From Kineococcus endophyticus (GTDB lineage Bacteria > Actinomycetota > Actinomycetes > Actinomycetales > Kineococcaceae), in the NCBI RefSeq assembly GCF_040796495.1, contig NZ_JBFNQN010000012.1:124001-188000 (forward strand): a stretch of DNA of 64,000 bases. Direction: 5' to 3'. Numbering within the stretch: position 1 is the stretch's first letter; each line of letters opens with the position of its first letter. The notes under the pieces are model-generated. The model was not told where the DNA came from. It did no database searches and saw nothing but the letters and a program-made list of their open reading frames with translations. Positions 1 to 64,000 of this stretch are shown one piece after another. Both the position numbers and the translations under genes were made by a program.

Positions 1-941
1 ACGTCGGGGACGCCATCGTCACCGTCGACGTCCAGGGCGTCGTCCAGCTGCTCAACAAGGGCGCCGAACGCCTCTACGGCGTCCGCGCCGCGGACCTCGT
101 CGGCCGCCACGTCCGTGGGCTGTGCCGCGACGACGACGGCATCGAGGAGTACCTCGACGCCGTGCGCCGCGAGCTCGTCGCGGGCCGCACGTGGTCCGGG
201 GTCGAGGTGGAGCTCGTCACCGCCGGCGGCCGGTCGATCGTCGTGGAGTCCGCCGCCACCGCGCTGTTCGACGGGCACGGCGGGTACGCGGGGGCCGTCC
301 TCGTCAGCCGTGACGTCACCCCCGTCCGGGAGCTCGAGCAGTCCCTGCGCGCGGCCACCCGCGCCCTGCGCGACCGCGCCGCCCAGATGGCCAAGGCCAC
401 GCACCGCGACGCGCTGACGGGTGTCGCCGCGCGCAGCCTGCTGCAGGAGCGGCTCTCGGCCGCCCTCGGCGCCGCCGCCGACGCCGACGAACCGGTCTGC
501 GTCCTGGCCGCGGACCTCGACGGCTTCCGCGCCGTCAACGACTCCTACGGCCTGGCCGCCGGCGACGCGCTCCTCATCGCCTTCGCCGCGCACCTGCGCT
601 CCGCCCTGCCGCCGAGCGCGACCGCGGGCCGGCTCGGGGCCGACGAGTTCGCGGTCGTCCTGCCCGGCACCGGCGAGGAGCAGGCCGAGCGCATCGCCGC
701 CGTCGTCCGCGAGTGGACGCCGCCGGCGCCCTTGCCCGCGCGCGGCCGCCGCGCCGACGACCGGGCCGTCGGCGTGACGGTCGGGGTCGTGCGGGCCACT
801 CCCCTGGAGTGCCGGTCGCCCTTCGACACGGGCGTCCGCTCGGTGCTGCAGCGGGTCGAGGACGCCGTCGCACGTCAGAAGGGCGGGGACGGCGATTCCC
901 GCCGCCGGGCGTCCGACCGTGCGTCCGACACAGCGTCGTAG
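1..941 (+). CDS. PAS-GGDEF protein, 5' truncated by window edge
   Basis: The reading frame is open from base 3 and has no start inside the window, so the gene begins upstream. The visible part starts with a PAS-like segment (DAIVTVD, then LLNKGAERLYGVRAADLVGR), followed by a GGDEF domain opening with THRDALTGVAAR. The active-site loop reads RLGADEF, so the second Gly is Ala. This is a common tolerated variant but leaves cyclase activity open. No EAL domain follows; the C-terminus is Arg/Asp-rich and probably disordered. Expected role is cyclic di-GMP synthesis at a PAS-sensed signal, or signal binding only if the variant loop is inactive. Confidence 0.85.
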   Translation, partial: VGDAIVTVDVQGVVQLLNKGAERLYGVRAADLVGRHVRGLCRDDDGIEEYLDAVRRELVAGRTWSGVEVELVTAGGRSIVVESAATALFDGHGGYAGAVLVSRDVTPVRELEQSLRAATRALRDRAAQMAKATHRDALTGVAARSLLQERLSAALGAAADADEPVCVLAADLDGFRAVNDSYGLAAGDALLIAFAAHLRSALPPSATAGRLGADEFAVVLPGTGEEQAERIAAVVREWTPPAPLPARGRRADDRAVGVTVGVVRATPLECRSPFDTGVRSVLQRVEDAVARQKGGDGDSRRRASDRASDTAS

Positions 942-969
942 ACCTCGGCCGCTCCCCTACGCTGGCACG

Positions 970-1617
970 GTGGACGGACCCGCGACCGGAGGCCTGCGCG
1001 CGCTGCGCACCGCGGTCGTCACGGTCGTCGTCCTGGCCCTCGCCGTGGCCGCCCACGTCGCCGGGGGCGGGCACGTGCCGTCCGGACCGGCCGCGGGCGC
1101 CGCGGTCGTCGCCGTCGCCCTCGTCGCGCACGTCGCGACCCGCCGGCAGCTGACGACGGTGGCGCTGCTCGCCCTGCTCGGCGCGGGGCAGTTCGTCCTG
1201 CACCACGTCTTCATGGCCCTCGACGCCGCCGGGCCGGTCGAGGCCACCGCGGTGCCGATGGGGGCAGCCGGCCACGGGCACCCCGTGGCCCTCCTCGCGG
1301 TCGCCCCCGAGGCGTCTGCCGGGGTGTCCGGCCTGGCCGCCGGCCTGGACCTCGGCCCAGTGGTGCTGACCCCGATGCTCGCCTCCCACGTCGTCGCCAC
1401 CCTCCTCACCGCCGTCGTCCTGGCCGGTGGCGAGCGGGCCGTGTGGCGCCTCTGGGCTTGGCTCGCGCCGCTGGTCGTGGCCCTCGTGGTCCGCTGCGAG
1501 GTCGTCGCGGTGCGCCTCCCGCGACCGTCCGCGTGCGACGAGCACCGGCCGGTGCACGAGGCCGTCCTGGCCCGGGTCCTGCCGCGACGGGGTCCGCCGG
1601 TGGCGCTCGTCCGCTGA
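970..1617 (+). CDS. Multi-pass membrane protein upstream of PepSY protein
   Basis: A 215-residue hydrophobic protein with about five to six predicted membrane segments. It has a short HGHP motif and His pairs (LHHVF) that could contact metal, but no catalytic motif I recognise. The GTG start is chosen because TACGCT lies at 958-963 with a 6-base gap to the start, the leaderless pattern seen widely here; there is no Shine-Dalgarno sequence. The downstream PepSY-TM protein is on the same strand with about 136 bases between them, and its own His-rich loop suggests the pair may deal with a metal or a reduced iron chelate. The function is inferred from context only. Confidence 0.7.
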   Translation: MDGPATGGLRALRTAVVTVVVLALAVAAHVAGGGHVPSGPAAGAAVVAVALVAHVATRRQLTTVALLALLGAGQFVLHHVFMALDAAGPVEATAVPMGAAGHGHPVALLAVAPEASAGVSGLAAGLDLGPVVLTPMLASHVVATLLTAVVLAGGERAVWRLWAWLAPLVVALVVRCEVVAVRLPRPSACDEHRPVHEAVLARVLPRRGPPVALVR

Positions 1618-1753
1618 GACCGGTCGCCGACCGGTCGCCGAGTGACGCCGCTGCCCACCCCGACCACCCCGCCGGGCCCCGCCCCGTCGCCCCTCGACCC
1701 CGCGTCGGGGGGTGGACGCGTCGCGCCCGCGGGCCCCATCCGTGAGGACCCTC

Positions 1754-3202
1754 GTGCCTGCCGACGACCTGCTGACCCCTGCCTCCTCGACCGTCCCACC
1801 CACCCCGTCCCGGCCGTCCCCGTGGGCGCCGCTGCGCCCGCTGGTGCTGCGCCTGCACTTCTACGCCGGGGTCCTCGTCGCCCCGTTCCTGCTCGTCGCC
1901 GCCGTCAGCGGCACGCTCTACGCCGCCACCCCGCAGCTCGAGGACGCCGTCTACCGGCACCAGCTGCACGTCGTCCCGTCCGCGGCCCAGGTGTCCCTGG
2001 CCGACCAGGTCCGCGCGGCCGTCGAGGCCCACGGCGGTGGTGACCCGGTCGCCGTGCGGCCCGCGCCCACCCCCTCGGACACCACCCGCGTCCTGTTCTC
2101 CGACCCCTCGCTGGGCGAGTCCGAGCGCCGCGCCGTCTTCGTCGACCCCGGCACGGGCGCCGTCCGCGGCGAGCTCACGGTCTACGGCACCAGCGGCGTC
2201 CTGCCGCTGCGGACGTGGGTGGACCAGCTGCACCGCAACCTGCACCTCGGGGAACCGGGACGGCTGTACAGCGAGCTCGCGGCGTCGTGGCTGTGGGTGC
2301 TGGCGCTGTCCGGCCTGGGGCTGTGGGCCGCCCGGCGGGTAGGGGCGCGTCGGGCGACGCGTCCGACGGTCCGGGGCAGCCGCGCCCGGACGCGGACCCT
2401 GCACGCCGTCGTCGGGACGTGGCTCGCGGTCGGTCTGCTGGGGCTGTCGGCGACGGGCCTGACCTGGTCGACGTACGCGGGGGAGCGGGTGACCGCGCTG
2501 CGCAGCGCGCTGTCGTGGCAGACGCCCGTCGTGGACACGAGCGCGACCGGGCACGAGGGTCACGGGGAGCACGCGGGGCACACCTCGTCCAGACCGGTGG
2601 GGGCCGGTGCAGAGGCCAGCCCCGAGGCCTTCGCGCAGATCCTGGCGGCGGCCCGCGTCGCGGGGCTGACGGCCGCGAAGATCGAGGTCAAGGCCCCGGC
2701 CGCGCCCGGTGCGGCGTGGAAGGTCGACGAGGTCGACCGCGGCCTGCACACCCAGGTCGACTCCGCCGCGGTCGCCCTCACCGCCACGAGCGCGGGGGCT
2801 CTCGACGCGCAGGTGGTGGACGTCGTCCGCTTCGAGGACTACCCGTTCGCGGCCAAGCTGGCCCGCTGGGGGATCGACCTGCACATGGGCTCCTTCGGGC
2901 TGGGCAACCAGCTCGCGCTGATCGCCCTGGGCCTGGGGCTGACCGCGGTCGTCGTGTGGGGCTACCGCATGTGGTGGCAGCGCCGCCCGGACCCGGCCCG
3001 GCGCCTGGCCGTCGGCCCGCCCGCCCACCGCGGTGCGTGGCGGCAGCTGTCGCGTCCGGTGCTGGTCGCCGTCGTGCTCGTCACCGCCGTCGTCGGGTGG
3101 GCGGTGCCGCTGCTCGGGGTGTCGTTGGTGGCGTTCGTGGTGGTCGACGTGGTGCTGGACGTCGTGGTCGGTCGGGTGCCGCGGGTCCGCCCGGCGCCCT
3201 GA
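1754..3202 (+). CDS. PepSY-associated transmembrane protein with His-rich loop
   Basis: About 482 residues with the plan of PepSY_TM proteins: a first membrane helix near residues 30-55 (HFYAGVLVAPFLLVAAVSG), an extracytoplasmic PepSY region, a second helix pair near 175-240, another PepSY-like region and C-terminal helices around WGIDLHMGSFG. Relatives include inner-membrane siderophore or iron reductases. A loop near residues 266-277 reads HEGHGEHAGH, a likely metal-binding patch. GTG at 1754 is preferred because GAGGA at 1744-1748 sits 5 bases upstream; GTG at 1742 and 1712 are in-frame alternatives. A role in metal handling is inference. Confidence 0.8.
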   Translation: MPADDLLTPASSTVPPTPSRPSPWAPLRPLVLRLHFYAGVLVAPFLLVAAVSGTLYAATPQLEDAVYRHQLHVVPSAAQVSLADQVRAAVEAHGGGDPVAVRPAPTPSDTTRVLFSDPSLGESERRAVFVDPGTGAVRGELTVYGTSGVLPLRTWVDQLHRNLHLGEPGRLYSELAASWLWVLALSGLGLWAARRVGARRATRPTVRGSRARTRTLHAVVGTWLAVGLLGLSATGLTWSTYAGERVTALRSALSWQTPVVDTSATGHEGHGEHAGHTSSRPVGAGAEASPEAFAQILAAARVAGLTAAKIEVKAPAAPGAAWKVDEVDRGLHTQVDSAAVALTATSAGALDAQVVDVVRFEDYPFAAKLARWGIDLHMGSFGLGNQLALIALGLGLTAVVVWGYRMWWQRRPDPARRLAVGPPAHRGAWRQLSRPVLVAVVLVTAVVGWAVPLLGVSLVAFVVVDVVLDVVVGRVPRVRPAP

Positions 3203-3231
3203 CGGACGACGGAGTTTCCTGTCGCTCAAGT

Positions 3232-3276
3232 CTTGCCTGAAGGGAAAGTCAGCGGGTAGCTTTCCTCTCAGGCAAG
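3232..3276. promoter_or_regulatory. Promoter with 17-bp imperfect inverted repeat
   Basis: Arms 3232-3248 and 3260-3276 pair at 15 of 17 positions (outer 9 bp perfect: CTTGCCTGA / TCAGGCAAG) around an 11-base spacer. TTGCCT at 3233-3238 and TAGCTT at 3257-3262 with 18 bases between look like -35 and -10 boxes embedded in the repeat. The small membrane protein starts at 3305 after GAGGAAGG at 3288-3295. The likely reading is an operator for the winged-helix regulator encoded second in this two-gene operon. Confidence 0.6.
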
Positions 3277-3304
3277 AACGAACCGACGAGGAAGGACCTC
3301 CACC

Positions 3305-3730
3305 GTGGACGCTCGCGAAGCACAGCAGGCCCTCACCGAGGCCGCTCACCGCCGTCAGCAGGCCGTCACGGCCGGCACCGCGCCCTGGACGAAGGGCCAG
3401 GTGTGGAGCCTGTGCTCCTGCGCCCTCGCCCTCGGAGTGCTCACCGACGCCGGCATGATCTGGTTGTGGGTGCTCCTCATGCTCATGGGCGTCGGTGTCG
3501 CCTGGCGGCGGGGGGTGCAGCTGCGGTCGACCCGCAGTTCCGGCCGCTGGCAAGCGGCCCTGCTCGCCACGGTCGTCCCGGCGATCGCCGCGAACGTGCT
3601 GTTCCAGGCCGTCGCCCGGGGGCTCGACTGGCCCCTGCCCAACACCGTCGGCATGGTCGGGGCCTGCCTGGTCATCGTCACCCTGACCCGTGCGGTGCAG
3701 GCCCGGATGGTTGCGAGCCTGCGCCCGTGA
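3305..3730 (+). CDS. Small four-helix membrane protein, regulator-linked
   Basis: 141 residues. The first 30 are soluble and Ala/Gln-rich, followed by about four hydrophobic helices (WSLCSCALALGVLTDAG, MIWLWVLLMLMGVGVAW, WQAALLATVVPAIAANVLF, MVGACLVIVTLTR). The GTG start has GAGGAAGG 9 bases upstream. Its stop overlaps the GTG of the winged-helix regulator by 4 bases, so the two are translationally coupled and probably one functional unit. No catalytic motif is visible; similar membrane-protein/HTH pairs are common in actinobacteria but uncharacterised. Confidence 0.8.
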   Translation: MDAREAQQALTEAAHRRQQAVTAGTAPWTKGQVWSLCSCALALGVLTDAGMIWLWVLLMLMGVGVAWRRGVQLRSTRSSGRWQAALLATVVPAIAANVLFQAVARGLDWPLPNTVGMVGACLVIVTLTRAVQARMVASLRP

Positions 3731-4065
3731 CCACCGCACCCGACGCCCAGCCCGGCGCGGACCCCGCCGCGATCGACGAGTTCCTCCACACCCCCGCCCG
3801 CCTGAGCATCTGCTCGCTGCTCGCTCCGGCGGAGTGGGTCACCTTCTCCTTCCTCCGCGACACGATCGGCACCAGCGACTCGGCCCTGTCCAAGCAGGTC
3901 GCCGCCCTGGAGCAGGCCGGCTACGTGGAGGTCCGCAAGGAGCGTGCCGTGGCGGCGCTGCGGCGCCAGACCTCGGTGCGTCTGACCGCGGTCGGCCGGG
4001 AGGCGTTCGAGGCGTACCTGGCCACCCTCGAGCGTCTCGTCGCCCGCGCTCGCGGCAGCCTGTAG
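3727..4065 (+). CDS. Winged-helix transcriptional regulator (HTH_34-like)
   Basis: 112 residues forming a single winged helix-turn-helix: helix pair FLHTPARLSICSLLAPAEWV, recognition region GTSDSALSKQVAALEQAG, wing VRKERAV-RRQTSVRLTAVG and a C-terminal dimer helix. This is the compact ArsR/MarR-related type classed as winged helix DNA-binding (PF13601). No metal-binding Cys is present. It begins with GTG overlapping the stop of the membrane protein (GTGA). The inverted repeat at 3232-3276 is its most likely target, giving autoregulation of the pair. Confidence 0.85.
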   Translation: MTTAPDAQPGADPAAIDEFLHTPARLSICSLLAPAEWVTFSFLRDTIGTSDSALSKQVAALEQAGYVEVRKERAVAALRRQTSVRLTAVGREAFEAYLATLERLVARARGSL

Positions 4066-4069
4066 CCGG

Positions 4070-5887
4070 TCAGGCGGACGCGACCCGCTCGGCGTCGGCG
4101 GCGACCAGCTCGGCGTACCGGCCGCCGGCCGCCAGGAGCTCGTCGTGCGTGCCGCGCTCGACGACCCGGCCGTGGTCGAGCACCACGATCTGGTCGGCGT
4201 CCCGGACGGTCGAGAGCCGGTGGGCGATGGTGATCGTCGTCCGGCCCGCCGACAGCTCGGCCAGCGCCGCGGCCATGGCCCGTTCGGTGCGGGTGTCCAG
4301 GGCCGAGGTGGCCTCGTCGAGCAGCAGGACGGGCGGATCCCGCAACACCGTGCGGGCCAACGCGATCCGCTGCTTCTCACCACCCGAGAACCGGTACCCG
4401 CGCTCGCCGACGACGGTGTCGAACCCCTGCGGGAGCGCGTCGAGGACGTCCTCGACCTGCGCGATGCGGGCGGCCCGGCGCAGCTCGGAGTCCGTCGCGT
4501 CGGGCTTGGCGAAGCGCAGGTTGTCGGCGACGGAGGCGTGCAGCAGGAACGTCTCCTGGGTCACGACGCCGACGGCGTCCGACAGCGACCGGGCGGTCAG
4601 GTCCCGCACGTCGACGCCGTCGAGGCGGACCGCGCCCGCGTCCACGTCGTACAGCCGCGAGAGCAGGTAGCCGAGGGTGGTCTTGCCCGATCCGGTGGCC
4701 CCGACGACGGCCAGGGACGAGCCGGCCGGGACGTCGAGGGTGACCCCCGCGACGGTCGGGCGCTCGGCGCCGGGGTAGCCGAAGGTGACGTCGTCGAACC
4801 GCACGTGCCCGCGCGGGTTCGGCAGGGTGCGCGCGCCGGGTCGCTCCTCGACCTCGACCGGGGTGTCGAGGTACTCGAAGACGCGGGCGAACAGCGCCAT
4901 CGACGCGTGCAGCCGCACGACGATCCGCAGCAGCGCGCCGAGCGGCCGGAACAGCTGCCCCTGCAGGGTCACGAGCGCGACGAGCGTCCCGATGCTCAGG
5001 GCCGTGCCCGTGCCGCGGATCCACCCGCCGAGCAGGTAGGTGAGGGCGGGGACGGCGGCCATGGTCAGCGTGATGAGCGACCACTGCCAGCGGCCGGCCA
5101 TCTCCGAGCCGACCTCGAGGCGGGCGACGTCGTCGGACTGGGCGGTGAAGCGCTCGACGACCTCGGGGGTGCGGCCCGTCGTGCGGGTCAGCAGGATGCC
5201 CGAGATCGAGAGCGTCTCCTCGACGGTCGCGGACATCTCGGCGAGCTGGCGCTGGCGCTGCGCCGTGATCCGCCGGCGCAGACGGCCGACGCGGCGGTTC
5301 AGCCACACCGAGAACGGCAGCACGCAGAACGAGAACAGCGCGAGACGCCAGTCCAGGGCGAGCATCGCCACGACGGTGACGACGACGGTGGCGAGGTTCT
5401 GGACGAGGTCCGCGCCCGTGCTCGTCACGACGGTCTGCATCGCGCCGATGTCGTTGGCGATGCGCGACTGCACCTCACCCGTGCGGGTCCGGGCGAAGAA
5501 GCCCAGGGACATCCGCTGCAGGTGCGAGTAGAGCGACGTCCGCAGGCCGTGCATGACGGCCTGCCCGACGCGCGTCGTCAGCAGGCCCTGGACGACGTCG
5601 AGCGCGGTGCCGACGGCGACGATGCCGACGAGACCGGCCGCCAGCCAGGCCAGCAGCCGCAGGTCGCCCTGCGGCAGCGCCACGTCGACGACCTCGCGGA
5701 TGAGGAACGGCGAGGCCACGCCTGCGACGGCGGAGCAGGCGATGAGGACGGCGACGACGGCCAGCGTCCGCGTGTGCGGGCGGAACAGCCGCAGCACGCG
5801 GGCCACCTCGTCGCGACGGGGCCGGTCCAGGCCGGTCGTGTCGGTCTTCCCCGGCCGGAAGGGATCGCGTTGGGGGTCTCCCCGCAC
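4070..5887 (-). CDS. ABC exporter half-transporter (TM domain plus ATPase)
   Basis: 605 residues: an N-terminal six-helix ABC exporter membrane domain (about 35-335) fused to an ATPase domain. Walker A GATGSGKTT is near residue 399, the signature FSGGEKQ near 499, Walker B VLLLDEAT near 522 and the switch His in IAHRLS near 555. All catalytic motifs are intact, so it can act as a homodimeric multidrug or lipid exporter; the substrate is not readable from sequence. GTG start with AGAGGTGA just upstream. It is divergent from a MarR gene and the 64-base gap holds a palindrome, which suggests MarR-controlled drug efflux. Its stop lies 4 bases from that of the convergent winged-helix gene. Confidence 0.93.
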   Translation of the reverse strand: MRGDPQRDPFRPGKTDTTGLDRPRRDEVARVLRLFRPHTRTLAVVAVLIACSAVAGVASPFLIREVVDVALPQGDLRLLAWLAAGLVGIVAVGTALDVVQGLLTTRVGQAVMHGLRTSLYSHLQRMSLGFFARTRTGEVQSRIANDIGAMQTVVTSTGADLVQNLATVVVTVVAMLALDWRLALFSFCVLPFSVWLNRRVGRLRRRITAQRQRQLAEMSATVEETLSISGILLTRTTGRTPEVVERFTAQSDDVARLEVGSEMAGRWQWSLITLTMAAVPALTYLLGGWIRGTGTALSIGTLVALVTLQGQLFRPLGALLRIVVRLHASMALFARVFEYLDTPVEVEERPGARTLPNPRGHVRFDDVTFGYPGAERPTVAGVTLDVPAGSSLAVVGATGSGKTTLGYLLSRLYDVDAGAVRLDGVDVRDLTARSLSDAVGVVTQETFLLHASVADNLRFAKPDATDSELRRAARIAQVEDVLDALPQGFDTVVGERGYRFSGGEKQRIALARTVLRDPPVLLLDEATSALDTRTERAMAAALAELSAGRTTITIAHRLSTVRDADQIVVLDHGRVVERGTHDELLAAGGRYAELVAADAERVASA

Positions 5888-5906
5888 GGACTCACCTCTT
5901 TCTTGT

Positions 5907-5929
5907 GGTCACCTCACAGTGAGGTTACC
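5907..5929. promoter_or_regulatory. Palindromic operator between ABC exporter and MarR gene
   Basis: The core ACCTCAC-A-GTGAGGT (5911-5925) is perfectly palindromic. Extending it gives 11-bp arms with one mismatch. It sits between the two divergent starts and just upstream of the MarR -10 box TAGGGT at 5940-5945. Size, symmetry and position are those of a MarR-family operator that could repress both genes. Confidence 0.7.
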
Positions 5930-5951
5930 TCAAGAACGGTAGGGTGCGGGG

Positions 5952-6389
5952 GTGGACGACCTCGACGGGGACCTGCTGGAGACGCTGCGCTCGGTGCAGT
6001 GGCGGCTGCGCCGCGGGGCCCACGGCGACGTCGAGGACCTCGGCATCACCCCCGCGCAGGGGCGGGTGCTGCGTGTCGTCGGGCGCTGCGAGGACCCCCC
6101 GCGCATGGGGGAGGTCGCGGTCCGGCTGCACATCGCCCCCCGCTCGCTCACCGACCTCGTCGACCCCCTCGAGCAGGCCGGCCTGCTGCGCCGCACGCCC
6201 GACCCCGCCAACCGCCGTTCCGTGCTCCTCGACCTCACCCCGGCCGGGACGTCCGTCCTCGAGGAGCTGCGCCGGCGCTCGCGGGCGACGGCGACCCGGG
6301 CGCTCGGGGTGCTGCCCGTGGAGGACCGGCAGCAGCTGCTCGACCTCCTGCGGCGGGTCGAGGGGGCGCTCGCCGGCCCGGTGGAGTGA
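5952..6389 (+). CDS. MarR-family transcriptional regulator
   Basis: 145 residues with the MarR fold: N-terminal dimer helix (LLETLRSVQWRLRRG), winged helix around ITPAQGRVLRVVGR, MGEVAVRLHIAPRSLTDLVDPLEQAGLLRR, and wing DPANRRSVLLDLTPAG. The GTG start is supported by TAGGGT at 5940-5945 followed by exactly 6 bases, the leaderless pattern. It is divergent from the ABC exporter and probably represses it and itself through the palindrome at 5907-5929, released by a ligand that the pump exports (inference from the usual MarR/pump pairing). Confidence 0.9.
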   Translation: MDDLDGDLLETLRSVQWRLRRGAHGDVEDLGITPAQGRVLRVVGRCEDPPRMGEVAVRLHIAPRSLTDLVDPLEQAGLLRRTPDPANRRSVLLDLTPAGTSVLEELRRRSRATATRALGVLPVEDRQQLLDLLRRVEGALAGPVE

Positions 6390-6461
6390 GATCGATCCTC
6401 ACCCAGAGCCGACGCCCCACTACAGTCTGTCCCGGACAGTCCGTCGAGGGAGGTGTCGAGC

Positions 6462-8495
6462 GTGCTGGAGCCCGCCGGGCCCACCTCCACCCGTGGGGCG
6501 GTGCGTGAGGTCCAGGTCGACCTCGCCCTCGACGCCGCCCGGGTCGCCCTCTTCGAGTACGACCTGCGCACCGGCGAACTGACGGCCGACGACCGCCTCG
6601 CCGGGCTGCTGGGCACCCCCGACGAAGCGACGGCGACGGGGTTCGCCGACCGGTTCGCCGAGCTGGTCGGGCCGGCGGAGACGCACCGGTTCCGCGACGC
6701 CGTGACCCGCGCCGTCGAGGCGGCCGCGCCGTTCCACGTGGAACTGCGCGTCCGGCCCGGCCGTGGCCGCCCGGCGTGGGTGGGTGTGCGGGGCAGGGTC
6801 CTGCTCGACGGTCACCGGCCCGCTCGGTTGCTCGGCGTCGTGCACGACACGACGGCCGACCACGTCGTCGACGCGGCCAGTGCCCTGGAGTCGCTGCCCG
6901 CCGCCTCCTACGCGCTCGACCACGGTGGGCTCCTGCGCTCCCTCAACGGCGAGGCCGAACGGCTCACGGGCCGGCCGCGCCACGAGCTGATCGGCCGGCC
7001 GTGGGGTGACGTCTTCCCCCTGGCCTCCGGGTCCGAGGCCGACCGCGTCCTGCAGTCGGTCGAGCGGACCGGCCGCGCCGAGACGGTCGAGCTCCTGCAC
7101 CCCGAACCCCTCTCGCTGTGGTGCGAGCTGCGGGCCTGGCCGGACGGTGACGGGACGAACGTCCTGCTGCTGCCGTCCGCCGCGCGTCGCGAGGCCGAGG
7201 AGGCGGCGCAGCGGGCGCGGACCCAGGTCCAGGTCCTGACCCGTGTCGGCTCCCACCTGTCCGGCACGCTCGACGCCGAGACGGCCGTGTCCCGGCTGTC
7301 CGGGATCCTCGTGCCCGTCCTGGGGGACTGGTGCATCGTCTCGGTCGTCGAGGGCCAGTCCACGCTGCGCGACGTCGGGTGCCAGCACGCCGACCCCACG
7401 CGGCAGGACCTCCTCGAGGCCTACCGGGCGCAGCGGATGCGCGCGCTCGTCGGGCACAACCCCGGCGGACCGCCCTTCATCCTCGAAGCCGTGCGCACCG
7501 GCCGGCCGGTGACCCTGCCGACCCCGGCCGTCGCGACGATCCAGCAGCTCGTCGGACCCGGCCCCGCCCGGGATGTCGTGACCGCCCTCGACCCCGAGCA
7601 CGTCGTCGTCCTCCCGCTGCGGGCCCGCGGACGGACCGTCGGGCTGGTGACGCTCGCGCGGGACCACGGCCGGCGCCCCTTCGACCCCGAGGACCTCGCC
7701 ACGATCTCCGGCGTCGCCGAACGCGCCGCCCTGGCCCTCGACACCGCCCGCCTCTACGGGCAGCAGCAGCGCATCGCCGAGGGGCTGCAGCGCGACCTGC
7801 TCACCCCGCCCGCGCAGTCCCCGCACTGGCAGACGGCCGTGCGCTACCGGCCCGCCGCGCGCGCGGCCCAGGTCGGCGGCGACTGGTACGACGCCTTCCA
7901 CCAGCCGGACGGGACGACGACCCTCGTCATCGGCGACGTCGTGGGCCACGACACCGCCGCGGCCGCCGCCATGGGGCAGCTGCGGAACCTGTTGCGCGGC
8001 ATCGCCTTCGCCGCCCCCGACGGACCGGCCGCGCTGCTGCGGCGGTTGGACGCGGCCGTGGCGGGACTGGGGCTGGGGACGCTGGCGACGGTCCTCGTGG
8101 GGCGCCTGCAACCGCGCCCGGACGGCGTGGTCCTGGAGTTCTCCAGCGCCGGTCACCCCGCGCCCGTCGTGCTCCGCCGCGGCGGCACCGCCGTGCCGCT
8201 CGTCGTCGCCGAGGGGAGCGAGGGCCCCGACCTGCTCCTCGGCATCGACCCGACGACCCCACGCCACGACGGCGAGGTCGTGCTGCGGCCCGGTGACACC
8301 GTCCTCTTCCACACCGACGGCCTCGTCGAGCGCCGCGACCAGAGCCTGGACGAGGGCACGACGCTGCTGCTCGCGGCGGTCGAGCGCAACGCGCACCGCG
8401 ACCTCGAGGACCTGTGCGACGCCGTCCTCGACGAGATGCTGCCCGAGCGCCCGGAAGACGACGTGGCCCTCGTGGCGGTTCGCACCCGGAGCTGA
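6462..8495 (+). CDS. PAS-PAS-GAF-SpoIIE (RsbU-type) protein phosphatase
   Basis: About 677 residues: two PAS-like regions (about 25-125 and 140-245, the second with ELIGRPWGDVFP), a GAF-like region (about 257-430) and a C-terminal SpoIIE/PP2C domain. Metal-binding motifs are GGDWYDAF near residue 470, VIGDVVGHD, and HTDGLVERR near 616, ending in PEDDVALVAVR. The family dephosphorylates anti-anti-sigma factors and so switches on alternative sigma factors. GTG 6462 is preferred over 6453 because GGGAGG at 6448-6453 would overlap the earlier start. A paralogue lies at 21904. No anti-sigma or STAS partner is adjacent, so the target is unknown. Confidence 0.9.
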   Translation: MLEPAGPTSTRGAVREVQVDLALDAARVALFEYDLRTGELTADDRLAGLLGTPDEATATGFADRFAELVGPAETHRFRDAVTRAVEAAAPFHVELRVRPGRGRPAWVGVRGRVLLDGHRPARLLGVVHDTTADHVVDAASALESLPAASYALDHGGLLRSLNGEAERLTGRPRHELIGRPWGDVFPLASGSEADRVLQSVERTGRAETVELLHPEPLSLWCELRAWPDGDGTNVLLLPSAARREAEEAAQRARTQVQVLTRVGSHLSGTLDAETAVSRLSGILVPVLGDWCIVSVVEGQSTLRDVGCQHADPTRQDLLEAYRAQRMRALVGHNPGGPPFILEAVRTGRPVTLPTPAVATIQQLVGPGPARDVVTALDPEHVVVLPLRARGRTVGLVTLARDHGRRPFDPEDLATISGVAERAALALDTARLYGQQQRIAEGLQRDLLTPPAQSPHWQTAVRYRPAARAAQVGGDWYDAFHQPDGTTTLVIGDVVGHDTAAAAAMGQLRNLLRGIAFAAPDGPAALLRRLDAAVAGLGLGTLATVLVGRLQPRPDGVVLEFSSAGHPAPVVLRRGGTAVPLVVAEGSEGPDLLLGIDPTTPRHDGEVVLRPGDTVLFHTDGLVERRDQSLDEGTTLLLAAVERNAHRDLEDLCDAVLDEMLPERPEDDVALVAVRTRS

Positions 8496-8521
8496 CCCCC
8501 CGTCGGCCAGAATCACCGACT

Positions 8522-8977
8522 GTGAGCACCACGCCCGGCGACCTGTCCCGTCGATCCGTCGCCTGGCGCGTGGCCGCACTCGGCGCCGGTGTCGTCGTCC
8601 TGCTCGGCGGTCAGCTGGCCGACACCAACGACTGGTTCCCGCTCGGATCGCTGTCCCAGTACGCGACCCCCCGCCCCGCGGACGGCAGCGTCGTCTCCAC
8701 CTCGCTGGAGGGCACGACCGTCGACGGCCGCACCGTCCAGGTGCCCCTGAGCCCCGCCGCGGTCGGGCTGTCGCGCGCCGAGCTGGAGTCCCAGGGGCAG
8801 CGGATCATCGCCGACCCCGCCCTGCTGGGGGACATCGCCCGGTCCCGGGCGGCCCTGCACCCGGGCGCAATCCGGCTGCGGCAGTTGCGGCTCGTCCGCA
8901 GCGAGCAGCAGATGCGCGACGCCCGCCTCGTCGGCCCGACCGAGGTCCGCGTGCTCGCCACCTGGAACGCCGCGTGA
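8522..8977 (+). CDS. Membrane-anchored small protein coupled to HTTM gene
   Basis: 151 residues with one membrane helix near 14-32 (VAWRVAALGAGVVVLLGGQ) followed by an extracytoplasmic domain of about 115 residues (SLSQYATPRPADGSVVSTS through VLATWNAA). The GTG start is preceded by CAGAAT at 8508-8513, 8 bases upstream. Its TGA overlaps the GTG of the HTTM gene. I do not recognise the soluble domain. Its coupling to an HTTM membrane protein suggests it is a subunit or a substrate-presenting partner of that protein. Confidence 0.75.
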   Translation: MSTTPGDLSRRSVAWRVAALGAGVVVLLGGQLADTNDWFPLGSLSQYATPRPADGSVVSTSLEGTTVDGRTVQVPLSPAAVGLSRAELESQGQRIIADPALLGDIARSRAALHPGAIRLRQLRLVRSEQQMRDARLVGPTEVRVLATWNAA

Positions 8978-9852
8978 ACCGCGTCGGGAGCAGCCGGGGG
9001 GACCGGGTGTCGCACTTCCTCGTCCCCGCCCTGCCCGTCGCGCGGGTCGCGTGGCTGCGCGTCGTGCTGGCCACGTTCGCGCTGGTCGACGCCACGCTCA
9101 TCACCAACCACGTCCTCGAGCACGTCCACATCGGTGCCTTCTGGCGTCCCACGCTCGTCGGCCGCGTGCTCCACCTGCCGGCGCCGACGACGGTGACGGC
9201 GTCCTTGTCGCTCGCCGCGATGGCCCTCGGCGTCGTCCTCGCCCTGCCCCGGCGGACCCGGTACCTCGCCGGCTGGCTGAGCTCGCTCGGCTACCTGTCC
9301 TGGGTGCTGTGGTCGATGGGCTTCGGCTACGTGGCGCACGACCACATGGCGATCGTCGTCGGCATGGTGGTCCTCCTGACCGCCGGCCGCGCCGACTTCG
9401 GCGACCAGCGCACCAGTCGGGCCGCCGGCTGGGCGCTGCGCTGCGTGCAGGTCGCGACCGTCATGACGTACGCGGGGTCGGCCGTCAGCAAGTGCGTCCG
9501 CAGCGGCACGCCGTGGGCCTGGGCCAACGGGGCCGTCACCGTCTGGGCCGTCACCCGGCGAGGGTCGACGCTCGGCGACTGGGTCGGTCGCTTCCCCGCC
9601 TTCCTCGTCGCCGTGCAGTGGACGGTGCTGGTCTGCGAGTTCCTCGCCCCCGTCGCCCTGTGGCTGCGCGGGAAGAAGCTGTACGTCGCGTTCGGGGCCG
9701 CGATGCTCTTCCACCTCTCGACCTGGCTGACCCTCGGCATCCACTTCCTGCCGACCGTCGTCTGCTGGGCGGCCTTCCTCCCGCTGGAGCGCCTCGGGGC
9801 GCGCCGTCGGGTCCGGCCGGTGGCGGGCGAGCCGGTGCGGGAGCCGGTCTGA
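8974..9852 (+). CDS. HTTM-domain (gamma-carboxylase-like) membrane protein
   Basis: 292 residues and about seven hydrophobic helices, fitting the HTTM superfamily (horizontally transferred transmembrane domain), which includes vitamin K-dependent gamma-carboxylase. Diagnostic parts are the early LRVVLATFALVDATLITNHVLEH, the mid-region VMTYAGSAVSKCVRSGTPW, and the late VQWTVLVCEFLAPVAL and FHLSTWLTLGIHFLP. Bacterial family members are mostly of unknown activity. It starts inside the stop of the 151-residue membrane protein (GTGA) and ends inside the start of a P-loop kinase (CTGA), so three genes are coupled. Confidence 0.85.
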   Translation: MNRVGSSRGDRVSHFLVPALPVARVAWLRVVLATFALVDATLITNHVLEHVHIGAFWRPTLVGRVLHLPAPTTVTASLSLAAMALGVVLALPRRTRYLAGWLSSLGYLSWVLWSMGFGYVAHDHMAIVVGMVVLLTAGRADFGDQRTSRAAGWALRCVQVATVMTYAGSAVSKCVRSGTPWAWANGAVTVWAVTRRGSTLGDWVGRFPAFLVAVQWTVLVCEFLAPVALWLRGKKLYVAFGAAMLFHLSTWLTLGIHFLPTVVCWAAFLPLERLGARRRVRPVAGEPVREPV

Positions 9853-10355
9853 ACCTCCGGCGGCCCCTCGTCCTGACCGGCGGCCCGGCGGTCGGGAAGA
9901 CGACGACGGGCCGGGCGCTGGCGAGCGCTCGACCGGCCGCGGCGTACGTCGACGTGGACGACGTCCGGCAGTTCGTCGTCAGCGGCCTCGCGCCCGTCTG
10001 GGAACCGGACGGACCGCGGCAGATGCTGCTCGCCGTCCGCAACGCCTGCGCCCTGGCCGCGAACCTGCGGGGGGACGGCTTCGACGTCGTCCTCGCCGAC
10101 GTGCTCGACCCGGCCACCGTCGCCGTCCACCGCGAGCGCCTCCCCGACGTCCTCGTCGTGCACCTCGTGGTGCCCTTCGAGGAGGCGCGTCGCCGCGCCG
10201 CCACCCGGCCGGTGTGGTTGACCGAGGAGGAGTTCGCCTGGCTGCACCGCCGGGACGCCGAGGACCCGCCGGCCGCCGACGTGCGGCTGGACGTCGCGGA
10301 CCTGGACCTCGCGGCGCAGGTCGCGGCGGTCGAGGAGGTGTGGGCGCGCGCCTGA
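9849..10355 (+). CDS. P-loop nucleoside/nucleotide kinase-like protein, CTG start
   Basis: About 168 residues. Walker A is GGPAVGKTT near the N-terminus, followed by DVDDVRQF and later arginines (RRRAATRP) as in small AAA/adenylate-kinase-like enzymes. The P-loop must be near the beginning, yet the frame upstream has no ATG, GTG or TTG close by. The only candidate is CTG at 9849, whose CTGA overlaps the HTTM stop exactly as the GTGA overlaps do elsewhere here. The start is therefore inferred to be CTG with translational coupling. Substrate unknown. Confidence 0.75.
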   Translation: MNLRRPLVLTGGPAVGKTTTGRALASARPAAAYVDVDDVRQFVVSGLAPVWEPDGPRQMLLAVRNACALAANLRGDGFDVVLADVLDPATVAVHRERLPDVLVVHLVVPFEEARRRAATRPVWLTEEEFAWLHRRDAEDPPAADVRLDVADLDLAAQVAAVEEVWARA

Positions 10356-10438
10356 GCCCGTGGCCCGGGCGTTTGCTCCGTCCGGGTGGCGGCCGGGCGT
10401 TCCCGTCCCTGCGGCGTCCCGGCGTGCTCCTCTGGGCC

Positions 10439-11293
10439 GTGCCCCGCGGTCCCGTCCTGCCCCTCGTCCTGCTCCCCGTGCTGCTGTTCGTCGGGTGCGC
10501 CACCCCGGGCGCGGCGCCCGCGCCGCAGACCCCCTCGCCGACGGACGCCACGACGACCACTCCCGCGGCCGTGCCGACCGTGGCGTTCCGGGCCTGCGCC
10601 GGCGACCCGCCGCGGCCCGGCACCACCCACCTGGCACCCCCGGCGAGCGTGGGGTTCCCGGCGTCGCCGCCGGACGTGCCGGCGATGACGGGGCCGGTGC
10701 ACCTCGAGCACGCGGTGACCCTGCGCCTGCCGACGGGCTCCCTCCTCGGTGGTCCCGGCGCGGACGCCGTGTGGGCGTCCTCGACCTCGGGTGCCGAGCC
10801 GTTCCCCGTCGCGGACGGGCCGGTCGACGCCGACGTCACCGTGGAGGTCTGGGACCCGGGCGACGGTGGCCGGGTCGCCTGGCTGGAGCTGTCGTTCGCG
10901 GACGCCGAGGTGGTGCGGTGGGCCTCGGTCGACGGGCTGGGCATCCTCACCGACGGCGGTGACGGCGGCTTCTGGTCCCCGGCCGCCCCGCCGGTCGACC
11001 TCGAGGCCGACGGCACCCTCGCGCCGGACGACCTCGGCGCCGCCTTCGACGCCTACCTCGCCGCCGCCGACCCGCCCGGCCGCCTCGGGCCCCTCTGCCT
11101 GGTCCGCTCGACCGACGGCGTGGACGACGGGGTCGTCTTCTCGACCGGCGTCGGCGACGGGGGCTACCCCACCTACGCGGGCTACGACGCCGAGGGTCGC
11201 GTGGTGTCCGTGCTCAGCGACGGTGGGATGCCGTGGGAGACCGCCGGGACGACCGGCGGCCTGCCCGTGGGGTACGCCCCGCTCGAGGAGTGA
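10439..11293 (+). CDS. Lipoprotein with DUF4241 domain
   Basis: 284 residues. The N-terminus is a lipoprotein signal ending in VLLFVGC, with the lipid-modified Cys near residue 20, then a Pro/Thr linker. The body matches DUF4241: FPVADGPVDADVTVEVWDPG, RVAWLELSFADAEVVRW, the acidic DGGDGGF stretch and C-terminal VVFSTGVGDGGYPTYAGYDAEG. The family has no assigned biochemical role. GTG 10439 gives a typical signal length; GTG 10424 is the alternative. It is about 80 bases downstream of the kinase and may be separately expressed. Convergent with the MarR gene. Confidence 0.8.
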   Translation: MPRGPVLPLVLLPVLLFVGCATPGAAPAPQTPSPTDATTTTPAAVPTVAFRACAGDPPRPGTTHLAPPASVGFPASPPDVPAMTGPVHLEHAVTLRLPTGSLLGGPGADAVWASSTSGAEPFPVADGPVDADVTVEVWDPGDGGRVAWLELSFADAEVVRWASVDGLGILTDGGDGGFWSPAAPPVDLEADGTLAPDDLGAAFDAYLAAADPPGRLGPLCLVRSTDGVDDGVVFSTGVGDGGYPTYAGYDAEGRVVSVLSDGGMPWETAGTTGGLPVGYAPLEE

Positions 11294-11296
11294 CGC

Positions 11297-11749
11297 TCAG
11301 CGCATCCGCTCCCGCAGCGAGCGCCGGTCCAGCGCCGCCTCGGCCAGCGTCAGCAGCTCGGCCAGCGGCATCGGCAGCTCGGCGTCGAGGTCGGCGACGG
11401 CGGCCTCCGTCGTCCGCCACTCCTGCTCCAGCAGCGGGACGAGCTCGCGTGCGTGCTCGGTGAGGTCCACGACCCGCTCGCGGCCGTCCGCCCCGCGGGC
11501 CGCCTGCAGCCACCCGTCGCGCCGCATCTGCGCGACGGTCTGGCTGGCGGCGGAGTGCGTCACGCCCGTCGCGTCCGCGACCCCGGTGATGGTCAGCGGC
11601 CCGCGCGCGAGGACGGCCCGCACGACGGGGGAGTACCGGGGGCGGTGGCCCTCCAGCCCCAGCTCGGCACCGAGGTCCGCGACGTCGCGCTCGAGCCGGT
11701 CGAGCAGCCGCCGCAGCTGCGTCCCCAGGCCCGTGACCTGCGCGTTCAC
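11297..11749 (-). CDS. MarR-family regulator co-transcribed with proline iminopeptidase
   Basis: 150 residues with N-terminal dimer helices, a winged helix (GPLTITGVADATGVTHSAASQTVAQMRRDGWL), a basic wing (ADGRERVVDLTEHA) and a long C-terminal helical region. Its GTG overlaps the stop of the peptidase gene by 4 bases, so the two are one operon. The 18-bp palindrome at 12728-12745, between the operon -10 box and the peptidase start, is the expected autoregulatory site. The inducing ligand is unknown. Confidence 0.88.
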   Translation of the reverse strand: MNAQVTGLGTQLRRLLDRLERDVADLGAELGLEGHRPRYSPVVRAVLARGPLTITGVADATGVTHSAASQTVAQMRRDGWLQAARGADGRERVVDLTEHARELVPLLEQEWRTTEAAVADLDAELPMPLAELLTLAEAALDRRSLRERMR

Positions 11750-12711
11750 GGCGTGCCGGCGAAACGGTCGGTGGCGGCGGTGACGGGCGCGAGGAACGCG
11801 TCGCCGCCGTGCCCGGCGTCCTCCACGACGACGAGCTCGCTGCCGGGCCAGGAGCCGTGCAACCGCCAGGCGATGTCGAGCGGGCTGGAGACGTCGAGCC
11901 GGCCGTGGACGAGGACACCCGGGATGCCGGCGAGCCGGTCCGCGCCCGCCACGAGGTCACCGCCCGGGGCGAGGTCGGCGAGGAACCCCGCGGCCGCGAG
12001 GTAGTGGGTGACGAGGCGGGCGAAGGCGAGGCGGAACGCCGGGTCCTCGTAGCGCGGGTTCGGCTGGTGGCCCGGGGCGAGGGAGACGTGGACGTCCTCC
12101 CAGGTGCACCAGTCCCGGGCCGCGCGGTGCCGGACGCCCGGGTCGGGGTCGTGCAGCAACCGCGCGTACGCCGCGGCGAGGTCGCCGTCGCGCTCGGTCG
12201 GCGGGACGGCGTCGCGGAACGCCTCCCACTCGCGGGGGAAGACGCGGCCGACGTCGCGGGTGATCCAGTCGACCTCCCGACGCGTCGTCGTCGCCACCGA
12301 GAACAGGACGAGCGCCCGAACGCGCTCGGGGTGCTGCTGCGCGTAGGCCAGTCCCAGCGTGCTGCCCCACGACGCCCCCAGGACGAGCCACCGCTCCACG
12401 CCGAGGTGCTCGCGCAGTCGCTCGACGTCGGCCAGCAGGTGCGGGGTGGTGTTGGCGGACAGGTCGACGACGTCGTCCGCGGCCGACGGGGTGCTGGAAC
12501 CGCAGTTCCGCTGGTCGAACTGGACGATCCGGTAGCGGTCGGGGTCCAGGTGGCGCCGCCACCCCGGCGTCGCGCGGCCGCCCGGTCCGCCGTGCAGGAC
12601 GACGGCAGGTGTCCCGGCGGGGTTCCCGCTGACCCACCACGCGACGCGGTGGCCGTCGCCCACGTCGAGCATCCCCTGCGCGTGCGGTGCGCCCTCCGGG
12701 TAGCCGGCCAC
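11746..12711 (-). CDS. pip: Proline iminopeptidase (alpha/beta hydrolase)
   Basis: 321 residues of the S33 peptidase type: HGGPGG oxyanion motif at 40-45, nucleophile Ser114 in GASWGS, Asp273 in GRLDVSSP and His301 in DAGHGG. It would release N-terminal proline from peptides in the cytoplasm. The family is usually about 310-320 residues, so the reading frame upstream of 12711 is not part of the protein. The GTG start has GGAGG 9 bases upstream. It is the first gene of an operon with a MarR regulator and is preceded by a clear palindromic operator. Confidence 0.92.
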   Translation of the reverse strand: MAGYPEGAPHAQGMLDVGDGHRVAWWVSGNPAGTPAVVLHGGPGGRATPGWRRHLDPDRYRIVQFDQRNCGSSTPSAADDVVDLSANTTPHLLADVERLREHLGVERWLVLGASWGSTLGLAYAQQHPERVRALVLFSVATTTRREVDWITRDVGRVFPREWEAFRDAVPPTERDGDLAAAYARLLHDPDPGVRHRAARDWCTWEDVHVSLAPGHQPNPRYEDPAFRLAFARLVTHYLAAAGFLADLAPGGDLVAGADRLAGIPGVLVHGRLDVSSPLDIAWRLHGSWPGSELVVVEDAGHGGDAFLAPVTAATDRFAGTP

Positions 12712-12727
12712 CGTGGTCCCCCTCCGA

Positions 12728-12745
12728 TGCAACAGTGCTGTTGCA
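12728..12745. promoter_or_regulatory. 18-bp palindrome, likely MarR operator for pip operon
   Basis: TGCAACAGTGCTGTTGCA has perfectly complementary 8-bp arms around TG. On the minus strand a -10-like TAGGAT (12755-12750) lies just upstream, so the palindrome would cover the transcription start and block RNA polymerase. TAGGAT itself begins at the TAG stop of the immunity-like gene. The ribosome-binding site GGAGG follows downstream. Confidence 0.72.
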
Positions 12746-12752
12746 CCGGATC

Positions 12753-13256
12753 CTAAGCGGAGAACACACCCCAGCAGATCGGGTCGCGCCGCTCCTGGTC
12801 CTCCAGCACCAGGGACCGGACAGCCGCCGGCAACCGGTCGCGCTGGCGGTCCCGCTCGTGCCGCCCGGCGTCCACACCCGCGGCGGCCGCGACCGCCTTG
12901 ATCGCGTACGCGGCCGCCCCGAGGTCGTGCTCGGCGACGTGGGCCACGCACGCGGCCTGCCCCGCGGCGTACGCGGCGAAGCGGGCCGCCCCGCGCAGGG
13001 GACGCGCGGCCCCCATCGCGTGCCCGCCGCGGGCCCGGCTCTCCATCATCGGCAGCGCCCCCGCCACCCAGGCCCGCGCGGCGTCGACGGCCTCGCGCGG
13101 GCGCCGGTCGTCCGGGCGCTCGCGCTCGAACAGCTCCAGGACGTGCTCGGCGCAGTCCGCCGCCCACAGCGCCAGCAGGTGGTGGTCGTGGTCCGTCAGG
13201 GAGCCGCCGCGGCGGACGGTGACCAGGCGCGGGTCGCGGACGGCCGGCAGGATCAC
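12753..13256 (-). CDS. Imm5-like putative immunity protein
   Basis: 167 residues, all helical and Ala-rich: LLALWAADCAEHVLELFE, PDDRRPREAVDAARAWVAG, and AAGQAACVAHVAEHDLGAAAYAIKAV. This pattern matches the family annotated as putative immunity protein (Imm5-like), proposed from polymorphic toxin loci but also found alone in many actinobacteria. No toxin gene is adjacent. It is the last gene of a three-gene coupled operon (PHP, DinB-like, this), starting with GTG in a GTGA overlap. The immunity role is family naming only and is not supported by the context. Confidence 0.72.
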   Translation of the reverse strand: MILPAVRDPRLVTVRRGGSLTDHDHHLLALWAADCAEHVLELFERERPDDRRPREAVDAARAWVAGALPMMESRARGGHAMGAARPLRGAARFAAYAAGQAACVAHVAEHDLGAAAYAIKAVAAAAGVDAGRHERDRQRDRLPAAVRSLVLEDQERRDPICWGVFSA

Positions 13257-13744
13257 CGGTCGCCCAGCCGCCGCACGTCCCAGACGTGGTGCAGCGCCCC
13301 GTGGCGGTTGCGCAGCGCGACGTCGCGCACGCTCAGCACGCCGTGCGCGGGGTGGCGGACGACGGCCCCGCGCGCCTGCGCCTCCCGGACGACGTCGCAC
13401 CAGTCCTCGGCCGCGCGCCGCACCGCCCACAGCGCCGCCCCCGGGCCGAACGAGGAGTAGCGCCGGGCCTCGGCGAGCTCGTCCGCGTCGTGCCCGGCGG
13501 GGACGGCCGGGTCGCCCGCGAGCGCCGCCACGAGCCGTTCCGACCAGGACCGCAGCGTGTCGGCGACGTGCACGACGTACTCGGGTCCGGACCAGCCGGT
13601 CGTCGGCGGACCGGCGAGCGGCAGGACGAGCGCGAACTCCCACGGCACCCGCGCGACGTCGTCGACGGCCTGCTCGACGCCCACGTTCCACGACGTCCCG
13701 CACTCCCGGCAGGGGTCGCCGTGGACGTCCTCCCACCAGGTCAT
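13253..13744 (-). CDS. DinB-superfamily-like protein with CxxC motif
   Basis: 163 residues. A short N-terminal WWEDVHGDPCRECG contains a CxxC pair, followed by a helical bundle with VVHVADTLRSWSERL and a C-terminal RNRHGALHHVWDV whose histidines resemble the metal site of DinB/YfiT-type proteins. These are often thiol-dependent metalloenzymes in actinobacteria, but the reaction here is unknown. ATG start overlapping the PHP gene stop (ATGA) and GTGA overlap to the next gene show tight coupling. Confidence 0.65.
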   Translation of the reverse strand: MTWWEDVHGDPCRECGTSWNVGVEQAVDDVARVPWEFALVLPLAGPPTTGWSGPEYVVHVADTLRSWSERLVAALAGDPAVPAGHDADELAEARRYSSFGPGAALWAVRRAAEDWCDVVREAQARGAVVRHPAHGVLSVRDVALRNRHGALHHVWDVRRLGDR

Positions 13745-14541
13745 GCGCGCACCCACGGGTCCTGCTGCCGGCGATCCGGGACGAAGCCGACCGACCGCGC
13801 GAGCGCTCCCGCCTCCGCCAGGCCGTGCCCGACGGCACCGGGGTGGTGCGCGTCGCTGCCGAACGTCAGGCGTTCGCCGCCCTCCTGGACCCACCACCGC
13901 AGCACGGTCGGGTGCAGCGGCAGCCGGGTGTTGTACTCCAGGCACCGCTGCGTCGAGGCGAGCGCCCGCAGGGCGGTGCGGAGCTCCTCCTCGAAGTCCG
14001 CCGGGTCGAACTCCCCCGGCCAGCTGCGGACGGGGTAGTCGATGTGCGCGAACGTGTCGAAGTCCGCCGTCGTCATCCGGCACACCTCGGCGAGGTAGTC
14101 GCGGAACACGTCCGGCGCGGGGCGGCTCTCGGTGAGGAGCCACGGTTCGGCGTATGCCTCCCCGTCCCACAGGCAGTGCAGCGACCCCACGACGCGGTCG
14201 ACGGGTTCCAGCGCGGCCAGTTCCGCGGCGTGCGGGTGCGGCTGACCCACCTCCCGGCCGCTGAGGACGACGAGGTCGGCGAACTCGGCGCGGCAGCGGT
14301 CCAGGCTCTCGCGGTAGGCGTCCGCGTCCGGCAACGGCGCCCGCAGGATCCCGTCGACGACGAACTCGCCGTGCTCATCGACGAGGAAACCCGCGCGGAA
14401 CGGGGTGAGGTCGACGTGCTCGGTGAACGCGACGGACGGCAGGCCGAGGGCGACGGCACGGGCGCACGTCTCCCGCATCGCGCCGACGTTCCGCGCGTCC
14501 CAGGAGAACTGGCTGTGCACGTGACCGTCGGGGGGCAGCAC
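13741..14541 (-). CDS. PHP-domain phosphoesterase (histidinol-phosphatase-like)
   Basis: 266 residues with PHP metal-binding motifs in order: DGHVHSQFSWD at the N-terminus, AFTEHVDLTPF, SGREVGQPHPH, VGSLHCLWDG, FAHIDYPVR and FGSDAHHPGAVG. The arrangement resembles HisK-type histidinol-phosphatase (HisJ), which acts in the cytoplasm on histidinol phosphate, but no other his genes are near, so the substrate is open. The GTG start is supported by a leaderless signal on the minus strand: CAGGCT at 14553-14548 with 6 bases to the start. First gene of the operon with the DinB-like and immunity-like genes. Confidence 0.85.
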   Translation of the reverse strand: MLPPDGHVHSQFSWDARNVGAMRETCARAVALGLPSVAFTEHVDLTPFRAGFLVDEHGEFVVDGILRAPLPDADAYRESLDRCRAEFADLVVLSGREVGQPHPHAAELAALEPVDRVVGSLHCLWDGEAYAEPWLLTESRPAPDVFRDYLAEVCRMTTADFDTFAHIDYPVRSWPGEFDPADFEEELRTALRALASTQRCLEYNTRLPLHPTVLRWWVQEGGERLTFGSDAHHPGAVGHGLAEAGALARSVGFVPDRRQQDPWVRA

Positions 14542-14628
14542 CGGGCCAGCCTGTCAGCCGTTCCGCGGCAGCGCGAGGGGCCGGTGCCCGGACCGGTACG
14601 TTTCCACCCGCTCTTGCCGTGAGCACGG

Positions 14629-15741
14629 TCAGCCGCCCAGCACCAGCGCCAGGTGCAGGGCCAGCCGGTCCCGCCCGTCGTCGAGGTCGAACCCGCTGAC
14701 GGCCGTGATCCGCCGCAGCCGGTGGTAGAGCGTCTGCCGGTGGATCGACAGGGCCTCGGCCGTCCGCTGCGCCGACCCGGCGAGGTCGAGGTAGGTCCGC
14801 GCCGTGAGGACGAGGTCGGGTTCGGTGGCCAGCAGCCGGCGCGCGCGTTCGTCGAGCACGACGTCCGCGAGCGCGGCCGGGTCGCCGAGGGCGTGCAGTC
14901 GCAGCGCGCCGAGCCGCTCCCACTCCCGCACCCCGGCGCCGCCGGAGCGCAGCGCCGCATCGGCCTGCTGCCACCCGGTGTGCGCGGACCCGGCGGCGAC
15001 GACGCCCGACACCCCCACGGCCAGTCCCCCCGGGTGCTGGGACACGAGCGCGGCCGCCGCGCGCTCGGCGACGTCGCGACCCCCCAGCGGCGTCGGGACG
15101 ACGAGGGCCGCGCGGTGGCCGACGGCGGCGGACAGGACCGCCCGGGGCAGCAGCCAGCCGTTGACCGCGCCGGTCGGCCCGCCGTCGACGGGGGCGATGG
15201 CGACGACGGCGACGGTCGGGGTGAGCAGACCGTCACGCTGCAGCTCCTCCACCGCCCGGGCGCGTGACCCCGCGTCGGTGGACAGCAGCTCCCCGACGGC
15301 CCATGTCGTGCGGTCGGCCGTCCGGGCCCGCGTCGCGAGGTGCGCCGCCACGAGGTCGAGGGCGTCGCGGACCCGGTCGAGGTGCTCCTCGCGCACGCGC
15401 TCGTGCGGGTCCAGGAGCCACAGGTACCCGTACGTGACCCCGCGCCAGCGCACCGGCAGGCACCAGCGGGCGAGCCGTCCGGACGCGGCGTCGCCGGGGA
15501 TGCGCAGCGGTCCGGTCGCCCGCGCGATCCCGAACCCGGCGAACAGCTCCTGCACCCGCGGGTCCGAGCGGCGGCGCAGGATCGACCGGCGGCGGACGTC
15601 GTCGATGTCGTCGTCGTGGCCGGAGCTGGCGACGAGCAGGAGGTCGCGGTCCTCGAGCGTCACCGGGGCGCCGGTGAGCTCGGCCACGGTGTCGACGAGG
15701 TCCTGCACCTGGTCGGTCGGGTTCACCTCGACATCATCCAC
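14629..15741 (-). CDS. PucR/CdaR-family activator, likely of proline catabolism
   Basis: 370 residues. The N-terminal 140 form a GAF-like sensory part (TGAPVTLEDRDLLLVASS, then LPVRWRGVTYGYLWLLD). The C-terminal 60 hold the PucR helix-turn-helix, SAQRTAEALSIHRQTLYHRLRRITAVSG. It is divergent from proline dehydrogenase with 74 bases between starts. Regulators of this family (PruC/PruR in mycobacteria) activate prodh-p5cdh in the same arrangement, so the same role is inferred with proline or a derivative as inducer. The GTG start lacks a clear ribosome-binding site; the exact start is uncertain by a few codons. Confidence 0.85.
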   Translation of the reverse strand: MDDVEVNPTDQVQDLVDTVAELTGAPVTLEDRDLLLVASSGHDDDIDDVRRRSILRRRSDPRVQELFAGFGIARATGPLRIPGDAASGRLARWCLPVRWRGVTYGYLWLLDPHERVREEHLDRVRDALDLVAAHLATRARTADRTTWAVGELLSTDAGSRARAVEELQRDGLLTPTVAVVAIAPVDGGPTGAVNGWLLPRAVLSAAVGHRAALVVPTPLGGRDVAERAAAALVSQHPGGLAVGVSGVVAAGSAHTGWQQADAALRSGGAGVREWERLGALRLHALGDPAALADVVLDERARRLLATEPDLVLTARTYLDLAGSAQRTAEALSIHRQTLYHRLRRITAVSGFDLDDGRDRLALHLALVLGG

Positions 15742-15815
15742 CTGTACGACGTGGGACGGGAAAGACGTGGCAGACGTCAGTGGCCCCGGTCACCCCGGCG
15801 TTCTAGCGTCGAAGG

Positions 15816-16733
15816 GTGTTCGGACAACTCCTCCTGGGCGTCGCCGGCAACGACGGTGTGCGCCGGCTCGTGACCGGCAGCAGCCTCAGCCGGCCCGTCG
15901 TCTCCCGCTTCATCGCCGGTGACGACGTCGACGCGGCCGCCGGCGCGGTCCGCGACCTCACGGCGCAGGGCATCGCCGTGACCCTCGACCGGCTCGGCGA
16001 GGACATCACCGCGCCCGAGCAGGCCGACGAGACCGTCACCGGGTACACCGAGCTCCTCGAACGCCTCGCCGGCGAGGGCCTCACCACCGGCAACGAGATC
16101 TCGATCAAGCTCTCCGCCCTCGGCCAGGGACTCGGCCCCGACGGTCCCCGCCGGGCCACCGAGCGCGCCCACCTCCTCGTCGAGCGGGCGCACGCCCTCG
16201 GCGTCGACGTCACCGTCGACATGGAGGACCACACGCGCGTCGACGACACCCTGACGACGGTCCGCGCGCTGCGCGCCGACTTCCCGCGCACCGGCTGCGT
16301 CCTGCAGGCGATGCTGCGCCGCACCGAGGGCGACGCCCGCGACCTCGCGCACGAGGGTTCCCGCGTCCGCCTCGTCAAGGGCGCCTACAACGAACCGCCG
16401 GAGGTCGCGTACCCGGCGAAGGCCGACGTCGACAAGGCGTACGTCCGGTGCCTGCGGATCCTGCTGGACGGTGGCGCCTACCCGATGATCGCCACCCACG
16501 ACCTGCGCATCGTCGCCCTGGCCGAGGAACTCCTGAGCGGCAGGCCGCAGGGGTCGGCGGAGTTCCAGATGCTCTACGGCATCCGCGCCGGCGAGCAGCA
16601 GCGCCTGGCCCGCGACCACACTGTCCGCGTCTACGTGCCCTACGGCACCGACTGGTACGGGTACTTCTCCCGGCGCCTCGCCGAACGCCCGGCCAACCTC
16701 GCGTTCTTCGCCCGCTCCCTCGTCGCCGGCTGA
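15816..16733 (+). CDS. Proline dehydrogenase
   Basis: 305 residues of the monofunctional FAD-dependent enzyme, oxidising L-proline to pyrroline-5-carboxylate at the membrane. Signature stretches are EISIKLSALGQ, VDMEDHTRVDDTL, VRLVKGAYNEP, ATHDLRIVALA, EFQMLYGIR and the C-terminal RVYVPYGTDWYGYFSRRLAERP that binds substrate carboxylate and flavin. TAGCGT at 15804-15809 is 6 bases before the GTG, indicating a leaderless transcript. P5C dehydrogenase follows 42 bases later, completing conversion of proline to glutamate. Confidence 0.95.
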   Translation: MFGQLLLGVAGNDGVRRLVTGSSLSRPVVSRFIAGDDVDAAAGAVRDLTAQGIAVTLDRLGEDITAPEQADETVTGYTELLERLAGEGLTTGNEISIKLSALGQGLGPDGPRRATERAHLLVERAHALGVDVTVDMEDHTRVDDTLTTVRALRADFPRTGCVLQAMLRRTEGDARDLAHEGSRVRLVKGAYNEPPEVAYPAKADVDKAYVRCLRILLDGGAYPMIATHDLRIVALAEELLSGRPQGSAEFQMLYGIRAGEQQRLARDHTVRVYVPYGTDWYGYFSRRLAERPANLAFFARSLVAG

Positions 16734-16775
16734 CGAGAAACCCCCGACGACCATCGAGACGGAAGGAAACCCGTC

Positions 16776-18410
16776 GTGCAGTCCGTGACCGACGTCCCCG
16801 CCCCGCGCAACGAACCGATCCACGGGTACGCCCCCGGAAGCCCCGAGCGCAAGCTCCTCACCGACGCCCTCGCCGCGCACGTCGCGAACCCCGTCGAGCT
16901 CACCCAGACCATCGGCGGGCGGGAGGTGCCCGGCGGCGGAGACCGCGTCGACGTCGTCCAGCCGCACCAGCACGCGAGCGTGCTCGGCACGTTCGGGACG
17001 GCGACCCGCGACCAGGCCCGCGCGGCCGCCGACGCAGCGCTCGCCGCCCGCCGCGACTGGGCCGCGATGGACTACGACGACCGCGCCGCGGTGTTCCTGC
17101 GCGCGGCCGACCTGCTCGCCGGACCGTGGCGCGAGAAGGTCGCCGCCGCGACGATGCTGGGGCAGTCGAAGACCGCGCAGCAGGCCGAGATCGACGCACC
17201 CTGCGAACTCGTCGACTTCTGGCGCTTCAACGTCGCGTTCGGCCGTCGGCTGCTCGAGGAGCAGCCGATCTCGAGCCCCGGGGTGTGGAACCGCCTCGAC
17301 CACCGTCCGCTCGAGGGTTTCGTCTACGCCATCACGCCGTTCAACTTCACGGCCATCGCGGGGAACCTGCCGACGGCGCCCGCGCTCATGGGGAACACCG
17401 TCGTGTGGAAACCCTCTCCGACGCAGACGCTCGCGGCGTGGCACACGATGAAGCTGCTCGAGGCCGCCGGGTTGCCGCCGGGCGTCGTCAACCTCATCAC
17501 CGGGGACGGCAAGGACGCCTCCGACGTCCTGCTGGCCGACCCGAACCTCGCCGGCATCCACTTCACCGGCTCCACCGCGACGTTCCAGCACCTGTGGCGG
17601 ACGGTCGGGGAGAACATCGGGAACTACCGCACCTACCCGCGCCTGGTGGGGGAGACGGGTGGGAAGGACTTCGTCGTCGCGCACCCCTCGGCCGACCCCG
17701 CGACCCTGTCGACGGCGCTCACCCTCGGCGCGTTCGAGTACCAGGGGCAGAAGTGCTCCGCGGCCTCGCGCGCGTTCGTCCCGAAGTCCGTCTGGGACGT
17801 CATGGGTGAGGAGTTCCTCGCCACCGTGGACTCCCTCACGTACGGCGACGTCACCGACCTGTCGAACTTCGGCGGCGCCGTCATCGACGCCCGCAGCTAC
17901 GCCAAGAACGTCGCCGCGATCGAGCGCGCCCGCAGCACCGACGGCCTCACCATCGCCGCCGGCGGGACGTACGACGACTCCGAGGGGTACTTCGTCCGCC
18001 CGACCGTGGTCCTCGGGCAGGACCCGTCCGACGACGCGTTCTGCAGCGAGTACTTCGGTCCGTTCCTCGCCGTCCACGTCTACGACGACTCCCGCCCCGG
18101 CGCGTGGGCCGACGTCCTGCGAACCGTCGACGAGGGCGCCCCCTACGGGCTGACGGGGTCGGTCATCGCCACCGACCGCGCGGCCGTCGCCGAGGCGTCG
18201 CAGGCCCTGCGGTTCGCCGCCGGGAACTTCTACGTCAACGACAAGCCGACGGGCGCGGTCGTGGGGCAGCAGCCGTTCGGGGGTTCCCGCGCCTCGGGCA
18301 CCAACGACAAGGCCGGCTCGATCCTCAACCTCCAGCGGTGGACGAGCCCGCGGGCGGTCAAGGAGACGTTCGTCGCGCCGACGACGCACGTGTACCCGCA
18401 CATGGGCTGA
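16776..18410 (+). CDS. pruA: L-glutamate gamma-semialdehyde (P5C) dehydrogenase
   Basis: 544 residues, the usual length of the ALDH4-type enzyme that oxidises glutamate semialdehyde to glutamate with NAD+. The catalytic Cys lies in EYQGQKCSAASR near residue 320; the catalytic Glu region is VGETGGKDF; cofactor and substrate motifs include ITPFNFTAIAGNLP, HFTGSTATFQHL and PFGGSRASGTNDK. GTG start with a good ribosome-binding site (GGAAGG). Second gene of the proline operon. Confidence 0.96.
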   Translation: MQSVTDVPAPRNEPIHGYAPGSPERKLLTDALAAHVANPVELTQTIGGREVPGGGDRVDVVQPHQHASVLGTFGTATRDQARAAADAALAARRDWAAMDYDDRAAVFLRAADLLAGPWREKVAAATMLGQSKTAQQAEIDAPCELVDFWRFNVAFGRRLLEEQPISSPGVWNRLDHRPLEGFVYAITPFNFTAIAGNLPTAPALMGNTVVWKPSPTQTLAAWHTMKLLEAAGLPPGVVNLITGDGKDASDVLLADPNLAGIHFTGSTATFQHLWRTVGENIGNYRTYPRLVGETGGKDFVVAHPSADPATLSTALTLGAFEYQGQKCSAASRAFVPKSVWDVMGEEFLATVDSLTYGDVTDLSNFGGAVIDARSYAKNVAAIERARSTDGLTIAAGGTYDDSEGYFVRPTVVLGQDPSDDAFCSEYFGPFLAVHVYDDSRPGAWADVLRTVDEGAPYGLTGSVIATDRAAVAEASQALRFAAGNFYVNDKPTGAVVGQQPFGGSRASGTNDKAGSILNLQRWTSPRAVKETFVAPTTHVYPHMG

Positions 18411-18442
18411 TTGGGAGGACCGTGCGCGGGTAAGGGCCCGGC

Positions 18443-18916
18443 ATGACTCAACCCACGGGGTCCGGAACCCGGACCGACGACCTGAGCGTGTCGCACGGCC
18501 CGGGCCCGGCCGCGTCGACGACGGAGCACCGCCGCGACGAGAGCGTCGGACAGCTCGTCAGCCAGCTCACCGAGCAGATGTCCCGGTTGGTCAAGGACGA
18601 GGTGCAGCTCGCCAAGGTCGACCTCACCGCCAAGGGCAAGAAGGCCGGCATCGGGATCGGGATGTTCTCCGGTGCCGGCCTGCTCGCGTTCTTCGGGTTC
18701 GGGGCGCTCGTGACGACCGCGATCCTGGGTCTGGCGTACCTCGTACCGGCCTGGCTGTCCGCGCTCATCGTCGGCGTCGTCCTCTTCGCCATCGCCGCGG
18801 TCCTGGCCCTGATGGGCAAGAAGGAGGTCTCGGAGGCCACGCCGCCGGTGCCGCAGGCGGCCGTGGACGGCCTCAAGCAGGACGTCCAGACGGTGAAGGA
18901 AGGGCTGCACCGGTGA
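18443..18916 (+). CDS. DUF1469 (phage-holin-like) envelope protein
   Basis: 157 residues. A hydrophilic N-terminus is followed by a family core SVGQLVSQLTEQMSRLVKDEVQLAKVDLTAKGKKAGIG and two membrane helices (about 75-120), then a polar tail with VDGLKQDVQTVKEGLHR. The family name comes from weak holin resemblance, but these proteins are ordinary actinobacterial envelope proteins next to DUF3618 genes; no phage genes are nearby. Its stop overlaps the GTG of the DUF3618 gene. Confidence 0.88.
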   Translation: MTQPTGSGTRTDDLSVSHGPGPAASTTEHRRDESVGQLVSQLTEQMSRLVKDEVQLAKVDLTAKGKKAGIGIGMFSGAGLLAFFGFGALVTTAILGLAYLVPAWLSALIVGVVLFAIAAVLALMGKKEVSEATPPVPQAAVDGLKQDVQTVKEGLHR

Positions 18917-19209
18917 GCACCCCCACCCCCGGCACGGGGCCTGTCCCCACCGACCGCGACGCCCTCGTCGAGGACATCGAGAAGACCCGCGAGCGCCTCG
19001 CGCAGACCGCCGACGCGCTCGCCGCGAAGGCCGACGTCAAGGCCCAGGCCTCGGCGAAGGTCGAGGACCTCAAGGCGACGGCGCAGCACCGCGTCCGCGA
19101 GACGAGCGAACGCGCGCCCGGCACCCCGCCGCAGCAGACCGCCGTGCTCGTGGGCGTCATCGTCGCCGCGACGGCGTTCGCCGTGTGGCTCGTCGTCCGG
19201 AAGCGGTGA
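18913..19209 (+). CDS. DUF3618 tail-anchored envelope protein
   Basis: 98 residues: the DUF3618 motif DALVEDIEKTRERLAQTADALAAKADVKAQA, a helical region that may form a coiled coil, and a C-terminal membrane helix (TAVLVGVIVAATAFAVWLVV) ending in basic RKR. It is translationally coupled to the DUF1469 gene by a GTGA overlap and followed 7 bases later by DUF4235. The trio is conserved in actinobacteria; its function is unknown, presumably in envelope organisation. Confidence 0.9.
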   Translation: MSTPTPGTGPVPTDRDALVEDIEKTRERLAQTADALAAKADVKAQASAKVEDLKATAQHRVRETSERAPGTPPQQTAVLVGVIVAATAFAVWLVVRKR

Positions 19210-19216
19210 GGCACCC

Positions 19217-19486
19217 GTGAACGCGGCCAAGCTCGTCTACCGCCCCATCGGCCTCGCGACCGGCGCCCTCGGCGGCGTCCTGGCCGGCGCCGTCGTGAAG
19301 CAGGTGTGGCGCAAGGCCTCCGGCGAGGAGGACGCCCCCGACGCGCTGCAGCACGAGTACCCCTGGAAGGAGGTGCTGCTGTCGGCGGCCCTCCAGGGCC
19401 TCGTGTTCGCGGTGGTCAAGGCCGCCTCCGACCGGGGCGGCGCGGTGCTGTTCGAGAAGCTCACCGGCTCCTGGCCGGGCGACTGA
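19217..19486 (+). CDS. DUF4235 membrane protein
   Basis: 89 residues matching DUF4235: KLVYRPIGLATGALGGVLAGAVVKQVWR as a first glycine-rich helix, a short EYPWKEVLLSAALQGLVFAVVKAA second helix, then DRGGAVLFEKLTGSWPGD. Third gene of the DUF1469-DUF3618-DUF4235 set, with a 7-base gap and no separate promoter. Unknown function at the cytoplasmic membrane. Confidence 0.88.
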   Translation: MNAAKLVYRPIGLATGALGGVLAGAVVKQVWRKASGEEDAPDALQHEYPWKEVLLSAALQGLVFAVVKAASDRGGAVLFEKLTGSWPGD

Positions 19487-19502
19487 CCATCCACACCCGG
19501 GC

Positions 19503-19532
19503 TGTGGACAGTGTGGACAACCCTGTGCACAG
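19503..19532. other. Three tandem DnaA-box-like 9-mers
   Basis: TGTGGACAG (19503-19511), TGTGGACAA (19512-19520) and TGTGCACAG (19524-19532) lie head to tail in 30 bases. The middle one is the exact complement of TTGTCCACA, the DnaA box of high-GC actinobacteria; the others differ by one or two bases. It lies between convergent genes and no replication gene is near, so it is not oriC as seen here. A DnaA-titrating or regulatory cluster is possible. Confidence 0.45.
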
Positions 19533-19556
19533 CGCCTCCGGCGTGGGGGGATCGTC

Positions 19557-19591
19557 GACGCATCGGGCCGAACCTAGGAGCCCGATGCGTC
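19557..19591. terminator. Hairpin terminator between convergent genes
   Basis: Arms GACGCATCGGG (19557-19567) and CCCGATGCGTC (19581-19591) are perfectly complementary around a 13-base loop. It sits between the end of the DUF4235 gene (19486) and the end of the LLM oxidoreductase gene (19637), so it can end both transcripts. There is no U-tract, as is usual in actinobacterial terminators. Confidence 0.7.
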
Positions 19592-19636
19592 AACGAGCCG
19601 CACCCGCCCAGCCCGCGCGGTGACGCAGCGTCGAGG

Positions 19637-20674
19637 TCAGCTCAGCTCCTTGCGCACGAGCGGCGCGACTTCGGTCCCCAGCAGCTCGACGGCCTTCATG
19701 ACGTCCGCGTGCGGCATCGTCCCGGCGGACAGGTGCAGCATGAACCGGTCGATCCCCAGGTGCTCGTGCTGGAAGAGGATCTTCTCCGCGACCTCCTCGG
19801 GCGACCCGACGAGCAGGGCGCCGCGGCGGCTGCGGGCGGCCTCGTACGACGTGTGCGAGAAGTACCCCCAGCCGCGCTCCTGCCCCAGCTGGTTCATGAC
19901 GCCCTGGTAGGGCTTGAAGTGCACGGACGTCGCCTGCTGCGTCGTCGGGGCGACGAACCCGTGCGAGTGCGTCGCGATGCGCAGCAGCGACTCGTCGTGC
20001 CCGGCCTTGCGCCCCGCCTGGCGGTAGAGGTCGGCCAGCGGGGCGAACTGCTCCGGCATGCCACCGATGATCGCGATGGCCAGCGGCAGGCCGAGGGTGC
20101 CGGCGCGCACGACGGACTCGGGGTTGCCGCCGACGGCGATCCACACCGGCAGCTTCGGCTGGACGGGCAGGGGGAAGACGCCCAGCCCGGGGATCCCGGC
20201 GCGGTGCTTCCCGCCCGGCCACGTCACCGAGGAGGGGTTCTCCCGGATCGCGAGCAGCAGGTCCAGCTTCTCGGCGAACAGCTCGTCGTAGGCGTCGAGG
20301 TCGTAGCCGAAGAGCGGGAACGACTCGATGAACGAGCCGCGGCCGGCCATGATCTCCGCGCGCCCGTCCGACAGCCCGTCCAGCGTGGCGAACTGCTGGA
20401 ACACCCGGACGGGGTCGTCCGAGGACAGCACGGTGACGGCCGTCGAGAGCCGGATGCGGGACGTGCGGGTGGCCGCGGCGGCCAGGACGACGGCCGGGGC
20501 GGACGCCGCGTAGTCGGGGCGGTGGTGCTCGCCGAGGCCGTAGACGTCGAGCCCGACCTGGTCGGCGAGCTCGATCTCCTCCACGACTTCTCGCAGCCGA
20601 TCGGCGTGCGAGATGGTCGTACCCGTCCCCGGGTACGGCGTGGTCTCCGCGAACGCGCTGATCCCGATCTCCAC
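19637..20674 (-). CDS. LLM-class flavin-dependent oxidoreductase
   Basis: 345 residues of the luciferase-like monooxygenase family: [38 protein letters not shown], the strand [44 protein letters not shown], and [17 protein letters not shown]. It should be an FMN or F420 enzyme using a soluble reductant; the substrate cannot be inferred. GTG start; an AAGGGG stretch lies about 12 bases upstream. A VOC gene lies 25 bases upstream on the same strand, so the pair may be co-transcribed under the SoxR-type promoter. Confidence 0.9.
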
Positions 20675-20699
20675 GATGCCCAGCCCCTTGCTTGAAGTC

Positions 20700-21374
20700 T
20701 CAACGATACGAGACGAGCGTACCCGGGTTCAGCAGCAGAGCGCCACGACCGCGTGTCCCCGACAGCGTGACGTCCAGCCGGGTCGCGCGGGCCGGCCGGT
20801 CCCGCGTCGGGAACCAGGGCCGGTCCGGGGCGACGAGCACGAGCAGTCCCTCGTCGTCGCCGACGGCCGTGAACTGCGGCGACCCCGGCCCGCCGAACGT
20901 CGGCAGCCCCGCTCCGCGCGCCAGCCGCTCGCGCGCCGTCGGGACGCACGCGACGGGCACGCCGACCTCGCTGACGCCCAGCAGGTGCTCCGGCCCGAAC
21001 GCCGCACCGCCGAGCCGGTGCGGGAGGCGACGCCGCGCGACCAGCTCGAGCACCGTGCCCCCCGGGGCGTCCTCGAAGTAGACCGAGCAGCCGTCCCACG
21101 ACGGCGACAGCTCCACGAGCCCGTCGCCCAGGACCGTCGCCCGCTCCCGCAGCCAGGCCAGGGCGGCGGGTCCGGCGTCCCCGGGGACGGTGATCGCCAG
21201 GTGCTGCGTGCCGGGCTGCGCGTCGGGGTCGGGGACGAGCTGCAGCGACGTCCAACCCACCTCCACGACACAGCTGGCCTCGGCCTCGTGGACGGTCAGC
21301 CCGAGGGCGTCGCGCCAGAAGGCCGCGCTGCGGCGGACGTCGGGGACGGGGAGGACGACGTGGTCGATGCGCAC
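20700..21374 (-). CDS. VOC-family protein, likely SoxR-controlled
   Basis: 224 residues. The N-terminal half is a glyoxalase/VOC module ([27 protein letters not shown], then [16 protein letters not shown]) followed by a second, weaker module ([23 protein letters not shown]). Metal ligands are only partly recognisable. The GTG start lies 7 bases after a -10-like TGGTCT on the minus strand, so the mRNA is probably leaderless. The promoter has the long spacer and central palindrome of MerR-type activation by the divergent SoxR. The reaction is unknown. Confidence 0.85.
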
Positions 21375-21381
21375 GCAGGGC

Positions 21382-21412
21382 AGACCACCAGCTCCAGTGC
21401 ACTGCAGGTCAA
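21382..21412 (-). promoter_or_regulatory. MerR/SoxR-type promoter with central palindrome
   Basis: On the minus strand TTGACC (21412-21407) and TGGTCT (21387-21382) are separated by 19 bases, the long spacing that MerR-family activators correct. A 16-bp palindrome with one mismatched pair (21392-21407, core CAGTGCACTG) lies within and at the edge of the spacer. The VOC gene starts 7 bases after the -10 box. The divergent soxR start has CAAGAT at 21410-21415 with 6 bases to its GTG, so the site also covers the soxR promoter. Confidence 0.72.
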
Positions 21413-21421
21413 GATGGGTCC

Positions 21422-21883
21422 GTGGCGGAGCTGCTGAGCATCGGGACGGTCGCGGCGCGGGCGGGGGTGTCCGTCGCGGCGCTGCGGCACTACGAGGAGC
21501 GCGGACTCGTGCACCCGGTGCGGGACGCCGCCGGCCGGCGCCGCTTCCCCCGCCACGTCCTGCGCCGCCTCGCGGTCGTCGCGGCGGGTCAGCGCGTCGG
21601 CCTGTCGCTGGCCGACATCGCCGAGGCCCTGTCGACGCTGCCGACCGACCGCGCCCCCTCGGCGCGGGAGTGGGCGGGCGTGGGGAAGCGGTGGCAGATG
21701 CTCCTCGACCAGCGCATCCGCGAGCTCCAGATCCTGCGGACGTCCCTCACGGGCTGCATCGGCTGCGGGTGCCTGTCGATGACCCGGTGCACCCTGTTCA
21801 ACCCTCACGACGAGGCGGCCGCCGAGGGCGAGGGGTCTCGGTGGCTGCGCGAGGCGACCACGGACGGTGAGCCGATGGTCTAG
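21422..21883 (+). CDS. soxR: SoxR, redox-sensing [2Fe-2S] MerR-family activator
   Basis: 153 residues. The N-terminus has the MerR helix-turn-helix (LLSIGTVAARAGVSVAALRHYEERGLV), then a dimer coiled coil (WQMLLDQRIRELQILRTSL), then the cluster-binding motif with Cys112, Cys115, Cys117 and Cys123 (CIGCGCLSMTRC), identical in spacing to characterised SoxR. Oxidation of the cluster by redox-cycling compounds activates transcription. The GTG start is supported by CAAGAT 6 bases upstream. The likely target is the divergent VOC gene and the LLM gene behind it. Confidence 0.95.
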   Translation: MAELLSIGTVAARAGVSVAALRHYEERGLVHPVRDAAGRRRFPRHVLRRLAVVAAGQRVGLSLADIAEALSTLPTDRAPSAREWAGVGKRWQMLLDQRIRELQILRTSLTGCIGCGCLSMTRCTLFNPHDEAAAEGEGSRWLREATTDGEPMV

Positions 21884-21903
21884 ATGGGCACTAGGTTCGG
21901 GAC

Positions 21904-23925
21904 GTGGTCGCCCGTCTGCCCTTCGGAACCGCGACGGACCTCCGTCGCGCGTACGAGGACGTCGACTGGTCGGCGACGGCGGTGGGGCACCCCGACTCCT
22001 GGCCCCGTGCGCTGCGCCGCGCGCTGGAGCTGGCGCTGGAGACCCGCTTCGCCATCGTCATCTGCTGGGGCCCGGACCTGGAGATGCTCTACAACCAGGC
22101 CTACGTGGAGATGATCGGCGACAAGCACCCCGCGGCGCTGGGTCGTCCGGTCCGGGACGTCTTCGCTGAGGCGTGGGACGACCTGGCGCCCCTCTTCGCG
22201 CAGGCCCGCTCCGGCGAGGCCGTCTGGTTCGAGGACATGCCGGTCGTCATGGACCGCCACGGGCACCCCGAGGAGACCTACTTCACGTTCTCCTACTCCC
22301 CGGTCCGCGACGACGACGGCGAGATCGCCGGCGTCATGGACATCGCGGCCGAGACGACCCGCCAGGTCCAGGACCACCGGCGCCTCGAGCTGCTCACCCG
22401 CCTCGGCGACCTCGCGTCGGAGCTGCAGCCGCCCGCCGAGCTGGCCCGCAAGGCGCTCGACGTGCTGTCCACGGCCCCGCTGGACCTGCCGGCGGTCGAC
22501 CTGCAGCTGCCCGGCGGTCCCACGACGCTGCCCTCCCCGCCGGCGCCCCTCTCGCCCCGGCAGGTGCTCGTCGAGGATACCGCCGACGGCCGGCTGGCCT
22601 GGGTGCGGATCCCTGCCGCGCTCGGCGGGGAGTCGCCCGGCGTGCTCGCCGCGCGCCTCAGCGAGCTGGTGCCCCTCGACGCGGCCTACCGCGACTTCCT
22701 GCGCCTGACCGCGGCCACCGTCGGTGACGCGCTGTCGGCCGCCGCGTCCTACGAGGCCGAACGCCGGCGCGCCGACCTGCAGGAGTGGCAGGCCCAGCGG
22801 CTCGCGGGGCTGGTCGCCGTCGCGCAGGCGCTGCCGACGGTCGAGACCGAGGACGACGTCCTGCGGGTCCTCGGCCGTGGCGCCGCGGGACTGCTGGGCG
22901 CCGACGGCATCGTCCTGGGCCTGCTCGAGGACGGTGCGCTGCGCGTGCGCGGTGACGAGCGCGACCCCGCCGTCGGGGCCCTCGGGGCCGCCCTGCGCGG
23001 GACGGCGGTCGTCTCCGACGACGGTGCGACCGCCTGGCCCCTGTGGGTGGGCGACCGCGTCATCGGGGCGCTGGGGTTGTCGTGGCGCTCGCCCCGGGAG
23101 CTGTCGGCCGAGGACACCGACCTGCTGACTGCCCTGACGGCGTCCACGGCGCAGGCGCTGGACCGGGTGCGGGCCACCCAGGCCGAGCGCACCGCCGCCG
23201 CGGCCGTCCGGACGATGGCAGAGACGCTGCAGCGCAGTCTGCTGACGTCCGCGCCGCAGCCGGAGCACCTCGAGACCGCCGTCCGCTACCTCCCCGCGGC
23301 CGAGCACGCGCAGGTCGGCGGGGACTGGCACGACGCGTTCCTCACCGCGGCCGGGGCCGCCTGCCTCGTCATCGGCGACGTCACCGGCCACGACCAGGAC
23401 GCCGCGGCGGCCATGGGGCAGGTGCGCAACCTCCTGCGCGGCATCGGCTACTCCCTGGAGGTCTCGCCCGCGGCCGCCCTGTCCGCGCTCGACCGCGCGA
23501 TGCGCGACCTCGGCGTCGGCGCGCTCGCGACGGGCATCCTCGCCACCGTCGAACCGCTCGAGGGCTCCTCGACGTGGCGGTTGCGCTGGTCCAACGCGGG
23601 CCACATGCCGCCGCTCGTCGTGGACCCCGACGGCACGGTCGAACTGCTGCGCACCAGTCCCGACCTGCTGCTGGGGCTCGAGGCGGGCTTCGTCCGCGCC
23701 GACCACGTCCACGGCCTGTCGCCGGGGGCGACGGTGCTGCTCTACACCGACGGGCTCGTGGAGCGCCGCGGGGCGTCCCTGGACGAGGGTCTGGCCTGGC
23801 TCGCCCGGACGGCGGAGAAGTTCGCGGGGTCGGGCCCTGAGGAGCTGTGCGACGGCGTCCTGCAGCTCGTCGACGGTCACGCCGAGGACGACGTCGCGGT
23901 CCTCGCGGTGCGCGTCCGGCCCTGA
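21904..23925 (+). CDS. PAS-GAF-SpoIIE (RsbU-type) protein phosphatase, second copy
   Basis: 673 residues: a PAS region (about 45-165, with CWGPDLEMLYNQAYVEMIGDK and SYSPVRDDDGEIAGVMDIA), a central helical/GAF region (about 290-435) and a C-terminal SpoIIE domain with GGDWHDAF near 474, VIGDVTGHDQDAA, SNAGHMPPLVV and YTDGLVERR. It should dephosphorylate an anti-anti-sigma factor in a light- or stress-type partner switch. TAGGTT at 21892-21897 lies 6 bases before the GTG, indicating a leaderless mRNA. The last 49 bases overlap the end of the convergent HExxH gene. Confidence 0.9.
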   Translation: MVARLPFGTATDLRRAYEDVDWSATAVGHPDSWPRALRRALELALETRFAIVICWGPDLEMLYNQAYVEMIGDKHPAALGRPVRDVFAEAWDDLAPLFAQARSGEAVWFEDMPVVMDRHGHPEETYFTFSYSPVRDDDGEIAGVMDIAAETTRQVQDHRRLELLTRLGDLASELQPPAELARKALDVLSTAPLDLPAVDLQLPGGPTTLPSPPAPLSPRQVLVEDTADGRLAWVRIPAALGGESPGVLAARLSELVPLDAAYRDFLRLTAATVGDALSAAASYEAERRRADLQEWQAQRLAGLVAVAQALPTVETEDDVLRVLGRGAAGLLGADGIVLGLLEDGALRVRGDERDPAVGALGAALRGTAVVSDDGATAWPLWVGDRVIGALGLSWRSPRELSAEDTDLLTALTASTAQALDRVRATQAERTAAAAVRTMAETLQRSLLTSAPQPEHLETAVRYLPAAEHAQVGGDWHDAFLTAAGAACLVIGDVTGHDQDAAAAMGQVRNLLRGIGYSLEVSPAAALSALDRAMRDLGVGALATGILATVEPLEGSSTWRLRWSNAGHMPPLVVDPDGTVELLRTSPDLLLGLEAGFVRADHVHGLSPGATVLLYTDGLVERRGASLDEGLAWLARTAEKFAGSGPEELCDGVLQLVDGHAEDDVAVLAVRVRP

Positions 23926-24329
23926 CGCCGGCGCCGCGGCGGGTGGGCGTAACCGCCGTCCTCCAGCCCGGCCCACCGCTCGAAGACGTTGCGGTGCGGG
24001 AGGTTCCGCGTCACCAGGGCGTTGAGGCCGTAGAGCGTGGCGAACGGCAACGTCCCCAGCAGCGCGTACTGGTCGGCGTGCCGCAGTTCGTGCCGCCTCC
24101 GGCGTTCCCCGCCGAGCTCGCCGTACAGCCAGACGTTCCCGACGGTCGTCCCGCCCCGGCCGTACGTGCCGCGGGGCATCCCGGAGCACTCGACGAAGAG
24201 GTCGTCCCCGACGAACACGGTGGCCCCGTGGTGCAGCGCCCAGGCGAGCGCGAGCGTGCTGGCGGGCAGGTTGCGGGCGGCGCGGACCGCGATCCAGGCC
24301 CAGGAAGCAGAAGAGCGCCGGTCCCTCAC
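23877..24329 (-). CDS. HExxH-containing protein of unknown function
   Basis: 150 residues with RRRRHELRHADQYALLG, which contains a zinc-metallopeptidase-type HExxH motif (HELRH). Around it are hydrophobic stretches (TLALAWALHHGATVFVG; LLGTLPFATLYGLNALV). The C-terminus is Arg/Pro-rich and overlaps the tail of the phosphatase gene. GTG 24329 is supported by TAGCGT (24343-24338) 8 bases upstream, directly after the tRNA. The start codon sits in the loop of a hairpin. I do not recognise a named family; peptidase activity is only suggested by the motif. Confidence 0.62.
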   Translation of the reverse strand: MRDRRSSASWAWIAVRAARNLPASTLALAWALHHGATVFVGDDLFVECSGMPRGTYGRGGTTVGNVWLYGELGGERRRRHELRHADQYALLGTLPFATLYGLNALVTRNLPHRNVFERWAGLEDGGYAHPPRRRRQGRTRTARTATSSSA

Positions 24330-24337
24330 GGGGACCG
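24319..24337 (-). terminator. Hairpin downstream of tRNA-Gly
   Basis: CGGTCCC (24319-24325) and GGGACCG (24331-24337) pair around a 5-base loop, 16 bases beyond the 3' end of tRNA-Gly on the same strand. It can act as the tRNA terminator. The loop contains the proposed GTG of the HExxH gene, so it may also hinder translation of read-through RNA. Confidence 0.5.
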
Positions 24338-24352
24338 ACGCTACTTCCAGAG

Positions 24353-24425
24353 AGCGGACGACGAGACTCGAACTCGCGACCCTAACCTTGGCAAGGTTAT
24401 GCGCTACCAACTGCGCTACGTCCGC
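24353..24425 (-). tRNA. tRNA-Gly (GCC)
   Basis: 73 bases on the minus strand fold as a full cloverleaf: acceptor GCGGACG / CGTCCGC with discriminator T, D-stem GCGC, anticodon stem TAACC / GGTTA with loop TTGCCAA (anticodon GCC), and T-arm GCGAG-TTCGAGT-CTCGT. CCA is not encoded. No integrase or repeated 3' end is near, so there is no sign of an attachment site. Confidence 0.96.
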
Positions 24426-24441
24426 ACGTGCAGTGACGACT

Positions 24442-25479
24442 CTACACGCCGACCAGGGCGAGGGCGTACCCCTCGAACCACTCCCCGGCCGCGGGTTCAC
24501 CCGGACGGCAGCTCCCGTCGGACTCCCCGGGGCGCTTCACCCACAACCAGGCGTCGACGACGTCCTCGCCCGTGAGCGTCGTGGGCAGGCGCCCGATCCG
24601 GCGTCCCGGCGGGTTGCACCAGTCCTCGTCGCGGCCCGTGGCGACCGGCGCGCCCGCCCCGTTCCGGCTCGTGTCGACGACGAAGTGCGCCCCGCCCAGG
24701 AGGTGGGACAGCTTGCGGCCGTAGGCGACCGTGACGTCCGTGGGCTGGAAGTTCGAGACGTTGAGCGCGAAGCCCGCGGCCCGGTCGATCCCCGCCGCCC
24801 GCAGCGCCGTCGCCAGCGCCGGCAGGTCCTGCACCCAGCCCGCGTGCCCCGCGTCGACGTAGACGTGGGTGCCGGGCAGGGCGGCGAGGACCTCGACGGC
24901 GCGGCGCAGCAGCCCGAGCCGGTCCCGCCGGTCGACGCCCGAGCAGCCCGTGACGGCGAAGGCCACGGCGTCCGGTTCGAGGACGACGACGGCCGGCCGG
25001 TCGCCGATGCCGGCGGCCAGGTCACGGATCCAGGCGAGGTAGGCGTCGTCGTCCGCGGCGCCGCCGGCGGAGAAGGACCCGCAGTCGCGGCCGGGGACGT
25101 CGTAGGCGACGAGGACGGGCAGCTCGCCGGCGGCCGCTGCAGCCGTCGTCAGGGCGCGGGCCCGCTCACGCGGGGCGTCACCGGTGAACCACGTCGCCGT
25201 CGGCGCCTGCGCCAGGGGGCGCAGCGCGTCGGCGAGGTCGGTGCGTCCGGCCGTCTCGTAGGCGGCGAGCTGGGCGTGGGCCAGGGAGTCCGGGTCGGAC
25301 CAGAGCGGGCGCAGGCCGAGACGCGGCACGGACTCGCCCACGGCACCTCCCCCCACGGTCAGCGCGGCGACGAGCCCGCCGACGACCCCCAGCACACCCG
25401 CGCGCCGCAGCGGTCCCCGCACCACGTCCACCACCCGTCGAGCGGGCCGGTCCCGCAGCCGCCAGTCCACCGCACGCAC
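24442..25479 (-). CDS. Glycoside hydrolase family 6 (secreted cellulase-like)
   Basis: 345 residues. A basic N-terminus and membrane/signal helix (about 25-48) is followed by a GH6 catalytic domain: VLVAYDVPGRDC with Asp132, VVVLEPDAVA with Asp170, HVYVDAGHAGWV, NVSNFQPT, FVVDTSRNG, DWCNPPGRRIG and WVKRPGESDGSC. All GH6 landmarks are present, so hydrolysis of beta-1,4-glucan outside the cell is likely; endo versus exo action is not decided. No cellulose-binding module is attached. GTG 25479 is the likely start; GTGs about 15 codons further in are alternatives. A long inverted repeat lies 88 bases upstream. Confidence 0.9.
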   Translation of the reverse strand: MRAVDWRLRDRPARRVVDVVRGPLRRAGVLGVVGGLVAALTVGGGAVGESVPRLGLRPLWSDPDSLAHAQLAAYETAGRTDLADALRPLAQAPTATWFTGDAPRERARALTTAAAAAGELPVLVAYDVPGRDCGSFSAGGAADDDAYLAWIRDLAAGIGDRPAVVVLEPDAVAFAVTGCSGVDRRDRLGLLRRAVEVLAALPGTHVYVDAGHAGWVQDLPALATALRAAGIDRAAGFALNVSNFQPTDVTVAYGRKLSHLLGGAHFVVDTSRNGAGAPVATGRDEDWCNPPGRRIGRLPTTLTGEDVVDAWLWVKRPGESDGSCRPGEPAAGEWFEGYALALVGV

Positions 25480-25566
25480 CGGCCCGCCGACCACGCCCGG
25501 TGACCGCCGTGGACCCGCCCGGGTGAGCGGACCGCCCGTGCGGCCCAGTCCCCCACCCCCCCCGGT

Positions 25567-25638
25567 CCCGCGTGGAAAACACTCTTTCCGCCCCTCCACG
25601 CCCCTTCCTGAGGGCGGAAAGTGTGTTTTCCACGCGGG
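25567..25638. repeat. 27-bp inverted repeat (26/27) between GH6 and GNAT genes
   Basis: Arms 25567-25593 and 25612-25638 match at 26 of 27 positions (the mismatch is T25583 against T25622) around an 18-base loop. Unlike the terminators here, it lies between divergent starts, 88 bases from the GH6 start and 40 from the GNAT start. The arms contain GTGGAAAACAC and are clearly less GC-rich than their surroundings. It could be a large operator, a small structured RNA or a dispersed element. Confidence 0.85.
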
Positions 25639-25677
25639 CCCTGGAAGCGGCGGACGACGCAGGGTCACGATGGGGGC

Positions 25678-26250
25678 ATGGCGATCGAGGTGCGCCCGGC
25701 CACCGTCTTCGAGGACGTCGCCGCGCTCGTCGGCCCCAAGCGGCCGGACGCGAACGTCTGCTGGTGCCTGAGCTACCGCCTCCCCGGCGCCGAGCACCGG
25801 GCCCTCGCCGGCCCCGCCCGCGAGGAGCGGGTCCGGGAGCTGGTGCGGGAGGACCCGCCACCGGGCGTCCTGGCCTACGAGGACGGCGAGCCCGTGGGCT
25901 GGGCCGCCGTGCACCCGCGGGCGGACACGTCCTTCGCGACCAACCGCCGCATCCCGCACGTCGACGACCTGCCCGTCTGGTCGCTGTGGTGCATCCGGGT
26001 CCGCCCCGGCCACCGTGGGCAGGGCATCGCCCACCACCTCGTCGAGGGCGCCGTCGAGTTCGCGCGCGAGGACGGAGCGCCCGTCGTGGAGGCCTACCCC
26101 GTCGACAACGGCGGGGAGCGCGTCGACCTGACGATGGCCTACGTCGGGACGCGGTCGCTCTTCGAGGCGCACGGGTTCACCGTCGCGGCGCCGACGACGT
26201 CGACGCTCGCCGGGTTCCCGCGGGTGCTGGTGCGGCGCGACCTGCGCTGA
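25678..26250 (+). CDS. GNAT-family N-acetyltransferase
   Basis: 190 residues with the acetyl-CoA motif WCIRVRPGHRGQGIAHHLVEGAV and downstream VEAYPVDNGGERVD. The N-terminal VGPKRPDANVCWCLSYR with its Cys pair is typical of a GNAT subgroup often annotated only as acetyltransferase. ATG 25678 is chosen because CACGAT at 25666-25671 precedes it by 6 bases (leaderless). The reading frame upstream runs into the inverted repeat and is not part of the gene. Substrate unknown. Confidence 0.88.
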   Translation: MAIEVRPATVFEDVAALVGPKRPDANVCWCLSYRLPGAEHRALAGPAREERVRELVREDPPPGVLAYEDGEPVGWAAVHPRADTSFATNRRIPHVDDLPVWSLWCIRVRPGHRGQGIAHHLVEGAVEFAREDGAPVVEAYPVDNGGERVDLTMAYVGTRSLFEAHGFTVAAPTTSTLAGFPRVLVRRDLR

Positions 26251-26333
26251 CGTGGTGGGACCGCCGACGCAACCAGCTCGGCGGACGAGCACGACGCGTC
26301 GACGATCCCTCCGACGCGCGACGGCCCCGACCC

Positions 26334-26855
26334 TCAGTCCCGCGTCGCCAGCACCTTCGCGGCGAACGCCGCGGCCCGCTCCCGCAGCGCGTCGCGCCGT
26401 TGGGAGATGCTCAGGCCCGGGTCCGGCTTGAGCGTCGGCGTGGCCCGCAGGACGCGGACGTTGTCGGCGCACGCGAGGTCCGAGCACAGGTAGGTGCCGA
26501 CGGTGTTGTGCTTGCGCCCCGACTCCCCGGCACGCGCGGCGACGAAGAGCGAGACCTCCCCGGGCGCGCGGGTCGTGCGGCACAGGTCGCACATCGCCGT
26601 CGCGCGCACGCCCTTGCCGGGCGTCGCGCGCAGGGCCAGGCCGACGACGGCCTTGCCCAGCGGGACGAGCAGCCAGCCGCGTTCGGGGGCCTTGGGGTCG
26701 CGCCAGCCGACCACCTCGTGGACGGGGTCGCAGTCGTGCACCCAGTCCGGGACGCGCATCCGGTGCGCCTCACCGCGGGAGCAGTTCGTCATCGTGGAGC
26801 GGATGGCCTCGTCGGTCAGCTGACCGTCCTCGAGGTCCAACGTTGCCGGGGACAC
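26334..26855 (-). CDS. FBP-domain (treble-clef zinc finger) protein
   Basis: 173 residues. The C-terminal part matches the FBP_C domain related to elongation factor-G-binding protein: four Cys in CDLC and CSDLAC forming a treble-clef zinc site, with RKHNTVGTYLCSDLACADNVR. Expected to bind the ribosome or EF-G. The GTG start has TACGCT 8 bases upstream. It lies 21 bases downstream of the stop of the GGDEF-EAL gene on the same strand. Confidence 0.85.
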   Translation of the reverse strand: MSPATLDLEDGQLTDEAIRSTMTNCSRGEAHRMRVPDWVHDCDPVHEVVGWRDPKAPERGWLLVPLGKAVVGLALRATPGKGVRATAMCDLCRTTRAPGEVSLFVAARAGESGRKHNTVGTYLCSDLACADNVRVLRATPTLKPDPGLSISQRRDALRERAAAFAAKVLATRD

Positions 26856-26875
26856 GACCGTCGAGCGTACGCCCG

Positions 26876-29623
26876 TCAGGAAGCCTTCTCGAAACGGCAG
26901 GTCGCGTCGAAGATCTCGTGGCACCCGGTCACGGCGGCCGGCAGCCGGTCCGCCGAGACGGGCCGGGAGAAGTAGTAGCCCTGCGCGGTGTCGCAACCGA
27001 CGGCCTGCAGCGCGTGCACCTGCGAGGCCTGCTCGACGCCCTCGGCGACGACGCGCAGGCCGAAGCTGCGGGCGGCGCCGACGACGAGCCGGACGAGCTC
27101 GACGGTGCGCGGGTCGTCGGAGTCGACGAAGCTGCGGTCGATCTTCAGGACGTCCACGGGGACGCGGGCGAGCTGGCCGAACGACGTGTAGCCCGTCCCG
27201 AAGTCGTCGATGGCGATCTGCACGCCGATGGCCCGCAGCTCCTCCAGGCGCGCCCACGCGGCGTCGTCCTCGACCATGACGGTCTCGGTGATCTCCAGCG
27301 CGAGCCGTTGCGGCGCCGTGCCGGACGCCTCGAGCGCGGACCGGACGTCGTCGACCAGGCGCGGGGAGCGCAGGTGGCGGCCGGAGATGTTGACGGCCAC
27401 CTTCAGGCCCGATCCCGGACCGCCCGCGGCGTCGAACTCTGCGAGCTGCGTCAGCGACGTCTTCAGTGCCCAGCGTCCGAGGTCGCAGATGAGGTCGGAG
27501 GCCTCGGCGACGGGGATGAAGACCCCCGGCGGCACGAGCCCCTCGCCCGGCTTCTGCCAGCGCACGAGCGCCTCGACGCTGCGGACGCGGCCCGTCTCCA
27601 GGTCCGTGACGGGCTGGTAGTGCAGGACGAGCTCGTCCTCCACGAGCGCCCGCCGGAGCCCGTCCTCGAGCGCGGCCTGGGCGGCGAGCGCCTGCCGCAG
27701 GTCGTCGTCGTAGACCTCGACGCGGCCGCGGCCGGCGTTCTTGGCGCGGTAGGCGGCCGTGTGGGCCTCCTGCAGCAGCCGGTCGGCGGCCTCCCCGGAC
27801 TCGTCGAGCGGGGCGCCGGCCTCGACGCGGCTCACGGCCACGCCGACGCTCGCCCCGATCACGGCCTGCGACTCGGCCGAGCCCAGCAACGGGATGGGGG
27901 CCGAGACGGTGTCGATGAGGGCCTGCCCGAAGTCCAGCAGCCCCTTCTCGTCCTGCACGGGCTCGACGAGGACGACGAACTCGTCGCCGCCGAGGCGCGC
28001 CACGACGTCGACACCCCGCACACGCTGGCGCAGCCGCTGCGCGACGGTCTGCAGGACGGCGTCCCCGGCGACGTGCCCGAGGGAGTCGTTGACGGTCTTG
28101 AACTGGTCGAGGTCGAGGAACAGCAGTCCGACGCGGTCACCGGTGCGGTGGGTGCGGCGCAGCGCGCGGTCGATCTGGGCGAGCGCTTCGGCCCGGTTGG
28201 GCAGCGTCGTCAGCGCGTCGTGGGTGGCCTGGTGGGCCATCTCCTCCTGCAGCTGCTCCCGGTCGCGCATGACGCCGAGGATCTGCTGGACGGAGGCGTG
28301 CACGACGCCGCCGAGGGGTCCGCCGACGGGTCGCTGCAGGATCTCGTCGTCGAACGCGCCGTCCGCGACGGCCTGGGCCTGCGCCTGCACCGAGCGCAGG
28401 CTCGCGACGGCCGCGCCGAGACCGTGCGCGACGACGCGGGTCTCCGGGGGGCCCTCGACGACGACGTCGACGAGCTCACCGCGGCTGATGGAGCGGGCGG
28501 CGCCGGCGAGGCGGGCCAGCGGGGCGGCGATCGACCGGCTCGTCCACAGCACGCCGCCGACCGACAGCAGCAGCAGCAGGCCGGTCGCGCCGGCGTACTT
28601 GACCAGCTCGGTCTGGGCGTCGACGCGGTACTGCTCGGCGGCCCGGACCGCCTGTGCGGCAGCGATGTCGAGCACGGAGCGGAGGGCGTCGTCGCGGCCG
28701 ACGACGGCCGAGCTGAGGGAGACGAGCACGGCGGAGTCCGGCGGGGTGTGGTTGCCGGAGGCCACGGCCCCGGCGAGCGTGCGGTCGACGACCTGGGTCT
28801 GCTCGTCGGCCAGGGCCGCGGTCCAGCCCGAGCGGACGCGGGCCTGCCCGGAGGCCGTGACGTCGGCGGAGGCGATCTGGAAGCCGGACCAGCTGCGCAG
28901 GAACAACTGGCGCGCGGGACCCTCGGCGCCCTCGGGTGCGGAGAGGAACCCGAGGTAGTACGGCACCTCCTCCCCGGCCAGGGTGGTGGCGTGCGCGGTG
29001 CGGCGCAGGTCGGCCAGCGCGTGCGCGAGGTCGGTGTCGCCGCCGCCCTCGACGTCGGCGGTGGCCAGGTGCGCGTCGACGGCGTCGCTGAGGTCGTCGA
29101 CGAGGTACCGGTACTTGTCGAAGAGCTGCCGGTTGCTCGTCTCCCGCTCGCTGGGGGTGTCGCCGGCTCCCCAGGAGGCGCGGACGGCGGTCAGGCGCTC
29201 GGTGGCCGCTTCGATGCGGGGGCGGGCGAGGGCGTCGTCGCGGGCCTCGGCGGCGGCGGCGTCGGTGCGGGCGGTGGCCTCGTCGAAGAGCGTGTGCAGG
29301 TCGGTGGCGAGGCCGCTCTCGCGGGTCGCGGACGGTCCCTCGGCGCCGAGGTCGACGAGTTCGACGCTGGAGACGAGGGGGATCGCCTCCTCGGCGATGC
29401 GGGCGCGGACGGCGTCCAGCGCGACGGCGGCGCGGACCTGGCGGACGGCGTCCTCGGCGGCCTGGACGCGCTGGAAGCGGTGCAGCACGAGGATGGAGGC
29501 GAAGGCGGAGAAGCCGACGATGGGCACCAGGACGAGCACGAGCAGCCTGGTCCGCAGGCTGATCGCGCGTCGGCCGCGCTGCTCGGGAAGGTCCGCCACC
29601 TGGAGAGGATCGGCGTCCTGCAC
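26876..29623 (-). CDS. Membrane GGDEF-EAL protein (c-di-GMP cyclase/phosphodiesterase)
   Basis: 915 residues: membrane helix near 25-46, a long helical extracytoplasmic sensor (about 47-340, possibly NIT-like), second helix near 345-365, HAMP (SRSIAAPLARLAGAARSISRG), GGDEF with intact RLGGDEF near 544, and EAL with EALVRW near 684 and DDFGTGYTSFG. Both output domains keep their key motifs, so synthesis and hydrolysis of cyclic di-GMP are both possible. GTG start with AGGA five bases upstream. It is divergent from another GGDEF-EAL gene, with 178 bases between their starts, a rare pairing that suggests local control of the same pool. Confidence 0.93.
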   Translation of the reverse strand: MQDADPLQVADLPEQRGRRAISLRTRLLVLVLVPIVGFSAFASILVLHRFQRVQAAEDAVRQVRAAVALDAVRARIAEEAIPLVSSVELVDLGAEGPSATRESGLATDLHTLFDEATARTDAAAAEARDDALARPRIEAATERLTAVRASWGAGDTPSERETSNRQLFDKYRYLVDDLSDAVDAHLATADVEGGGDTDLAHALADLRRTAHATTLAGEEVPYYLGFLSAPEGAEGPARQLFLRSWSGFQIASADVTASGQARVRSGWTAALADEQTQVVDRTLAGAVASGNHTPPDSAVLVSLSSAVVGRDDALRSVLDIAAAQAVRAAEQYRVDAQTELVKYAGATGLLLLLSVGGVLWTSRSIAAPLARLAGAARSISRGELVDVVVEGPPETRVVAHGLGAAVASLRSVQAQAQAVADGAFDDEILQRPVGGPLGGVVHASVQQILGVMRDREQLQEEMAHQATHDALTTLPNRAEALAQIDRALRRTHRTGDRVGLLFLDLDQFKTVNDSLGHVAGDAVLQTVAQRLRQRVRGVDVVARLGGDEFVVLVEPVQDEKGLLDFGQALIDTVSAPIPLLGSAESQAVIGASVGVAVSRVEAGAPLDESGEAADRLLQEAHTAAYRAKNAGRGRVEVYDDDLRQALAAQAALEDGLRRALVEDELVLHYQPVTDLETGRVRSVEALVRWQKPGEGLVPPGVFIPVAEASDLICDLGRWALKTSLTQLAEFDAAGGPGSGLKVAVNISGRHLRSPRLVDDVRSALEASGTAPQRLALEITETVMVEDDAAWARLEELRAIGVQIAIDDFGTGYTSFGQLARVPVDVLKIDRSFVDSDDPRTVELVRLVVGAARSFGLRVVAEGVEQASQVHALQAVGCDTAQGYYFSRPVSADRLPAAVTGCHEIFDATCRFEKAS

Positions 29624-29753
29624 CGCTTTCCTGAGCGCACCGCCCGACCGGCCGCCCCGCCCTGACCCGTTCGGCTCAGCGAGGTCCGCATCACCGCGGT
29701 GGATGAGCCGGTGGATTGTGTCGAAGGCCCGCAGGAGGCACACTCGACGCACA

Positions 29754-29771
29754 GGATCTTCTAGAAGATCC
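29754..29771. promoter_or_regulatory. Perfect 18-bp palindrome upstream of GGDEF-EAL gene
   Basis: GGATCTTCTAGAAGATCC is a perfect palindrome ending 30 bases before the GTG at 29802, in the 178-base region between two divergent c-di-GMP genes. It is AT-richer than its surroundings and has no loop, so it reads as a protein-binding operator rather than a terminator. The cognate regulator is not evident in the window. Confidence 0.65.
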
Positions 29772-29801
29772 GACGGTGGGGTCCAGGGTGAGGGGTACGC
29801 C

Positions 29802-31535
29802 GTGCAGCAGGACGAGGAGCCCCCCGGGGCCGGGTCCGACGCGGGACCGCAGGAACGGCTCGACGTCGCGCGCGCCCTGCTGACCGCGACGACGGGCCTC
29901 GCCGTCTGCGACCTGCACGGCCTCGTCCTGGAGGCGGGCGACGCCCTCGTCGCGCAGCTCGCCCTCGACCCGCGCGGCCGCAAGCTCGGTGAGCTCCTCT
30001 CGACGCCCGGGTCCGTCGAGGAGCCGCTGCCCGTCGACCGCCTCGTCGAGGACCTCCTCGCCGGCGCCGAGCACGTCCTGACCGGGGCCCTCGTCCGCCG
30101 GCCCGACGGGCAGGACCAGCACTGCACCGTGATGATGACCCTGGGCGACTCCGGCGGCGCGGGCCACGTGCTGCTGGTGCATGTGGCCTCGTCCGGCTCC
30201 AGCCCCCGGGGCACGCGTCCCGGGCCCGGTCGCGACGCGCTGACCGGGCTGCGGGACCGGGCCGGGGCCGTGGCCGACCTCGCCGACCGGCTCGCCGCGG
30301 GACGCACGGCTGACCGCCCCCGGCTGGGCGTCATCGCCTGCGACCTTGACCGGTTCCGCGTCGTCAACGACAGCCTCGGGGTCGAGGTGGGCGACCAGGT
30401 GCTGGCGACGGCCGCAGAGCGGCTGGCCGTCGGCCTGCGCGGAGGGGACGCGCTCGCCCGGGTCGGGGACGACGAGTTCCTCGTCGTCCTCGCCGGCCTG
30501 ACCGACGAGGTGGAGGCCGTGGACGTGGCGCACCGCATCACGCGCAGCCTGGCGGCCCCGGTCCGCGTCGACGGGCCGGACGGTCCCCAGGAGGTCAGGT
30601 GCTCGGCGAGCACCGGTCTCGTCCTCGTCGACCTGCCCGTGACCGCGAGCGGTGGAGGTCCTGGAGGAGTGGTGGACGCCGGGACCGTCCTGCGCGACGC
30701 CCACACCGCCCTCGACGCCGCCAAGGCCGCCGGCGGGTCGAGCTGCCGCGTCTTCACCGACGCCCTGCGCGAACGCGCCGACCGCCGGCTGACCGTCGAG
30801 AACGACCTGCGCCGCGCTCTGCAGGAGGGTGAGCTCCGCGTGCACTACCAACCCGTCGTCGACCTGCGCGACGGCCACCGGACCGGGTTCGAGGCCCTCG
30901 TCCGCTGGGCGCACCCGCGACGCGGGCTGCTGCTGCCGGAGCAGTTCCTCGACGTCGCCGAGGACGCAGGCCTCGTCGGCCTCGTCGACGGCCTGGTCCT
31001 GGAGGAGTCCCTCGGGTTCCTCACCCGCCACCCCACCGCCCGCGTCGCCGTCAACACCTCCGCCCGCTGCCTCGACGGGACGTTCGCGCCGACGGTGGCC
31101 CGGGACCTGGACCGCCGCGGACTGGCCCCCGACCGGCTCACCGTCGAGCTGCTCGAAGGGTCCCTCGTCCCCGGCGACCCCGTCACCGAGGCCGAGCTGC
31201 GCGACCTCGCCGCCCTCGGTGTCGGCGTGCTCATCGACGACTTCGGCACCGGCTACTCCACGCTGTCCTACCTGCGCCGGCTGCCCGTGACGGGGCTGAA
31301 GCTGGACCGCTCCTTCGTCGCCGACCTGCCGCAGGACCCCGGGTCGGACCGCATCGCGGCGGCGGTGGCCCGGCTGGCCGACGACTTCGGCCTCACCTCG
31401 ACGTGCGAGGGGGTCGAGACCGCCGACCAGGCCCGGCACCTCGCCGCCCAGGGCTGGCAGTCGGCCCAGGGCTTCCACTTCGGGGTGCCCGGGCCGGAGG
31501 AGCGGTGGTTCCCCGCGGGAGCGCAGGGGGCCTGA
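29802..31535 (+). CDS. Cytoplasmic GGDEF-EAL protein with variant GGDEF loop
   Basis: 577 residues without membrane helices. The N-terminal 140 form a PAS-like domain (TTGLAVCDLHGLVLEAGDALV). The GGDEF domain has RVGDDEF near residue 223, where the second Gly is Asp, which may reduce cyclase activity. The EAL domain is intact (FEALVRWAHP near 364, DDFGTGYSTLSYL near 480, EGVET). The net role may therefore be cyclic di-GMP breakdown. GTG 29802 has AGGGG 6 bases upstream. Convergent with the CYTH-CHAD gene (10 bases between stops). Confidence 0.92.
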   Translation: MQQDEEPPGAGSDAGPQERLDVARALLTATTGLAVCDLHGLVLEAGDALVAQLALDPRGRKLGELLSTPGSVEEPLPVDRLVEDLLAGAEHVLTGALVRRPDGQDQHCTVMMTLGDSGGAGHVLLVHVASSGSSPRGTRPGPGRDALTGLRDRAGAVADLADRLAAGRTADRPRLGVIACDLDRFRVVNDSLGVEVGDQVLATAAERLAVGLRGGDALARVGDDEFLVVLAGLTDEVEAVDVAHRITRSLAAPVRVDGPDGPQEVRCSASTGLVLVDLPVTASGGGPGGVVDAGTVLRDAHTALDAAKAAGGSSCRVFTDALRERADRRLTVENDLRRALQEGELRVHYQPVVDLRDGHRTGFEALVRWAHPRRGLLLPEQFLDVAEDAGLVGLVDGLVLEESLGFLTRHPTARVAVNTSARCLDGTFAPTVARDLDRRGLAPDRLTVELLEGSLVPGDPVTEAELRDLAALGVGVLIDDFGTGYSTLSYLRRLPVTGLKLDRSFVADLPQDPGSDRIAAAVARLADDFGLTSTCEGVETADQARHLAAQGWQSAQGFHFGVPGPEERWFPAGAQGA

Positions 31536-31545
31536 GCTCCCCGCG

Positions 31546-33444
31546 TCAGCGGAGCCAGCGGTGCAGCCGCTTGGCCCGCGCGGCCGCCCACACCTCCTCG
31601 ACCTCGGCCTCGGTGGCGGCCGCGTGCGCCTCCTCCTGCTCGAACAGGCGCCCGTAGGCGAAGGCGACCTCGGGCCGGGCGGTGGACGCGAGGTCCGTCA
31701 GCCGCTGCCGGGTCACGACGGAGTCCTGGTGCTCGCCGAGGACCTCCTGCAGCTCGGTCACCGCCTTGGCGAAGCGCTTGGCGTCCTTGCCGAACACCAC
31801 GACGACGGCCTCGGCCGCGTAGCGGGTCTGCTTGGCGGCCTTGCGCGCCTCGTGCAGCAGCTCGTCGCGCTCGGTCCCGGCGTCGACGTGCTGGGCCCGC
31901 CGGACGAGGTCGGCCAGCGAGCCGAACGACTTCAGCACCCGCTTCGGCAGCACCGTGCGCGCCTTGCGGCGGCCCCGGTCGGACAGCTGCGGCCGTTCGA
32001 CGAGGTCCTGCAGCACGTCGAGGAGCGACTGGTAGCGCTCGGAGTCCAGCTCGCGCAGGACGCGGTCGTGCGCGGTGCGGTAGTCCCCCTCGAGCTGCTC
32101 ACGGACGAGCTGGGGGACGGCGCCGGTCGCGGCGGGATCGGTGGGCTGCTCCTCCGGCGCGTGGTCCAGCGAGGCGACCGACTGCACGAGGCGGTCGCGC
32201 AGGACCTCCGCGTCCCGGGCCGCGCCCAGCTCGGCGGCGAGCCAGCGCAGCTCGTCGCGGACCGGCTTCGTCGGCGTCGTCAGCAGCGATCCGTAGGTCT
32301 TCAGCGCGCTGCGCAGGCGCCGTGTGGCGACGCGCATCGCGTGCACGCTGTCCGGCTCGTCGGCCCGCACGCGCGGGTCCTGGTCGAGGATGCGCTGCAC
32401 CTGCTCGGCGAGGTGGGCGACGAGGACGTCGCCGGCGCGCGAGCCCGGGCCGAGGTCGGTGCGGCGCGGGGCCGCCGGGGTCAGGACGCGGTCCGCGGGA
32501 GACACCCGCGCGGGCTCGGGCTCTGGCTCCGGCTCGGTGCTCGGTCCGGCCGGGGGCTGCGCCGCCTGCGGCGCGGGGGCGGGACGCGCGCCGGACAGGA
32601 CGCGCGCCAGCTTCGAGCCGGTCCCCGCGACCTCCAGCCCGGCCGCCCGCAGCCGGGCGTCGACGGCGTCGAACAGCTCCCGGTCGCCGTCGACGAGCTC
32701 CAGCTCCACCTCGCGCCAGACCTGCGTGCCGTCGTCCGTGCCCCCGTCGCCCGTGCCCCCGTTGGTGGGGTCCTCGTCGGTCAGCTCGTCGACCGCGCTC
32801 ACGGCCGCACCGACGGCGGCCCCGACCGCCGCCCCCACGGCCGCGCCGGGCGCCGCGCCGACGGCCGCCCCGCCGGCCGCGCCCACGACGGCACCACCGG
32901 CCGCGCCGGAGGCCAGTCCTCCACCCTGCGCGCCGTCCTGCCCGTCGTCTGCGTTGCCAGGGACGAGGCGGCGCGCCTGCACGCGGTCGTCCGCGAGCTC
33001 GAGCAGCCGCGTCCCGGCGGCGTCCAGCAGCGTCCGCACCGTGCGGTGGGTGGTGATCTGCGCGACCGGCACCAGCGGTTCCCCGCCCGTGACGTCCTCC
33101 ACGAGCCGGCGCAGCGGGGCCGGGACCGTCTTCACGGCCCGCCCGAGCGGGACCTGGCGCTCGTTCCGCGCACCGTCGGAGCCGGGGGTCTTGAGGTGCC
33201 AGCCTGCGTCGTGACCGCCGGTGCGGCGGCGCAGCGTCGTCCTGGCCGCGCTCAGCCGGAGGTCGCGGGTGTCGAAGTAGGTCGCCTCGAGCTCGTGCTC
33301 GCCGAGGTCGCCCTCGCGGTAGCCCCGCTCCTCGGCGTCGGGGAGCTCGCGCAGCAGGGAGCTCAGAGCAGGCAGTTCGGCGTCGGCGGCGAGGTCGTAC
33401 TTGACCTCGATCTCCTCGTGGACCTGTCCGGGCTGGTTGACCAT
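31546..33444 (-). CDS. CYTH-CHAD protein with glycine/alanine-zipper insertion
   Basis: 632 residues. The N-terminal CYTH domain has the EIEVKYD signature and the strands LEATYFDTRDLRL, WHLKTPG and VWREVELELVDG. The C-terminal CHAD domain has VHAMRVATRRLRSALKTY and LHEARKAAKQTRYAAE, histidine-rich helices that bind polyphosphate. Such proteins act on or bind polyphosphate/triphosphate. Unusually, about 80 residues (160-240), including repeats of GAAV (178-215), interrupt the CYTH domain between strands that are normally about 15 residues apart; a Pro/Glu linker (about 310-335) separates the domains. ATG start. Confidence 0.93.
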   Translation of the reverse strand: MVNQPGQVHEEIEVKYDLAADAELPALSSLLRELPDAEERGYREGDLGEHELEATYFDTRDLRLSAARTTLRRRTGGHDAGWHLKTPGSDGARNERQVPLGRAVKTVPAPLRRLVEDVTGGEPLVPVAQITTHRTVRTLLDAAGTRLLELADDRVQARRLVPGNADDGQDGAQGGGLASGAAGGAVVGAAGGAAVGAAPGAAVGAAVGAAVGAAVSAVDELTDEDPTNGGTGDGGTDDGTQVWREVELELVDGDRELFDAVDARLRAAGLEVAGTGSKLARVLSGARPAPAPQAAQPPAGPSTEPEPEPEPARVSPADRVLTPAAPRRTDLGPGSRAGDVLVAHLAEQVQRILDQDPRVRADEPDSVHAMRVATRRLRSALKTYGSLLTTPTKPVRDELRWLAAELGAARDAEVLRDRLVQSVASLDHAPEEQPTDPAATGAVPQLVREQLEGDYRTAHDRVLRELDSERYQSLLDVLQDLVERPQLSDRGRRKARTVLPKRVLKSFGSLADLVRRAQHVDAGTERDELLHEARKAAKQTRYAAEAVVVVFGKDAKRFAKAVTELQEVLGEHQDSVVTRQRLTDLASTARPEVAFAYGRLFEQEEAHAAATEAEVEEVWAAARAKRLHRWLR

Positions 33445-33502
33445 GCCACGGTTGTACCGGCAGACGTGGCTCGTCGCCCGCCGTCGCCCTACCGTGCAGG
33501 AC

Positions 33503-33820
33503 GTGGCGGAGAGCACCGGACGGCACTGGGGCGGCAGCGGCGACTACGTCGAGGGTGAGCGCGTCTTCGCGCCCCCGCACGGCAGCTTCGACCCCGACTG
33601 GGTCGCCGGCCTCGTCCTCGACCGGCTCGGCGTGGCCGCCGGACTGCCGCGGACGGCGCTGGCGGCGGCGGCGCTCGCGGACGCCGACCGGCGGGCCGCG
33701 GGCACCGGGACCGACGAACGGGCGGCCGCCCTCACCGAGGTCGACGGGGTTCCCGCCGGGACCGCGCGCGCCGTGGTCCGGGCCGTGGACGACTTCGCGG
33801 CGGCCTACTCCTTGGACTGA
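33503..33820 (+). CDS. Hypothetical protein, 105 residues
   Basis: A small soluble protein with an N-terminal GRHWGGSGDYVEGERVFAPPHGSFDPDWVAGLVLDRLG and an Ala-rich helical second half (AAALADADRRAAG, VPAGTARAVVRAVDDFAAAY). No family recognised. The GTG start is supported by TACCGT at 33490-33495 with 7 bases to the start. Divergent from the CYTH-CHAD gene with 58 bases between starts. Confidence 0.65.
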   Translation: MAESTGRHWGGSGDYVEGERVFAPPHGSFDPDWVAGLVLDRLGVAAGLPRTALAAAALADADRRAAGTGTDERAAALTEVDGVPAGTARAVVRAVDDFAAAYSLD

Positions 33821-33933
33821 CGCGCTGGGCTGACTCCCTGGTCCGGCACCGTGCTCGTCTGGACCGCCCGCGCGGCGGCTGCCCTGATGGACCACCCGCA
33901 CGTCCCGCACCGCCGCAGTCGTGGGAGGTCAGT

Positions 33934-35315
33934 GTGAGCACGACCGTCGAGCACCACGCCCCGCCGGAACTCAAGCGCGTCATCGGACCCGAGCTCCTGC
34001 TCCTGTTCATCGTCGGCGACATCCTCGGCACGGGCGTCTACGCCCTCACCGGCCAGGTCGCGGGCGAGGTCGGGGGCGCCGCGTGGTTGCCGTTCCTCGT
34101 GACCTTCGCGGTCGCGACCGTCACCGCGTTCTCCTACCTCGAACTCGTGACGAAGTACCCCCAGGCGGCGGGCGCCGCGCTCTACGTGCACAAGGCGTTC
34201 GGCCTGCACTTCCTGACGTTCCTCGTCTGCTTCGTCGTCATGTGCTCGGGGATCACGTCCGCCTCCGCCGCGGCGCGGGCGTTCGCCGCGAACCTCGTCG
34301 AGGTTTCGGCCTGGCGACGGGGAACGCCGGGATCCTGCTCGTCGCGCTGGCGTTCATGCTCCTCATCGCCGCCGTGAACCTGCGCGGGGTGAGCGAGAGC
34401 ATCAAGCTCAACGTCGTCCTGACGATCGTGGAACTCACGGGTCTGCTGACGGTCATCGGCCTGGGGTTCTACGCCGTCGTGGGCGGGAACGCGGACTTCT
34501 CCCACGTGGTCCTCTTCGAGACGCCCGAGGACAAGAACCTGCTGCTGGCCGTGAGCACGGCGACCTCGCTGGCGTTCTTCGCGATGGTGGGTTTCGAGGA
34601 CTCGGTGAACATGGCCGAGGAGACGAAGGACCCCAGCCGGATCTTCCCCCGGACGCTGTTGACCGGGTTGAGCATCACGGCCGTCATCTACGTCCTGGTC
34701 TCGATCTGCGCCGTGGCGGTCGTCCCGGTGGGGGTCCTGCAGGAGAGCGAGACGCCCCTCGTCGAGGTCGCCCAGACCGCCGCCCCGGGGTTCCCGATGG
34801 CGGACCTGCTGCCGTTCATCTCGATGTTCGCCGTCGCGAACTCCGCCCTCATCAACATGCTCATGGCGAGCCGCCTGCTCTACGGCATGGGCCGGCAGGG
34901 GGTCCTGCCGCCGTTCCTGTCGAAGGTCTCGCGCTCCCGCCGGACGCCCTGGGCCGCGATCGCCCTGACGACGGTCATCGCCCTCGGCCTCATCGCCTAC
35001 GTCTCCCTCGCGCCGGACTCCCCGGTCGTCGCGGTGCTCGGCGGCACGACGTCGTTGCTGCTGCTCACGGTGTTCTGCGTGGTCAACGTCGCGGTGCTCG
35101 TCCTGCGGCGGGACCGGGTGGCGCACGAGCACTTCTCCGCCGGCCGGGTGCTGCCCGTCGTGGGGGCTGTGGCCTGCGCGTACCTCGTGCTGCCGTGGAC
35201 GTCCGGCCGCGCCGCGGAGCAGTACGAGATCGCCGGTGTCCTCGTCGGGCTCGGCGTCGTCCTGGGGCTCGTCACCCACCTGTGGCGCCGGTCGGCGTCC
35301 CGGTCGGCCGTCTGA
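33934..35315 (+). pseudogene. APC-family amino acid permease with apparent one-base deletion
   Basis: The first 123 codons (VSTTVEHHAPPELKRVIGPE, helices 1-4, ending FAANLVE) are in one frame. From base 34302 the protein continues in another frame as GFGLATGNAGILLVALAF, through all remaining helices to the TGA at 35315. Restoring one G after GTCGAG at 34297-34302 would give a continuous 460-residue permease (VEGFGLATG), the normal APC length. No slippery heptamer is present, so this is either a real inactivating deletion or a sequence error. GTG start with GGGAGG at 33923-33928. The substrate class is amino acids or polyamines. Confidence 0.85.
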
Positions 35316-35337
35316 CCGGGGGAGCGGCGGTTCCCGG

Positions 35338-35652
35338 TCAGGCCGCGCCGCCACCGCTCCCGACGACCGGGTGCGCGAGCACCGCCGCGAGCAGGAGCAG
35401 GCCCGCAGCCGCCAGCAACCCGGCGCGCGTGGGGCGGCGGTCGGTCCCTCGCACCGTCTGCACCACGCCCGTGCCGGTCGCCAGGAACGCGACGACGGCG
35501 AGGCCCCACCCCAGGAGGAACCCGCCGGTGGCGACGGCCTCGGCCTGCGTCCTCGTCCAGACGAGGTCGGACGCCGCGAGGACGAGCGCCGCCGTCCCGG
35601 CCAGCAGGAGGGCGGCGACCGGGCCGCGAGGGAGCGCGCGCGGGCAGGGCAC
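35338..35652 (-). CDS. Small membrane protein, three helices
   Basis: 104 residues with helices around VAALLLAGTAALVLAASDLVW, TGGFLLGWGLAVVAFLATG and AGLLAAAGLLLLAAVLAHPVV. The GTG start is supported on the minus strand by TACCGT (35664-35659) with 6 bases to the start. It resembles the many small actinobacterial membrane proteins without assigned function. Convergent with the permease gene, 22 bases between the stops. Confidence 0.72.
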   Translation of the reverse strand: MPCPRALPRGPVAALLLAGTAALVLAASDLVWTRTQAEAVATGGFLLGWGLAVVAFLATGTGVVQTVRGTDRRPTRAGLLAAAGLLLLAAVLAHPVVGSGGGAA

Positions 35653-35716
35653 GCGAGAACGGTAGCGGGGCGCAACCTCCTCGCGCGCGCCCGTCGACGT
35701 CCCTACCGTCGAAGCT

Positions 35717-36232
35717 GTGGGAAGGGTCAACGTCCTCGTCGAGGGAGTCTCCGGCGCCGGGAAGACCTCCGTCGCCACCGAACTGGAACGCCGCGGTGAG
35801 CACGTGGTCCACGGCGACCGCGCACTCGCCCACCAGGGCGATCCCGTCACCGGCGAACCCACCACCGGCGCCCCGCGGCACACGCACCACCTGTGGCGTC
35901 ACGACGCCGTCCGGGACCTCGCGGGGGACCGCACCGCGGCGCGGACGTTCTTCTGCGGTGGATCGCGGAACTGGGCGTGGTTCCTGGACCTCTTCGACCT
36001 CGTCGTCGTCCTGGAGGTCGACGAGGAGACGCTGCGATGCCGGCTCGCCGGTCGCGCCGGGACCGACGAGTTCGGGGCCACTGCGGAGGAGCGCGACCTC
36101 GTCCTGCGCGTGCACCGCACCCGGGAGGACGTTCCCCCGGGCACGCCGCTGGACGCGACGCGACCCGTCGAGGTGGTTGTCGACGACCTGTTGCGCCGGA
36201 CCGCCGACCTCGGCGGCCCGGCGTCCTCGTGA
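35717..36232 (+). CDS. P-loop kinase (nucleoside/shikimate-kinase-like)
   Basis: 171 residues. Walker A GVSGAGKTS at residues 10-18, HGDRALAH as a likely substrate-binding region, WRHDAVRDLA, and VVVLEVDEETLRCRLAGR as a lid-type segment with arginines. It resembles small ATP-dependent nucleoside or sugar kinases whose substrate is not known. The GTG start has TACCGT at 35704-35709, 7 bases upstream. A divergent small membrane gene starts 64 bases away. Confidence 0.8.
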   Translation: MGRVNVLVEGVSGAGKTSVATELERRGEHVVHGDRALAHQGDPVTGEPTTGAPRHTHHLWRHDAVRDLAGDRTAARTFFCGGSRNWAWFLDLFDLVVVLEVDEETLRCRLAGRAGTDEFGATAEERDLVLRVHRTREDVPPGTPLDATRPVEVVVDDLLRRTADLGGPASS

Positions 36233-36299
36233 GCTGCTGCCCGCCGCCACCGGGGTGCCGGGTGGGCGTTCGCCCGCGGGGACGGGGGACCATGACGAC

Positions 36300-36713
36300 A
36301 TGACGTGGCCACGGGTGGACGGACTGCGTGCACTCGGCCTGGGCGAGCCGGGTCGGATGCGGGCGGAGCTCAACGCGCTCGTGCTGGCCGGCCGGAAGCG
36401 CGCCACGGCCGGTCTGCTCGACGCCGACTACCGCGACGAGGACGAGGCCCTCGAGGTCGTCGGCGAGCGGTTGGTGCTGGTCGACGACGACGACCGGCGC
36501 CTCGCGCTCGTCGAGGTCACCGACGTCCGTGTCGTCCGGTTCGACGAGGTGACCGACGACTTCGCCCGGGCGGAGGGCGAGGGTTTCGAGGACCGGGAGG
36601 ACTGGGCCCGCGCCCACCGCGCCTTCTGGCAGCGCTCGGGGACCACCGTCGACGGCGACACCGAGGTCGTGTGCCTGCGCTTCACCCTCGTGTCGACCGC
36701 CGCCGAGCCCTGA
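36300..36713 (+). CDS. ASCH-domain protein
   Basis: 137 residues matching the ASCH fold (PUA-like beta-barrel): LVLAGRKRATAGLLDADY is the diagnostic GxKxxT-type region, then GERLVLVDDDDRRLALVEVTDVRVVRFDEV, and GFEDREDWARAHRAFW. The family binds RNA or nucleotides and may be involved in translation regulation. ATG 36300 has GACCAT at 36288-36293 exactly 6 bases upstream, favouring a leaderless start. Confidence 0.88.
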   Translation: MTWPRVDGLRALGLGEPGRMRAELNALVLAGRKRATAGLLDADYRDEDEALEVVGERLVLVDDDDRRLALVEVTDVRVVRFDEVTDDFARAEGEGFEDREDWARAHRAFWQRSGTTVDGDTEVVCLRFTLVSTAAEP

Positions 36714-36766
36714 CGGGGTGCTCGCAGGTCAGCGCCCACCGTGGCGTGCCCGCCGTCGTGGGTGTC

Positions 36767-37129
36767 TCAGCCGGTGAGGAGGTGGAACTCGTTGCCGTCG
36801 GGGTCGGCCAGTTCGACCTCCGCGTCCCCGGAGTCACCAGCGCCTGGGAGGAGGCTCGCCCCGAGCGCGAGGAGCCGTTCGACCACGTAGGACGGGGACC
36901 CGGAGGTCACCGACAACTCGAGGCGTTGTCGGTTCCTGCCGTGCTTCGGCGCCACGGGCGGTCCGCCCCACGCGATCTTCGTGCCGCCCGCCGGTGACTG
37001 GACGGCCGTCTCCTCCTGCTCGTCCCACACCAGGGGCCAGTCGAGTGCCCGCGCCCAGAAGTGCCCGACCCGGCGGGTGCCGTCGCAGGCGAGTTCGCCG
37101 AGGGACCCGCACGGACAGGACCCCTGCAC
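36767..37129 (-). CDS. VOC-family (glyoxalase-like) protein
   Basis: 120 residues of the Glyoxalase_6 type common in actinobacteria: RRVGHFWARALDWPLVWDEQ, SPAGGTKIAWGGPPVAP, RLELSV, ERLLALGASLLPG and the C-terminal LADPDGNEFHLL. The N-terminus GSCPCGSLGELACDG is odd, since relatives usually read LVFDCADP here; the Cys-rich start may be genuine or the GTG at 37129 may be too far upstream. Enzyme activity unknown. A same-strand gene ends 41 bases upstream. Confidence 0.78.
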   Translation of the reverse strand: MQGSCPCGSLGELACDGTRRVGHFWARALDWPLVWDEQEETAVQSPAGGTKIAWGGPPVAPKHGRNRQRLELSVTSGSPSYVVERLLALGASLLPGAGDSGDAEVELADPDGNEFHLLTG

Positions 37130-37170
37130 GGTAGGCGCCGACGGCGACCCGAGCAGGTGGGTCCCTCGTC

Positions 37171-37818
37171 TCAGACGGAGCTCCGACCCGCACGCGACCC
37201 CGCGTAGGCGGGTTCCCGCAGCCGCCGCCACCGTTCCGGCACCACGAGGCCGGCCGGCGGGTTCAGGACGGGTTCGAACGTGACGTCCACGTCGACCCGT
37301 TCGTCCAGGACGAGGTCGGCGAACGGTCGCCACGGTCCGCGCGGTGCGGCGACGGCCAGCAGGAACCGCCCTCCCCGGAACCGCGCCCCCACCAGCAACG
37401 GTCCGACCGGGGCGCGGAACGCGGCGATGCTCGAGTGCACCCCGCGGTCCGCGGCGCGGCGTGGCCACGGCAGTCGTCGCCCCAGCGTGGTGGACAGGAG
37501 CAGGTCCCACGGATCGCCGCCGGGGGACCGGACACGCAGCGCGAGACCGAGCACGTCCGGCCAGGGCGACGGCAGCCCGGCACCGCGCGACAGTCGCACC
37601 AGGGCGCTGTCCCGGCCCGGGGTGTCGATCCACGGCACACCGGTGACCGGGCTCAGCCCGTGCCGCAGGACGGTCCCCGCCCAGACGTCGCCCCGGGGGT
37701 GCAGAGCCCGCGCCGACCGGGCCCGTGCGAGGGCGCGGAACCCGTGGCGGAGGAGTCGGGACGACGGGGAAGGGCGCACGTCGGAGGTGTTCCCCGGACG
37801 GCCGGTGGCACACGTCAC
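37171..37818 (-). CDS. Conserved hypothetical protein
   Basis: 215 residues with no membrane helix. Sequence runs as a beta-rich barrel-like protein: ALHPRGDVWAGTVLRHG, DSALVRLSRGAG, PDVLGLALRVRSPGGDPWDLLLSTT, ARFRGGRFLLAVAAPRG. The order HP-G then LRV...DLLLST resembles actinobacterial proteins loosely related to the catalase fold and sometimes labelled phosphodiesterase, but I see no heme or metal ligand set. GTG start, with other GTGs nearby. Divergent from the SPL-like gene (48 bases between starts). Confidence 0.65.
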   Translation of the reverse strand: MTCATGRPGNTSDVRPSPSSRLLRHGFRALARARSARALHPRGDVWAGTVLRHGLSPVTGVPWIDTPGRDSALVRLSRGAGLPSPWPDVLGLALRVRSPGGDPWDLLLSTTLGRRLPWPRRAADRGVHSSIAAFRAPVGPLLVGARFRGGRFLLAVAAPRGPWRPFADLVLDERVDVDVTFEPVLNPPAGLVVPERWRRLREPAYAGSRAGRSSV

Positions 37819-37865
37819 CGTCCACTCCGGGATGCCCGACCGTCGGCACCGGGTTGCACTGGGTG

Positions 37866-38969
37866 ATGGCCACCAGCGCCCCGACCTCGCTCCCGAACCC
37901 CACCCGCGGCCCCGTCCTGTGGGCTCCGCGGCACGTCCTCGTCACCGCCTCCGCCCAGGCCGAACCGCACGGACAGGCGATCCTCGAGCGCCTCGCCGCC
38001 GCCGGCGTCAGCGACGTCCGCCTGTTGTCCGGCGACCGGCTCCCGCCGCTGCGCGGGAAGGACGACCGCGAGACGTACGCCCGCGCGAAGCGCACGCTCG
38101 CCGTCGTCACGAGCGCCGCGTCCAAGCGCCGTCCGACCCCCATCCCGCCGAGCGCCGACTTCTCCTTCCCGCTCGCCGAGGGCTGCCCGGGCCACTGCCA
38201 GTACTGCTACCTCGCCGGTTCGCTCACGGGGCCGCCGATCACCCGCGTCTACGCCGACCTGCCGCGGATCCTGGCCGGTCTGGACGAGGTCGTCGGGACG
38301 GGTGGCGTCACGTCGGGGACCGAGGCCCGCGGTCACGAGGGCACGACGTTCGAGGCGTCCTGCTACACCGACCCGCTGGCGCTCGAGCACGTCACCGGTT
38401 CCCTCGCCGCGACGGTCGCGCACTTCGGGACGCACGACTGGGCGGGTCCCGTGCAGCTGCGCCTGACGACGAAGTACGACGACGTCGACGGACTGCTCGA
38501 CCTGCCCCACCACGGCCGCACCCGCGTCCGGACGTCCGTGAACGTCGGCGGGGTCGAACGGTTCGAGGGCGGGACGGCCCGCGTTCCGGCCCGGTTGCGG
38601 GCGCTCGGCCGGCTCGCCCGCGCGGGGTACCCCGTCGGCCTGACGATCGCCCCGATCATGCCCGTCGACGACTGGCGGACCGCGTACGGCGACCTCCTCG
38701 ACGCGGCCGCCGCGGAACTCCCCGCCGACGCCGACCTCACGGTCGAGTGCATCACCCACCGGTTCACGCCCAAGAGCAAGGACGTCCAGCTCGGCTGGTA
38801 CCCGGCGACGAAGCTCGACCTCGACGAGTCCACGCGCAGCCGCAAGCACGGGAAGTTCGGCGCGGTGAAGTACGTCTACGACCGCGACACCATGCGCGAG
38901 CTGCGCGGGTGGTTCGAAGGGGTCCTCGCCGAGCGCCTCCCCGCGGCCCGGTACCTGTACTGGACGTGA
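37866..38969 (+). CDS. Spore photoproduct lyase-family radical SAM protein
   Basis: 367 residues. The radical SAM cluster motif CPGHCQYCYL lies near residue 106 (CxxxCxxC). Further SPL-family landmarks are FPLAEGCPGH, ASCYTDPLALEHVTG, RTSVNVGG, IAPIMPVDDWRTAY and the C-terminal ITHRFTPKSKDVQLGWYP with KFGAVKYVY. Spore photoproduct lyase repairs UV-induced thymine dimers in spores; homologues also occur in non-sporulating actinobacteria, where the role is unproven. ATG start. DUF1905 follows 22 bases later. Confidence 0.88.
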   Translation: MATSAPTSLPNPTRGPVLWAPRHVLVTASAQAEPHGQAILERLAAAGVSDVRLLSGDRLPPLRGKDDRETYARAKRTLAVVTSAASKRRPTPIPPSADFSFPLAEGCPGHCQYCYLAGSLTGPPITRVYADLPRILAGLDEVVGTGGVTSGTEARGHEGTTFEASCYTDPLALEHVTGSLAATVAHFGTHDWAGPVQLRLTTKYDDVDGLLDLPHHGRTRVRTSVNVGGVERFEGGTARVPARLRALGRLARAGYPVGLTIAPIMPVDDWRTAYGDLLDAAAAELPADADLTVECITHRFTPKSKDVQLGWYPATKLDLDESTRSRKHGKFGAVKYVYDRDTMRELRGWFEGVLAERLPAARYLYWT

Positions 38970-38990
38970 GCTCCGGGGCAGGCTGGGACC

Positions 38991-39293
38991 GTGGACGAAC
39001 TGCGGTTCAGCGGTGAGCTCTGGTACTGGCGCGGTCCGGCGCCGTTCCACTTCGTCACGGTCGCGCCCGAGCAGTCCGAGGACATCGCCGCGGTCGCGGG
39101 CGAGGTCAGCTACGGCTGGGGTTGCATCCCCGTCACGGCCCGGACGGGCACGACCGAGTGGACGACGTCCCTGTTCCCGCGAGAGGACGGCTACGCCCTG
39201 CCGGTGAAGAAGGCGGTCCGGGACGCCGAGGACCTCGCACTCGGCGACGTCCTCGACGTCCGCATGCGGCTGAGCCCCACCCGGCCGTCGTGA
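38991..39293 (+). CDS. DUF1905 protein
   Basis: 100 residues matching DUF1905: LRFSGELWYWRGPAPFHFVTVAPEQSEDIAAV, GWGCIPVTARTGTTEWTTSLFP, GYALPVKKAVRDAEDLALGDVLDVRM. A small beta-barrel protein of unknown function, often paired with YdeI/OmpD-associated proteins. GTG start with CAGGCT at 38979-38984 and a 6-base gap (leaderless pattern). Confidence 0.88.
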   Translation: MDELRFSGELWYWRGPAPFHFVTVAPEQSEDIAAVAGEVSYGWGCIPVTARTGTTEWTTSLFPREDGYALPVKKAVRDAEDLALGDVLDVRMRLSPTRPS

Positions 39294-39311
39294 CGGAGGA
39301 CCGGCGCCGCA

Positions 39312-39394
39312 TGCCAGCGCTGCACCCATCCGCCCGAGAACCCCGGGAAAGGGCTCTCTGGGCGGTTTCCGCGCCCATGGCTGCAGCGCTGGCA
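39312..39394 (+). promoter_or_regulatory. Nested inverted repeats in phosphotransferase leader
   Basis: Outer arms TGCCAGCGCTGCA (39312-39324) and TGCAGCGCTGGCA (39382-39394) are perfect over 13 bp. Inside, an imperfect stem pairs 39330-39343 with 39351-39365 around a 7-base loop. The element lies 18 bases after the DUF1905 stop and 81 bases before the phosphotransferase start, so it may terminate the former, regulate the latter as an RNA switch or attenuator, or bind a protein. Confidence 0.6.
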
Positions 39395-39475
39395 CGCTCT
39401 CCCCTCCGCCCGCGACCCACGACGTCCGGCCCCGGAGCACGTTCTGCCGTCGTGGAGGACCCTGCGGAGGTGAGG

Positions 39476-40324
39476 ATGGCCGGCGGACGCAACGACGGCG
39501 CCGTCCGCGCGGGGAACACCGTCCGCCGCGCCACCGGCAGCCACACCCCCGCCGTGCACGCGCTGCTGCGTCATCTGCGCGCCGTCGGTTTCACCCGGGT
39601 CCCCGAGGTGCTCGGCATCGACGAGCAGGGCCGCGAGGTGCTCACCCACCTCGACGGGGAGACGATCGGGGACCGGCGACCCTGGCCGGCGTGGGCCCAC
39701 AGCGACGCCGCCCTGACCGCGACGGGGCGCTGGCTGCGCGCGTTCCACGACGCCTCACGCTCCTTCGTCCCGCCCCCGGACGCGCGCTGGTTCGGGGACC
39801 ACGACGAGCTCCGTCCCGGGGAGGTCGTCGGCCACCACGACGCCGCCCCCTACAACGCCGTCTGGCGCCCGGCGCCGTCCCCCGACGACTCCGAGGCCGG
39901 TGAGCTCGTCGGGTTCATCGACTGGGACCTGGCCGGACCTGCTCTCCCGTTGCGGGACCTGGCGTTCGTGGCGCTGTCGTGGGTGCCCCTCACGGCTCGC
40001 GACACCGCCCTCGGCGACGGGTTCGCCCCCGACACCGACCGCCCCCGCCGGTTGTGCCTGCTCCTGGACGCCTACGGCTGGGAGGGCAGCACGGCAGACG
40101 TCCTCGACGCGGTGCGCGAGCGAGCCCTCCAGCACGCCGCAGGGCTGCGCACAGCTGCCGCCGACGGGTACGGCCCGGCGGTCGCCCTCGTCGCCGAGGG
40201 CGTCGCCGACGACTTCGAGCGCGCGGTCGCCGAACTCGACGAGCAGACCGCGGAACTCCTCCAGGACGAGTCCGAGCCGGACGACTCCGATCAGACCGGG
40301 CCCGGAGGATCGGGTGGAGCGTGA
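39476..40324 (+). CDS. Aminoglycoside phosphotransferase (APH)-family protein
   Basis: 282 residues of the APH/choline-kinase fold. The catalytic loop GHHDAAPYNAVW keeps the HxDxxxxN pattern and the metal-binding loop is GFIDWDLAG. The N-lobe is short (VRRATGSHTPAVHALLRHLRAVG). Such proteins phosphorylate small molecules; antibiotic resistance should not be assumed. ATG 39476 has GGAGG at 39466-39470, 5 bases upstream, whereas in-frame GTG 39452 lacks one. Preceded by a structured leader and overlapping a small helical gene by 11 bases. Confidence 0.88.
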   Translation: MAGGRNDGAVRAGNTVRRATGSHTPAVHALLRHLRAVGFTRVPEVLGIDEQGREVLTHLDGETIGDRRPWPAWAHSDAALTATGRWLRAFHDASRSFVPPPDARWFGDHDELRPGEVVGHHDAAPYNAVWRPAPSPDDSEAGELVGFIDWDLAGPALPLRDLAFVALSWVPLTARDTALGDGFAPDTDRPRRLCLLLDAYGWEGSTADVLDAVRERALQHAAGLRTAAADGYGPAVALVAEGVADDFERAVAELDEQTAELLQDESEPDDSDQTGPGGSGGA

Positions 40325-40577
40325 ACGGATCGAGTGGCGCCTCGCGCTGGTGGAGGCGCAGCTCGCCGCCGCCGACCGAGCGCAGGAGGTCACCGCTGCG
40401 GTGCTCGCCGCCGAGGACCGGGAAGGAGCGTCCCGGGCGGTCGCGGAGCTGCTGGCGATCTCCCAGGAGGGCGGCCGGACCGTGCTCGACACGGCGTGGG
40501 GGCGCCTGACTCAGGAAGAACGGCGCCTGCTTGCCGAGGAGGCTGCCCGGATGCGGCGCCAGTTGGGCAGCGCTTGA
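40314..40577 (+). CDS. Small helical protein coupled to phosphotransferase gene
   Basis: 87 residues, almost wholly charged helix: VERERIEWRLALVEAQLAAA, AVLAAEDREGASRAVAELL, LTQEERRLLAEEAARMRRQLG. A coiled coil or small helical bundle is likely. The GTG start lies inside the phosphotransferase gene with GGAGG at 40304-40308, 5 bases upstream, so it has its own ribosome-binding site within the upstream gene. No family recognised. It may be a partner or regulator of the phosphotransferase. Confidence 0.68.
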   Translation: MERERIEWRLALVEAQLAAADRAQEVTAAVLAAEDREGASRAVAELLAISQEGGRTVLDTAWGRLTQEERRLLAEEAARMRRQLGSA

Positions 40578-40625
40578 GCCCGCAGCTGTGCTGCTGAGGG
40601 CTCATCCGCAGGTCACGATGGTCAG

Positions 40626-41804
40626 GTGTGGGAGACCTGGCGGGAGGAGATGCGGCACTGGGGACAGCCACGCTGGCGCGAGTGGTTCGACGACCGAGCC
40701 CGACGTGTGGCAGACGACGAGGGCCGGTCCCGGCAAGTCGGCGTCGCACGTCGGCGGAGGCTCGAGGAGGAACGACGGCGCTTGGGGATTGACGAGAAGG
40801 ACGTCGACCGACGGCGGGAACTGTTCCGTCAGGACCGCGAACGCCACCCCGAGACCCGTGAACTGTGGAAGGAGTGGGAGCAGCGGCGGACCGTCCGCGA
40901 GCACGAGGTGCTCGCCTACCCCACGCTGACGCTGCGTCGGCACGCCGACCTTCGCCCCGACGACACGTCGCCGCCTGTGGAGCCGTTGACCGTCGGCTTC
41001 GGCGCTCTCGGGGACGCCGTGGCCCTCTGGCCGGGCAGCAACGAGGGTGGTGAGGGGGTCGTCAGTCGGCACGGCTCTGACGGTCGTTGGAACGACCGCA
41101 CACCGCTGTCTTCGCGGTCCCCTCGTGGGCACGTCCAGCCGTTGCCCGACGGTGAGGTGCTGTTCGTCGACGCCAGGTGCCGCCGCGACGAGCACAACGC
41201 TGCCGTGTACGACGAGAGCGGTCGAGTCCTGCGCACCGCCCACCTCGGCGACGGCATCGAACACGTTCTCACCACCGCCGCGGGTGCGGTGTGGACCGCC
41301 TACTTCGACGAAGGCGTCTTCGCCATGAGAGGGCTCAGCACGCACGGCCTGGTCCGCTTCGGTTCCGACCTGTCGCCGCAGTGGCGGTACCCGCAAGCGC
41401 GTCAGACCGACCTGCCGGTGATCTCCGACTGCTACGCCTTGAACGTCGCTGGAGAAGCGGCGTGGACCTGTGCGTACGTGGACTTCCACCTGGTCAACGT
41501 CGACGACGCGCGGGCCGTCGACCACGGCCCTGCCCCCGTGAGCGGGGCCAGCGGGCTGCTCGTCGAGGGCGCCCGAGCCGCGCTCATCGGCGCATCCGCC
41601 GGCGGGCGCGGCGTCGTCACCCCCGTGCACCTCACCGACGACGGACTGCGTCCGGCCGGTCCACCCCGCCGGCTCGTGCTGCCCGACGGTGCACCGGTTC
41701 CGACCCTGCAGTTCGCGCGCTTCACCTGCCGGGGGCCCGAGCTGCACGTGGCCATCGGGGCCACCTGGTACCGGTTCGACCTGGACGACGTCCCAACAGG
41801 CTGA
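40626..41804 (+). CDS. Hypothetical protein: charged helical head plus beta-propeller-like body
   Basis: 392 residues. The first about 95 are dense in Arg, Glu, Asp and Trp (WETWREEMRHWGQPRWREWF, RRRRLEEERRRLGIDEKDVDRRR). The remainder is a repeated beta pattern (VGFGALGDAVALWPG, GHVQPLPDGEVLFVDARC, AAVYDESGRVLRTAHLGDG, GAVWTAYFDEGVF) typical of WD/NHL-like propellers. No catalytic residues recognised. CACGAT at 40614-40619 lies 6 bases before the GTG, so it has its own leaderless promoter. It follows the phosphotransferase and small helical genes. Confidence 0.7.
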   Translation: MWETWREEMRHWGQPRWREWFDDRARRVADDEGRSRQVGVARRRRLEEERRRLGIDEKDVDRRRELFRQDRERHPETRELWKEWEQRRTVREHEVLAYPTLTLRRHADLRPDDTSPPVEPLTVGFGALGDAVALWPGSNEGGEGVVSRHGSDGRWNDRTPLSSRSPRGHVQPLPDGEVLFVDARCRRDEHNAAVYDESGRVLRTAHLGDGIEHVLTTAAGAVWTAYFDEGVFAMRGLSTHGLVRFGSDLSPQWRYPQARQTDLPVISDCYALNVAGEAAWTCAYVDFHLVNVDDARAVDHGPAPVSGASGLLVEGARAALIGASAGGRGVVTPVHLTDDGLRPAGPPRRLVLPDGAPVPTLQFARFTCRGPELHVAIGATWYRFDLDDVPTG

Positions 41805-41882
41805 GGTGCCAGGACCGCCGTCGTCGTCTTCATGCACACCACGCCGGCACGCGGCGGGTCCGCGACCCCGCGACTGAACTGG

Positions 41883-41909
41883 TCAAGTCCCCACGGTGAC
41901 CGTCGATGG
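41883..41909 (+). promoter_or_regulatory. FliA/WhiG-type promoter candidate upstream of chemoreceptor
   Basis: TCAA (41883-41886), 15 bases, then GTCGATGG (41902-41909). The flagellar/WhiG sigma consensus is TAAA-N15-GCCGATAA, so 3 of 4 and 5 of 8 bases agree, including the CGAT core, at the exact spacing. It lies about 60 bases upstream of the chemoreceptor ATG. Motility genes are normal targets of this sigma class. Confidence 0.5.
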
Positions 41910-41970
41910 AACGTTGTCGACCCCCGACGGGCCGACCGACGCGTCCCCCCGTCCCAGGAGCACCCACCCC

Positions 41971-43593
41971 ATGGCGACCACGCCCCGCACGCCGAGGACC
42001 CGCTTCGCCGACCGCTCGGTGGCGACGAAGCTCGCGGCGCTCATCGCGACCTCGACGGTCATGGCCGGCGGCCTCCTCGCCGTCGGGCTCCAGGGCATCT
42101 CCGACGTCACCTCCCGCGCCGACGCCATCTACGCCGAGAACCTCGTCCCGGGCGCGGCCCTCGGCCAGGTCCGCGCGTCGACGATGCAGGCGCAGCGCGA
42201 CCTCGCCAACCTGGCGCTGGCGCAGGACGACGCGGCCCGCCAGGACCTGCAGCAGCGCATCGCGGCCGACGACAAGGCCGTCGCCGACCACCTCGACACC
42301 TTCCGCACGGCCGCGACGACACCGGCCCAGCGCACGCAGGTCGCCACCTTCGACACCTGGTGGACCGCCTACCGCGGCACCCGCGACAACTTCCTCGTCC
42401 CCCTCGCCACGTCCGGCGACGCCGACGACCGCGCCAAGTTCCAGACGCTCTACCTCGGCAACGTCGCGCTCCTGGCCGGCAAGGCCGAGGCCGCCCTTGA
42501 CCAGCTCGACACGCTCTCCCAGACGTCGGCGCAGGGGTCGGTGGCCGCCGCCCACCACAGCGACGGCCGCGCCCGGCTCGTCCTGGTGCTCGTCACGGCC
42601 GGTGGGGTCCTGCTCTCCGTCCTGCTCGCCGCGTGGATCACGCGCCTCGTCGTCCGCCCCCTGCGCCGCGTCGTCGACGTCCTGGGCAAGGTCGCCGACG
42701 GCGACCTCACCGCGAGCGTCGACATCGACCAGCGCGACGAGGTCGGCCGCATGGCCGTCGCGCTCGGCGCGGCGACGGAGAGCATGCGCCGCACCGTGTC
42801 CGGTCTCGACGACGACGCCTCGGCGCTCGCCGTCGCGACCGAGCAGCTCCAGGCTGGCAGCCGTCGCATCGCCGAGGGCGCCCAGGACGTCTCCGACCGC
42901 GCCGCCACGGTGGCGCAGGCCGCCGGCGAGGTCAGCGCCAACGTCGGGGGCGCGGCCGCCGGGGCGGAGGAGATGGGGTCCTCGATCCGCGAGATCTCCT
43001 CCAACGCGGCCCGCGCGGCCGAGGTCGCGGGCAACGCCGTCCAGGTCGCGGCGGCGACGGGCGACACGATGGCCCAACTCGGCCGCTCGTCCGCCGAGAT
43101 CGGCGACGTCGTCAAGACGATCACCTCGATCGCCGAGCAGACGAACCTGCTCGCCCTCAACGCGACCATCGAGGCCGCGCGCGCCGGCGACGCGGGCAAG
43201 GGCTTCGCGGTCGTGGCGGGAGAGGTCAAGGAACTGAGTTCCCAGACGGCCCGCGCGACCGAGGACATCGCCCGCCGCATCGACGCCATCCAGCGCGACG
43301 TGCAGGACGCCGTCGCCTCGATCGGCAGCATCGGCACGGTCGTCGCCGAGATCAGCGACTACCAGGGCACCATCGCGGCGGCCGTCGAGGAGCAGGCCGC
43401 CACGACGCAGGAGATGGGGCGCAGCGTCGCCGACGTCGCGACGGGTGCCGGCCAGATCGCCGCGACGATCGACACGGTCGCCGCCGCCGCCCGCTCCACC
43501 GGTCTCGGTGCCGCCGAGTCCGACCGCGCCGTGAGCGACCTGGTGGAGATGACCGCGCGCATGCGGTCCACCGTCGCCGGCTTCCGCTACTGA
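41971..43593 (+). CDS. Methyl-accepting chemotaxis protein
   Basis: 540 residues: membrane helix near 20-40, a four-helix-bundle type extracytoplasmic sensor (about 41-200), second helix near 201-228, HAMP ([22 protein letters not shown]) and a cytoplasmic signalling domain whose hairpin tip is [18 protein letters not shown] (about 388-405). It controls CheA and flagellar rotation. ATG 41971 is preferred over GTG 41896, which lies inside the proposed promoter; AGGAG is at 41956-41960. The next gene, 31 bases away, encodes a sugar-binding lipoprotein, the probable ligand carrier for this receptor. Confidence 0.93.
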
Positions 43594-43624
43594 CCCGCCC
43601 GCTGACCCGCAGGAGAACAGACTC

Positions 43625-44704
43625 GTGAAGCGCTCCCACCGCGCCCTGTCCACCGCGGCCCTCGGCCTGGCCCTCACCGCCGGGCTCGCCGGCTGCGGGG
43701 ACGGCACGACCGGCACGACCGCCGCCGCCCCGGCCGAGGCCCCGCACATCGCCTTCCTCGTGCCGTCGACGTCGCTGCGCTCGCTGACCTACGACGTCCC
43801 GAACTTCACCGTCGCCCTGCACGAACGCTGCCCGACCTGCGTCGTCGACGTGCAGACGGCCGCGGACCAGGCCACCCAGAACAGCCAGGGCCGGCAGGCC
43901 GTGACGGCCGGGGCCAAGGCGGTCGTCCTCGTCGCGATCGACGGCGCGCAGGCGGGCGACCTCGTGAACGCCGCGAAGTCCGCCGACGTCCCCGTCGTCG
44001 CCTACGACCGGCTCGTGAAGGACGTCCCGCTCGACTACTACGTGTCGTTCGACGGTGGGGCCGTCGGCAAGCTCGGCGCGCAGGCCATCCTCGACGCGGC
44101 GGGCCCGGACACCTCCGGGGGCGCCGTCGTCATGCTCGAGGGCGACCCGGCCGACAACAACGCCGGCCTGTTCGCGGCGGGCGCGCACTCCGTCCTGGAC
44201 GGCAAGGTCGCGATCGCCGACGAGCGCTACGTCGCGGGCTGGAGCTCGAGCCAGGCCGAGGTCGAGATGACCGAGGCGCTGAAGTCCCTCGGCGGCCGCA
44301 AGCTCCTCGGCGTCTACACCGCCTACGACGGCCTGGCCGCCGGTGCGCTGCAGGCGCTGGACAAGGCCGGGTACTCCGGCGTGCCGATCACCGGGCAGGA
44401 CGCCGAGACCGCTGCCCTGCAGCGCATCCTGGCCGGGACGCAGACGATGACGGTGTTCAAGGACCTCCCGGCGCAGGCCCGCGCGACGGCCACGGTCGTC
44501 GCCGACGTCCTGGACGGCAAGACGCCGCAGACCACGGGCACGACGGACAACGGCAGCGGCGCGGTGCCGACCGTGCTGCTGCAGCCGGAGGCCGTGGGCA
44601 AGCCGGAGATCACGAGCAAGGTGCTCGCCACCGGCTACACGACGGCCGACGCGCTGTGCGCGGGTGCGGCGAGCACGCTCTGCGCCCAGCAGGGCATCGG
44701 CTGA
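43625..44704 (+). CDS. Sugar-binding lipoprotein (periplasmic-binding-protein family)
   Basis: 359 residues. A lipoprotein signal ends LAGLAGC with Cys24 to be lipidated, then a Thr/Ala linker, then a type I binding protein fold of the ribose/xylose class (HIAFLVPSTSLRSLTYDV, VVLVAIDGAQAGDLVNAAKSADVPVVAYDR, YYVSFDGGAVGKLGAQAIL, LGVYTAYDGLAAGALQAL, GQDAETAALQRILAGTQTMTVFK). GTG start with AGGAG upstream. No ABC permease or ATPase accompanies it. Being in the chemoreceptor operon, it is likely to serve sensing rather than uptake (inference). Confidence 0.92.
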   Translation: MKRSHRALSTAALGLALTAGLAGCGDGTTGTTAAAPAEAPHIAFLVPSTSLRSLTYDVPNFTVALHERCPTCVVDVQTAADQATQNSQGRQAVTAGAKAVVLVAIDGAQAGDLVNAAKSADVPVVAYDRLVKDVPLDYYVSFDGGAVGKLGAQAILDAAGPDTSGGAVVMLEGDPADNNAGLFAAGAHSVLDGKVAIADERYVAGWSSSQAEVEMTEALKSLGGRKLLGVYTAYDGLAAGALQALDKAGYSGVPITGQDAETAALQRILAGTQTMTVFKDLPAQARATATVVADVLDGKTPQTTGTTDNGSGAVPTVLLQPEAVGKPEITSKVLATGYTTADALCAGAASTLCAQQGIG

Positions 44705-44736
44705 CACGACACCGGCGCGCGACCGTTTGCCGCCTC

Positions 44737-44770
44737 CGGACGGGTGGGTGAAGCTTCACCCACCCGTCCG
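44737..44770. terminator. 34-bp perfect palindrome, probable terminator
   Basis: Arms 44737-44753 and 44754-44770 are perfectly complementary over 17 bp with no spacer; the centre is AAGCTT. The element lies 32 bases after the binding-protein stop and 4 bases before the osmC ribosome-binding site. As RNA it makes a long GC-rich hairpin without a U-tract, fitting termination of the chemoreceptor operon; a dimeric regulator site for osmC is the alternative. Confidence 0.72.
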
Positions 44771-44785
44771 ACCAGAGGAGCACCC

Positions 44786-45247
44786 GTGAGTCCGAAGACC
44801 GTGCCGTTCGTCGTCCAGGCCCAGGGGACGGGGGTCGCCCAGGACCTCACCGTCCCGGGCGACAACCAGCACACCTTCAAGGCCGACACCTACCCGTCGT
44901 TCGGCGGGCAGGACGCCGCGCCGAGCCCGCTGAGCTACGCCCTCGGTGCGCTGACCTCGTGCAACCAGGTGACCGGCAGCATCGTGGCGAAGGACCTCGG
45001 GGTGCAGCTGGGCACCTGGTCGTTCCAGGTCCAGGGCGACCTGAACCCGGCGGTCATCGGCTCGGGCGCCGAGGGCAACGCGAACTTCGACCGGGTCACC
45101 GTCAAGGTGACGGTCGAGACGGACGCCGACGACGCCACCTTCGCGACGCTGCGCGACGAGACCGAGCGCCGCTGCCCGGTGACGCAGCTGTTCAAGCGCA
45201 GCGGCACGGACTTCAGCAGCGACTGGGAGCGCCTGCCCCTGTCCTGA
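44786..45247 (+). CDS. OsmC/Ohr-family protein
   Basis: 153 residues of the OsmC fold. Redox cysteines are Cys in ALTSCNQVTGS and Cys in ERRCPVTQLF, the two positions used for peroxide reduction in this family. Other landmarks are FKADTYPSFGGQDAAPSPLSY and VTVKVTVETDADDATF. It is expected to reduce organic hydroperoxides in the cytoplasm. GTG 44786 has AGAGGAG 5 bases upstream. The 34-bp palindrome lies immediately before it. Confidence 0.9.
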   Translation: MSPKTVPFVVQAQGTGVAQDLTVPGDNQHTFKADTYPSFGGQDAAPSPLSYALGALTSCNQVTGSIVAKDLGVQLGTWSFQVQGDLNPAVIGSGAEGNANFDRVTVKVTVETDADDATFATLRDETERRCPVTQLFKRSGTDFSSDWERLPLS

Positions 45248-45286
45248 GCGGCGGCGAAACCCGGCGCAGCCCGGCGCGCACCGCGG

Positions 45287-45844
45287 TCAGTCGTCGTCCC
45301 CCCGCGACGACCCGCGGTGCGCGTCCGGCCCCAGCAGGTCGTGCAGGACCGCACCGAGGGCCTCCAGGTCCGCGTCCGGCACCGGGAAGAGCGACGTCGC
45401 CTCCGAGAACCACACCCCGTCGGCGCACATCCGCGCGACGAGGAGCCGCGCCCGCACGTGCGGCGGCAGACCGTCGAGGTCGAACCAGGTCGACATCCGC
45501 TCCTGCCAGCGCGCCGTCAGCGGCTCCCGCAGCCGGGGGTCGGCGAAGACCGCCACGTCGGAGGCGTCGAAGCGCGTGGCGAGCACGAACTCGACGTAGG
45601 CGAGGGTGCGCCGTACCGGGCCGGCCTCGTCCGGGTCCTCGCCCAGGACGGTCCGCAGCGCCGTGTCCCAGCGGTCGACGACGTCGTCGACCACCGCCAG
45701 CATCAGCCCTTCCTTGCTGCCCACGTGGTGCAGCACACCGGGTTTGGTGATCCCCACCGTCCGGGCGACGGCGTCGAGCGTGACCGGTTCCCCGTGCCGC
45801 AGCAGGTCCAGGGTGCCGTCGAGGATCGCGCGCCGCGTCGCCAC
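45287..45844 (-). CDS. TetR-family regulator, candidate for choline operon
   Basis: 185 residues: TetR N-terminal helix-turn-helix (TRRAILDGTLDLLRHGEPVTLDAVARTVGITKPGVLHHVGSKEGL) and a helical ligand-binding domain. The GTG start is supported on the minus strand by TAACCT (45856-45851) with 6 bases to the start. It is divergent from betaine aldehyde dehydrogenase. BetI, the usual choline-responsive repressor, is also TetR-type, so control of the choline genes is plausible. Overall similarity to BetI is not evident by eye. Confidence 0.88.
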   Translation of the reverse strand: MATRRAILDGTLDLLRHGEPVTLDAVARTVGITKPGVLHHVGSKEGLMLAVVDDVVDRWDTALRTVLGEDPDEAGPVRRTLAYVEFVLATRFDASDVAVFADPRLREPLTARWQERMSTWFDLDGLPPHVRARLLVARMCADGVWFSEATSLFPVPDADLEALGAVLHDLLGPDAHRGSSRGDDD

Positions 45845-46005
45845 GAGGGCAGGTTACCTACCGGACGGTCAGTCGATGTCGCCTCCGTCATCCCCTCCGT
45901 CCCAACCCTTGACCGGCCGGGACCACGGTCCTACGTTGACGCACGCACTGACATACCAGCTCCTCGCCGGGTCCCCGGGTCCGGCACAGACCGTCAGGAG
46001 TCCAC

Positions 46006-47475
46006 GTGCCCGAACTGTTCATCGCCGGTGAGTGGCGCTCCGCCGCGGCCGGCGGGACCCGCGACGTGATGAACCCCTTCGACGGGCAGGTGTTCGAGGT
46101 CGTCGACGAGGCCGCCGCGCAGGACGCCGAGGCGGCGGTCCTGGCGGCGCGCACGGCGTTCGACGAGGGGCCCTGGACGCGGACGCCGGTCGCCGAACGG
46201 GCCGCCCTCCTGAACCGCGTCGCCGACCTGCTGCAGCGCGACCGCGAGCAGATCGCCCGGACGGAGACGCTCGACACGGGCAAGACGCTCGCCGAGTCCC
46301 GCATCGACGTCGACGACGTCACCGCCGTGTTCCGGTACTACGTCCGGGAAGGCGTCGTCGAGGTCGACCGGACCGTCGACGTGGGGCGACCCGAGGTCGT
46401 CAGTCGTGTGGTGCACCACCCCGTCGGCGTCTGCACGCTCATCGCCCCCTGGAACTACCCGCTGCTGCAGATCTCCTGGAAGGTGGCCCCCGCGCTGGTC
46501 GCGGGGAACACCGTCGTGCTCAAACCCAGCGAGGTCACCCCGCTGACGACGGTCCACCTCGTCCGGCTGCTCGAGGAGGCCGGGGCCCCGCCGGGAGTCG
46601 TGAACCTCGTCCTCGGTGCGGGGGGTGCGGTCGGCCCGGCGCTGACGAGCCACCCGGCCGTCGACCTCGTCTCGTTCACGGGCGGCCTCGCCACCGGGCG
46701 GGCCATCGCGAAGGCGGCCGCGGACACCGTCAAGCGCGTCACCGTGGAACTCGGCGGCAAGAACCCGAACATCGTCTTCGCCGACGTCGACCTCGACGTC
46801 GCGGTCGACACCGTCCTCACGGGGGTGTTCCTGCACTCCGGCCAGGTCTGCTCGGCCGGAACGCGGCTGATCGTCGAGGAGTCCGTCGCGGACGAGCTCG
46901 TCGCCGGCGTGGTCGAGCGGGCCCGCCGGATCCGGTTCGGCAACGGCCTGGAGGAGGGGGTCGAGAGCGGCCCCCTCGTCTCGGCGCAGCACCGCGACAA
47001 GGTCGAGGGGTACGTCGCTCTCGGGCTGCAGGAGGGAGCCCGGTTGCTCACCGGTGGTCGCCGGCCGGACGCCCCGGAACTGCAGCGCGGGTTCTTCCTC
47101 GAACCCACCGTCTTCGACGACTGCGACCGCAGCATGCGGATCGTCCAGGAGGAGACGTTCGGCCCGATCCTCACCGTCGAGCGGTTCCGGACCGAGGAGG
47201 AGGCGGTGTTCCTCGGGAACGACACGACGTACGGCCTCGCCGGGGCCGTCCAGACCCTCGACGTCGAGCGCGGCGAACGCGTCGCCGCCGGCCTGCGGCA
47301 CGGCACGGTGTGGATCAACGACTTCGGCCCCTACGTGCCGGAGGCCGAGTGGGGCGGGCAGCGGATGTCCGGCAACGGCCGGGAACTCGGGCCCGCCGGT
47401 CTCGCGGAGTACCGCGAGACCAAGCACGTCTGGCGCACCACCCGGCCCGCGGCCCCGGGGTGGTTCCAGGGCTGA
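46006..47475 (+). CDS. betB: Betaine aldehyde dehydrogenase
   Basis: 489 residues, the standard length for NAD-dependent aldehyde dehydrogenases of the betaine aldehyde/gamma-aminobutyraldehyde group. Catalytic Glu in VELGGKNPN (near 247), catalytic Cys in HSGQVCSAGTR (near 281), cofactor motif APWNYPLLQISWKVAPAL and C-terminal NDFGPYVPEAEWGG. With a choline dehydrogenase-like oxidase two genes downstream, oxidation of betaine aldehyde to glycine betaine is the favoured role. GTG start with AGGAG about 7 bases upstream. The symbol rests on context. Confidence 0.88.
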   Translation: MPELFIAGEWRSAAAGGTRDVMNPFDGQVFEVVDEAAAQDAEAAVLAARTAFDEGPWTRTPVAERAALLNRVADLLQRDREQIARTETLDTGKTLAESRIDVDDVTAVFRYYVREGVVEVDRTVDVGRPEVVSRVVHHPVGVCTLIAPWNYPLLQISWKVAPALVAGNTVVLKPSEVTPLTTVHLVRLLEEAGAPPGVVNLVLGAGGAVGPALTSHPAVDLVSFTGGLATGRAIAKAAADTVKRVTVELGGKNPNIVFADVDLDVAVDTVLTGVFLHSGQVCSAGTRLIVEESVADELVAGVVERARRIRFGNGLEEGVESGPLVSAQHRDKVEGYVALGLQEGARLLTGGRRPDAPELQRGFFLEPTVFDDCDRSMRIVQEETFGPILTVERFRTEEEAVFLGNDTTYGLAGAVQTLDVERGERVAAGLRHGTVWINDFGPYVPEAEWGGQRMSGNGRELGPAGLAEYRETKHVWRTTRPAAPGWFQG

Positions 47476-47539
47476 GGCGCGCCGGGCCCTGACCACGGGC
47501 AGGAACTTCGAGCACCACTTCGAACACACGGAGGCACGG

Positions 47540-49156
47540 GTGGAACCCAGCGGTGGTGGTACAGCGGCGAGCGAGGACTCGCACGGGCTCGACGAGTACG
47601 GCTACAAACCCGGCCTCGAACGCAGCATCGGTTCCTTCGCCAGCTTCGCGGCCGGCGTCAGCTACATCTCCATCCTGACCGGCACGTTCCAGCTCTTCTA
47701 CTTCGGCTACGGGACGGCCGGGCCCAGCTACCTGTGGTCCTGGCCGGCGGTCTTCGTCGGGCAGCTCATGGTGGCGCTCTGCTTCGCGGAACTGTCGAGC
47801 CGCTACAGCGTGGCGGGCTCCCTCTACAACTGGACCAAGCGCCTCGCGTCCCCGACCGTGGCGTGGGCCGCGGGCTGGACGATGCTCGTCGCCTCCGTCG
47901 TGACGCTGGCCGCCGTCGTCCTCGCGGTGCAGCTGACGCTGCCGCAGCTGTGGCCGGGGTTCCAGTTCTTCGGGGACGGCACGGACGCGACCGACTACGC
48001 CCTGAACGCCGTCGTCCTCGGCACGGTCGTCGTCGTGTTCACGACCCTCGTCAACGCGTTCGGCGTCAAGCTCATGTCCCGCATCAACTCCACCGGCGTG
48101 TTCGTCGAGCTCATCGCCGCCGTCGTCATCATCGTGCTGCTGGCCGTCCACATCACCCGCGGTCCGGACGTCGTCCTGGAGAACCGTGGTGTCGGGACCG
48201 ACCACTCCGGTGGGTACCTCGGGGCGTTCCTCGTCGCCGCACTGGCGTCGGGCTACGTCATGTACGGGTTCGACACGGCCAGTTCCCTGGGGGAGGAGAC
48301 GAAGGACCCGCGGCGGACCGCCCCCCGGGCCGTGCTGCGCGCCGTCGTCGCCTCGTTCGTCCTCGGCGGCCTGATCCTGCTGTTCGGGTTGATGTCGGTT
48401 CCGGACCTCGACGACCCGCTGCTGGCGTCGTCGAACGGCGGGCTGCAGCACCTCGTCCTGTCGACCGTCGGCTCGGGGTTCGGCAAACCCTTCCTCGTCT
48501 GCGTCGTGGTCGCCGTCCTGGTCTGCTCCCTCGCCGTCCACACCGCAACGATCCGGATGATGTTCGCGATGGCCCGCGACAACAACCTCCCCGCGGGCGC
48601 GAAGCTCGCCCGCATCAGCCCCAAGCACCGCACGCCGGTCGTCCCGGCCGTCGTCGTCGGTGTCCTGGCCATCGTCATCCTCGTGGTGAACGTGGGGCAG
48701 CCGCAGATCTTCCTCGTCCTCACGAGCCTGGCCGTCGGGATGATCTACCTGGCCTACCTGCTCGTGACGATCCCGCTGCTCGTCGCCCGGCTGCGCGGCC
48801 GCTGGCCCACCCCCATGCCGGACGGTTCGAGTGCTCCCTTCACGCTCGGCCGCTGGGGGTTGCCCGTCAACGTCCTGGCCGTGCTGTGGGGCGTGGGGAT
48901 GATGGTGAACCTCCTCTGGCCGCGCGCCGAGGTCTACAACCCGTCGGCGCCGTTCCACTGGTACCTGAAGTGGGGGGCGGTCCTGTTCATCGCCGTCGTC
49001 GTGGGCGGCGGGATCCTCTACTACCGCCTGCGCCTGCGCCACACCTCCGGCGTCCTCGCCGAGCACGCCAGCGCACCCGTCGACCTCACCGCCGGCCACG
49101 CGGCCGCGGGACGCTCGACCATCGTCGACCCGCAGGAGAAGGAGGGTCCGAAGTGA
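47540..49156 (+). CDS. APC-superfamily permease in choline oxidation cluster
   Basis: 538 residues with twelve or more membrane helices. The first contains the unwound SFASFAAGVSYISILTGTF; further landmarks are RYSVAGSLYNWTKRLASP, YGFDTASSLGEETKDPRRTAPRAV and RMMFAMARDNNLPAGAKLA, fitting the amino acid/choline transporter (ACT) branch of APC. GTG start with GGAGG 5 bases upstream. Located between BetB- and BetA-like genes and coupled to the latter by GTGA overlap, so it probably imports choline or a related amine, in place of the more common BCCT carrier. Confidence 0.88.
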   Translation: MEPSGGGTAASEDSHGLDEYGYKPGLERSIGSFASFAAGVSYISILTGTFQLFYFGYGTAGPSYLWSWPAVFVGQLMVALCFAELSSRYSVAGSLYNWTKRLASPTVAWAAGWTMLVASVVTLAAVVLAVQLTLPQLWPGFQFFGDGTDATDYALNAVVLGTVVVVFTTLVNAFGVKLMSRINSTGVFVELIAAVVIIVLLAVHITRGPDVVLENRGVGTDHSGGYLGAFLVAALASGYVMYGFDTASSLGEETKDPRRTAPRAVLRAVVASFVLGGLILLFGLMSVPDLDDPLLASSNGGLQHLVLSTVGSGFGKPFLVCVVVAVLVCSLAVHTATIRMMFAMARDNNLPAGAKLARISPKHRTPVVPAVVVGVLAIVILVVNVGQPQIFLVLTSLAVGMIYLAYLLVTIPLLVARLRGRWPTPMPDGSSAPFTLGRWGLPVNVLAVLWGVGMMVNLLWPRAEVYNPSAPFHWYLKWGAVLFIAVVVGGGILYYRLRLRHTSGVLAEHASAPVDLTAGHAAAGRSTIVDPQEKEGPK

Positions 49157-50751
49157 CCTCGGAGACGTCCACCCCGGTGGAGGAGTTCGACTACGTCGTC
49201 GCCGGCGGCGGCACGGCCGGCTGCGTCGTGGCCGCCCGGTTGTCCGAGGACCCCGACGTCACCGTCTGCCTCCTCGAGGCCGGCCCGAGCGACGTGGGGG
49301 ACCCGAACGTCCTCGTCCTCGAGGACTGGATGCACCTGCTGGACTCCGGCTACGACTGGGACTACCCCGTCGAACCGCAGGAGAACGGGAACTCCTTCCT
49401 CCGCCACGCCCGTGCCAAGGTGCTCGGCGGCTGCTCCTCGCACAACTCCTGCATCGCCTTCCACCCACCCGCCGAGGGTCTCGACGCGTGGGAGGCGCTC
49501 GGCTGCACCGGGTGGGGCGCGGACAGCGTGCTGCCCCTCGTCCGTCGCCTGGAGGACAACGCCGCGCGAGGGCCCCACCACGGGACGTCTGGGCCGGTGC
49601 GGCTGCGCGACGTCCCGCCGAACGACCCCTGCGGTGTCGCGCTGCTGCAGGCCGCCGCGTCCGCGGGGTTGCCGACGGTGCAGTTCAACCGCGGAACGAC
49701 CGTTCGCAACGGCGCGGGCTGGTTCCAGATCAACGCGGGCGAGGACGGCTCCCGCATGTCCACCTCGCACGCCTACCTGCACCCGGTGATGGACTCGCGG
49801 CCGAACCTCACGGTGCGGACGGGGTACTGGGTCGAGAAGCTCGTCCTCGAACCCGGTGCCGACGGTTCGCCGCGCGCCACGGGCGTGCAGTTCCTCGCGC
49901 CGGACGGGATCCACCACGGTTCCGTGCGTGCTCGCCGCGAGGTCGTGCTGTCGGCGGGTTCCATCGACACCCCGAAGCTCCTCCTGCTCTCCGGTGTCGG
50001 CCCGGCGGCGCAGCTGAAGGAGTTCGGTCTGGACGTCCTCGTGGACTCCTCCGGGGTGGGGGAGAACCTGGACGACCACGTCGAGGGGCTCGTGTTCTGG
50101 GACGCGCTGCAGCCGATGGTGACGCGGTCGACGCAGTGGTGGGAGATCGGGGTGTTCGCCACGACGGAGCACGCCGCGCCGGACGCGCCGCTGCCTGACC
50201 TGATGATGCACTACGGGTCGGTGCCCTTCGACATGAACACCGTCCGCTGGGGCTACCCCACGACGGACAACGGGTTCTGCCTCACCCCCAACGTCACGCA
50301 GGGGAGGTCGCGCGGGACGGTGCGGCTGCGGTCGCGCGACTTCCGCGACCGCGCCAAGGTCGACCCGCGCTACTTCACCGACCCCGACGGCCACGACCTC
50401 GCCGTCATGACCGCCGGGATCCGGCTCGCACGTCGCATCGTCGAGCAGGCCGAGATGGCGGGCTGGGCCGGCGCGGAACTCGCCCCCGGCAAGGACGTCG
50501 TCACCGACGACGAGATCGCCGACTACGCCAAGAAGACGCACAACACGGTGTACCACCCGAGCGCGACGGCGAAGATGGGCCCGGCCTCGGACCCGCTCGC
50601 CGTCTGCGACCCCGAACTCCGCGTCCGGGGCGTGCAGGGGTTGCGGATCGCGGACGGGTCCGTCATGCCGTTCCTGCCGGCCGTGAACCCGAACATCCTC
50701 ACGATGGCCATCGGGGAGAAGTGCGCGGACCTGCTGAAGGCCGCGGGCTGA
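49153..50751 (+). CDS. betA: Choline dehydrogenase-like GMC oxidoreductase
   Basis: 532 residues of the FAD-dependent GMC family. The FAD-binding motif is VVAGGGTAGCVVAARLSE, then the GMC signature KVLGGCSSHNSCI, SAGSIDTPKLLLLSGVGP, and the C-terminal catalytic region NTVYHPSATAKMG with NPNILTMAIGEKCADL. Expected reaction is oxidation of choline to betaine aldehyde, supplying the BetB enzyme of the same operon. GTG start overlapping the permease stop. Substrate specificity is inferred from the cluster. Confidence 0.87.
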   Translation: MTSETSTPVEEFDYVVAGGGTAGCVVAARLSEDPDVTVCLLEAGPSDVGDPNVLVLEDWMHLLDSGYDWDYPVEPQENGNSFLRHARAKVLGGCSSHNSCIAFHPPAEGLDAWEALGCTGWGADSVLPLVRRLEDNAARGPHHGTSGPVRLRDVPPNDPCGVALLQAAASAGLPTVQFNRGTTVRNGAGWFQINAGEDGSRMSTSHAYLHPVMDSRPNLTVRTGYWVEKLVLEPGADGSPRATGVQFLAPDGIHHGSVRARREVVLSAGSIDTPKLLLLSGVGPAAQLKEFGLDVLVDSSGVGENLDDHVEGLVFWDALQPMVTRSTQWWEIGVFATTEHAAPDAPLPDLMMHYGSVPFDMNTVRWGYPTTDNGFCLTPNVTQGRSRGTVRLRSRDFRDRAKVDPRYFTDPDGHDLAVMTAGIRLARRIVEQAEMAGWAGAELAPGKDVVTDDEIADYAKKTHNTVYHPSATAKMGPASDPLAVCDPELRVRGVQGLRIADGSVMPFLPAVNPNILTMAIGEKCADLLKAAG

Positions 50752-50760
50752 GTCCGTCGG

Positions 50761-51612
50761 TCAGACGGTGCCGCCCACCCCCAGCACGGAGAGCAGCTGC
50801 AGCTTCTCGTAGCTCTCCGTGCCGGGGACGGCGGTGTAGACCATGAGCAGGTGGGACTGGTCGGGGTCCAGCAACGTCTGGCAGTGCAGTTCCAGCGCGC
50901 CGACCTGGGGGTGGACGAAGTGCTTGGGCTCGCGGGGGCGCAACCCCACCTCGTGCCGCTCCCACAGCTCCCGGAGTTCCGCGCTGCGCGCGAGCGCCAG
51001 GTCGGCCAGACGGGCGGCGCGGGAGTCCGGCCCGCGGCGCGTGACGACCGTGCGCAGGTGCGACGCGTACAGCCGGGAGAGGTACGGGTGGTCCTCCGGC
51101 CGGTACCGCTCCCGGCTGGTGGGGTCGGTGAACCACCGGTACCCGAGGCTGCGCTCCGGACCGGTGAACCTCGTCGTGTCGCCGATCAGGGCTGCGCCCA
51201 GCGGCGTCTGGCGCAGCGTCACGCCCAGTTCCGTCACGACCTCGGCGGCCGTGTCCGTCAGCCGGTCGAGGATGCGCAGCACCCCGGGCCCGACGTGGTC
51301 CCCGTCCGCGCCGCGGGGCGGCGGGTGGTGCCCGGCCAGGCGGAACAGGTGGTCCCGTTCGTCCAGGGACAGGTGCAGACCCTGCGCGATGGCCGACGTC
51401 ATCTGCTCGGACGGGTGCGGTCCGCGTTCCTGCTCAAGCCGCGTGTAGTAGTCGGTCGACATGTGGCACAGCGCCGCGACCTCCTCGCGCCGCAGCCCGG
51501 ACGTCCGACGGCGCAACCCCCGCGGCAGGCCGACGTCCTCCGGCTGCAGGACCTCCCGGCGCCGGCGCAGGAAGTCCGACAGTCCCGCCCGGTCGATGGG
51601 GTGTGCAGTCAC
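50761..51612 (-). CDS. XRE-family regulator with MmyB-type ligand domain
   Basis: 283 residues: N-terminal helix-turn-helix preceded by the typical FLRRRREVLQPEDVGLP, then RTSGLRREEVAALCHMSTDYYTRLEQERG and a C-terminal MmyB-like domain (DTAAEVVTELGVTLRQTPLGAALIGD, YRWFTDPTSRERYRPEDH, ELHCQTLLDPDQSHLLMVY). Regulators of this type are generally divergent from a short-chain dehydrogenase, as here, and are thought to bind lipid-like ligands. GTG start with GGGAGG upstream. Confidence 0.9.
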   Translation of the reverse strand: MTAHPIDRAGLSDFLRRRREVLQPEDVGLPRGLRRRTSGLRREEVAALCHMSTDYYTRLEQERGPHPSEQMTSAIAQGLHLSLDERDHLFRLAGHHPPPRGADGDHVGPGVLRILDRLTDTAAEVVTELGVTLRQTPLGAALIGDTTRFTGPERSLGYRWFTDPTSRERYRPEDHPYLSRLYASHLRTVVTRRGPDSRAARLADLALARSAELRELWERHEVGLRPREPKHFVHPQVGALELHCQTLLDPDQSHLLMVYTAVPGTESYEKLQLLSVLGVGGTV

Positions 51613-51671
51613 CGGTCCTCCCGTCGCTCGCGACCCGGTCGGTCCCTTCCTACCTGTGGGTGGCGAGGCGG

Positions 51672-51736
51672 ACCAGGACCCGTCGGTCCCTGGCTGCGGA
51701 CCTCGGTCCCGGAGAGGGGGATCGGCGGGTCCTGGT
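51672..51736. promoter_or_regulatory. 11-bp inverted repeat in XRE/SDR divergent region
   Basis: ACCAGGACCCG (51672-51682) and CGGGTCCTGGT (51726-51736) are perfect inverted repeats 43 bases apart in the 186-base region between divergent regulator and dehydrogenase genes. The GGTCC core recurs several more times between and after them. Paired half-sites or a looped operator for the XRE regulator would fit. Confidence 0.5.
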
Positions 51737-51798
51737 TCCGGTCCCGGGTGTCGACCAGGCTCGGTGGGACCACCACCCGCCGCACCCCAGGAGTCGTC

Positions 51799-52749
51799 GT
51801 GCCCCGCACCCCGCACCTCACCGTCCCCGACCTCACCGGCCGGCGCGCCGTCGTCACCGGAGGTGCCGCGGGCATCGGCCTCGGCATCGTCCGCCGGCTC
51901 GCGGCCGCCGGGGCCGAGGTCCTCGTCCCGGTCCGCAACCGCGGGCGTGCCGAGGACGCGCTCGCCCAGGTCCGCCGCGAGGTCCCCGGCGCTCGCGTGC
52001 GCCTGCACGACCTCGACCTCTCCTCGCTCGCGTCGATCGCCGCCTTCGGCCGCGAGCTGCTGGCGGAGGACGAACCCGTCCACCTGCTCGTCGCGAACGC
52101 GGGCGTCATGACGCCCCCGTCCCGGCGGGAGACCGCCGACGGGTTCGAGCTGCAGCTGGGCACGAACCACCTCGGGCACGTCGCCCTCGTGGGCCACCTC
52201 GCGCCGCTGCTGGTCCGCGGCCGGGCGTGGGTGACGTCGCAGGTCAGCGTCGCGGCCCGCAGCGGTGCGGTGCACTGGGACGACCTGAACTGGGAGCGGT
52301 CCTACGCCGGCGGCCGTGCCTACAGCTCGTCGAAGATCGCCCTCGGGTTGTTCGGCCTGGAACTGGACCGTCGCAGCCGCGCCGCGGGGTGGGGCATCAC
52401 GAGCAACCTCGTCCACCCGGGGGTCGCACCGACCACCCTGCTCGCTGCCCGCCCGGAGATGGGACGGGAGCGGGACACCCCGGCGGTCCGGGTGATCCGG
52501 ACGCTGTCGCGCGCCGGGATCCTGCTCGGGACGGCCGACAGCGCCGCTCTTCCGGCTGTGCTCGCCGCCACGTCCCCGGCGGCGTCGGGCGGCCGGCTCT
52601 ACGGGCCGGCAGGCCCCGGTCACCTGGGTGGGGCGCCCGCCGAGCAGACCCTCTACCGGCCCCTGCGCGACGCCGCTGCAGCGCAACGCGTCTGGCAGGT
52701 GTCGCAGGAGCTCGTCGGCGTGGACATCGCAGCCGCAGCGCACGTCTGA
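51799..52749 (+). CDS. Short-chain dehydrogenase/reductase
   Basis: 316 residues of the SDR fold: cofactor motif VVTGGAAGIGLGIVRRLAAAGAEV, HDLDLSSLASI, VANAGVM, active-site Tyr and Lys in AYSSSKIAL with Ser in TSQVSVAARSG, and VHPGVAPTTL. The pattern with NRGRAEDAL favours NADP. GTG start with AGGAG 5 bases upstream. Divergent from the MmyB-type regulator, the usual arrangement for this regulator type. Substrate unknown. Confidence 0.92.
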   Translation: MPRTPHLTVPDLTGRRAVVTGGAAGIGLGIVRRLAAAGAEVLVPVRNRGRAEDALAQVRREVPGARVRLHDLDLSSLASIAAFGRELLAEDEPVHLLVANAGVMTPPSRRETADGFELQLGTNHLGHVALVGHLAPLLVRGRAWVTSQVSVAARSGAVHWDDLNWERSYAGGRAYSSSKIALGLFGLELDRRSRAAGWGITSNLVHPGVAPTTLLAARPEMGRERDTPAVRVIRTLSRAGILLGTADSAALPAVLAATSPAASGGRLYGPAGPGHLGGAPAEQTLYRPLRDAAAAQRVWQVSQELVGVDIAAAAHV

Positions 52750-52791
52750 CGCCCTTGGGGGCCGAGGTGCAGTCGCTGCCAGGATGGGCGG

Positions 52792-53367
52792 GTGCCGACC
52801 GCCCCCTGGCCCGCCCGCTCCGGCTCGCTCGTCCTGCGGGACCCGCGTCCCGACGAGATCGACGAGCTGCTCGCCCTCCGCAACGACCCCGCCGTCAACC
52901 GCTGGATGCTGAAGACCCACGCCGAGCCGGAGGCGTTCCGCCGCGAGTGGCTGGCCGTCCCCGACAGCGCCACCGACTTCTCCTGCGTCGCCGACCTCGA
53001 CGGCCGTGCCGTCGGCCTGGGGTTCCTCGACGTCGTCGACGGCATGGGTCAGCCGGGGATGCCGGTGGGCACGCAGGCCGGCATCGGCTACGTGCTCGCG
53101 CCGGACGTCTGGGGCCGGGGCCTGGCCACCGACCTCGCCCGCGGCCTGCTGACGGCCGCCTTCGACGTGCTGGGGCTGCGCCGCGTCACGGCCGGTTGCT
53201 ACGCCGACAACCACGCGTCGGCGCGCGTGCTGGAGAAGGCCGGGATGAGGCGCGAGCAGCACGGCGTGCAGGACTCCTGGCACGCCGAGCTCGGCTGGGT
53301 CGACGGCTGCGAGTACGCGCTGCTGGCGCACGAGTGGGCCGCGCGGCGCGACGTCGGGACCGCGTGA
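52792..53367 (+). CDS. GNAT-family acetyltransferase (RimJ/RimL-like)
   Basis: 191 residues: SLVLRDPRPDEIDELLALRNDPAVNRWM, GYVLAPDVWGRGLATDLARGLL (acetyl-CoA loop), RRVTAGCYADNHASARVLEKAGMRRE. This order is typical of the RimJ/RimL type acting on protein N-termini or small amines. CAGGAT at 52780-52785 lies 6 bases before the GTG, supporting a leaderless start. VanZ follows after 4 bases. Confidence 0.9.
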   Translation: MPTAPWPARSGSLVLRDPRPDEIDELLALRNDPAVNRWMLKTHAEPEAFRREWLAVPDSATDFSCVADLDGRAVGLGFLDVVDGMGQPGMPVGTQAGIGYVLAPDVWGRGLATDLARGLLTAAFDVLGLRRVTAGCYADNHASARVLEKAGMRREQHGVQDSWHAELGWVDGCEYALLAHEWAARRDVGTA

Positions 53368-53371
53368 CCCG

Positions 53372-53863
53372 GTGCTCAGCACGTTCCTCGTCGAGCACCG
53401 CTGGGTCACGCCCGTCCTGCTGCTGGTCCTCGTGGTGGCCGGTCTCCTCGTCGGGCCCGGGCTCGTGCGGCGCCCGCGGCTGGCCTGGGCCCTGGCGGGC
53501 CTGTCCGTCCTGCCGCTGCTGGCGCTGACGCTGGTGCCCACGAGCCGCGAGCTCGTCGCCGGCTGCGAGGTGCAGTGGGCGTGGCCGACCCCGGCGCGGG
53601 TCGAGGCGTTCGCGAACCTGGTGCTGTTCGTCGGGCCGGTGTTCCTGGCCGGCGCGGCGACCCGCCGTTGGCTCCTCGCCGCCGCCGCGGGCAGCGCCTC
53701 CTCTGCGCTCGTCGAGCTGCTGCAGGCCGTCGTCCCGTTGCTGGGCCGCTCCTGCGACACGAACGACTGGCTGGCGAACACCCTCGGGTCGGTGCTCGGG
53801 GGAGCCCTGGCCCTGCTGGTGCTGCGGCTGGCCCGGCGGCGCGCAGTCGTGCGCGTGGACTGA
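53372..53863 (+). CDS. VanZ-like membrane protein
   Basis: 163 residues with about five helices. The VanZ-like core includes VEAFANLVLFVGPVFLAG, SALVELLQAVVPLLGRSCDTNDWLANTLGSVLGG, with the conserved acidic E and D-W-N pattern. VanZ proteins give low-level teicoplanin resistance in some bacteria, but most homologues have no known role. GTG start 4 bases after the GNAT stop, so co-translated with it. Confidence 0.88.
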   Translation: MLSTFLVEHRWVTPVLLLVLVVAGLLVGPGLVRRPRLAWALAGLSVLPLLALTLVPTSRELVAGCEVQWAWPTPARVEAFANLVLFVGPVFLAGAATRRWLLAAAAGSASSALVELLQAVVPLLGRSCDTNDWLANTLGSVLGGALALLVLRLARRRAVVRVD

Positions 53864-53889
53864 CCGCACCCGGCCCACCCGCGGGGCGC

Positions 53890-54780
53890 CTACCCCCAGT
53901 CCCCGCCCACGAGCAGCTCGGCCACGGCCCGCTGTCCCTCCGCCGGCAGGTCGCGCACCGGCCGCGGCAACCCGGCCCGCGGCACCACCCCGAGTTGCTC
54001 CGCGAACGCCGCCGCCACCCGCAGGCTCCCGTGCGCGGCCATCAGCGACCACAACGGCTCCAGCCGCGCCTCGATCCGCCGCACCCGCTCGTCGTCTCCG
54101 GCCAGGACGGCCGAGGTGAGGTCGAGGCACGTCCGGGGCAGCACCCCGGCCACGACGGAGTACCAGGTGTCGCAGCCGGCGCGCAGCCCGCGCACGGCGA
54201 ACGCGTCCCCGGAGACGCCGAGGGTCACGCCGGGCGCGACGGCTCCGCGCAGGTCGGTGATCCAGGTGCGGGCCGCGTCGGGGTCCGCCGGCACACCGGG
54301 CAGCTTGAGGGAACCCACGCCGGGCAGCCGCCCCACCCGAGCGCGCAGCTCGTCCGTGAAGGTGAACCCGGTCGTCCGCGGGTTGTCGTAGACGCACACC
54401 GGCACGGACGCCGCCGCCGTCACGTCCTCGTAGAGCCCGAACACCTCGTCGTCAGTGAGCGGCTGGTACGAGAGCGGCGCCAGCAGCAAGCCGGCGGCTC
54501 CCGCCTGCTGGGCGTCCTCGACCACGGCGAGCACCTCGCGGGTGCTCAGCGCCCCGACCCCGACGACGACCGGCACGTCGCCCGCCGCCTCGACCGCCGC
54601 CCGCGCGAGCCGGGCCCTCTCGCTCCGTTCGAGGTAGGCGTAGCTGCCGGTCGAGCCGAGCGCGCCGATCGAGTCGACGCCCGCGGCCGCCGAGCGCTCC
54701 ACGAGGGCGACGAACCCCCGCTCGTCGACGGCGTCCCCGTCGAAGGGCGTGAGGACGAAGGCGGACAGCGGGCCGAGCAC
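53890..54780 (-). CDS. DapA-family (dihydrodipicolinate synthase-like) aldolase/lyase
   Basis: 296 residues of the class I aldolase barrel: LTPFDGDAVDERGFVALVERSAAAGVDSIGALGSTGSYAYL, catalytic Tyr in VYDNPRTTG (near 132), Schiff-base Lys in GSLKLPG (near 159), and GDAFAVRGLRAGCDTWYS. The G-S-T-G-S phosphate/carboxylate loop departs from the G-T-T-G-E of true DapA, so this is more likely another member acting on a keto acid. GTG start with GGGAGG on the minus strand. No pathway partner is adjacent. Confidence 0.87.
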   Translation of the reverse strand: MLGPLSAFVLTPFDGDAVDERGFVALVERSAAAGVDSIGALGSTGSYAYLERSERARLARAAVEAAGDVPVVVGVGALSTREVLAVVEDAQQAGAAGLLLAPLSYQPLTDDEVFGLYEDVTAAASVPVCVYDNPRTTGFTFTDELRARVGRLPGVGSLKLPGVPADPDAARTWITDLRGAVAPGVTLGVSGDAFAVRGLRAGCDTWYSVVAGVLPRTCLDLTSAVLAGDDERVRRIEARLEPLWSLMAAHGSLRVAAAFAEQLGVVPRAGLPRPVRDLPAEGQRAVAELLVGGDWG

Positions 54781-54868
54781 GGGACCTCCCAGGGTGGCGG
54801 TCCTCGGAGGCTACCGAGCGGTTGAACGCCGGACTGCAGGTCGCCGGGACCCGTGCCAGCCTGCCGCC

Positions 54869-55318
54869 ATGACCTCCGCCCCCGGCACCTCGGCCCCCGT
54901 CACCACGACCGGGGTCAGCCACGTCCGGCTCACGGTTCGCGACCTCGCCGCCTCGCGCCGCTTCTACGACGCCCTCTTCGGCTGGGACGTCGCCTTCGAA
55001 CTGCCCGCCGACGCGGACGACGAGACCCGCGAGAAGTTGTGGTTCCTCTTCGGCGGCGTCATCTACAGCACCCCCGGCGGTGGCCTGCTGGGCCTGCGCC
55101 CCGTGGCCTCGGCGGACGACGCGTTCTCCGAAGACCGGGTCGGGCTGGACCACCTCGCCTTCGGCGTCGCCGACCGCGCGGCTCTCGACGCGGCCGTCGA
55201 CCGGCTCGACTCCCTGGGCGCGCAGCACGAAGGCGTCAAGGACGCCGGCGGCCTGTGGATCCTGGAGTTCCGCGACCCCGACGGGATCGCACTGGAGCTG
55301 GCCGCGCCCAAGGGCTGA
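54869..55318 (+). CDS. VOC-family protein (glyoxalase/bleomycin-resistance fold)
   Basis: 149 residues: TGVSHVRLTVRDLAASRRFYDALFGWDVAFE, GGLLGLRPVA, VGLDHLAFGVADRAALDAAVDRLDSLGAQHEGVKDAGG, WILEFRDPDGIALEL. Metal-ligand positions His (SHVRL), His (DHLAF) and Glu (LEL) are present, so a metal-dependent activity is possible. ATG 54869 has CAGCCT at 54857-54862, 6 bases upstream. Divergent from the DapA-like gene, convergent with the IclR gene. Confidence 0.9.
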   Translation: MTSAPGTSAPVTTTGVSHVRLTVRDLAASRRFYDALFGWDVAFELPADADDETREKLWFLFGGVIYSTPGGGLLGLRPVASADDAFSEDRVGLDHLAFGVADRAALDAAVDRLDSLGAQHEGVKDAGGLWILEFRDPDGIALELAAPKG

Positions 55319-55341
55319 CACCGGCCGCCCCGCGGGAGGGT

Positions 55342-55392
55342 GGAACGTTGACTCCCCGGTGACGATCATCGTCACCGGGGAGTCAACGTTCC
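55342..55392. terminator. 51-bp perfect palindrome between convergent genes
   Basis: Arms 55342-55366 and 55368-55392 are perfectly complementary over 25 bp around a single C at 55367. It lies 23 bases after the VOC stop and 14 bases before the IclR stop, the right place for a bidirectional terminator. Both strands form the same very stable hairpin. Its length and perfection are well beyond the other terminators here. Confidence 0.78.
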
Positions 55393-55406
55393 CCTCGAGA
55401 CGCACC

Positions 55407-56165
55407 TCACCCCCCGACCAGGCGCCGCCGCAACTCCGAGGCGTACCGCCGCACCGCCGCCACGAGCTCCTCCCGTCTCGCGCCGTCCACGGCGCCGCTC
55501 TCGAACGTCACGGCCAGGCTCGCGACGGGCCACCCCGCGCGGTCGGTCACGGCCACCGCGACGGACGCGAACCCCGCGGTGATCTCCCCGTCCTCGACGG
55601 CGAACCCCCGCTGCCGCGTCCGCACCAGCTCAGCCCGCAGCTCCCGCAGCGTCGTCGTGCCCCGCCCGTCCAGGGCCGCAGCGTCGGGGAACAGCGCGCG
55701 CACCTGCTCCCTCGGCAGTTCCGCCAGCAGTGCCCGCCCGCTCGCCGTGAGGTGCGAGGGCAGCCGCACCCCCACGTCCGTGACGAGCGCGGGCCGGCGC
55801 GGTGCCCGTTCCTCCACGAGGTAGACGACCTCGCGGCCCACGAGCACGGCCAGGTGCGCGGACTCCCCGACCCGGTCGACGAGCGCGGCCAGCACGGGCC
55901 GCCCCAGCCGGGTCACGGGTTCCTGCCGCACGTACCCGGAGCTGAGCTCGAACGCCGCGATCCCCAGGCCGTACCGCCGCGCCTCGGGGAAGTGCAGGAC
56001 GAAACCCTGCTCGGCCAGCTCGCCGAGCAACCGGTAGACGCTCGACCGCGGCAGGTCGAGGGCCCGCGCGAGCGTCGCCGCGGCGACCGGCCCCTGCTGC
56101 GCCGCCATGAACGAGAGGATCCGCAGCGCCGCCCCGACGGTCGGCGCACCCAGGGACGTGGCCAT
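55407..56165 (-). CDS. IclR-family regulator of histidine utilisation
   Basis: 252 residues: N-terminal IclR helix-turn-helix (TVGAALRILSFMAAQQGPVAAATLARALDLPRSSVYRLLGELAEQGF) and the IclR effector domain (RLGRPVLAALVDRVGESAHLAVLVGREVVYLVEE, LTASGRALLAEL, GFASVAVAVTDRAGWPVASL). ATG 56165 is chosen because GACACT lies 6 bases upstream on the minus strand and the palindrome 56174-56191 is then outside the coding region; TTG 56192 and ATG 56183 would include it. Divergent from hutH; an IclR protein (HutR) controls hut genes in Corynebacterium. Confidence 0.88.
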   Translation of the reverse strand: MATSLGAPTVGAALRILSFMAAQQGPVAAATLARALDLPRSSVYRLLGELAEQGFVLHFPEARRYGLGIAAFELSSGYVRQEPVTRLGRPVLAALVDRVGESAHLAVLVGREVVYLVEERAPRRPALVTDVGVRLPSHLTASGRALLAELPREQVRALFPDAAALDGRGTTTLRELRAELVRTRQRGFAVEDGEITAGFASVAVAVTDRAGWPVASLAVTFESGAVDGARREELVAAVRRYASELRRRLVGG

Positions 56166-56173
56166 GCCGAGAG

Positions 56174-56191
56174 TGTCCAGCATCCTGGACA
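56174..56191. promoter_or_regulatory. 18-bp palindrome between IclR gene and hutH
   Basis: TGTCCAG-CATC-CTGGACA has perfect 7-bp arms. It overlaps the minus-strand hexamer GACACT proposed as the IclR-gene -10 box and lies about 55 bases upstream of hutH. IclR-family operators are palindromes of about this size, so it is the prime candidate for control of the hut operon and of the regulator itself. Confidence 0.68.
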
Positions 56192-56245
56192 ACGACGCCG
56201 CGCCAGGCGCTGACGGGACGCCCCCCGCGCTGCAGAGTGAGGGAC

Positions 56246-57781
56246 GTGAAGAACGTCCTCGTCTCCACCGGACCGGTCAGCGTCGCCGACCTCGTCGCCG
56301 TCGCCCGCCACGGTGCCCTCGTCGAGCTCGACCCCGCGGCCCTCGACGCCGTGGAGGAGTCGCGCGCGCGCATCGAGGCCCTGGCCGACGACGTCGAACC
56401 CCACTACGGCATCTCCACGGGTTTCGGGGCCCTGGCCACCAAGCACATCCCCACCGACCAGCGCACCGCGTTGCAGCGCAGCCTCGTCCGCTCGCACGCC
56501 GCGGGTTCCGGCGCCGAGGTCGAGACGGAGGTCGTGCGCGCGACGATGCTGCTGCGCCTGTCGACGCTCATGACCGGCCGCACCGGCGTCCGCGCGCGCA
56601 CGGCCCGCGCCTACGCCGACCTGCTCAACGCCCACCTCACCCCGGTGGTCACCGAGTACGGCTCCCTCGGCTGCTCCGGCGACCTCGCGCCGCTGGCCCA
56701 CTGCGCCCTCGCCGTCATGGGGGAGGGTCACGTCCGCACCCGCGACGGGGAACTCCTCGACACCGCCGACGCCCTCGCCGCCGCCGGCCTGGAACCTGTC
56801 GTCCTCGCCGAGAAGGAGGGCCTGGCCCTCATCAACGGCACCGACGGGATGCTCGGTCAGCTCGCCCTCGCCCTCGACACCCTCGACGTCCTGTTCGCGA
56901 CGGCCGACCTCGCCGCGGCGCTGTCCGTCGAGGCGCTCCTCGGCAGCGACGCTGTGTTCGCCGACGACCTGCAGCAGCTGCGGCCCCAGCTCGGCCAGCG
57001 CGTCGCCGCGGGGAACATCCGGAGGGCGCTCGCGGGCTCCCCGATCGTCGCGAGCCACCAGGGCCCGGAGTGCACGCGCGTCCAGGACGCGTACTCGCTG
57101 CGCTGCGCCCCGCAGGTCCACGGCGCCGGCCGCGACACCGCCGCCCACGCCCGTGCGGTCGCCGAGCGGGAACTCGCCGCGGCCGTCGACAACCCCGTCG
57201 TGACCCTGGACGGCCGGGTCGAGTCGAACGGGAACTTCCACGGCGCCCCCGTCGCCTACGTCCTGGACTTCCTCGCCATCGCGGTCGCCGACCTCGCCAG
57301 CATCTCCGAACGTCGCACCGACCGGTTCCTCGACAAGGCCCGCAACCAGGGTCTGCCGCCGTTCCTCGCGCACGACGCCGGCGTCGACTCCGGGTTGATG
57401 ATCGCGCAGTACACCGCGGCCGGGATCGTCTCCGAGCTCAAGCGCCTCGCCGTCCCCGCGAGCGTCGACTCGATCCCGAGTTCGGCCATGCAGGAGGACC
57501 ACGTGTCGATGGGCTGGGCGGGGGCGCGGAAACTGCGCCGCGCGCTCGACGGTCTGACCCGCGTCCTGGCGATCGAGGTCATGACCGCGACCCGCGCCCT
57601 CGACCTGCGTGGACCCCTCGAACCCGCCCCCGTCACCGGGGAATTGCTGCGCCTCGTCCGCACCGTCGTCGAAGGCCCCGGCCCCGACCGGTTCCTCGCC
57701 CCCGAGATCGAGGCCGTCACCGGTCTCGTGGCTTCGGGACAGCTCGTGTCCGCCGCCCGCTCCGTCACCGAGATCGACTGA
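56246..57781 (+). CDS. hutH: Histidine ammonia-lyase
   Basis: 511 residues. Converts histidine to urocanate and ammonia. The MIO prosthetic group forms from Cys-Ser-Gly in [15 protein letters not shown] near residue 144; Cys instead of the Ala of most bacteria is the usual actinobacterial form. Other motifs are [33 protein letters not shown] and [16 protein letters not shown] 56246 follows CAGAGT (56233-56238) by 7 bases; in-frame GTG 56237 would be the alternative. First gene of hutHUFI. Confidence 0.96.
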
Positions 57782-57791
57782 GGAGAACCGC

Positions 57792-59459
57792 ATGTCCGCG
57801 AACACCCACGGGCCGCGTCCCGTCCGCGCCCACCGCGGGAACGAGCTCCACACGAAGAGCTGGCAGACGGAGGCCCCGCTGCGGATGCTCATGAACAACC
57901 TCGACCCCGAGGTCGCGGAACGTCCCGACGACCTCGTCGTCTACGGCGGGACCGGCAAAGCCGCCCGGTCGTGGGAGGCCTACGACGCGATCGTCCGCAC
58001 CCTGGAGACCCTCGAGGACGACGAGACCCTCCTCGTCCAGTCCGGCAAACCCGTCGGGGTGTTCCGCACCCACGCCTGGGCCCCTCGCGTCCTCATCGCG
58101 AACTCCAACCTCGTGGGCGACTGGGCCACCTGGCCGGAGTTCCGCCGCCTCGAGGCCCTGGGCCTGACGATGTACGGCCAGATGACCGCCGGGTCGTGGA
58201 TCTACATCGGTACCCAGGGGATCCTCCAGGGAACCTACGAGACGTTCGCCGCCGTCGCGGACAAGTCCTTCGGTGGAACCCTCGCCGGGACCATCACCCT
58301 GACCGGCGGGGCCGGCGGGATGGGCGGCGCGCAGCCGCTCGCGGTGACCCTCAACGAGGGCGCCGTCCTCGTCGTCGACGTCGACCGCGCCCGGTTGCAG
58401 CGCCGCGTCGACCACGGCTACCTCGACGAGCTCGCCGACGACCTCGACGACGGCCTGGCCCGCGTGGTCGCCGCCCGCGACGCCCGCCGCCCGCTGTCCG
58501 TGGGCGTCGTCGGGAACGCCGCCACGGTGTTCACCGAACTCCTCGACCGGGGCGCTCCCATCGACGTCGTGACCGACCAGACGTCGGCGCACGACCCCCT
58601 GAGCTACCTGCCCGAGGACGTCACGGTCGAGGAGTGGCACGAGCTCGCGGCGAAGGACCCCGAGGAGTTCACCCGCCGCTCGCGCGAGGCGATGGCCAAG
58701 CAGGTGAAGGCCATGGTCGATTTCAAGGACCGCGGCGCGGAGGTGTTCGACTACGGCAACTCCATCCGCGAGGAGGCCCGCCTCGGCGGGTACGACCGCG
58801 CGTTCGAGTTCCCCGGGTTCGTGCCGGCCTACATCCGCCCGCAGTTCGCCGAGGGGCGGGGCCCGTTCCGCTGGGCCGCGTTGTCCGGCGATCCCGCGGA
58901 CATCGCCCGCACCGACCGCGCCATCCTCGAACTGTTCCCCGACGACGAGAAGCTGCGTCGCTGGATCACCGCGGCGGGGGAGAAGGTCCACTTCGAGGGG
59001 TTGCCCGCGCGCATCTGCTGGCTCGGCTACAAGGAACGCCACCTCGCCGGCTTGAAGTTCAACGAGCTCGTCGCGAACGGCGAGATCTCCGCACCGATCG
59101 TCATCGGCCGCGACCACCTCGACTCCGGCTCGGTGGCCTCGCCGTACCGGGAGACCGAGGCCATGGCCGACGGGTCCGATGCGATCGCCGACTGGCCCCT
59201 GCTCAACGCGCTGCTCAACACGGCCTCCGGCGCGACGTGGGTGTCCCTGCACCACGGCGGCGGCGTCGGCATCGGTCGCTCGATCCACGCCGGTCAGGTC
59301 ACCGTGGCCGACGGCAGCCCCCTCGCGGCGGAGAAGATCGAACGCGTCCTCACGAACGACCCCGGCACGGGGGTCATGCGGCACGTCGACGCCGGGTACG
59401 ACCGCGCGGCCGAGGTGGCCCGCGAGCGCGGTCTGCGCGTCCCGATGTGGGAACAGTGA
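57792..59459 (+). CDS. hutU: Urocanate hydratase
   Basis: 555 residues, the usual length. Hydrates urocanate to imidazolonepropionate using tightly bound NAD+. Characteristic stretches: [99 protein letters not shown] and [14 protein letters not shown] start with AGGAGAA upstream, 10 bases after the hutH stop. Confidence 0.97.
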
Positions 59460-60757
59460 CCTTCCACGCGCAGAGCGCCTGGCTGGACGGCGCGGTCGTC
59501 CGGGACGTGCGGATCGAGGTGGCCGCCGGTCGGATCACGGCGGTCACCCCGGGCGTGGGTGCGGAACCGGGGGACGAGGTGCTGAGCGGCCTGGTGTTCC
59601 CGGGGTTCGCGAACGCGCACTCGCACGCGTTCCACCGCGCCCTGCGGGGGCGCACCCACGCGGATGGCGGGACGTTCTGGACCTGGCGCACCGCGATGTA
59701 CGACCTCGCGGGGCGCCTTGACCCCGAGTCCTACCGGGAACTGGCGACGGCCGCGTTCACCGAGATGGTGCTCGCGGGCTGGACCGCGGTCGGGGAGTTC
59801 CACTACCTGCACCACCGCCCCGACGGGACCCCGTACGAGGACCCGAACGCCATGGCCCTCGCCCTGCGCGACGCGGCCCGGACGGCGGGCATCCGCCTCG
59901 TACTGCTCGACGCGCTGTACCTGACCTCGGCGCCCGGGGAACCCGCGCTGCCCGAGCAGCGCCGGTTCTCCGACGGCGACGTCCGGGCCTGGGCGCGGCG
60001 GGTCCGGCAGCTCCCGTCCGACGAGTTCTTCCGCGTCGGGGTGGCGGCGCACTCGGTGCGCGCCGTCGCGCCGGCGGACCTGTCGGTGGTGGCCGAGACG
60101 GCGTGGGACCTCGGCGCCCCGGTCCACGTCCACCTCTCCGAGCAGCCCGCGGAGAACGAGGCCTGCCGCCGCGCCTACGGCTGCACCCCGACCGAACTGC
60201 TCGACCGCGCGGGAGCCCTCAGCCCCGCGCTGTCCGTCGTCCACGCGAACCACGTCACCGACGCCGACGTCGCCCTCCTCGGGGCGCGGCAGGCGTCGGT
60301 CGTGGCGTGCCCGACGACGGAAGCCGACCTCGGTGACGGGGTGGGCCGCGCCCGGGCCCTCGCCGACGCCGGAGCCGTGCTGGCGCTGGGCACCGACCAG
60401 CACGCCGTCGTCGACCCGTTCGCCGAGACCCGGGGGCTCGAGGCGGCCGCGCGGCTCGGCTCGCTGCGGCGCGGGGTGTTCGACCCCGCCGACCTGGTCG
60501 CCGCGCTCACGACGGGCGGCCACCGCAGCCTCGGTCTGGAGGGCGGGACGATCGCCGTCGGCCAGCCCGCCGACCTCGTCGCCGTCCGCACCGGGTCCGT
60601 CCGCACGGCCGGGTCCGACCCCGCCCAGCTCGCGATGACGGCCACCGCGCAGGACGTGACGCACGTCGTCGTGGCGGGGGAGGTCCGCGTCCGCCAGGGT
60701 GGACACACGGCGGTGGGGGAGGACCGCGTCGCCGACGTCCTGCGGAGGTTCGCGTGA
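59456..60757 (+). CDS. hutF: Formimidoylglutamate deiminase
   Basis: 433 residues of the amidohydrolase superfamily: metal site [46 protein letters not shown] and the Asp in [20 protein letters not shown]. This is HutF, which deiminates formiminoglutamate to formylglutamate and ammonia. GTG overlaps the hutU stop (GTGA). Its presence means the five-step route ending with N-formylglutamate deformylase (HutG); no hutG is in the window. Confidence 0.93.
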
Positions 60758-61899
60758 GCACGCTCTACACCGGCATCGCCGAACTCACGACGAACGACCC
60801 CGAACGGGCCACGCCGCAGGACCCGCTGGGCCGGATCCTCGACGCGGCGCTGGTCGTCGACGACGGCCTCGTCGCCTGGACGGGGCCCGCGAGCGCCGCC
60901 CCCGACGCGGACGAGCGCATCGGCGTCTGCGGCCGTGCGGTCCTGCCCGGCTGGGTGGACTCGCACTCCCACCTCGTCTTCGCCGGCGACCGGACCAGCG
61001 AGTTCGAGGCCCGGATGGCGGGTATGCCCTACGCCGCGGGGGGCATCGCCACCACCGTCGCCGCGACCCGTTCCGCGACCGACGAGGACCTGCGCCGCAG
61101 CCTGCGCCGCCACGTCGCCGAGGCCCGCGCGCAGGGGACGACGACGCTGGAGACGAAGACCGGGTACGGCCTCACACCCGCCGAGGAACTGCGGGCCGCC
61201 CTGCTGGCCGCCGAGTTCACCGACGAGGTGACCTGGCTCGGAGCCCACATCGTCGCCCCGGGCGAGGAACCCGCCGACTACCTCGCCGAACTCGTCGGCC
61301 CGCAGCTGCAGGCCGTGCGCGACCACGTCCGCTGGGCCGACGTGTTCTGCGAGACGGGGGCCTTCGACGAGGAGCAGTCCCGGACGGTCCTGCTCGCAGC
61401 GCGAGACGCCGGGCTGGGCCTGCGCGTCCACGGCAACCAGCTCGGTCAGGGTCCCGGCGTGCGGCTGGCCGTCGAGGTGGGGGCCGCCAGCGTCGACCAC
61501 TGCAACCACCTGTCCGACGCCGACGTCGACGCCCTCGCCGGCTCCGACACCGTCGCCACCGTCCTGCCGGCCTGCGACCTGTCGACCCGTCAGCCGCTCG
61601 CTCCCGCCCGGCGGCTCCTCGACGCCGGCGCGACGGTCGCGATCGCCAGCAACTGCAACCCCGGTTCCAGCTACACGAGTTCGGTGGCGTTCTGCGTCGC
61701 GACCGCCGTGCTGCAGATGGGGCTGACCGTCGCCGAGGCCGTGCACGCCGCGACCGCCGGCGGGGCGCAGGCGCTGCGCCGCACCGACGTCGGCCGGCTC
61801 ACCGTCGGCGCTCGCGCCGACCTGCACGTGCTCGACGCGCCGTCGGTCACCCACCTCGCCTACCGGCCCGGGGTGCCGTTGACGCATTCCGTCCACTGA
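60754..61899 (+). CDS. hutI: Imidazolonepropionase
   Basis: 381 residues, an amidohydrolase that opens imidazolonepropionate to formiminoglutamate. Metal-binding [22 protein letters not shown], then [51 protein letters not shown] and [20 protein letters not shown] overlapping the hutF stop. Fourth and last gene of the operon. Note the gene order places HutF before HutI although HutI acts first. Confidence 0.95.
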
Positions 61900-61927
61900 G
61901 CGGGCACCCCTGCGCCATGCTGCGACG

Positions 61928-62527
61928 GTGACCGCGGTCTGCGACGCCCCCGAGCTCGTGCTGCACGAGCGCGGCCGGGTGTTCTCGAACCGGCACCACT
62001 ACGACGTCCTGTCGCCCGAGGGTGCGCCCCTGGCCGAGGTGGTGGAGGAGGTCCGGCTCGGATTCCTCGGCGCCGTGGTCTCGAGCCGCTACGTCGTGGT
62101 CGTGGACGGCGCCGCGCAGCTCTTCGTGGAACGTCCCGGCACCTGGGGCCGTCTGGAGTTCCACGCCGTGCGCCCCGACGGCAGCCCGCTCGGGCGGGTG
62201 CGGCAGGAGAACTCCATCGGTGCGCCGCGCTTCGAGGTGGCGACCCCGGACGGCGTCCTGGCCCGGATGACGGGCGGCGCGTGGGGCAGCCGGGAGTGGA
62301 CGGTGACGCTGCACGCCGATCCGCGGCCGACGAGCCTGCGCAAGGGCGGGGAGGTGATCGGCGGTGTGCACCGCAGGAAGCGTTCCCTCGACCGGGTCCT
62401 CGTCGACGCCGACGAGTTCGCGCTGAGCACGGACCCCGCGCTGGACCCCGACCTGCGCGCCCTCCTCCTCGTCGGCGTCGTGGCTCTCGACGGCGTCCGC
62501 GACCGGCAGAAGAGTTCGGGGGACTGA
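61928..62527 (+). CDS. LURP-one-related (scramblase-like beta-barrel) protein
   Basis: 199 residues: LVLHERGRVFSNRHHYDVLSPEGAPLAEVVEE, VVDGAAQLFVERPGT, FHAVRPDGSPLGRVRQENSIGAPRFEV, GVLARMTGG. The alternating beta strands match the LURP-one/phospholipid scramblase fold found in many actinobacteria; function is unknown. CATGCT at 61916-61921 lies 6 bases before the GTG. A 53-codon gene follows after one base. Confidence 0.82.
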   Translation: MTAVCDAPELVLHERGRVFSNRHHYDVLSPEGAPLAEVVEEVRLGFLGAVVSSRYVVVVDGAAQLFVERPGTWGRLEFHAVRPDGSPLGRVRQENSIGAPRFEVATPDGVLARMTGGAWGSREWTVTLHADPRPTSLRKGGEVIGGVHRRKRSLDRVLVDADEFALSTDPALDPDLRALLLVGVVALDGVRDRQKSSGD

Positions 62528-62528
62528 C

Positions 62529-62690
62529 GTGGCGCGCCGCAGACTCCGCCGCCGTCCCCACCGCCGACGCGACAAGGCCCTCGAGGTCGCCGAGGGCGCC
62601 GGCGACCTCCTGGACCTGGGGTCCCTGGTCTGGACCGTCGTCAAGATCCCCTTCAAGGTCGTCAAGGCCGTCTTCGACGTCTGGAACTAG
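62529..62690 (+). CDS. Small basic/hydrophobic protein, 53 residues
   Basis: Starts with GTG one base after the stop of the LURP-one gene and ends with TAG at 62688-62690. The N-terminus is strongly basic (ARRRLRRRPHRRR), the middle acidic-amphipathic (ALEVAEGAGDLLDLG) and the C-terminus hydrophobic (SLVWTVVKIPFKVVKAVFDVW). Codon use is that of the neighbours and the third positions are G/C-rich, supporting a real gene. It may bind membrane or nucleic acid. No family recognised. Its TAG overlaps the TAG of the convergent lipoprotein gene in CTAG. Confidence 0.55.
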   Translation: MARRRLRRRPHRRRDKALEVAEGAGDLLDLGSLVWTVVKIPFKVVKAVFDVWN

Positions 62691-63220
62691 GACGGCGGGT
62701 CCACGGGGGACCCGTCCGCGTGCTGGTCGGGGTGCTGCTCGCGGTACTCCTGCAGGCTCAGGCCCAGCCGACGGGCGCTCGCCCGGTCCTCGGTGTCGAC
62801 GAACTGGTTCCAGTCGTCGACCACGCGCTGCGTGAGCTTCGGCTCCACGAAGCAGGCGTACGTCCCGTCCGGGGGCAGGTCCGCGGGTGGGGTGCACATC
62901 GAGTCACCCTCGTACTCCGTCGGGTCGAAGCAGCTCGTCCAGTACAGCCCGTCGTGCTCGTCGGGGGCAGTGGTCGACAGCTCCTCGTCCGTCGGCTGGT
63001 GCCACGTGCAGGTGCGGCTCGGCATCGAGGTCGCCATCGGCCCACCCTGCAACCACTCGAAGCGCGCGGCGTCAGCGTCCTCCTGCGCTGACGAGGCGTC
63101 CGGTGCACTGGTCGCGGAGCCGCTCGGCGATGCGCCGGCCACGGGTGCCGCCGACTGGCTCCCGCACGCCGCGGCGGTCAGGACGAGAGCTGCGAGGGGC
63201 AGGACGAGCACGGGACGCAC
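62687..63220 (-). CDS. Lipoprotein of unknown function
   Basis: 177 residues. A lipoprotein signal ends LVLTAAAC with the lipidated Cys at residue 19, followed by a Ser/Ala-rich linker. The mature part has cysteines in RTCTWHQP, WTSCFDPTEYEGDSMCTPP and TYACFVEP that could form disulfides, and a charged helical tail (RLGLSLQEYREQHPDQHADG). The GTG start is supported by CAGGGT on the minus strand with 6 bases to the start. No family recognised. Confidence 0.8.
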   Translation of the reverse strand: MRPVLVLPLAALVLTAAACGSQSAAPVAGASPSGSATSAPDASSAQEDADAARFEWLQGGPMATSMPSRTCTWHQPTDEELSTTAPDEHDGLYWTSCFDPTEYEGDSMCTPPADLPPDGTYACFVEPKLTQRVVDDWNQFVDTEDRASARRLGLSLQEYREQHPDQHADGSPVDPPS

Positions 63221-63313
63221 CCGCCGACCCTGCCAGCAGGAACCTCCTGACCGGCGCGAACGCGGCCCGCTCACCCGTCCGGCCCAGCGTCCCGCGGGTG
63301 GGAGGATCGGGAG

Positions 63314-64000
63314 GTGACGACCGCTCCCGCCTTCGGCCTCCTCCTCGACGTCGACGGCCCGATCGCCAGCCCCGTGACCCGCTCGATCAGCGCCCCCGGC
63401 CTGCTCGAGAGCCTGCTGGAACTGCTCGCCGCGGGGATCCCGGTCGTCTTCAACACCGGCCGGTCCGACGCGTTCCTGCGCGAGCAGGTGATCGGCCCCG
63501 TCCTCGCCGCCGGTCTGCCCGCGGCCGCCCGGCTGCACGCGGTGTGCGAGAAGGGCGCGGTGACGTTCAGCGTCACCGCCGACGGCGTGGGCCCCGTGGA
63601 GGTCGACGAGACCGTCGTCGTCCCGCGTGACGCGGCCGTCCGGCTGGAAGCGCTGGCGCGCACCGACTTCGCCGACCTCGTGTTCGTCGACGCGGGCAAG
63701 CGCGCCATGGTGTCGATCGAGCAGCGCCTCGAGGTCGACTCCGCGACCTACCTCGCCCGCCAGCCCGAGTACGAGAAGGCCGCGCTGGAGGTCTTCGCCG
63801 ACCTCGACCTCGGCGTGACCTGGAAGGGCGCGACGATGCCCGACGCCCGGGGCGGCGTGGACTGGCGGATCGACCCGACGATCATCTCCACCGACATCGA
63901 GTCCGTCCTGCTCGGCAAGGACCGCGGGGCCGAGATGGCGCTGCGGATGCTGGCGCAGGACGGCGAGCTGCCGACCGCCTGGCGCACCGTCGGCGACTCC
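63314..64000 (+). CDS. HAD-superfamily phosphatase, 3' truncated by window edge
   Basis: 229 residues visible. Motif I is LLLDVDGPIASP, motif II is in VVFNTGRSDAF, a probable motif III Lys is in the LGKDRGAEMALRML region, and motif IV begins WRTVGDS at the window end. A C2-type cap (ARLHAVCEKGAVTFSVTADG to ATMPDARGGVDWRIDPT) lies between, as in sugar-phosphate phosphatases. GTG 63314 follows GAGGAT (63302-63307) by 6 bases. The substrate cannot be told. Confidence 0.85.
   Translation, partial: MTTAPAFGLLLDVDGPIASPVTRSISAPGLLESLLELLAAGIPVVFNTGRSDAFLREQVIGPVLAAGLPAAARLHAVCEKGAVTFSVTADGVGPVEVDETVVVPRDAAVRLEALARTDFADLVFVDAGKRAMVSIEQRLEVDSATYLARQPEYEKAALEVFADLDLGVTWKGATMPDARGGVDWRIDPTIISTDIESVLLGKDRGAEMALRMLAQDGELPTAWRTVGDS

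Follow-up and report, generated by a model that had tools for sequence, protein, structure and literature searches.

Dual use is the textbook state of Peripla_BP_4 proteins. RbsB and MglB of E. coli are soluble, serve ABC importers as well as a receptor and are not known to be encoded with that receptor. In the window, the whole stretch of 64,000 nucleotides from Kineococcus endophyticus analysed here, a lipoprotein of this family is encoded directly behind an MCP gene, which raises the question whether such a protein can be devoted to chemotaxis alone. The original prediction placed the two genes 31 bases apart with no ABC permease or ATPase at the locus. Coordinates, strands and gap are exact (Table 1), and neither kind of gene is found among the neighbours of the pair, an upstream gene without Pfam match and a downstream OsmC-like gene. 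We regard a two-gene chemotaxis operon with a chemotaxis-dedicated binding lipoprotein, comparable to BasB/BasT, as the probable explanation. It builds on the order of the genes, the families they belong to, the class of the promoter, conservation and the lack of a linked transporter, all of which we observe. The lipoprotein probably works only as a food-finding sensor for swimming cells.

Table 1. Coordinates of the promoter elements, genes and encoded domains of the MCP/binding-protein pair in the window
Feature	Position	Strand	Basis
-35-like element TCAA, FliA/WhiG-class promoter	41883..41886	+	class motif, kept in orthologous operons
-10-like element GTCGATGG, 15 bases past -35	41902..41909	+	class motif, kept in orthologous operons
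MCP, 540 aa	41971..43593	+	ATG start, AGGAG upstream; Pfam 4HB_MCP_1 + HAMP + MCPsignal
4HB_MCP_1 extracellular sensor bundle, residues 16-192	42016..42546	+	Pfam 78.4 bits vs cut-off 27
HAMP domain of MCP, residues 222-273	42634..42789	+	Pfam 43.8 bits, above cut-off
MCPsignal domain of MCP, residues 345-507	43003..43491	+	Pfam 115 bits, above cut-off
Intergenic gap, 31 bases, with AGGAGA ribosome-binding site	43594..43624	+	sequence
XylF/ChvE-like sugar-binding lipoprotein, 359 aa	43625..44704	+	GTG start; Pfam Peripla_BP_4
Lipobox LAGC, C24 = predicted lipid anchor	43685..43696	+	sequence; C24 in 12/12 proteins of alignment A1

The first gene of the pair encodes an MCP with signalling domain, HAMP domain and extracytoplasmic sensor, all scoring above the Pfam cut-offs. 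Its start is likely ATG 41971 and not the first in-frame GTG (41896), because AGGAG lies just upstream of the ATG and the GTG overlaps the promoter. Profile searches detect 30 MCP matches in the 5.04 Mb, 46-contig genome, and the set of such pairs and their relatives would help to assign ligands to some of them. Three MCPs lie on contig C18 (L059, G000:C18:50001-70000), where few genes are called and the MCP codon scores are low; C18 may therefore be a plasmid or acquired DNA.

The second gene encodes a binding protein with predicted lipidation, its lipobox LAGC ending at C24. The predicted fold (mean pLDDT 91.9) best matches the E. coli xylose-binding protein (3ma0) among solved structures, with an Actinobacillus binding protein and ChvE next in rank. 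The label "ribose/xylose-type" of the original prediction is right for the fold, XylF/ChvE being closest, whereas for the ligand xylose is no more than a candidate. By NCBIfam the protein scores too low for XylF (189 bits, TIGR02634 cut-off 389.55). Fold, lobes and most pocket motifs are common to the window protein and the XylF/ChvE transport binding proteins; it differs from them in lacking transporter genes and the first-loop RW motif and in scoring below the NCBIfam xylF cut-off. The pocket motifs YDR, DNN, W206, D235, GQDA and K279, common with XylF/ChvE, are kept in the eight orthologues of A1, and the protein of a second pair in G009 deviates at several of them. In XylF-type proteins the Trp of the first-loop RW stacks on the sugar, although a PMC search found no paper confirming this stacking. 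RW is absent from 9/9 Kineococcus clade rows of A1 and from 4/4 Kineococcus rows of A2, a fold alignment of the window protein with 41 of 56 listed loci (L119 taken with a later start), and is present in 37 of the 38 non-Kineococcus rows of A2. All nine Kineococcus clade rows of A1 also carry CxxC at residues 69-72. We considered RW loss and CxxC as marks of a chemotaxis role and rejected this: RW is replaced by RY or RF and CxxC is present in 11/11 order-level loci, including all ten that are transporter-linked, and both are therefore marks of the subfamily. A small sugar or polyol is the best guess for the ligand.

Concerning the promoter, the original prediction of a FliA/WhiG-like site stands with one correction: the promoter class is real in this genome and its relatives, but the published consensus is matched only partly. 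TCAA-N15-GTCGATGG, upstream of the MCP start, agrees with TAAA/GCCGATAA at only 8/12 bases and thus falls outside the two-mismatch rule given with that consensus (PMC8325347). We read a local pattern, TCA(A/G)-N15/16-G(C/T)CGAT(G/C)(A/G), from the MCP upstream regions, the window MCP included. A TCA(A/G)-N15/16-G(C/T)CGATG(G/A)-like site recurs upstream of most of the 28 MCP genes scanned; the two other MCPs, both on C18, have no gene call. Exact matches lie within 200 nt upstream of 12/28 MCP and 3/350 non-MCP genes (p about 8e-13) and matches within one mismatch upstream of 20/28 and 14/350, counts that are partly circular on the MCP side, since the pattern was derived there, and free of this circularity for the non-MCP genes, the reversed pattern and the relatives. 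Because 20/28 MCP genes carry the local pattern within one mismatch, the window promoter is convincing despite its 8/12 score. Of the three non-MCP genes with an exact motif, one is flgN and another is a PAS gene overlapping an MCP gene. The window contains TCAA-N15/16-GYCGATSR once (0.02 expected) and its TCAG version not at all (0.17 expected), and genome-wide the TCAR form has 77 exact sites, the reversed pattern four. Neither a sigma-70-type promoter, by consensus scan, nor a T-tailed terminator was found in 41700-44900.

Forty-four of the 77 exact sites lie outside called genes with a start codon within 300 nt, at no more than 150 nt in 40 cases; of the other 33, 26 are inside genes and seven have no called start downstream. 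Twelve of the 44 downstream genes encode MCPs. Eight non-MCP genes, chosen as motility-looking and hence not a random sample, gave Pfam matches to CheA, CheB, FliS, a rod protein, FlbD, FlgN, a type IV pilin-like protein and a T2SSE ATPase. Among the remaining 24, four carry a GG(D/E)EF string and further ones have no obvious link to motility. The -35 and -10 elements at 15-16 base spacing, common to motility genes, place the site in the FliA/WhiG class. Both types of factor are encoded: WhiG on C5 (NF004935, 403 bits, cut-off 343) and, about 1.2 kb from flgN on C8, a FliA-like factor whose 188.5 bits narrowly miss the TIGR02479 cut-off (189.6). As FliA and WhiG types have a common promoter specificity (PMC8325347), the motility sigma factor could be either. 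A sigma-28 gene within a motility island is reported for K. radiotolerans (PMC2587704).

Some sites of this class deserve mention in their own right. On C13, a T2SSE ATPase gene and a type IV pilin-like gene (L270:296-1699 and 3163-3597) lie behind exact sites; such T2SSE, pilin-like and GG(D/E)EF genes with the motif resemble the WhiG targets described for Rubrobacter. Twelve of the 44 sites are only 5-12 nt ahead of the start codon, which suggests leaderless mRNAs.

A cognate permease elsewhere in the genome would speak against a protein used for chemotaxis only. The genome profile search gave 13 PF02653 matches, grouped into ten systems, and every one of the ten has its own adjacent, Pfam-confirmed binding protein (eight Peripla_BP_4, one Bmp, one Peripla_BP_6). 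No permease needing the window protein was found, and the idea of an orphan permease awaiting it was rejected for these ten systems. The closest relatives of the window protein in the genome, 35% and 38% identical, belong to two XylF/ChvE-type importers (C11:80432 and C13:112741). Peripla_BP_4 itself has 44 matches in the genome, the weaker ones mostly taken unsorted and presumably including LacI-type regulators. Two strong Peripla_BP_4 proteins sit at contig ends (C5:95 and C16:315) of the 46-contig draft, so that adjoining permeases are out of view there and others could sit in gaps.

The family set comprises 12 genomes, with ten other Kineococcus and one sister genus (G011). Only Kineococcus is represented among the three named relatives that are 69-72% identical to the binding protein; named loci L119, L120 (K. 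rubinsiae B12) and L121 are the same records as G008, G006 and G002. Orthologues of the binding protein (67-83%) are present in eight of the ten other Kineococcus. An MCP lies directly upstream in six of these (G001, G004, G005, G006, G008 and G010), so that the adjacency seen here with its 31-base gap is kept in six further species. In G002, a 1060-contig assembly, the orthologue is cut by a contig end and the MCP sensor was not found (best match 28%); the orthologue in G009 (76%) has no adjoining MCP. Counting our own species, the pair is present in 7/8 species with an orthologue and readable flanks; given G009 and G002, pairing is either not obligatory or not provable there. G003 and G007 contain no orthologue, their only matches being transporter-linked, and no MCP sensor closer than 26-32% identity. 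The pair sits in at least four different neighbourhoods (three called genes per side compared). Moreover, the motif is exact in 6/6 operons with a correctly called MCP start, our own included, and was read by eye in G008.

The exception in G009 is informative. The lone orthologue has TCAG-N16-GCCGATGG 122 nt upstream and is preceded by a reductase-like gene 51% identical to the gene upstream of the MCP in G006; this common neighbour suggests, without proving it, that the MCP was lost from between the two genes. G009 also holds the second pair mentioned above, with MCP sensor at 47-48% and binding protein at 44-45% identity. In the sister genus the binding protein comes before the MCP and the motif before the binding protein. 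The protein of G011 groups with XylF-type proteins across a 100/100 split, on a branch flagged as long, and its pair is therefore probably an independent recruitment. A 40% relative with an MCP ahead of it also turns up in a different family of the order (G150, L308); the tree does not resolve its position.

As a control, we compared the genomic context of relatives. Seventy of 77 relatives in named genomes lie beside ABC ATPase or permease genes, one of them (L157) also about 5 kb from an MCP; two, both Kineococcus, have an MCP without ABC genes, and five have neither, one of these at a Kineococcus contig end. The corresponding counts for 27 family loci are 16 with ABC genes, eight with an MCP only and three with neither. 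At order level, matches were obtained in 50 of 396 genomes, our own genus included, and 10/11 new loci, taken as best matches, have ABC genes. In a tree of 41 proteins, built from 30 of 31 family matches plus the 11 loci added at order level, context labels were clustered, none of 500 shuffles being as low, for ABC and for MCP alike. The Kineococcus binding-protein clade has 100/99 support and stands apart from the transporter-linked clades; the outer joins of the tree are uncertain owing to several long branches.

Binding proteins of an unrelated family are also found beside receptors. On C10 (L053:3993-6488), the gene of a further MCP has that of an SBP_bac_3 lipoprotein 27 bases behind it, and a motility-type motif with one mismatch lies 72 nt before the MCP. 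This pair recurs in G003 and G005 and in divergent arrangement in G009. Among the five SBP_bac_3 proteins of our own genome three lie beside ABC genes, one beside the MCP and one alone. A stand-alone copy exists in G005 as well: a lipoprotein gene (L332:1399-2370) directly behind an exact motility-class motif, with no MCP or ABC genes within 1.5 kb on either side. We do not claim motility control for the lone gene of our own genome, its motif having two mismatches.

Three separate binding-protein lineages adjoin MCPs in this family of genomes, and at least three candidate recruitments are visible: the Kineococcus Peripla_BP_4 protein, the XylF-type protein before an MCP in the sister genus and SBP_bac_3 beside another MCP. 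It is about an even call whether motile actinobacteria have repeatedly turned ABC binding proteins into transport-free, receptor-coupled lipoproteins of the motility regulon, some of which outlive their receptor and would plug into another MCP. The G009 orthologue and the G005 SBP_bac_3 copy may be read as such survivors.

Which other explanations could account for the window pair? The lipoprotein might serve transport as well, loading an unlinked CUT2 importer in the manner of RbsB and MglB and being merely co-transcribed with the MCP. The genome does hold two importers with related binding proteins, 10/11 loci of the closest relatives from other genera of the order are linked to transporters, and these relatives share RW loss and CxxC with the window protein. 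Yet each of the ten PF02653 systems is supplied by an adjacent binding protein, the orthologue stands behind a motility-type promoter even where no MCP adjoins it, and the clade to which it belongs lies apart from those linked to transporters, so that we hold dual use to be unlikely.

It is more improbable again that the MCP senses its ligand directly while the lipoprotein has some other envelope role and adjacency only reflects joint expression in motile cells. 4HB sensors can bind small ligands directly, as in Tar and Tsr, and G009 has the lipoprotein without this MCP. Against this stand the joint presence of both genes in nearly all readable species and their joint absence from G003 and G007, together with the three lineages beside MCPs. 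That the promoter-like site arose by chance, with constitutive expression of the pair, as the 8/12 agreement with the published consensus might indicate, can hardly be upheld in view of the exact genus-level motif in orthologous operons, the excess of sites over the reversed pattern and the small number expected in the window. A binding protein used for chemotaxis only, as originally predicted, is supported by the permease search, the genus-wide pair and promoter, and the promoter of the lone G009 orthologue.

A dedicated receptor-coupled lipoprotein could work as follows. In motile cells, both genes would be transcribed together by a FliA/WhiG-type sigma factor. Once exported, the lipoprotein would be anchored by C24 on the outer face of the membrane and would close there on a small molecule that is probably a monosaccharide or polyol. 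In its closed state it would dock on the MCP's four-helix-bundle sensor and alter CheA activity, and no ligand would be delivered to a permease.

Binding-protein-mediated chemotaxis is already known as a kind. To our knowledge, binding proteins used for chemotaxis only are best known from archaea. BasB and CosB are reportedly lipoproteins, and BasB is said to serve taxis, in work ascribed to Kokoeva (2002). In Halobacterium salinarum, BasB, CosB and two more putative binding proteins, together with SRII, copurified with Htrs 2, 3 (BasT), 5 (CosT), 6 and 18 (PMC3579733). BasB-BasT and CosB-CosT are substrate-binding proteins partnering membrane transducers, as proposed for the window pair. These systems are archaeal with amino-acid and osmolyte ligands, whereas the pair described here joins an XylF/ChvE-type protein to a 4HB receptor of a bacterium, behind a FliA/WhiG-class promoter. 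In E. coli, the Peripla_BP_4 sugar-binding proteins RbsB and MglB signal through the MCP Trg (PMC5557919); unlike them, the window protein is a lipoprotein encoded in a receptor operon without transporter. GlnH-GlnX-PknG of Corynebacterium glutamicum couples a lipidated binding protein to a membrane protein with two outer Tar-like four-helix bundles (PMC9769921). Its output is a Ser/Thr kinase and not chemotaxis, and GlnH binds aspartate and glutamate. The top matches of a PMC search contained no paper on Kineococcus chemotaxis or on an actinobacterial MCP-binding protein operon, which is not proof of absence, nor was the dedicated, operon-encoded, transport-free actinobacterial form from several recruitments found among them. 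In this bacterial set the promoter class is common, one orthologue stands alone and paralogues tied to transporters occur in the same cell; it would lend itself to testing the conversion of a transport protein into a dedicated sensor.

The interval that separates the binding-protein gene from the OsmC-like gene contains a perfect 32-base palindrome (44738-44769); the fold of its region (44705-44785) has -45 kcal/mol and a z of -5.2. We considered it as part of the operon and rejected this. The palindrome core is found again ahead of the orthologous osmC-like gene in G005, and more weakly in G001, and therefore resembles an osmC operator or a stem separating the units.
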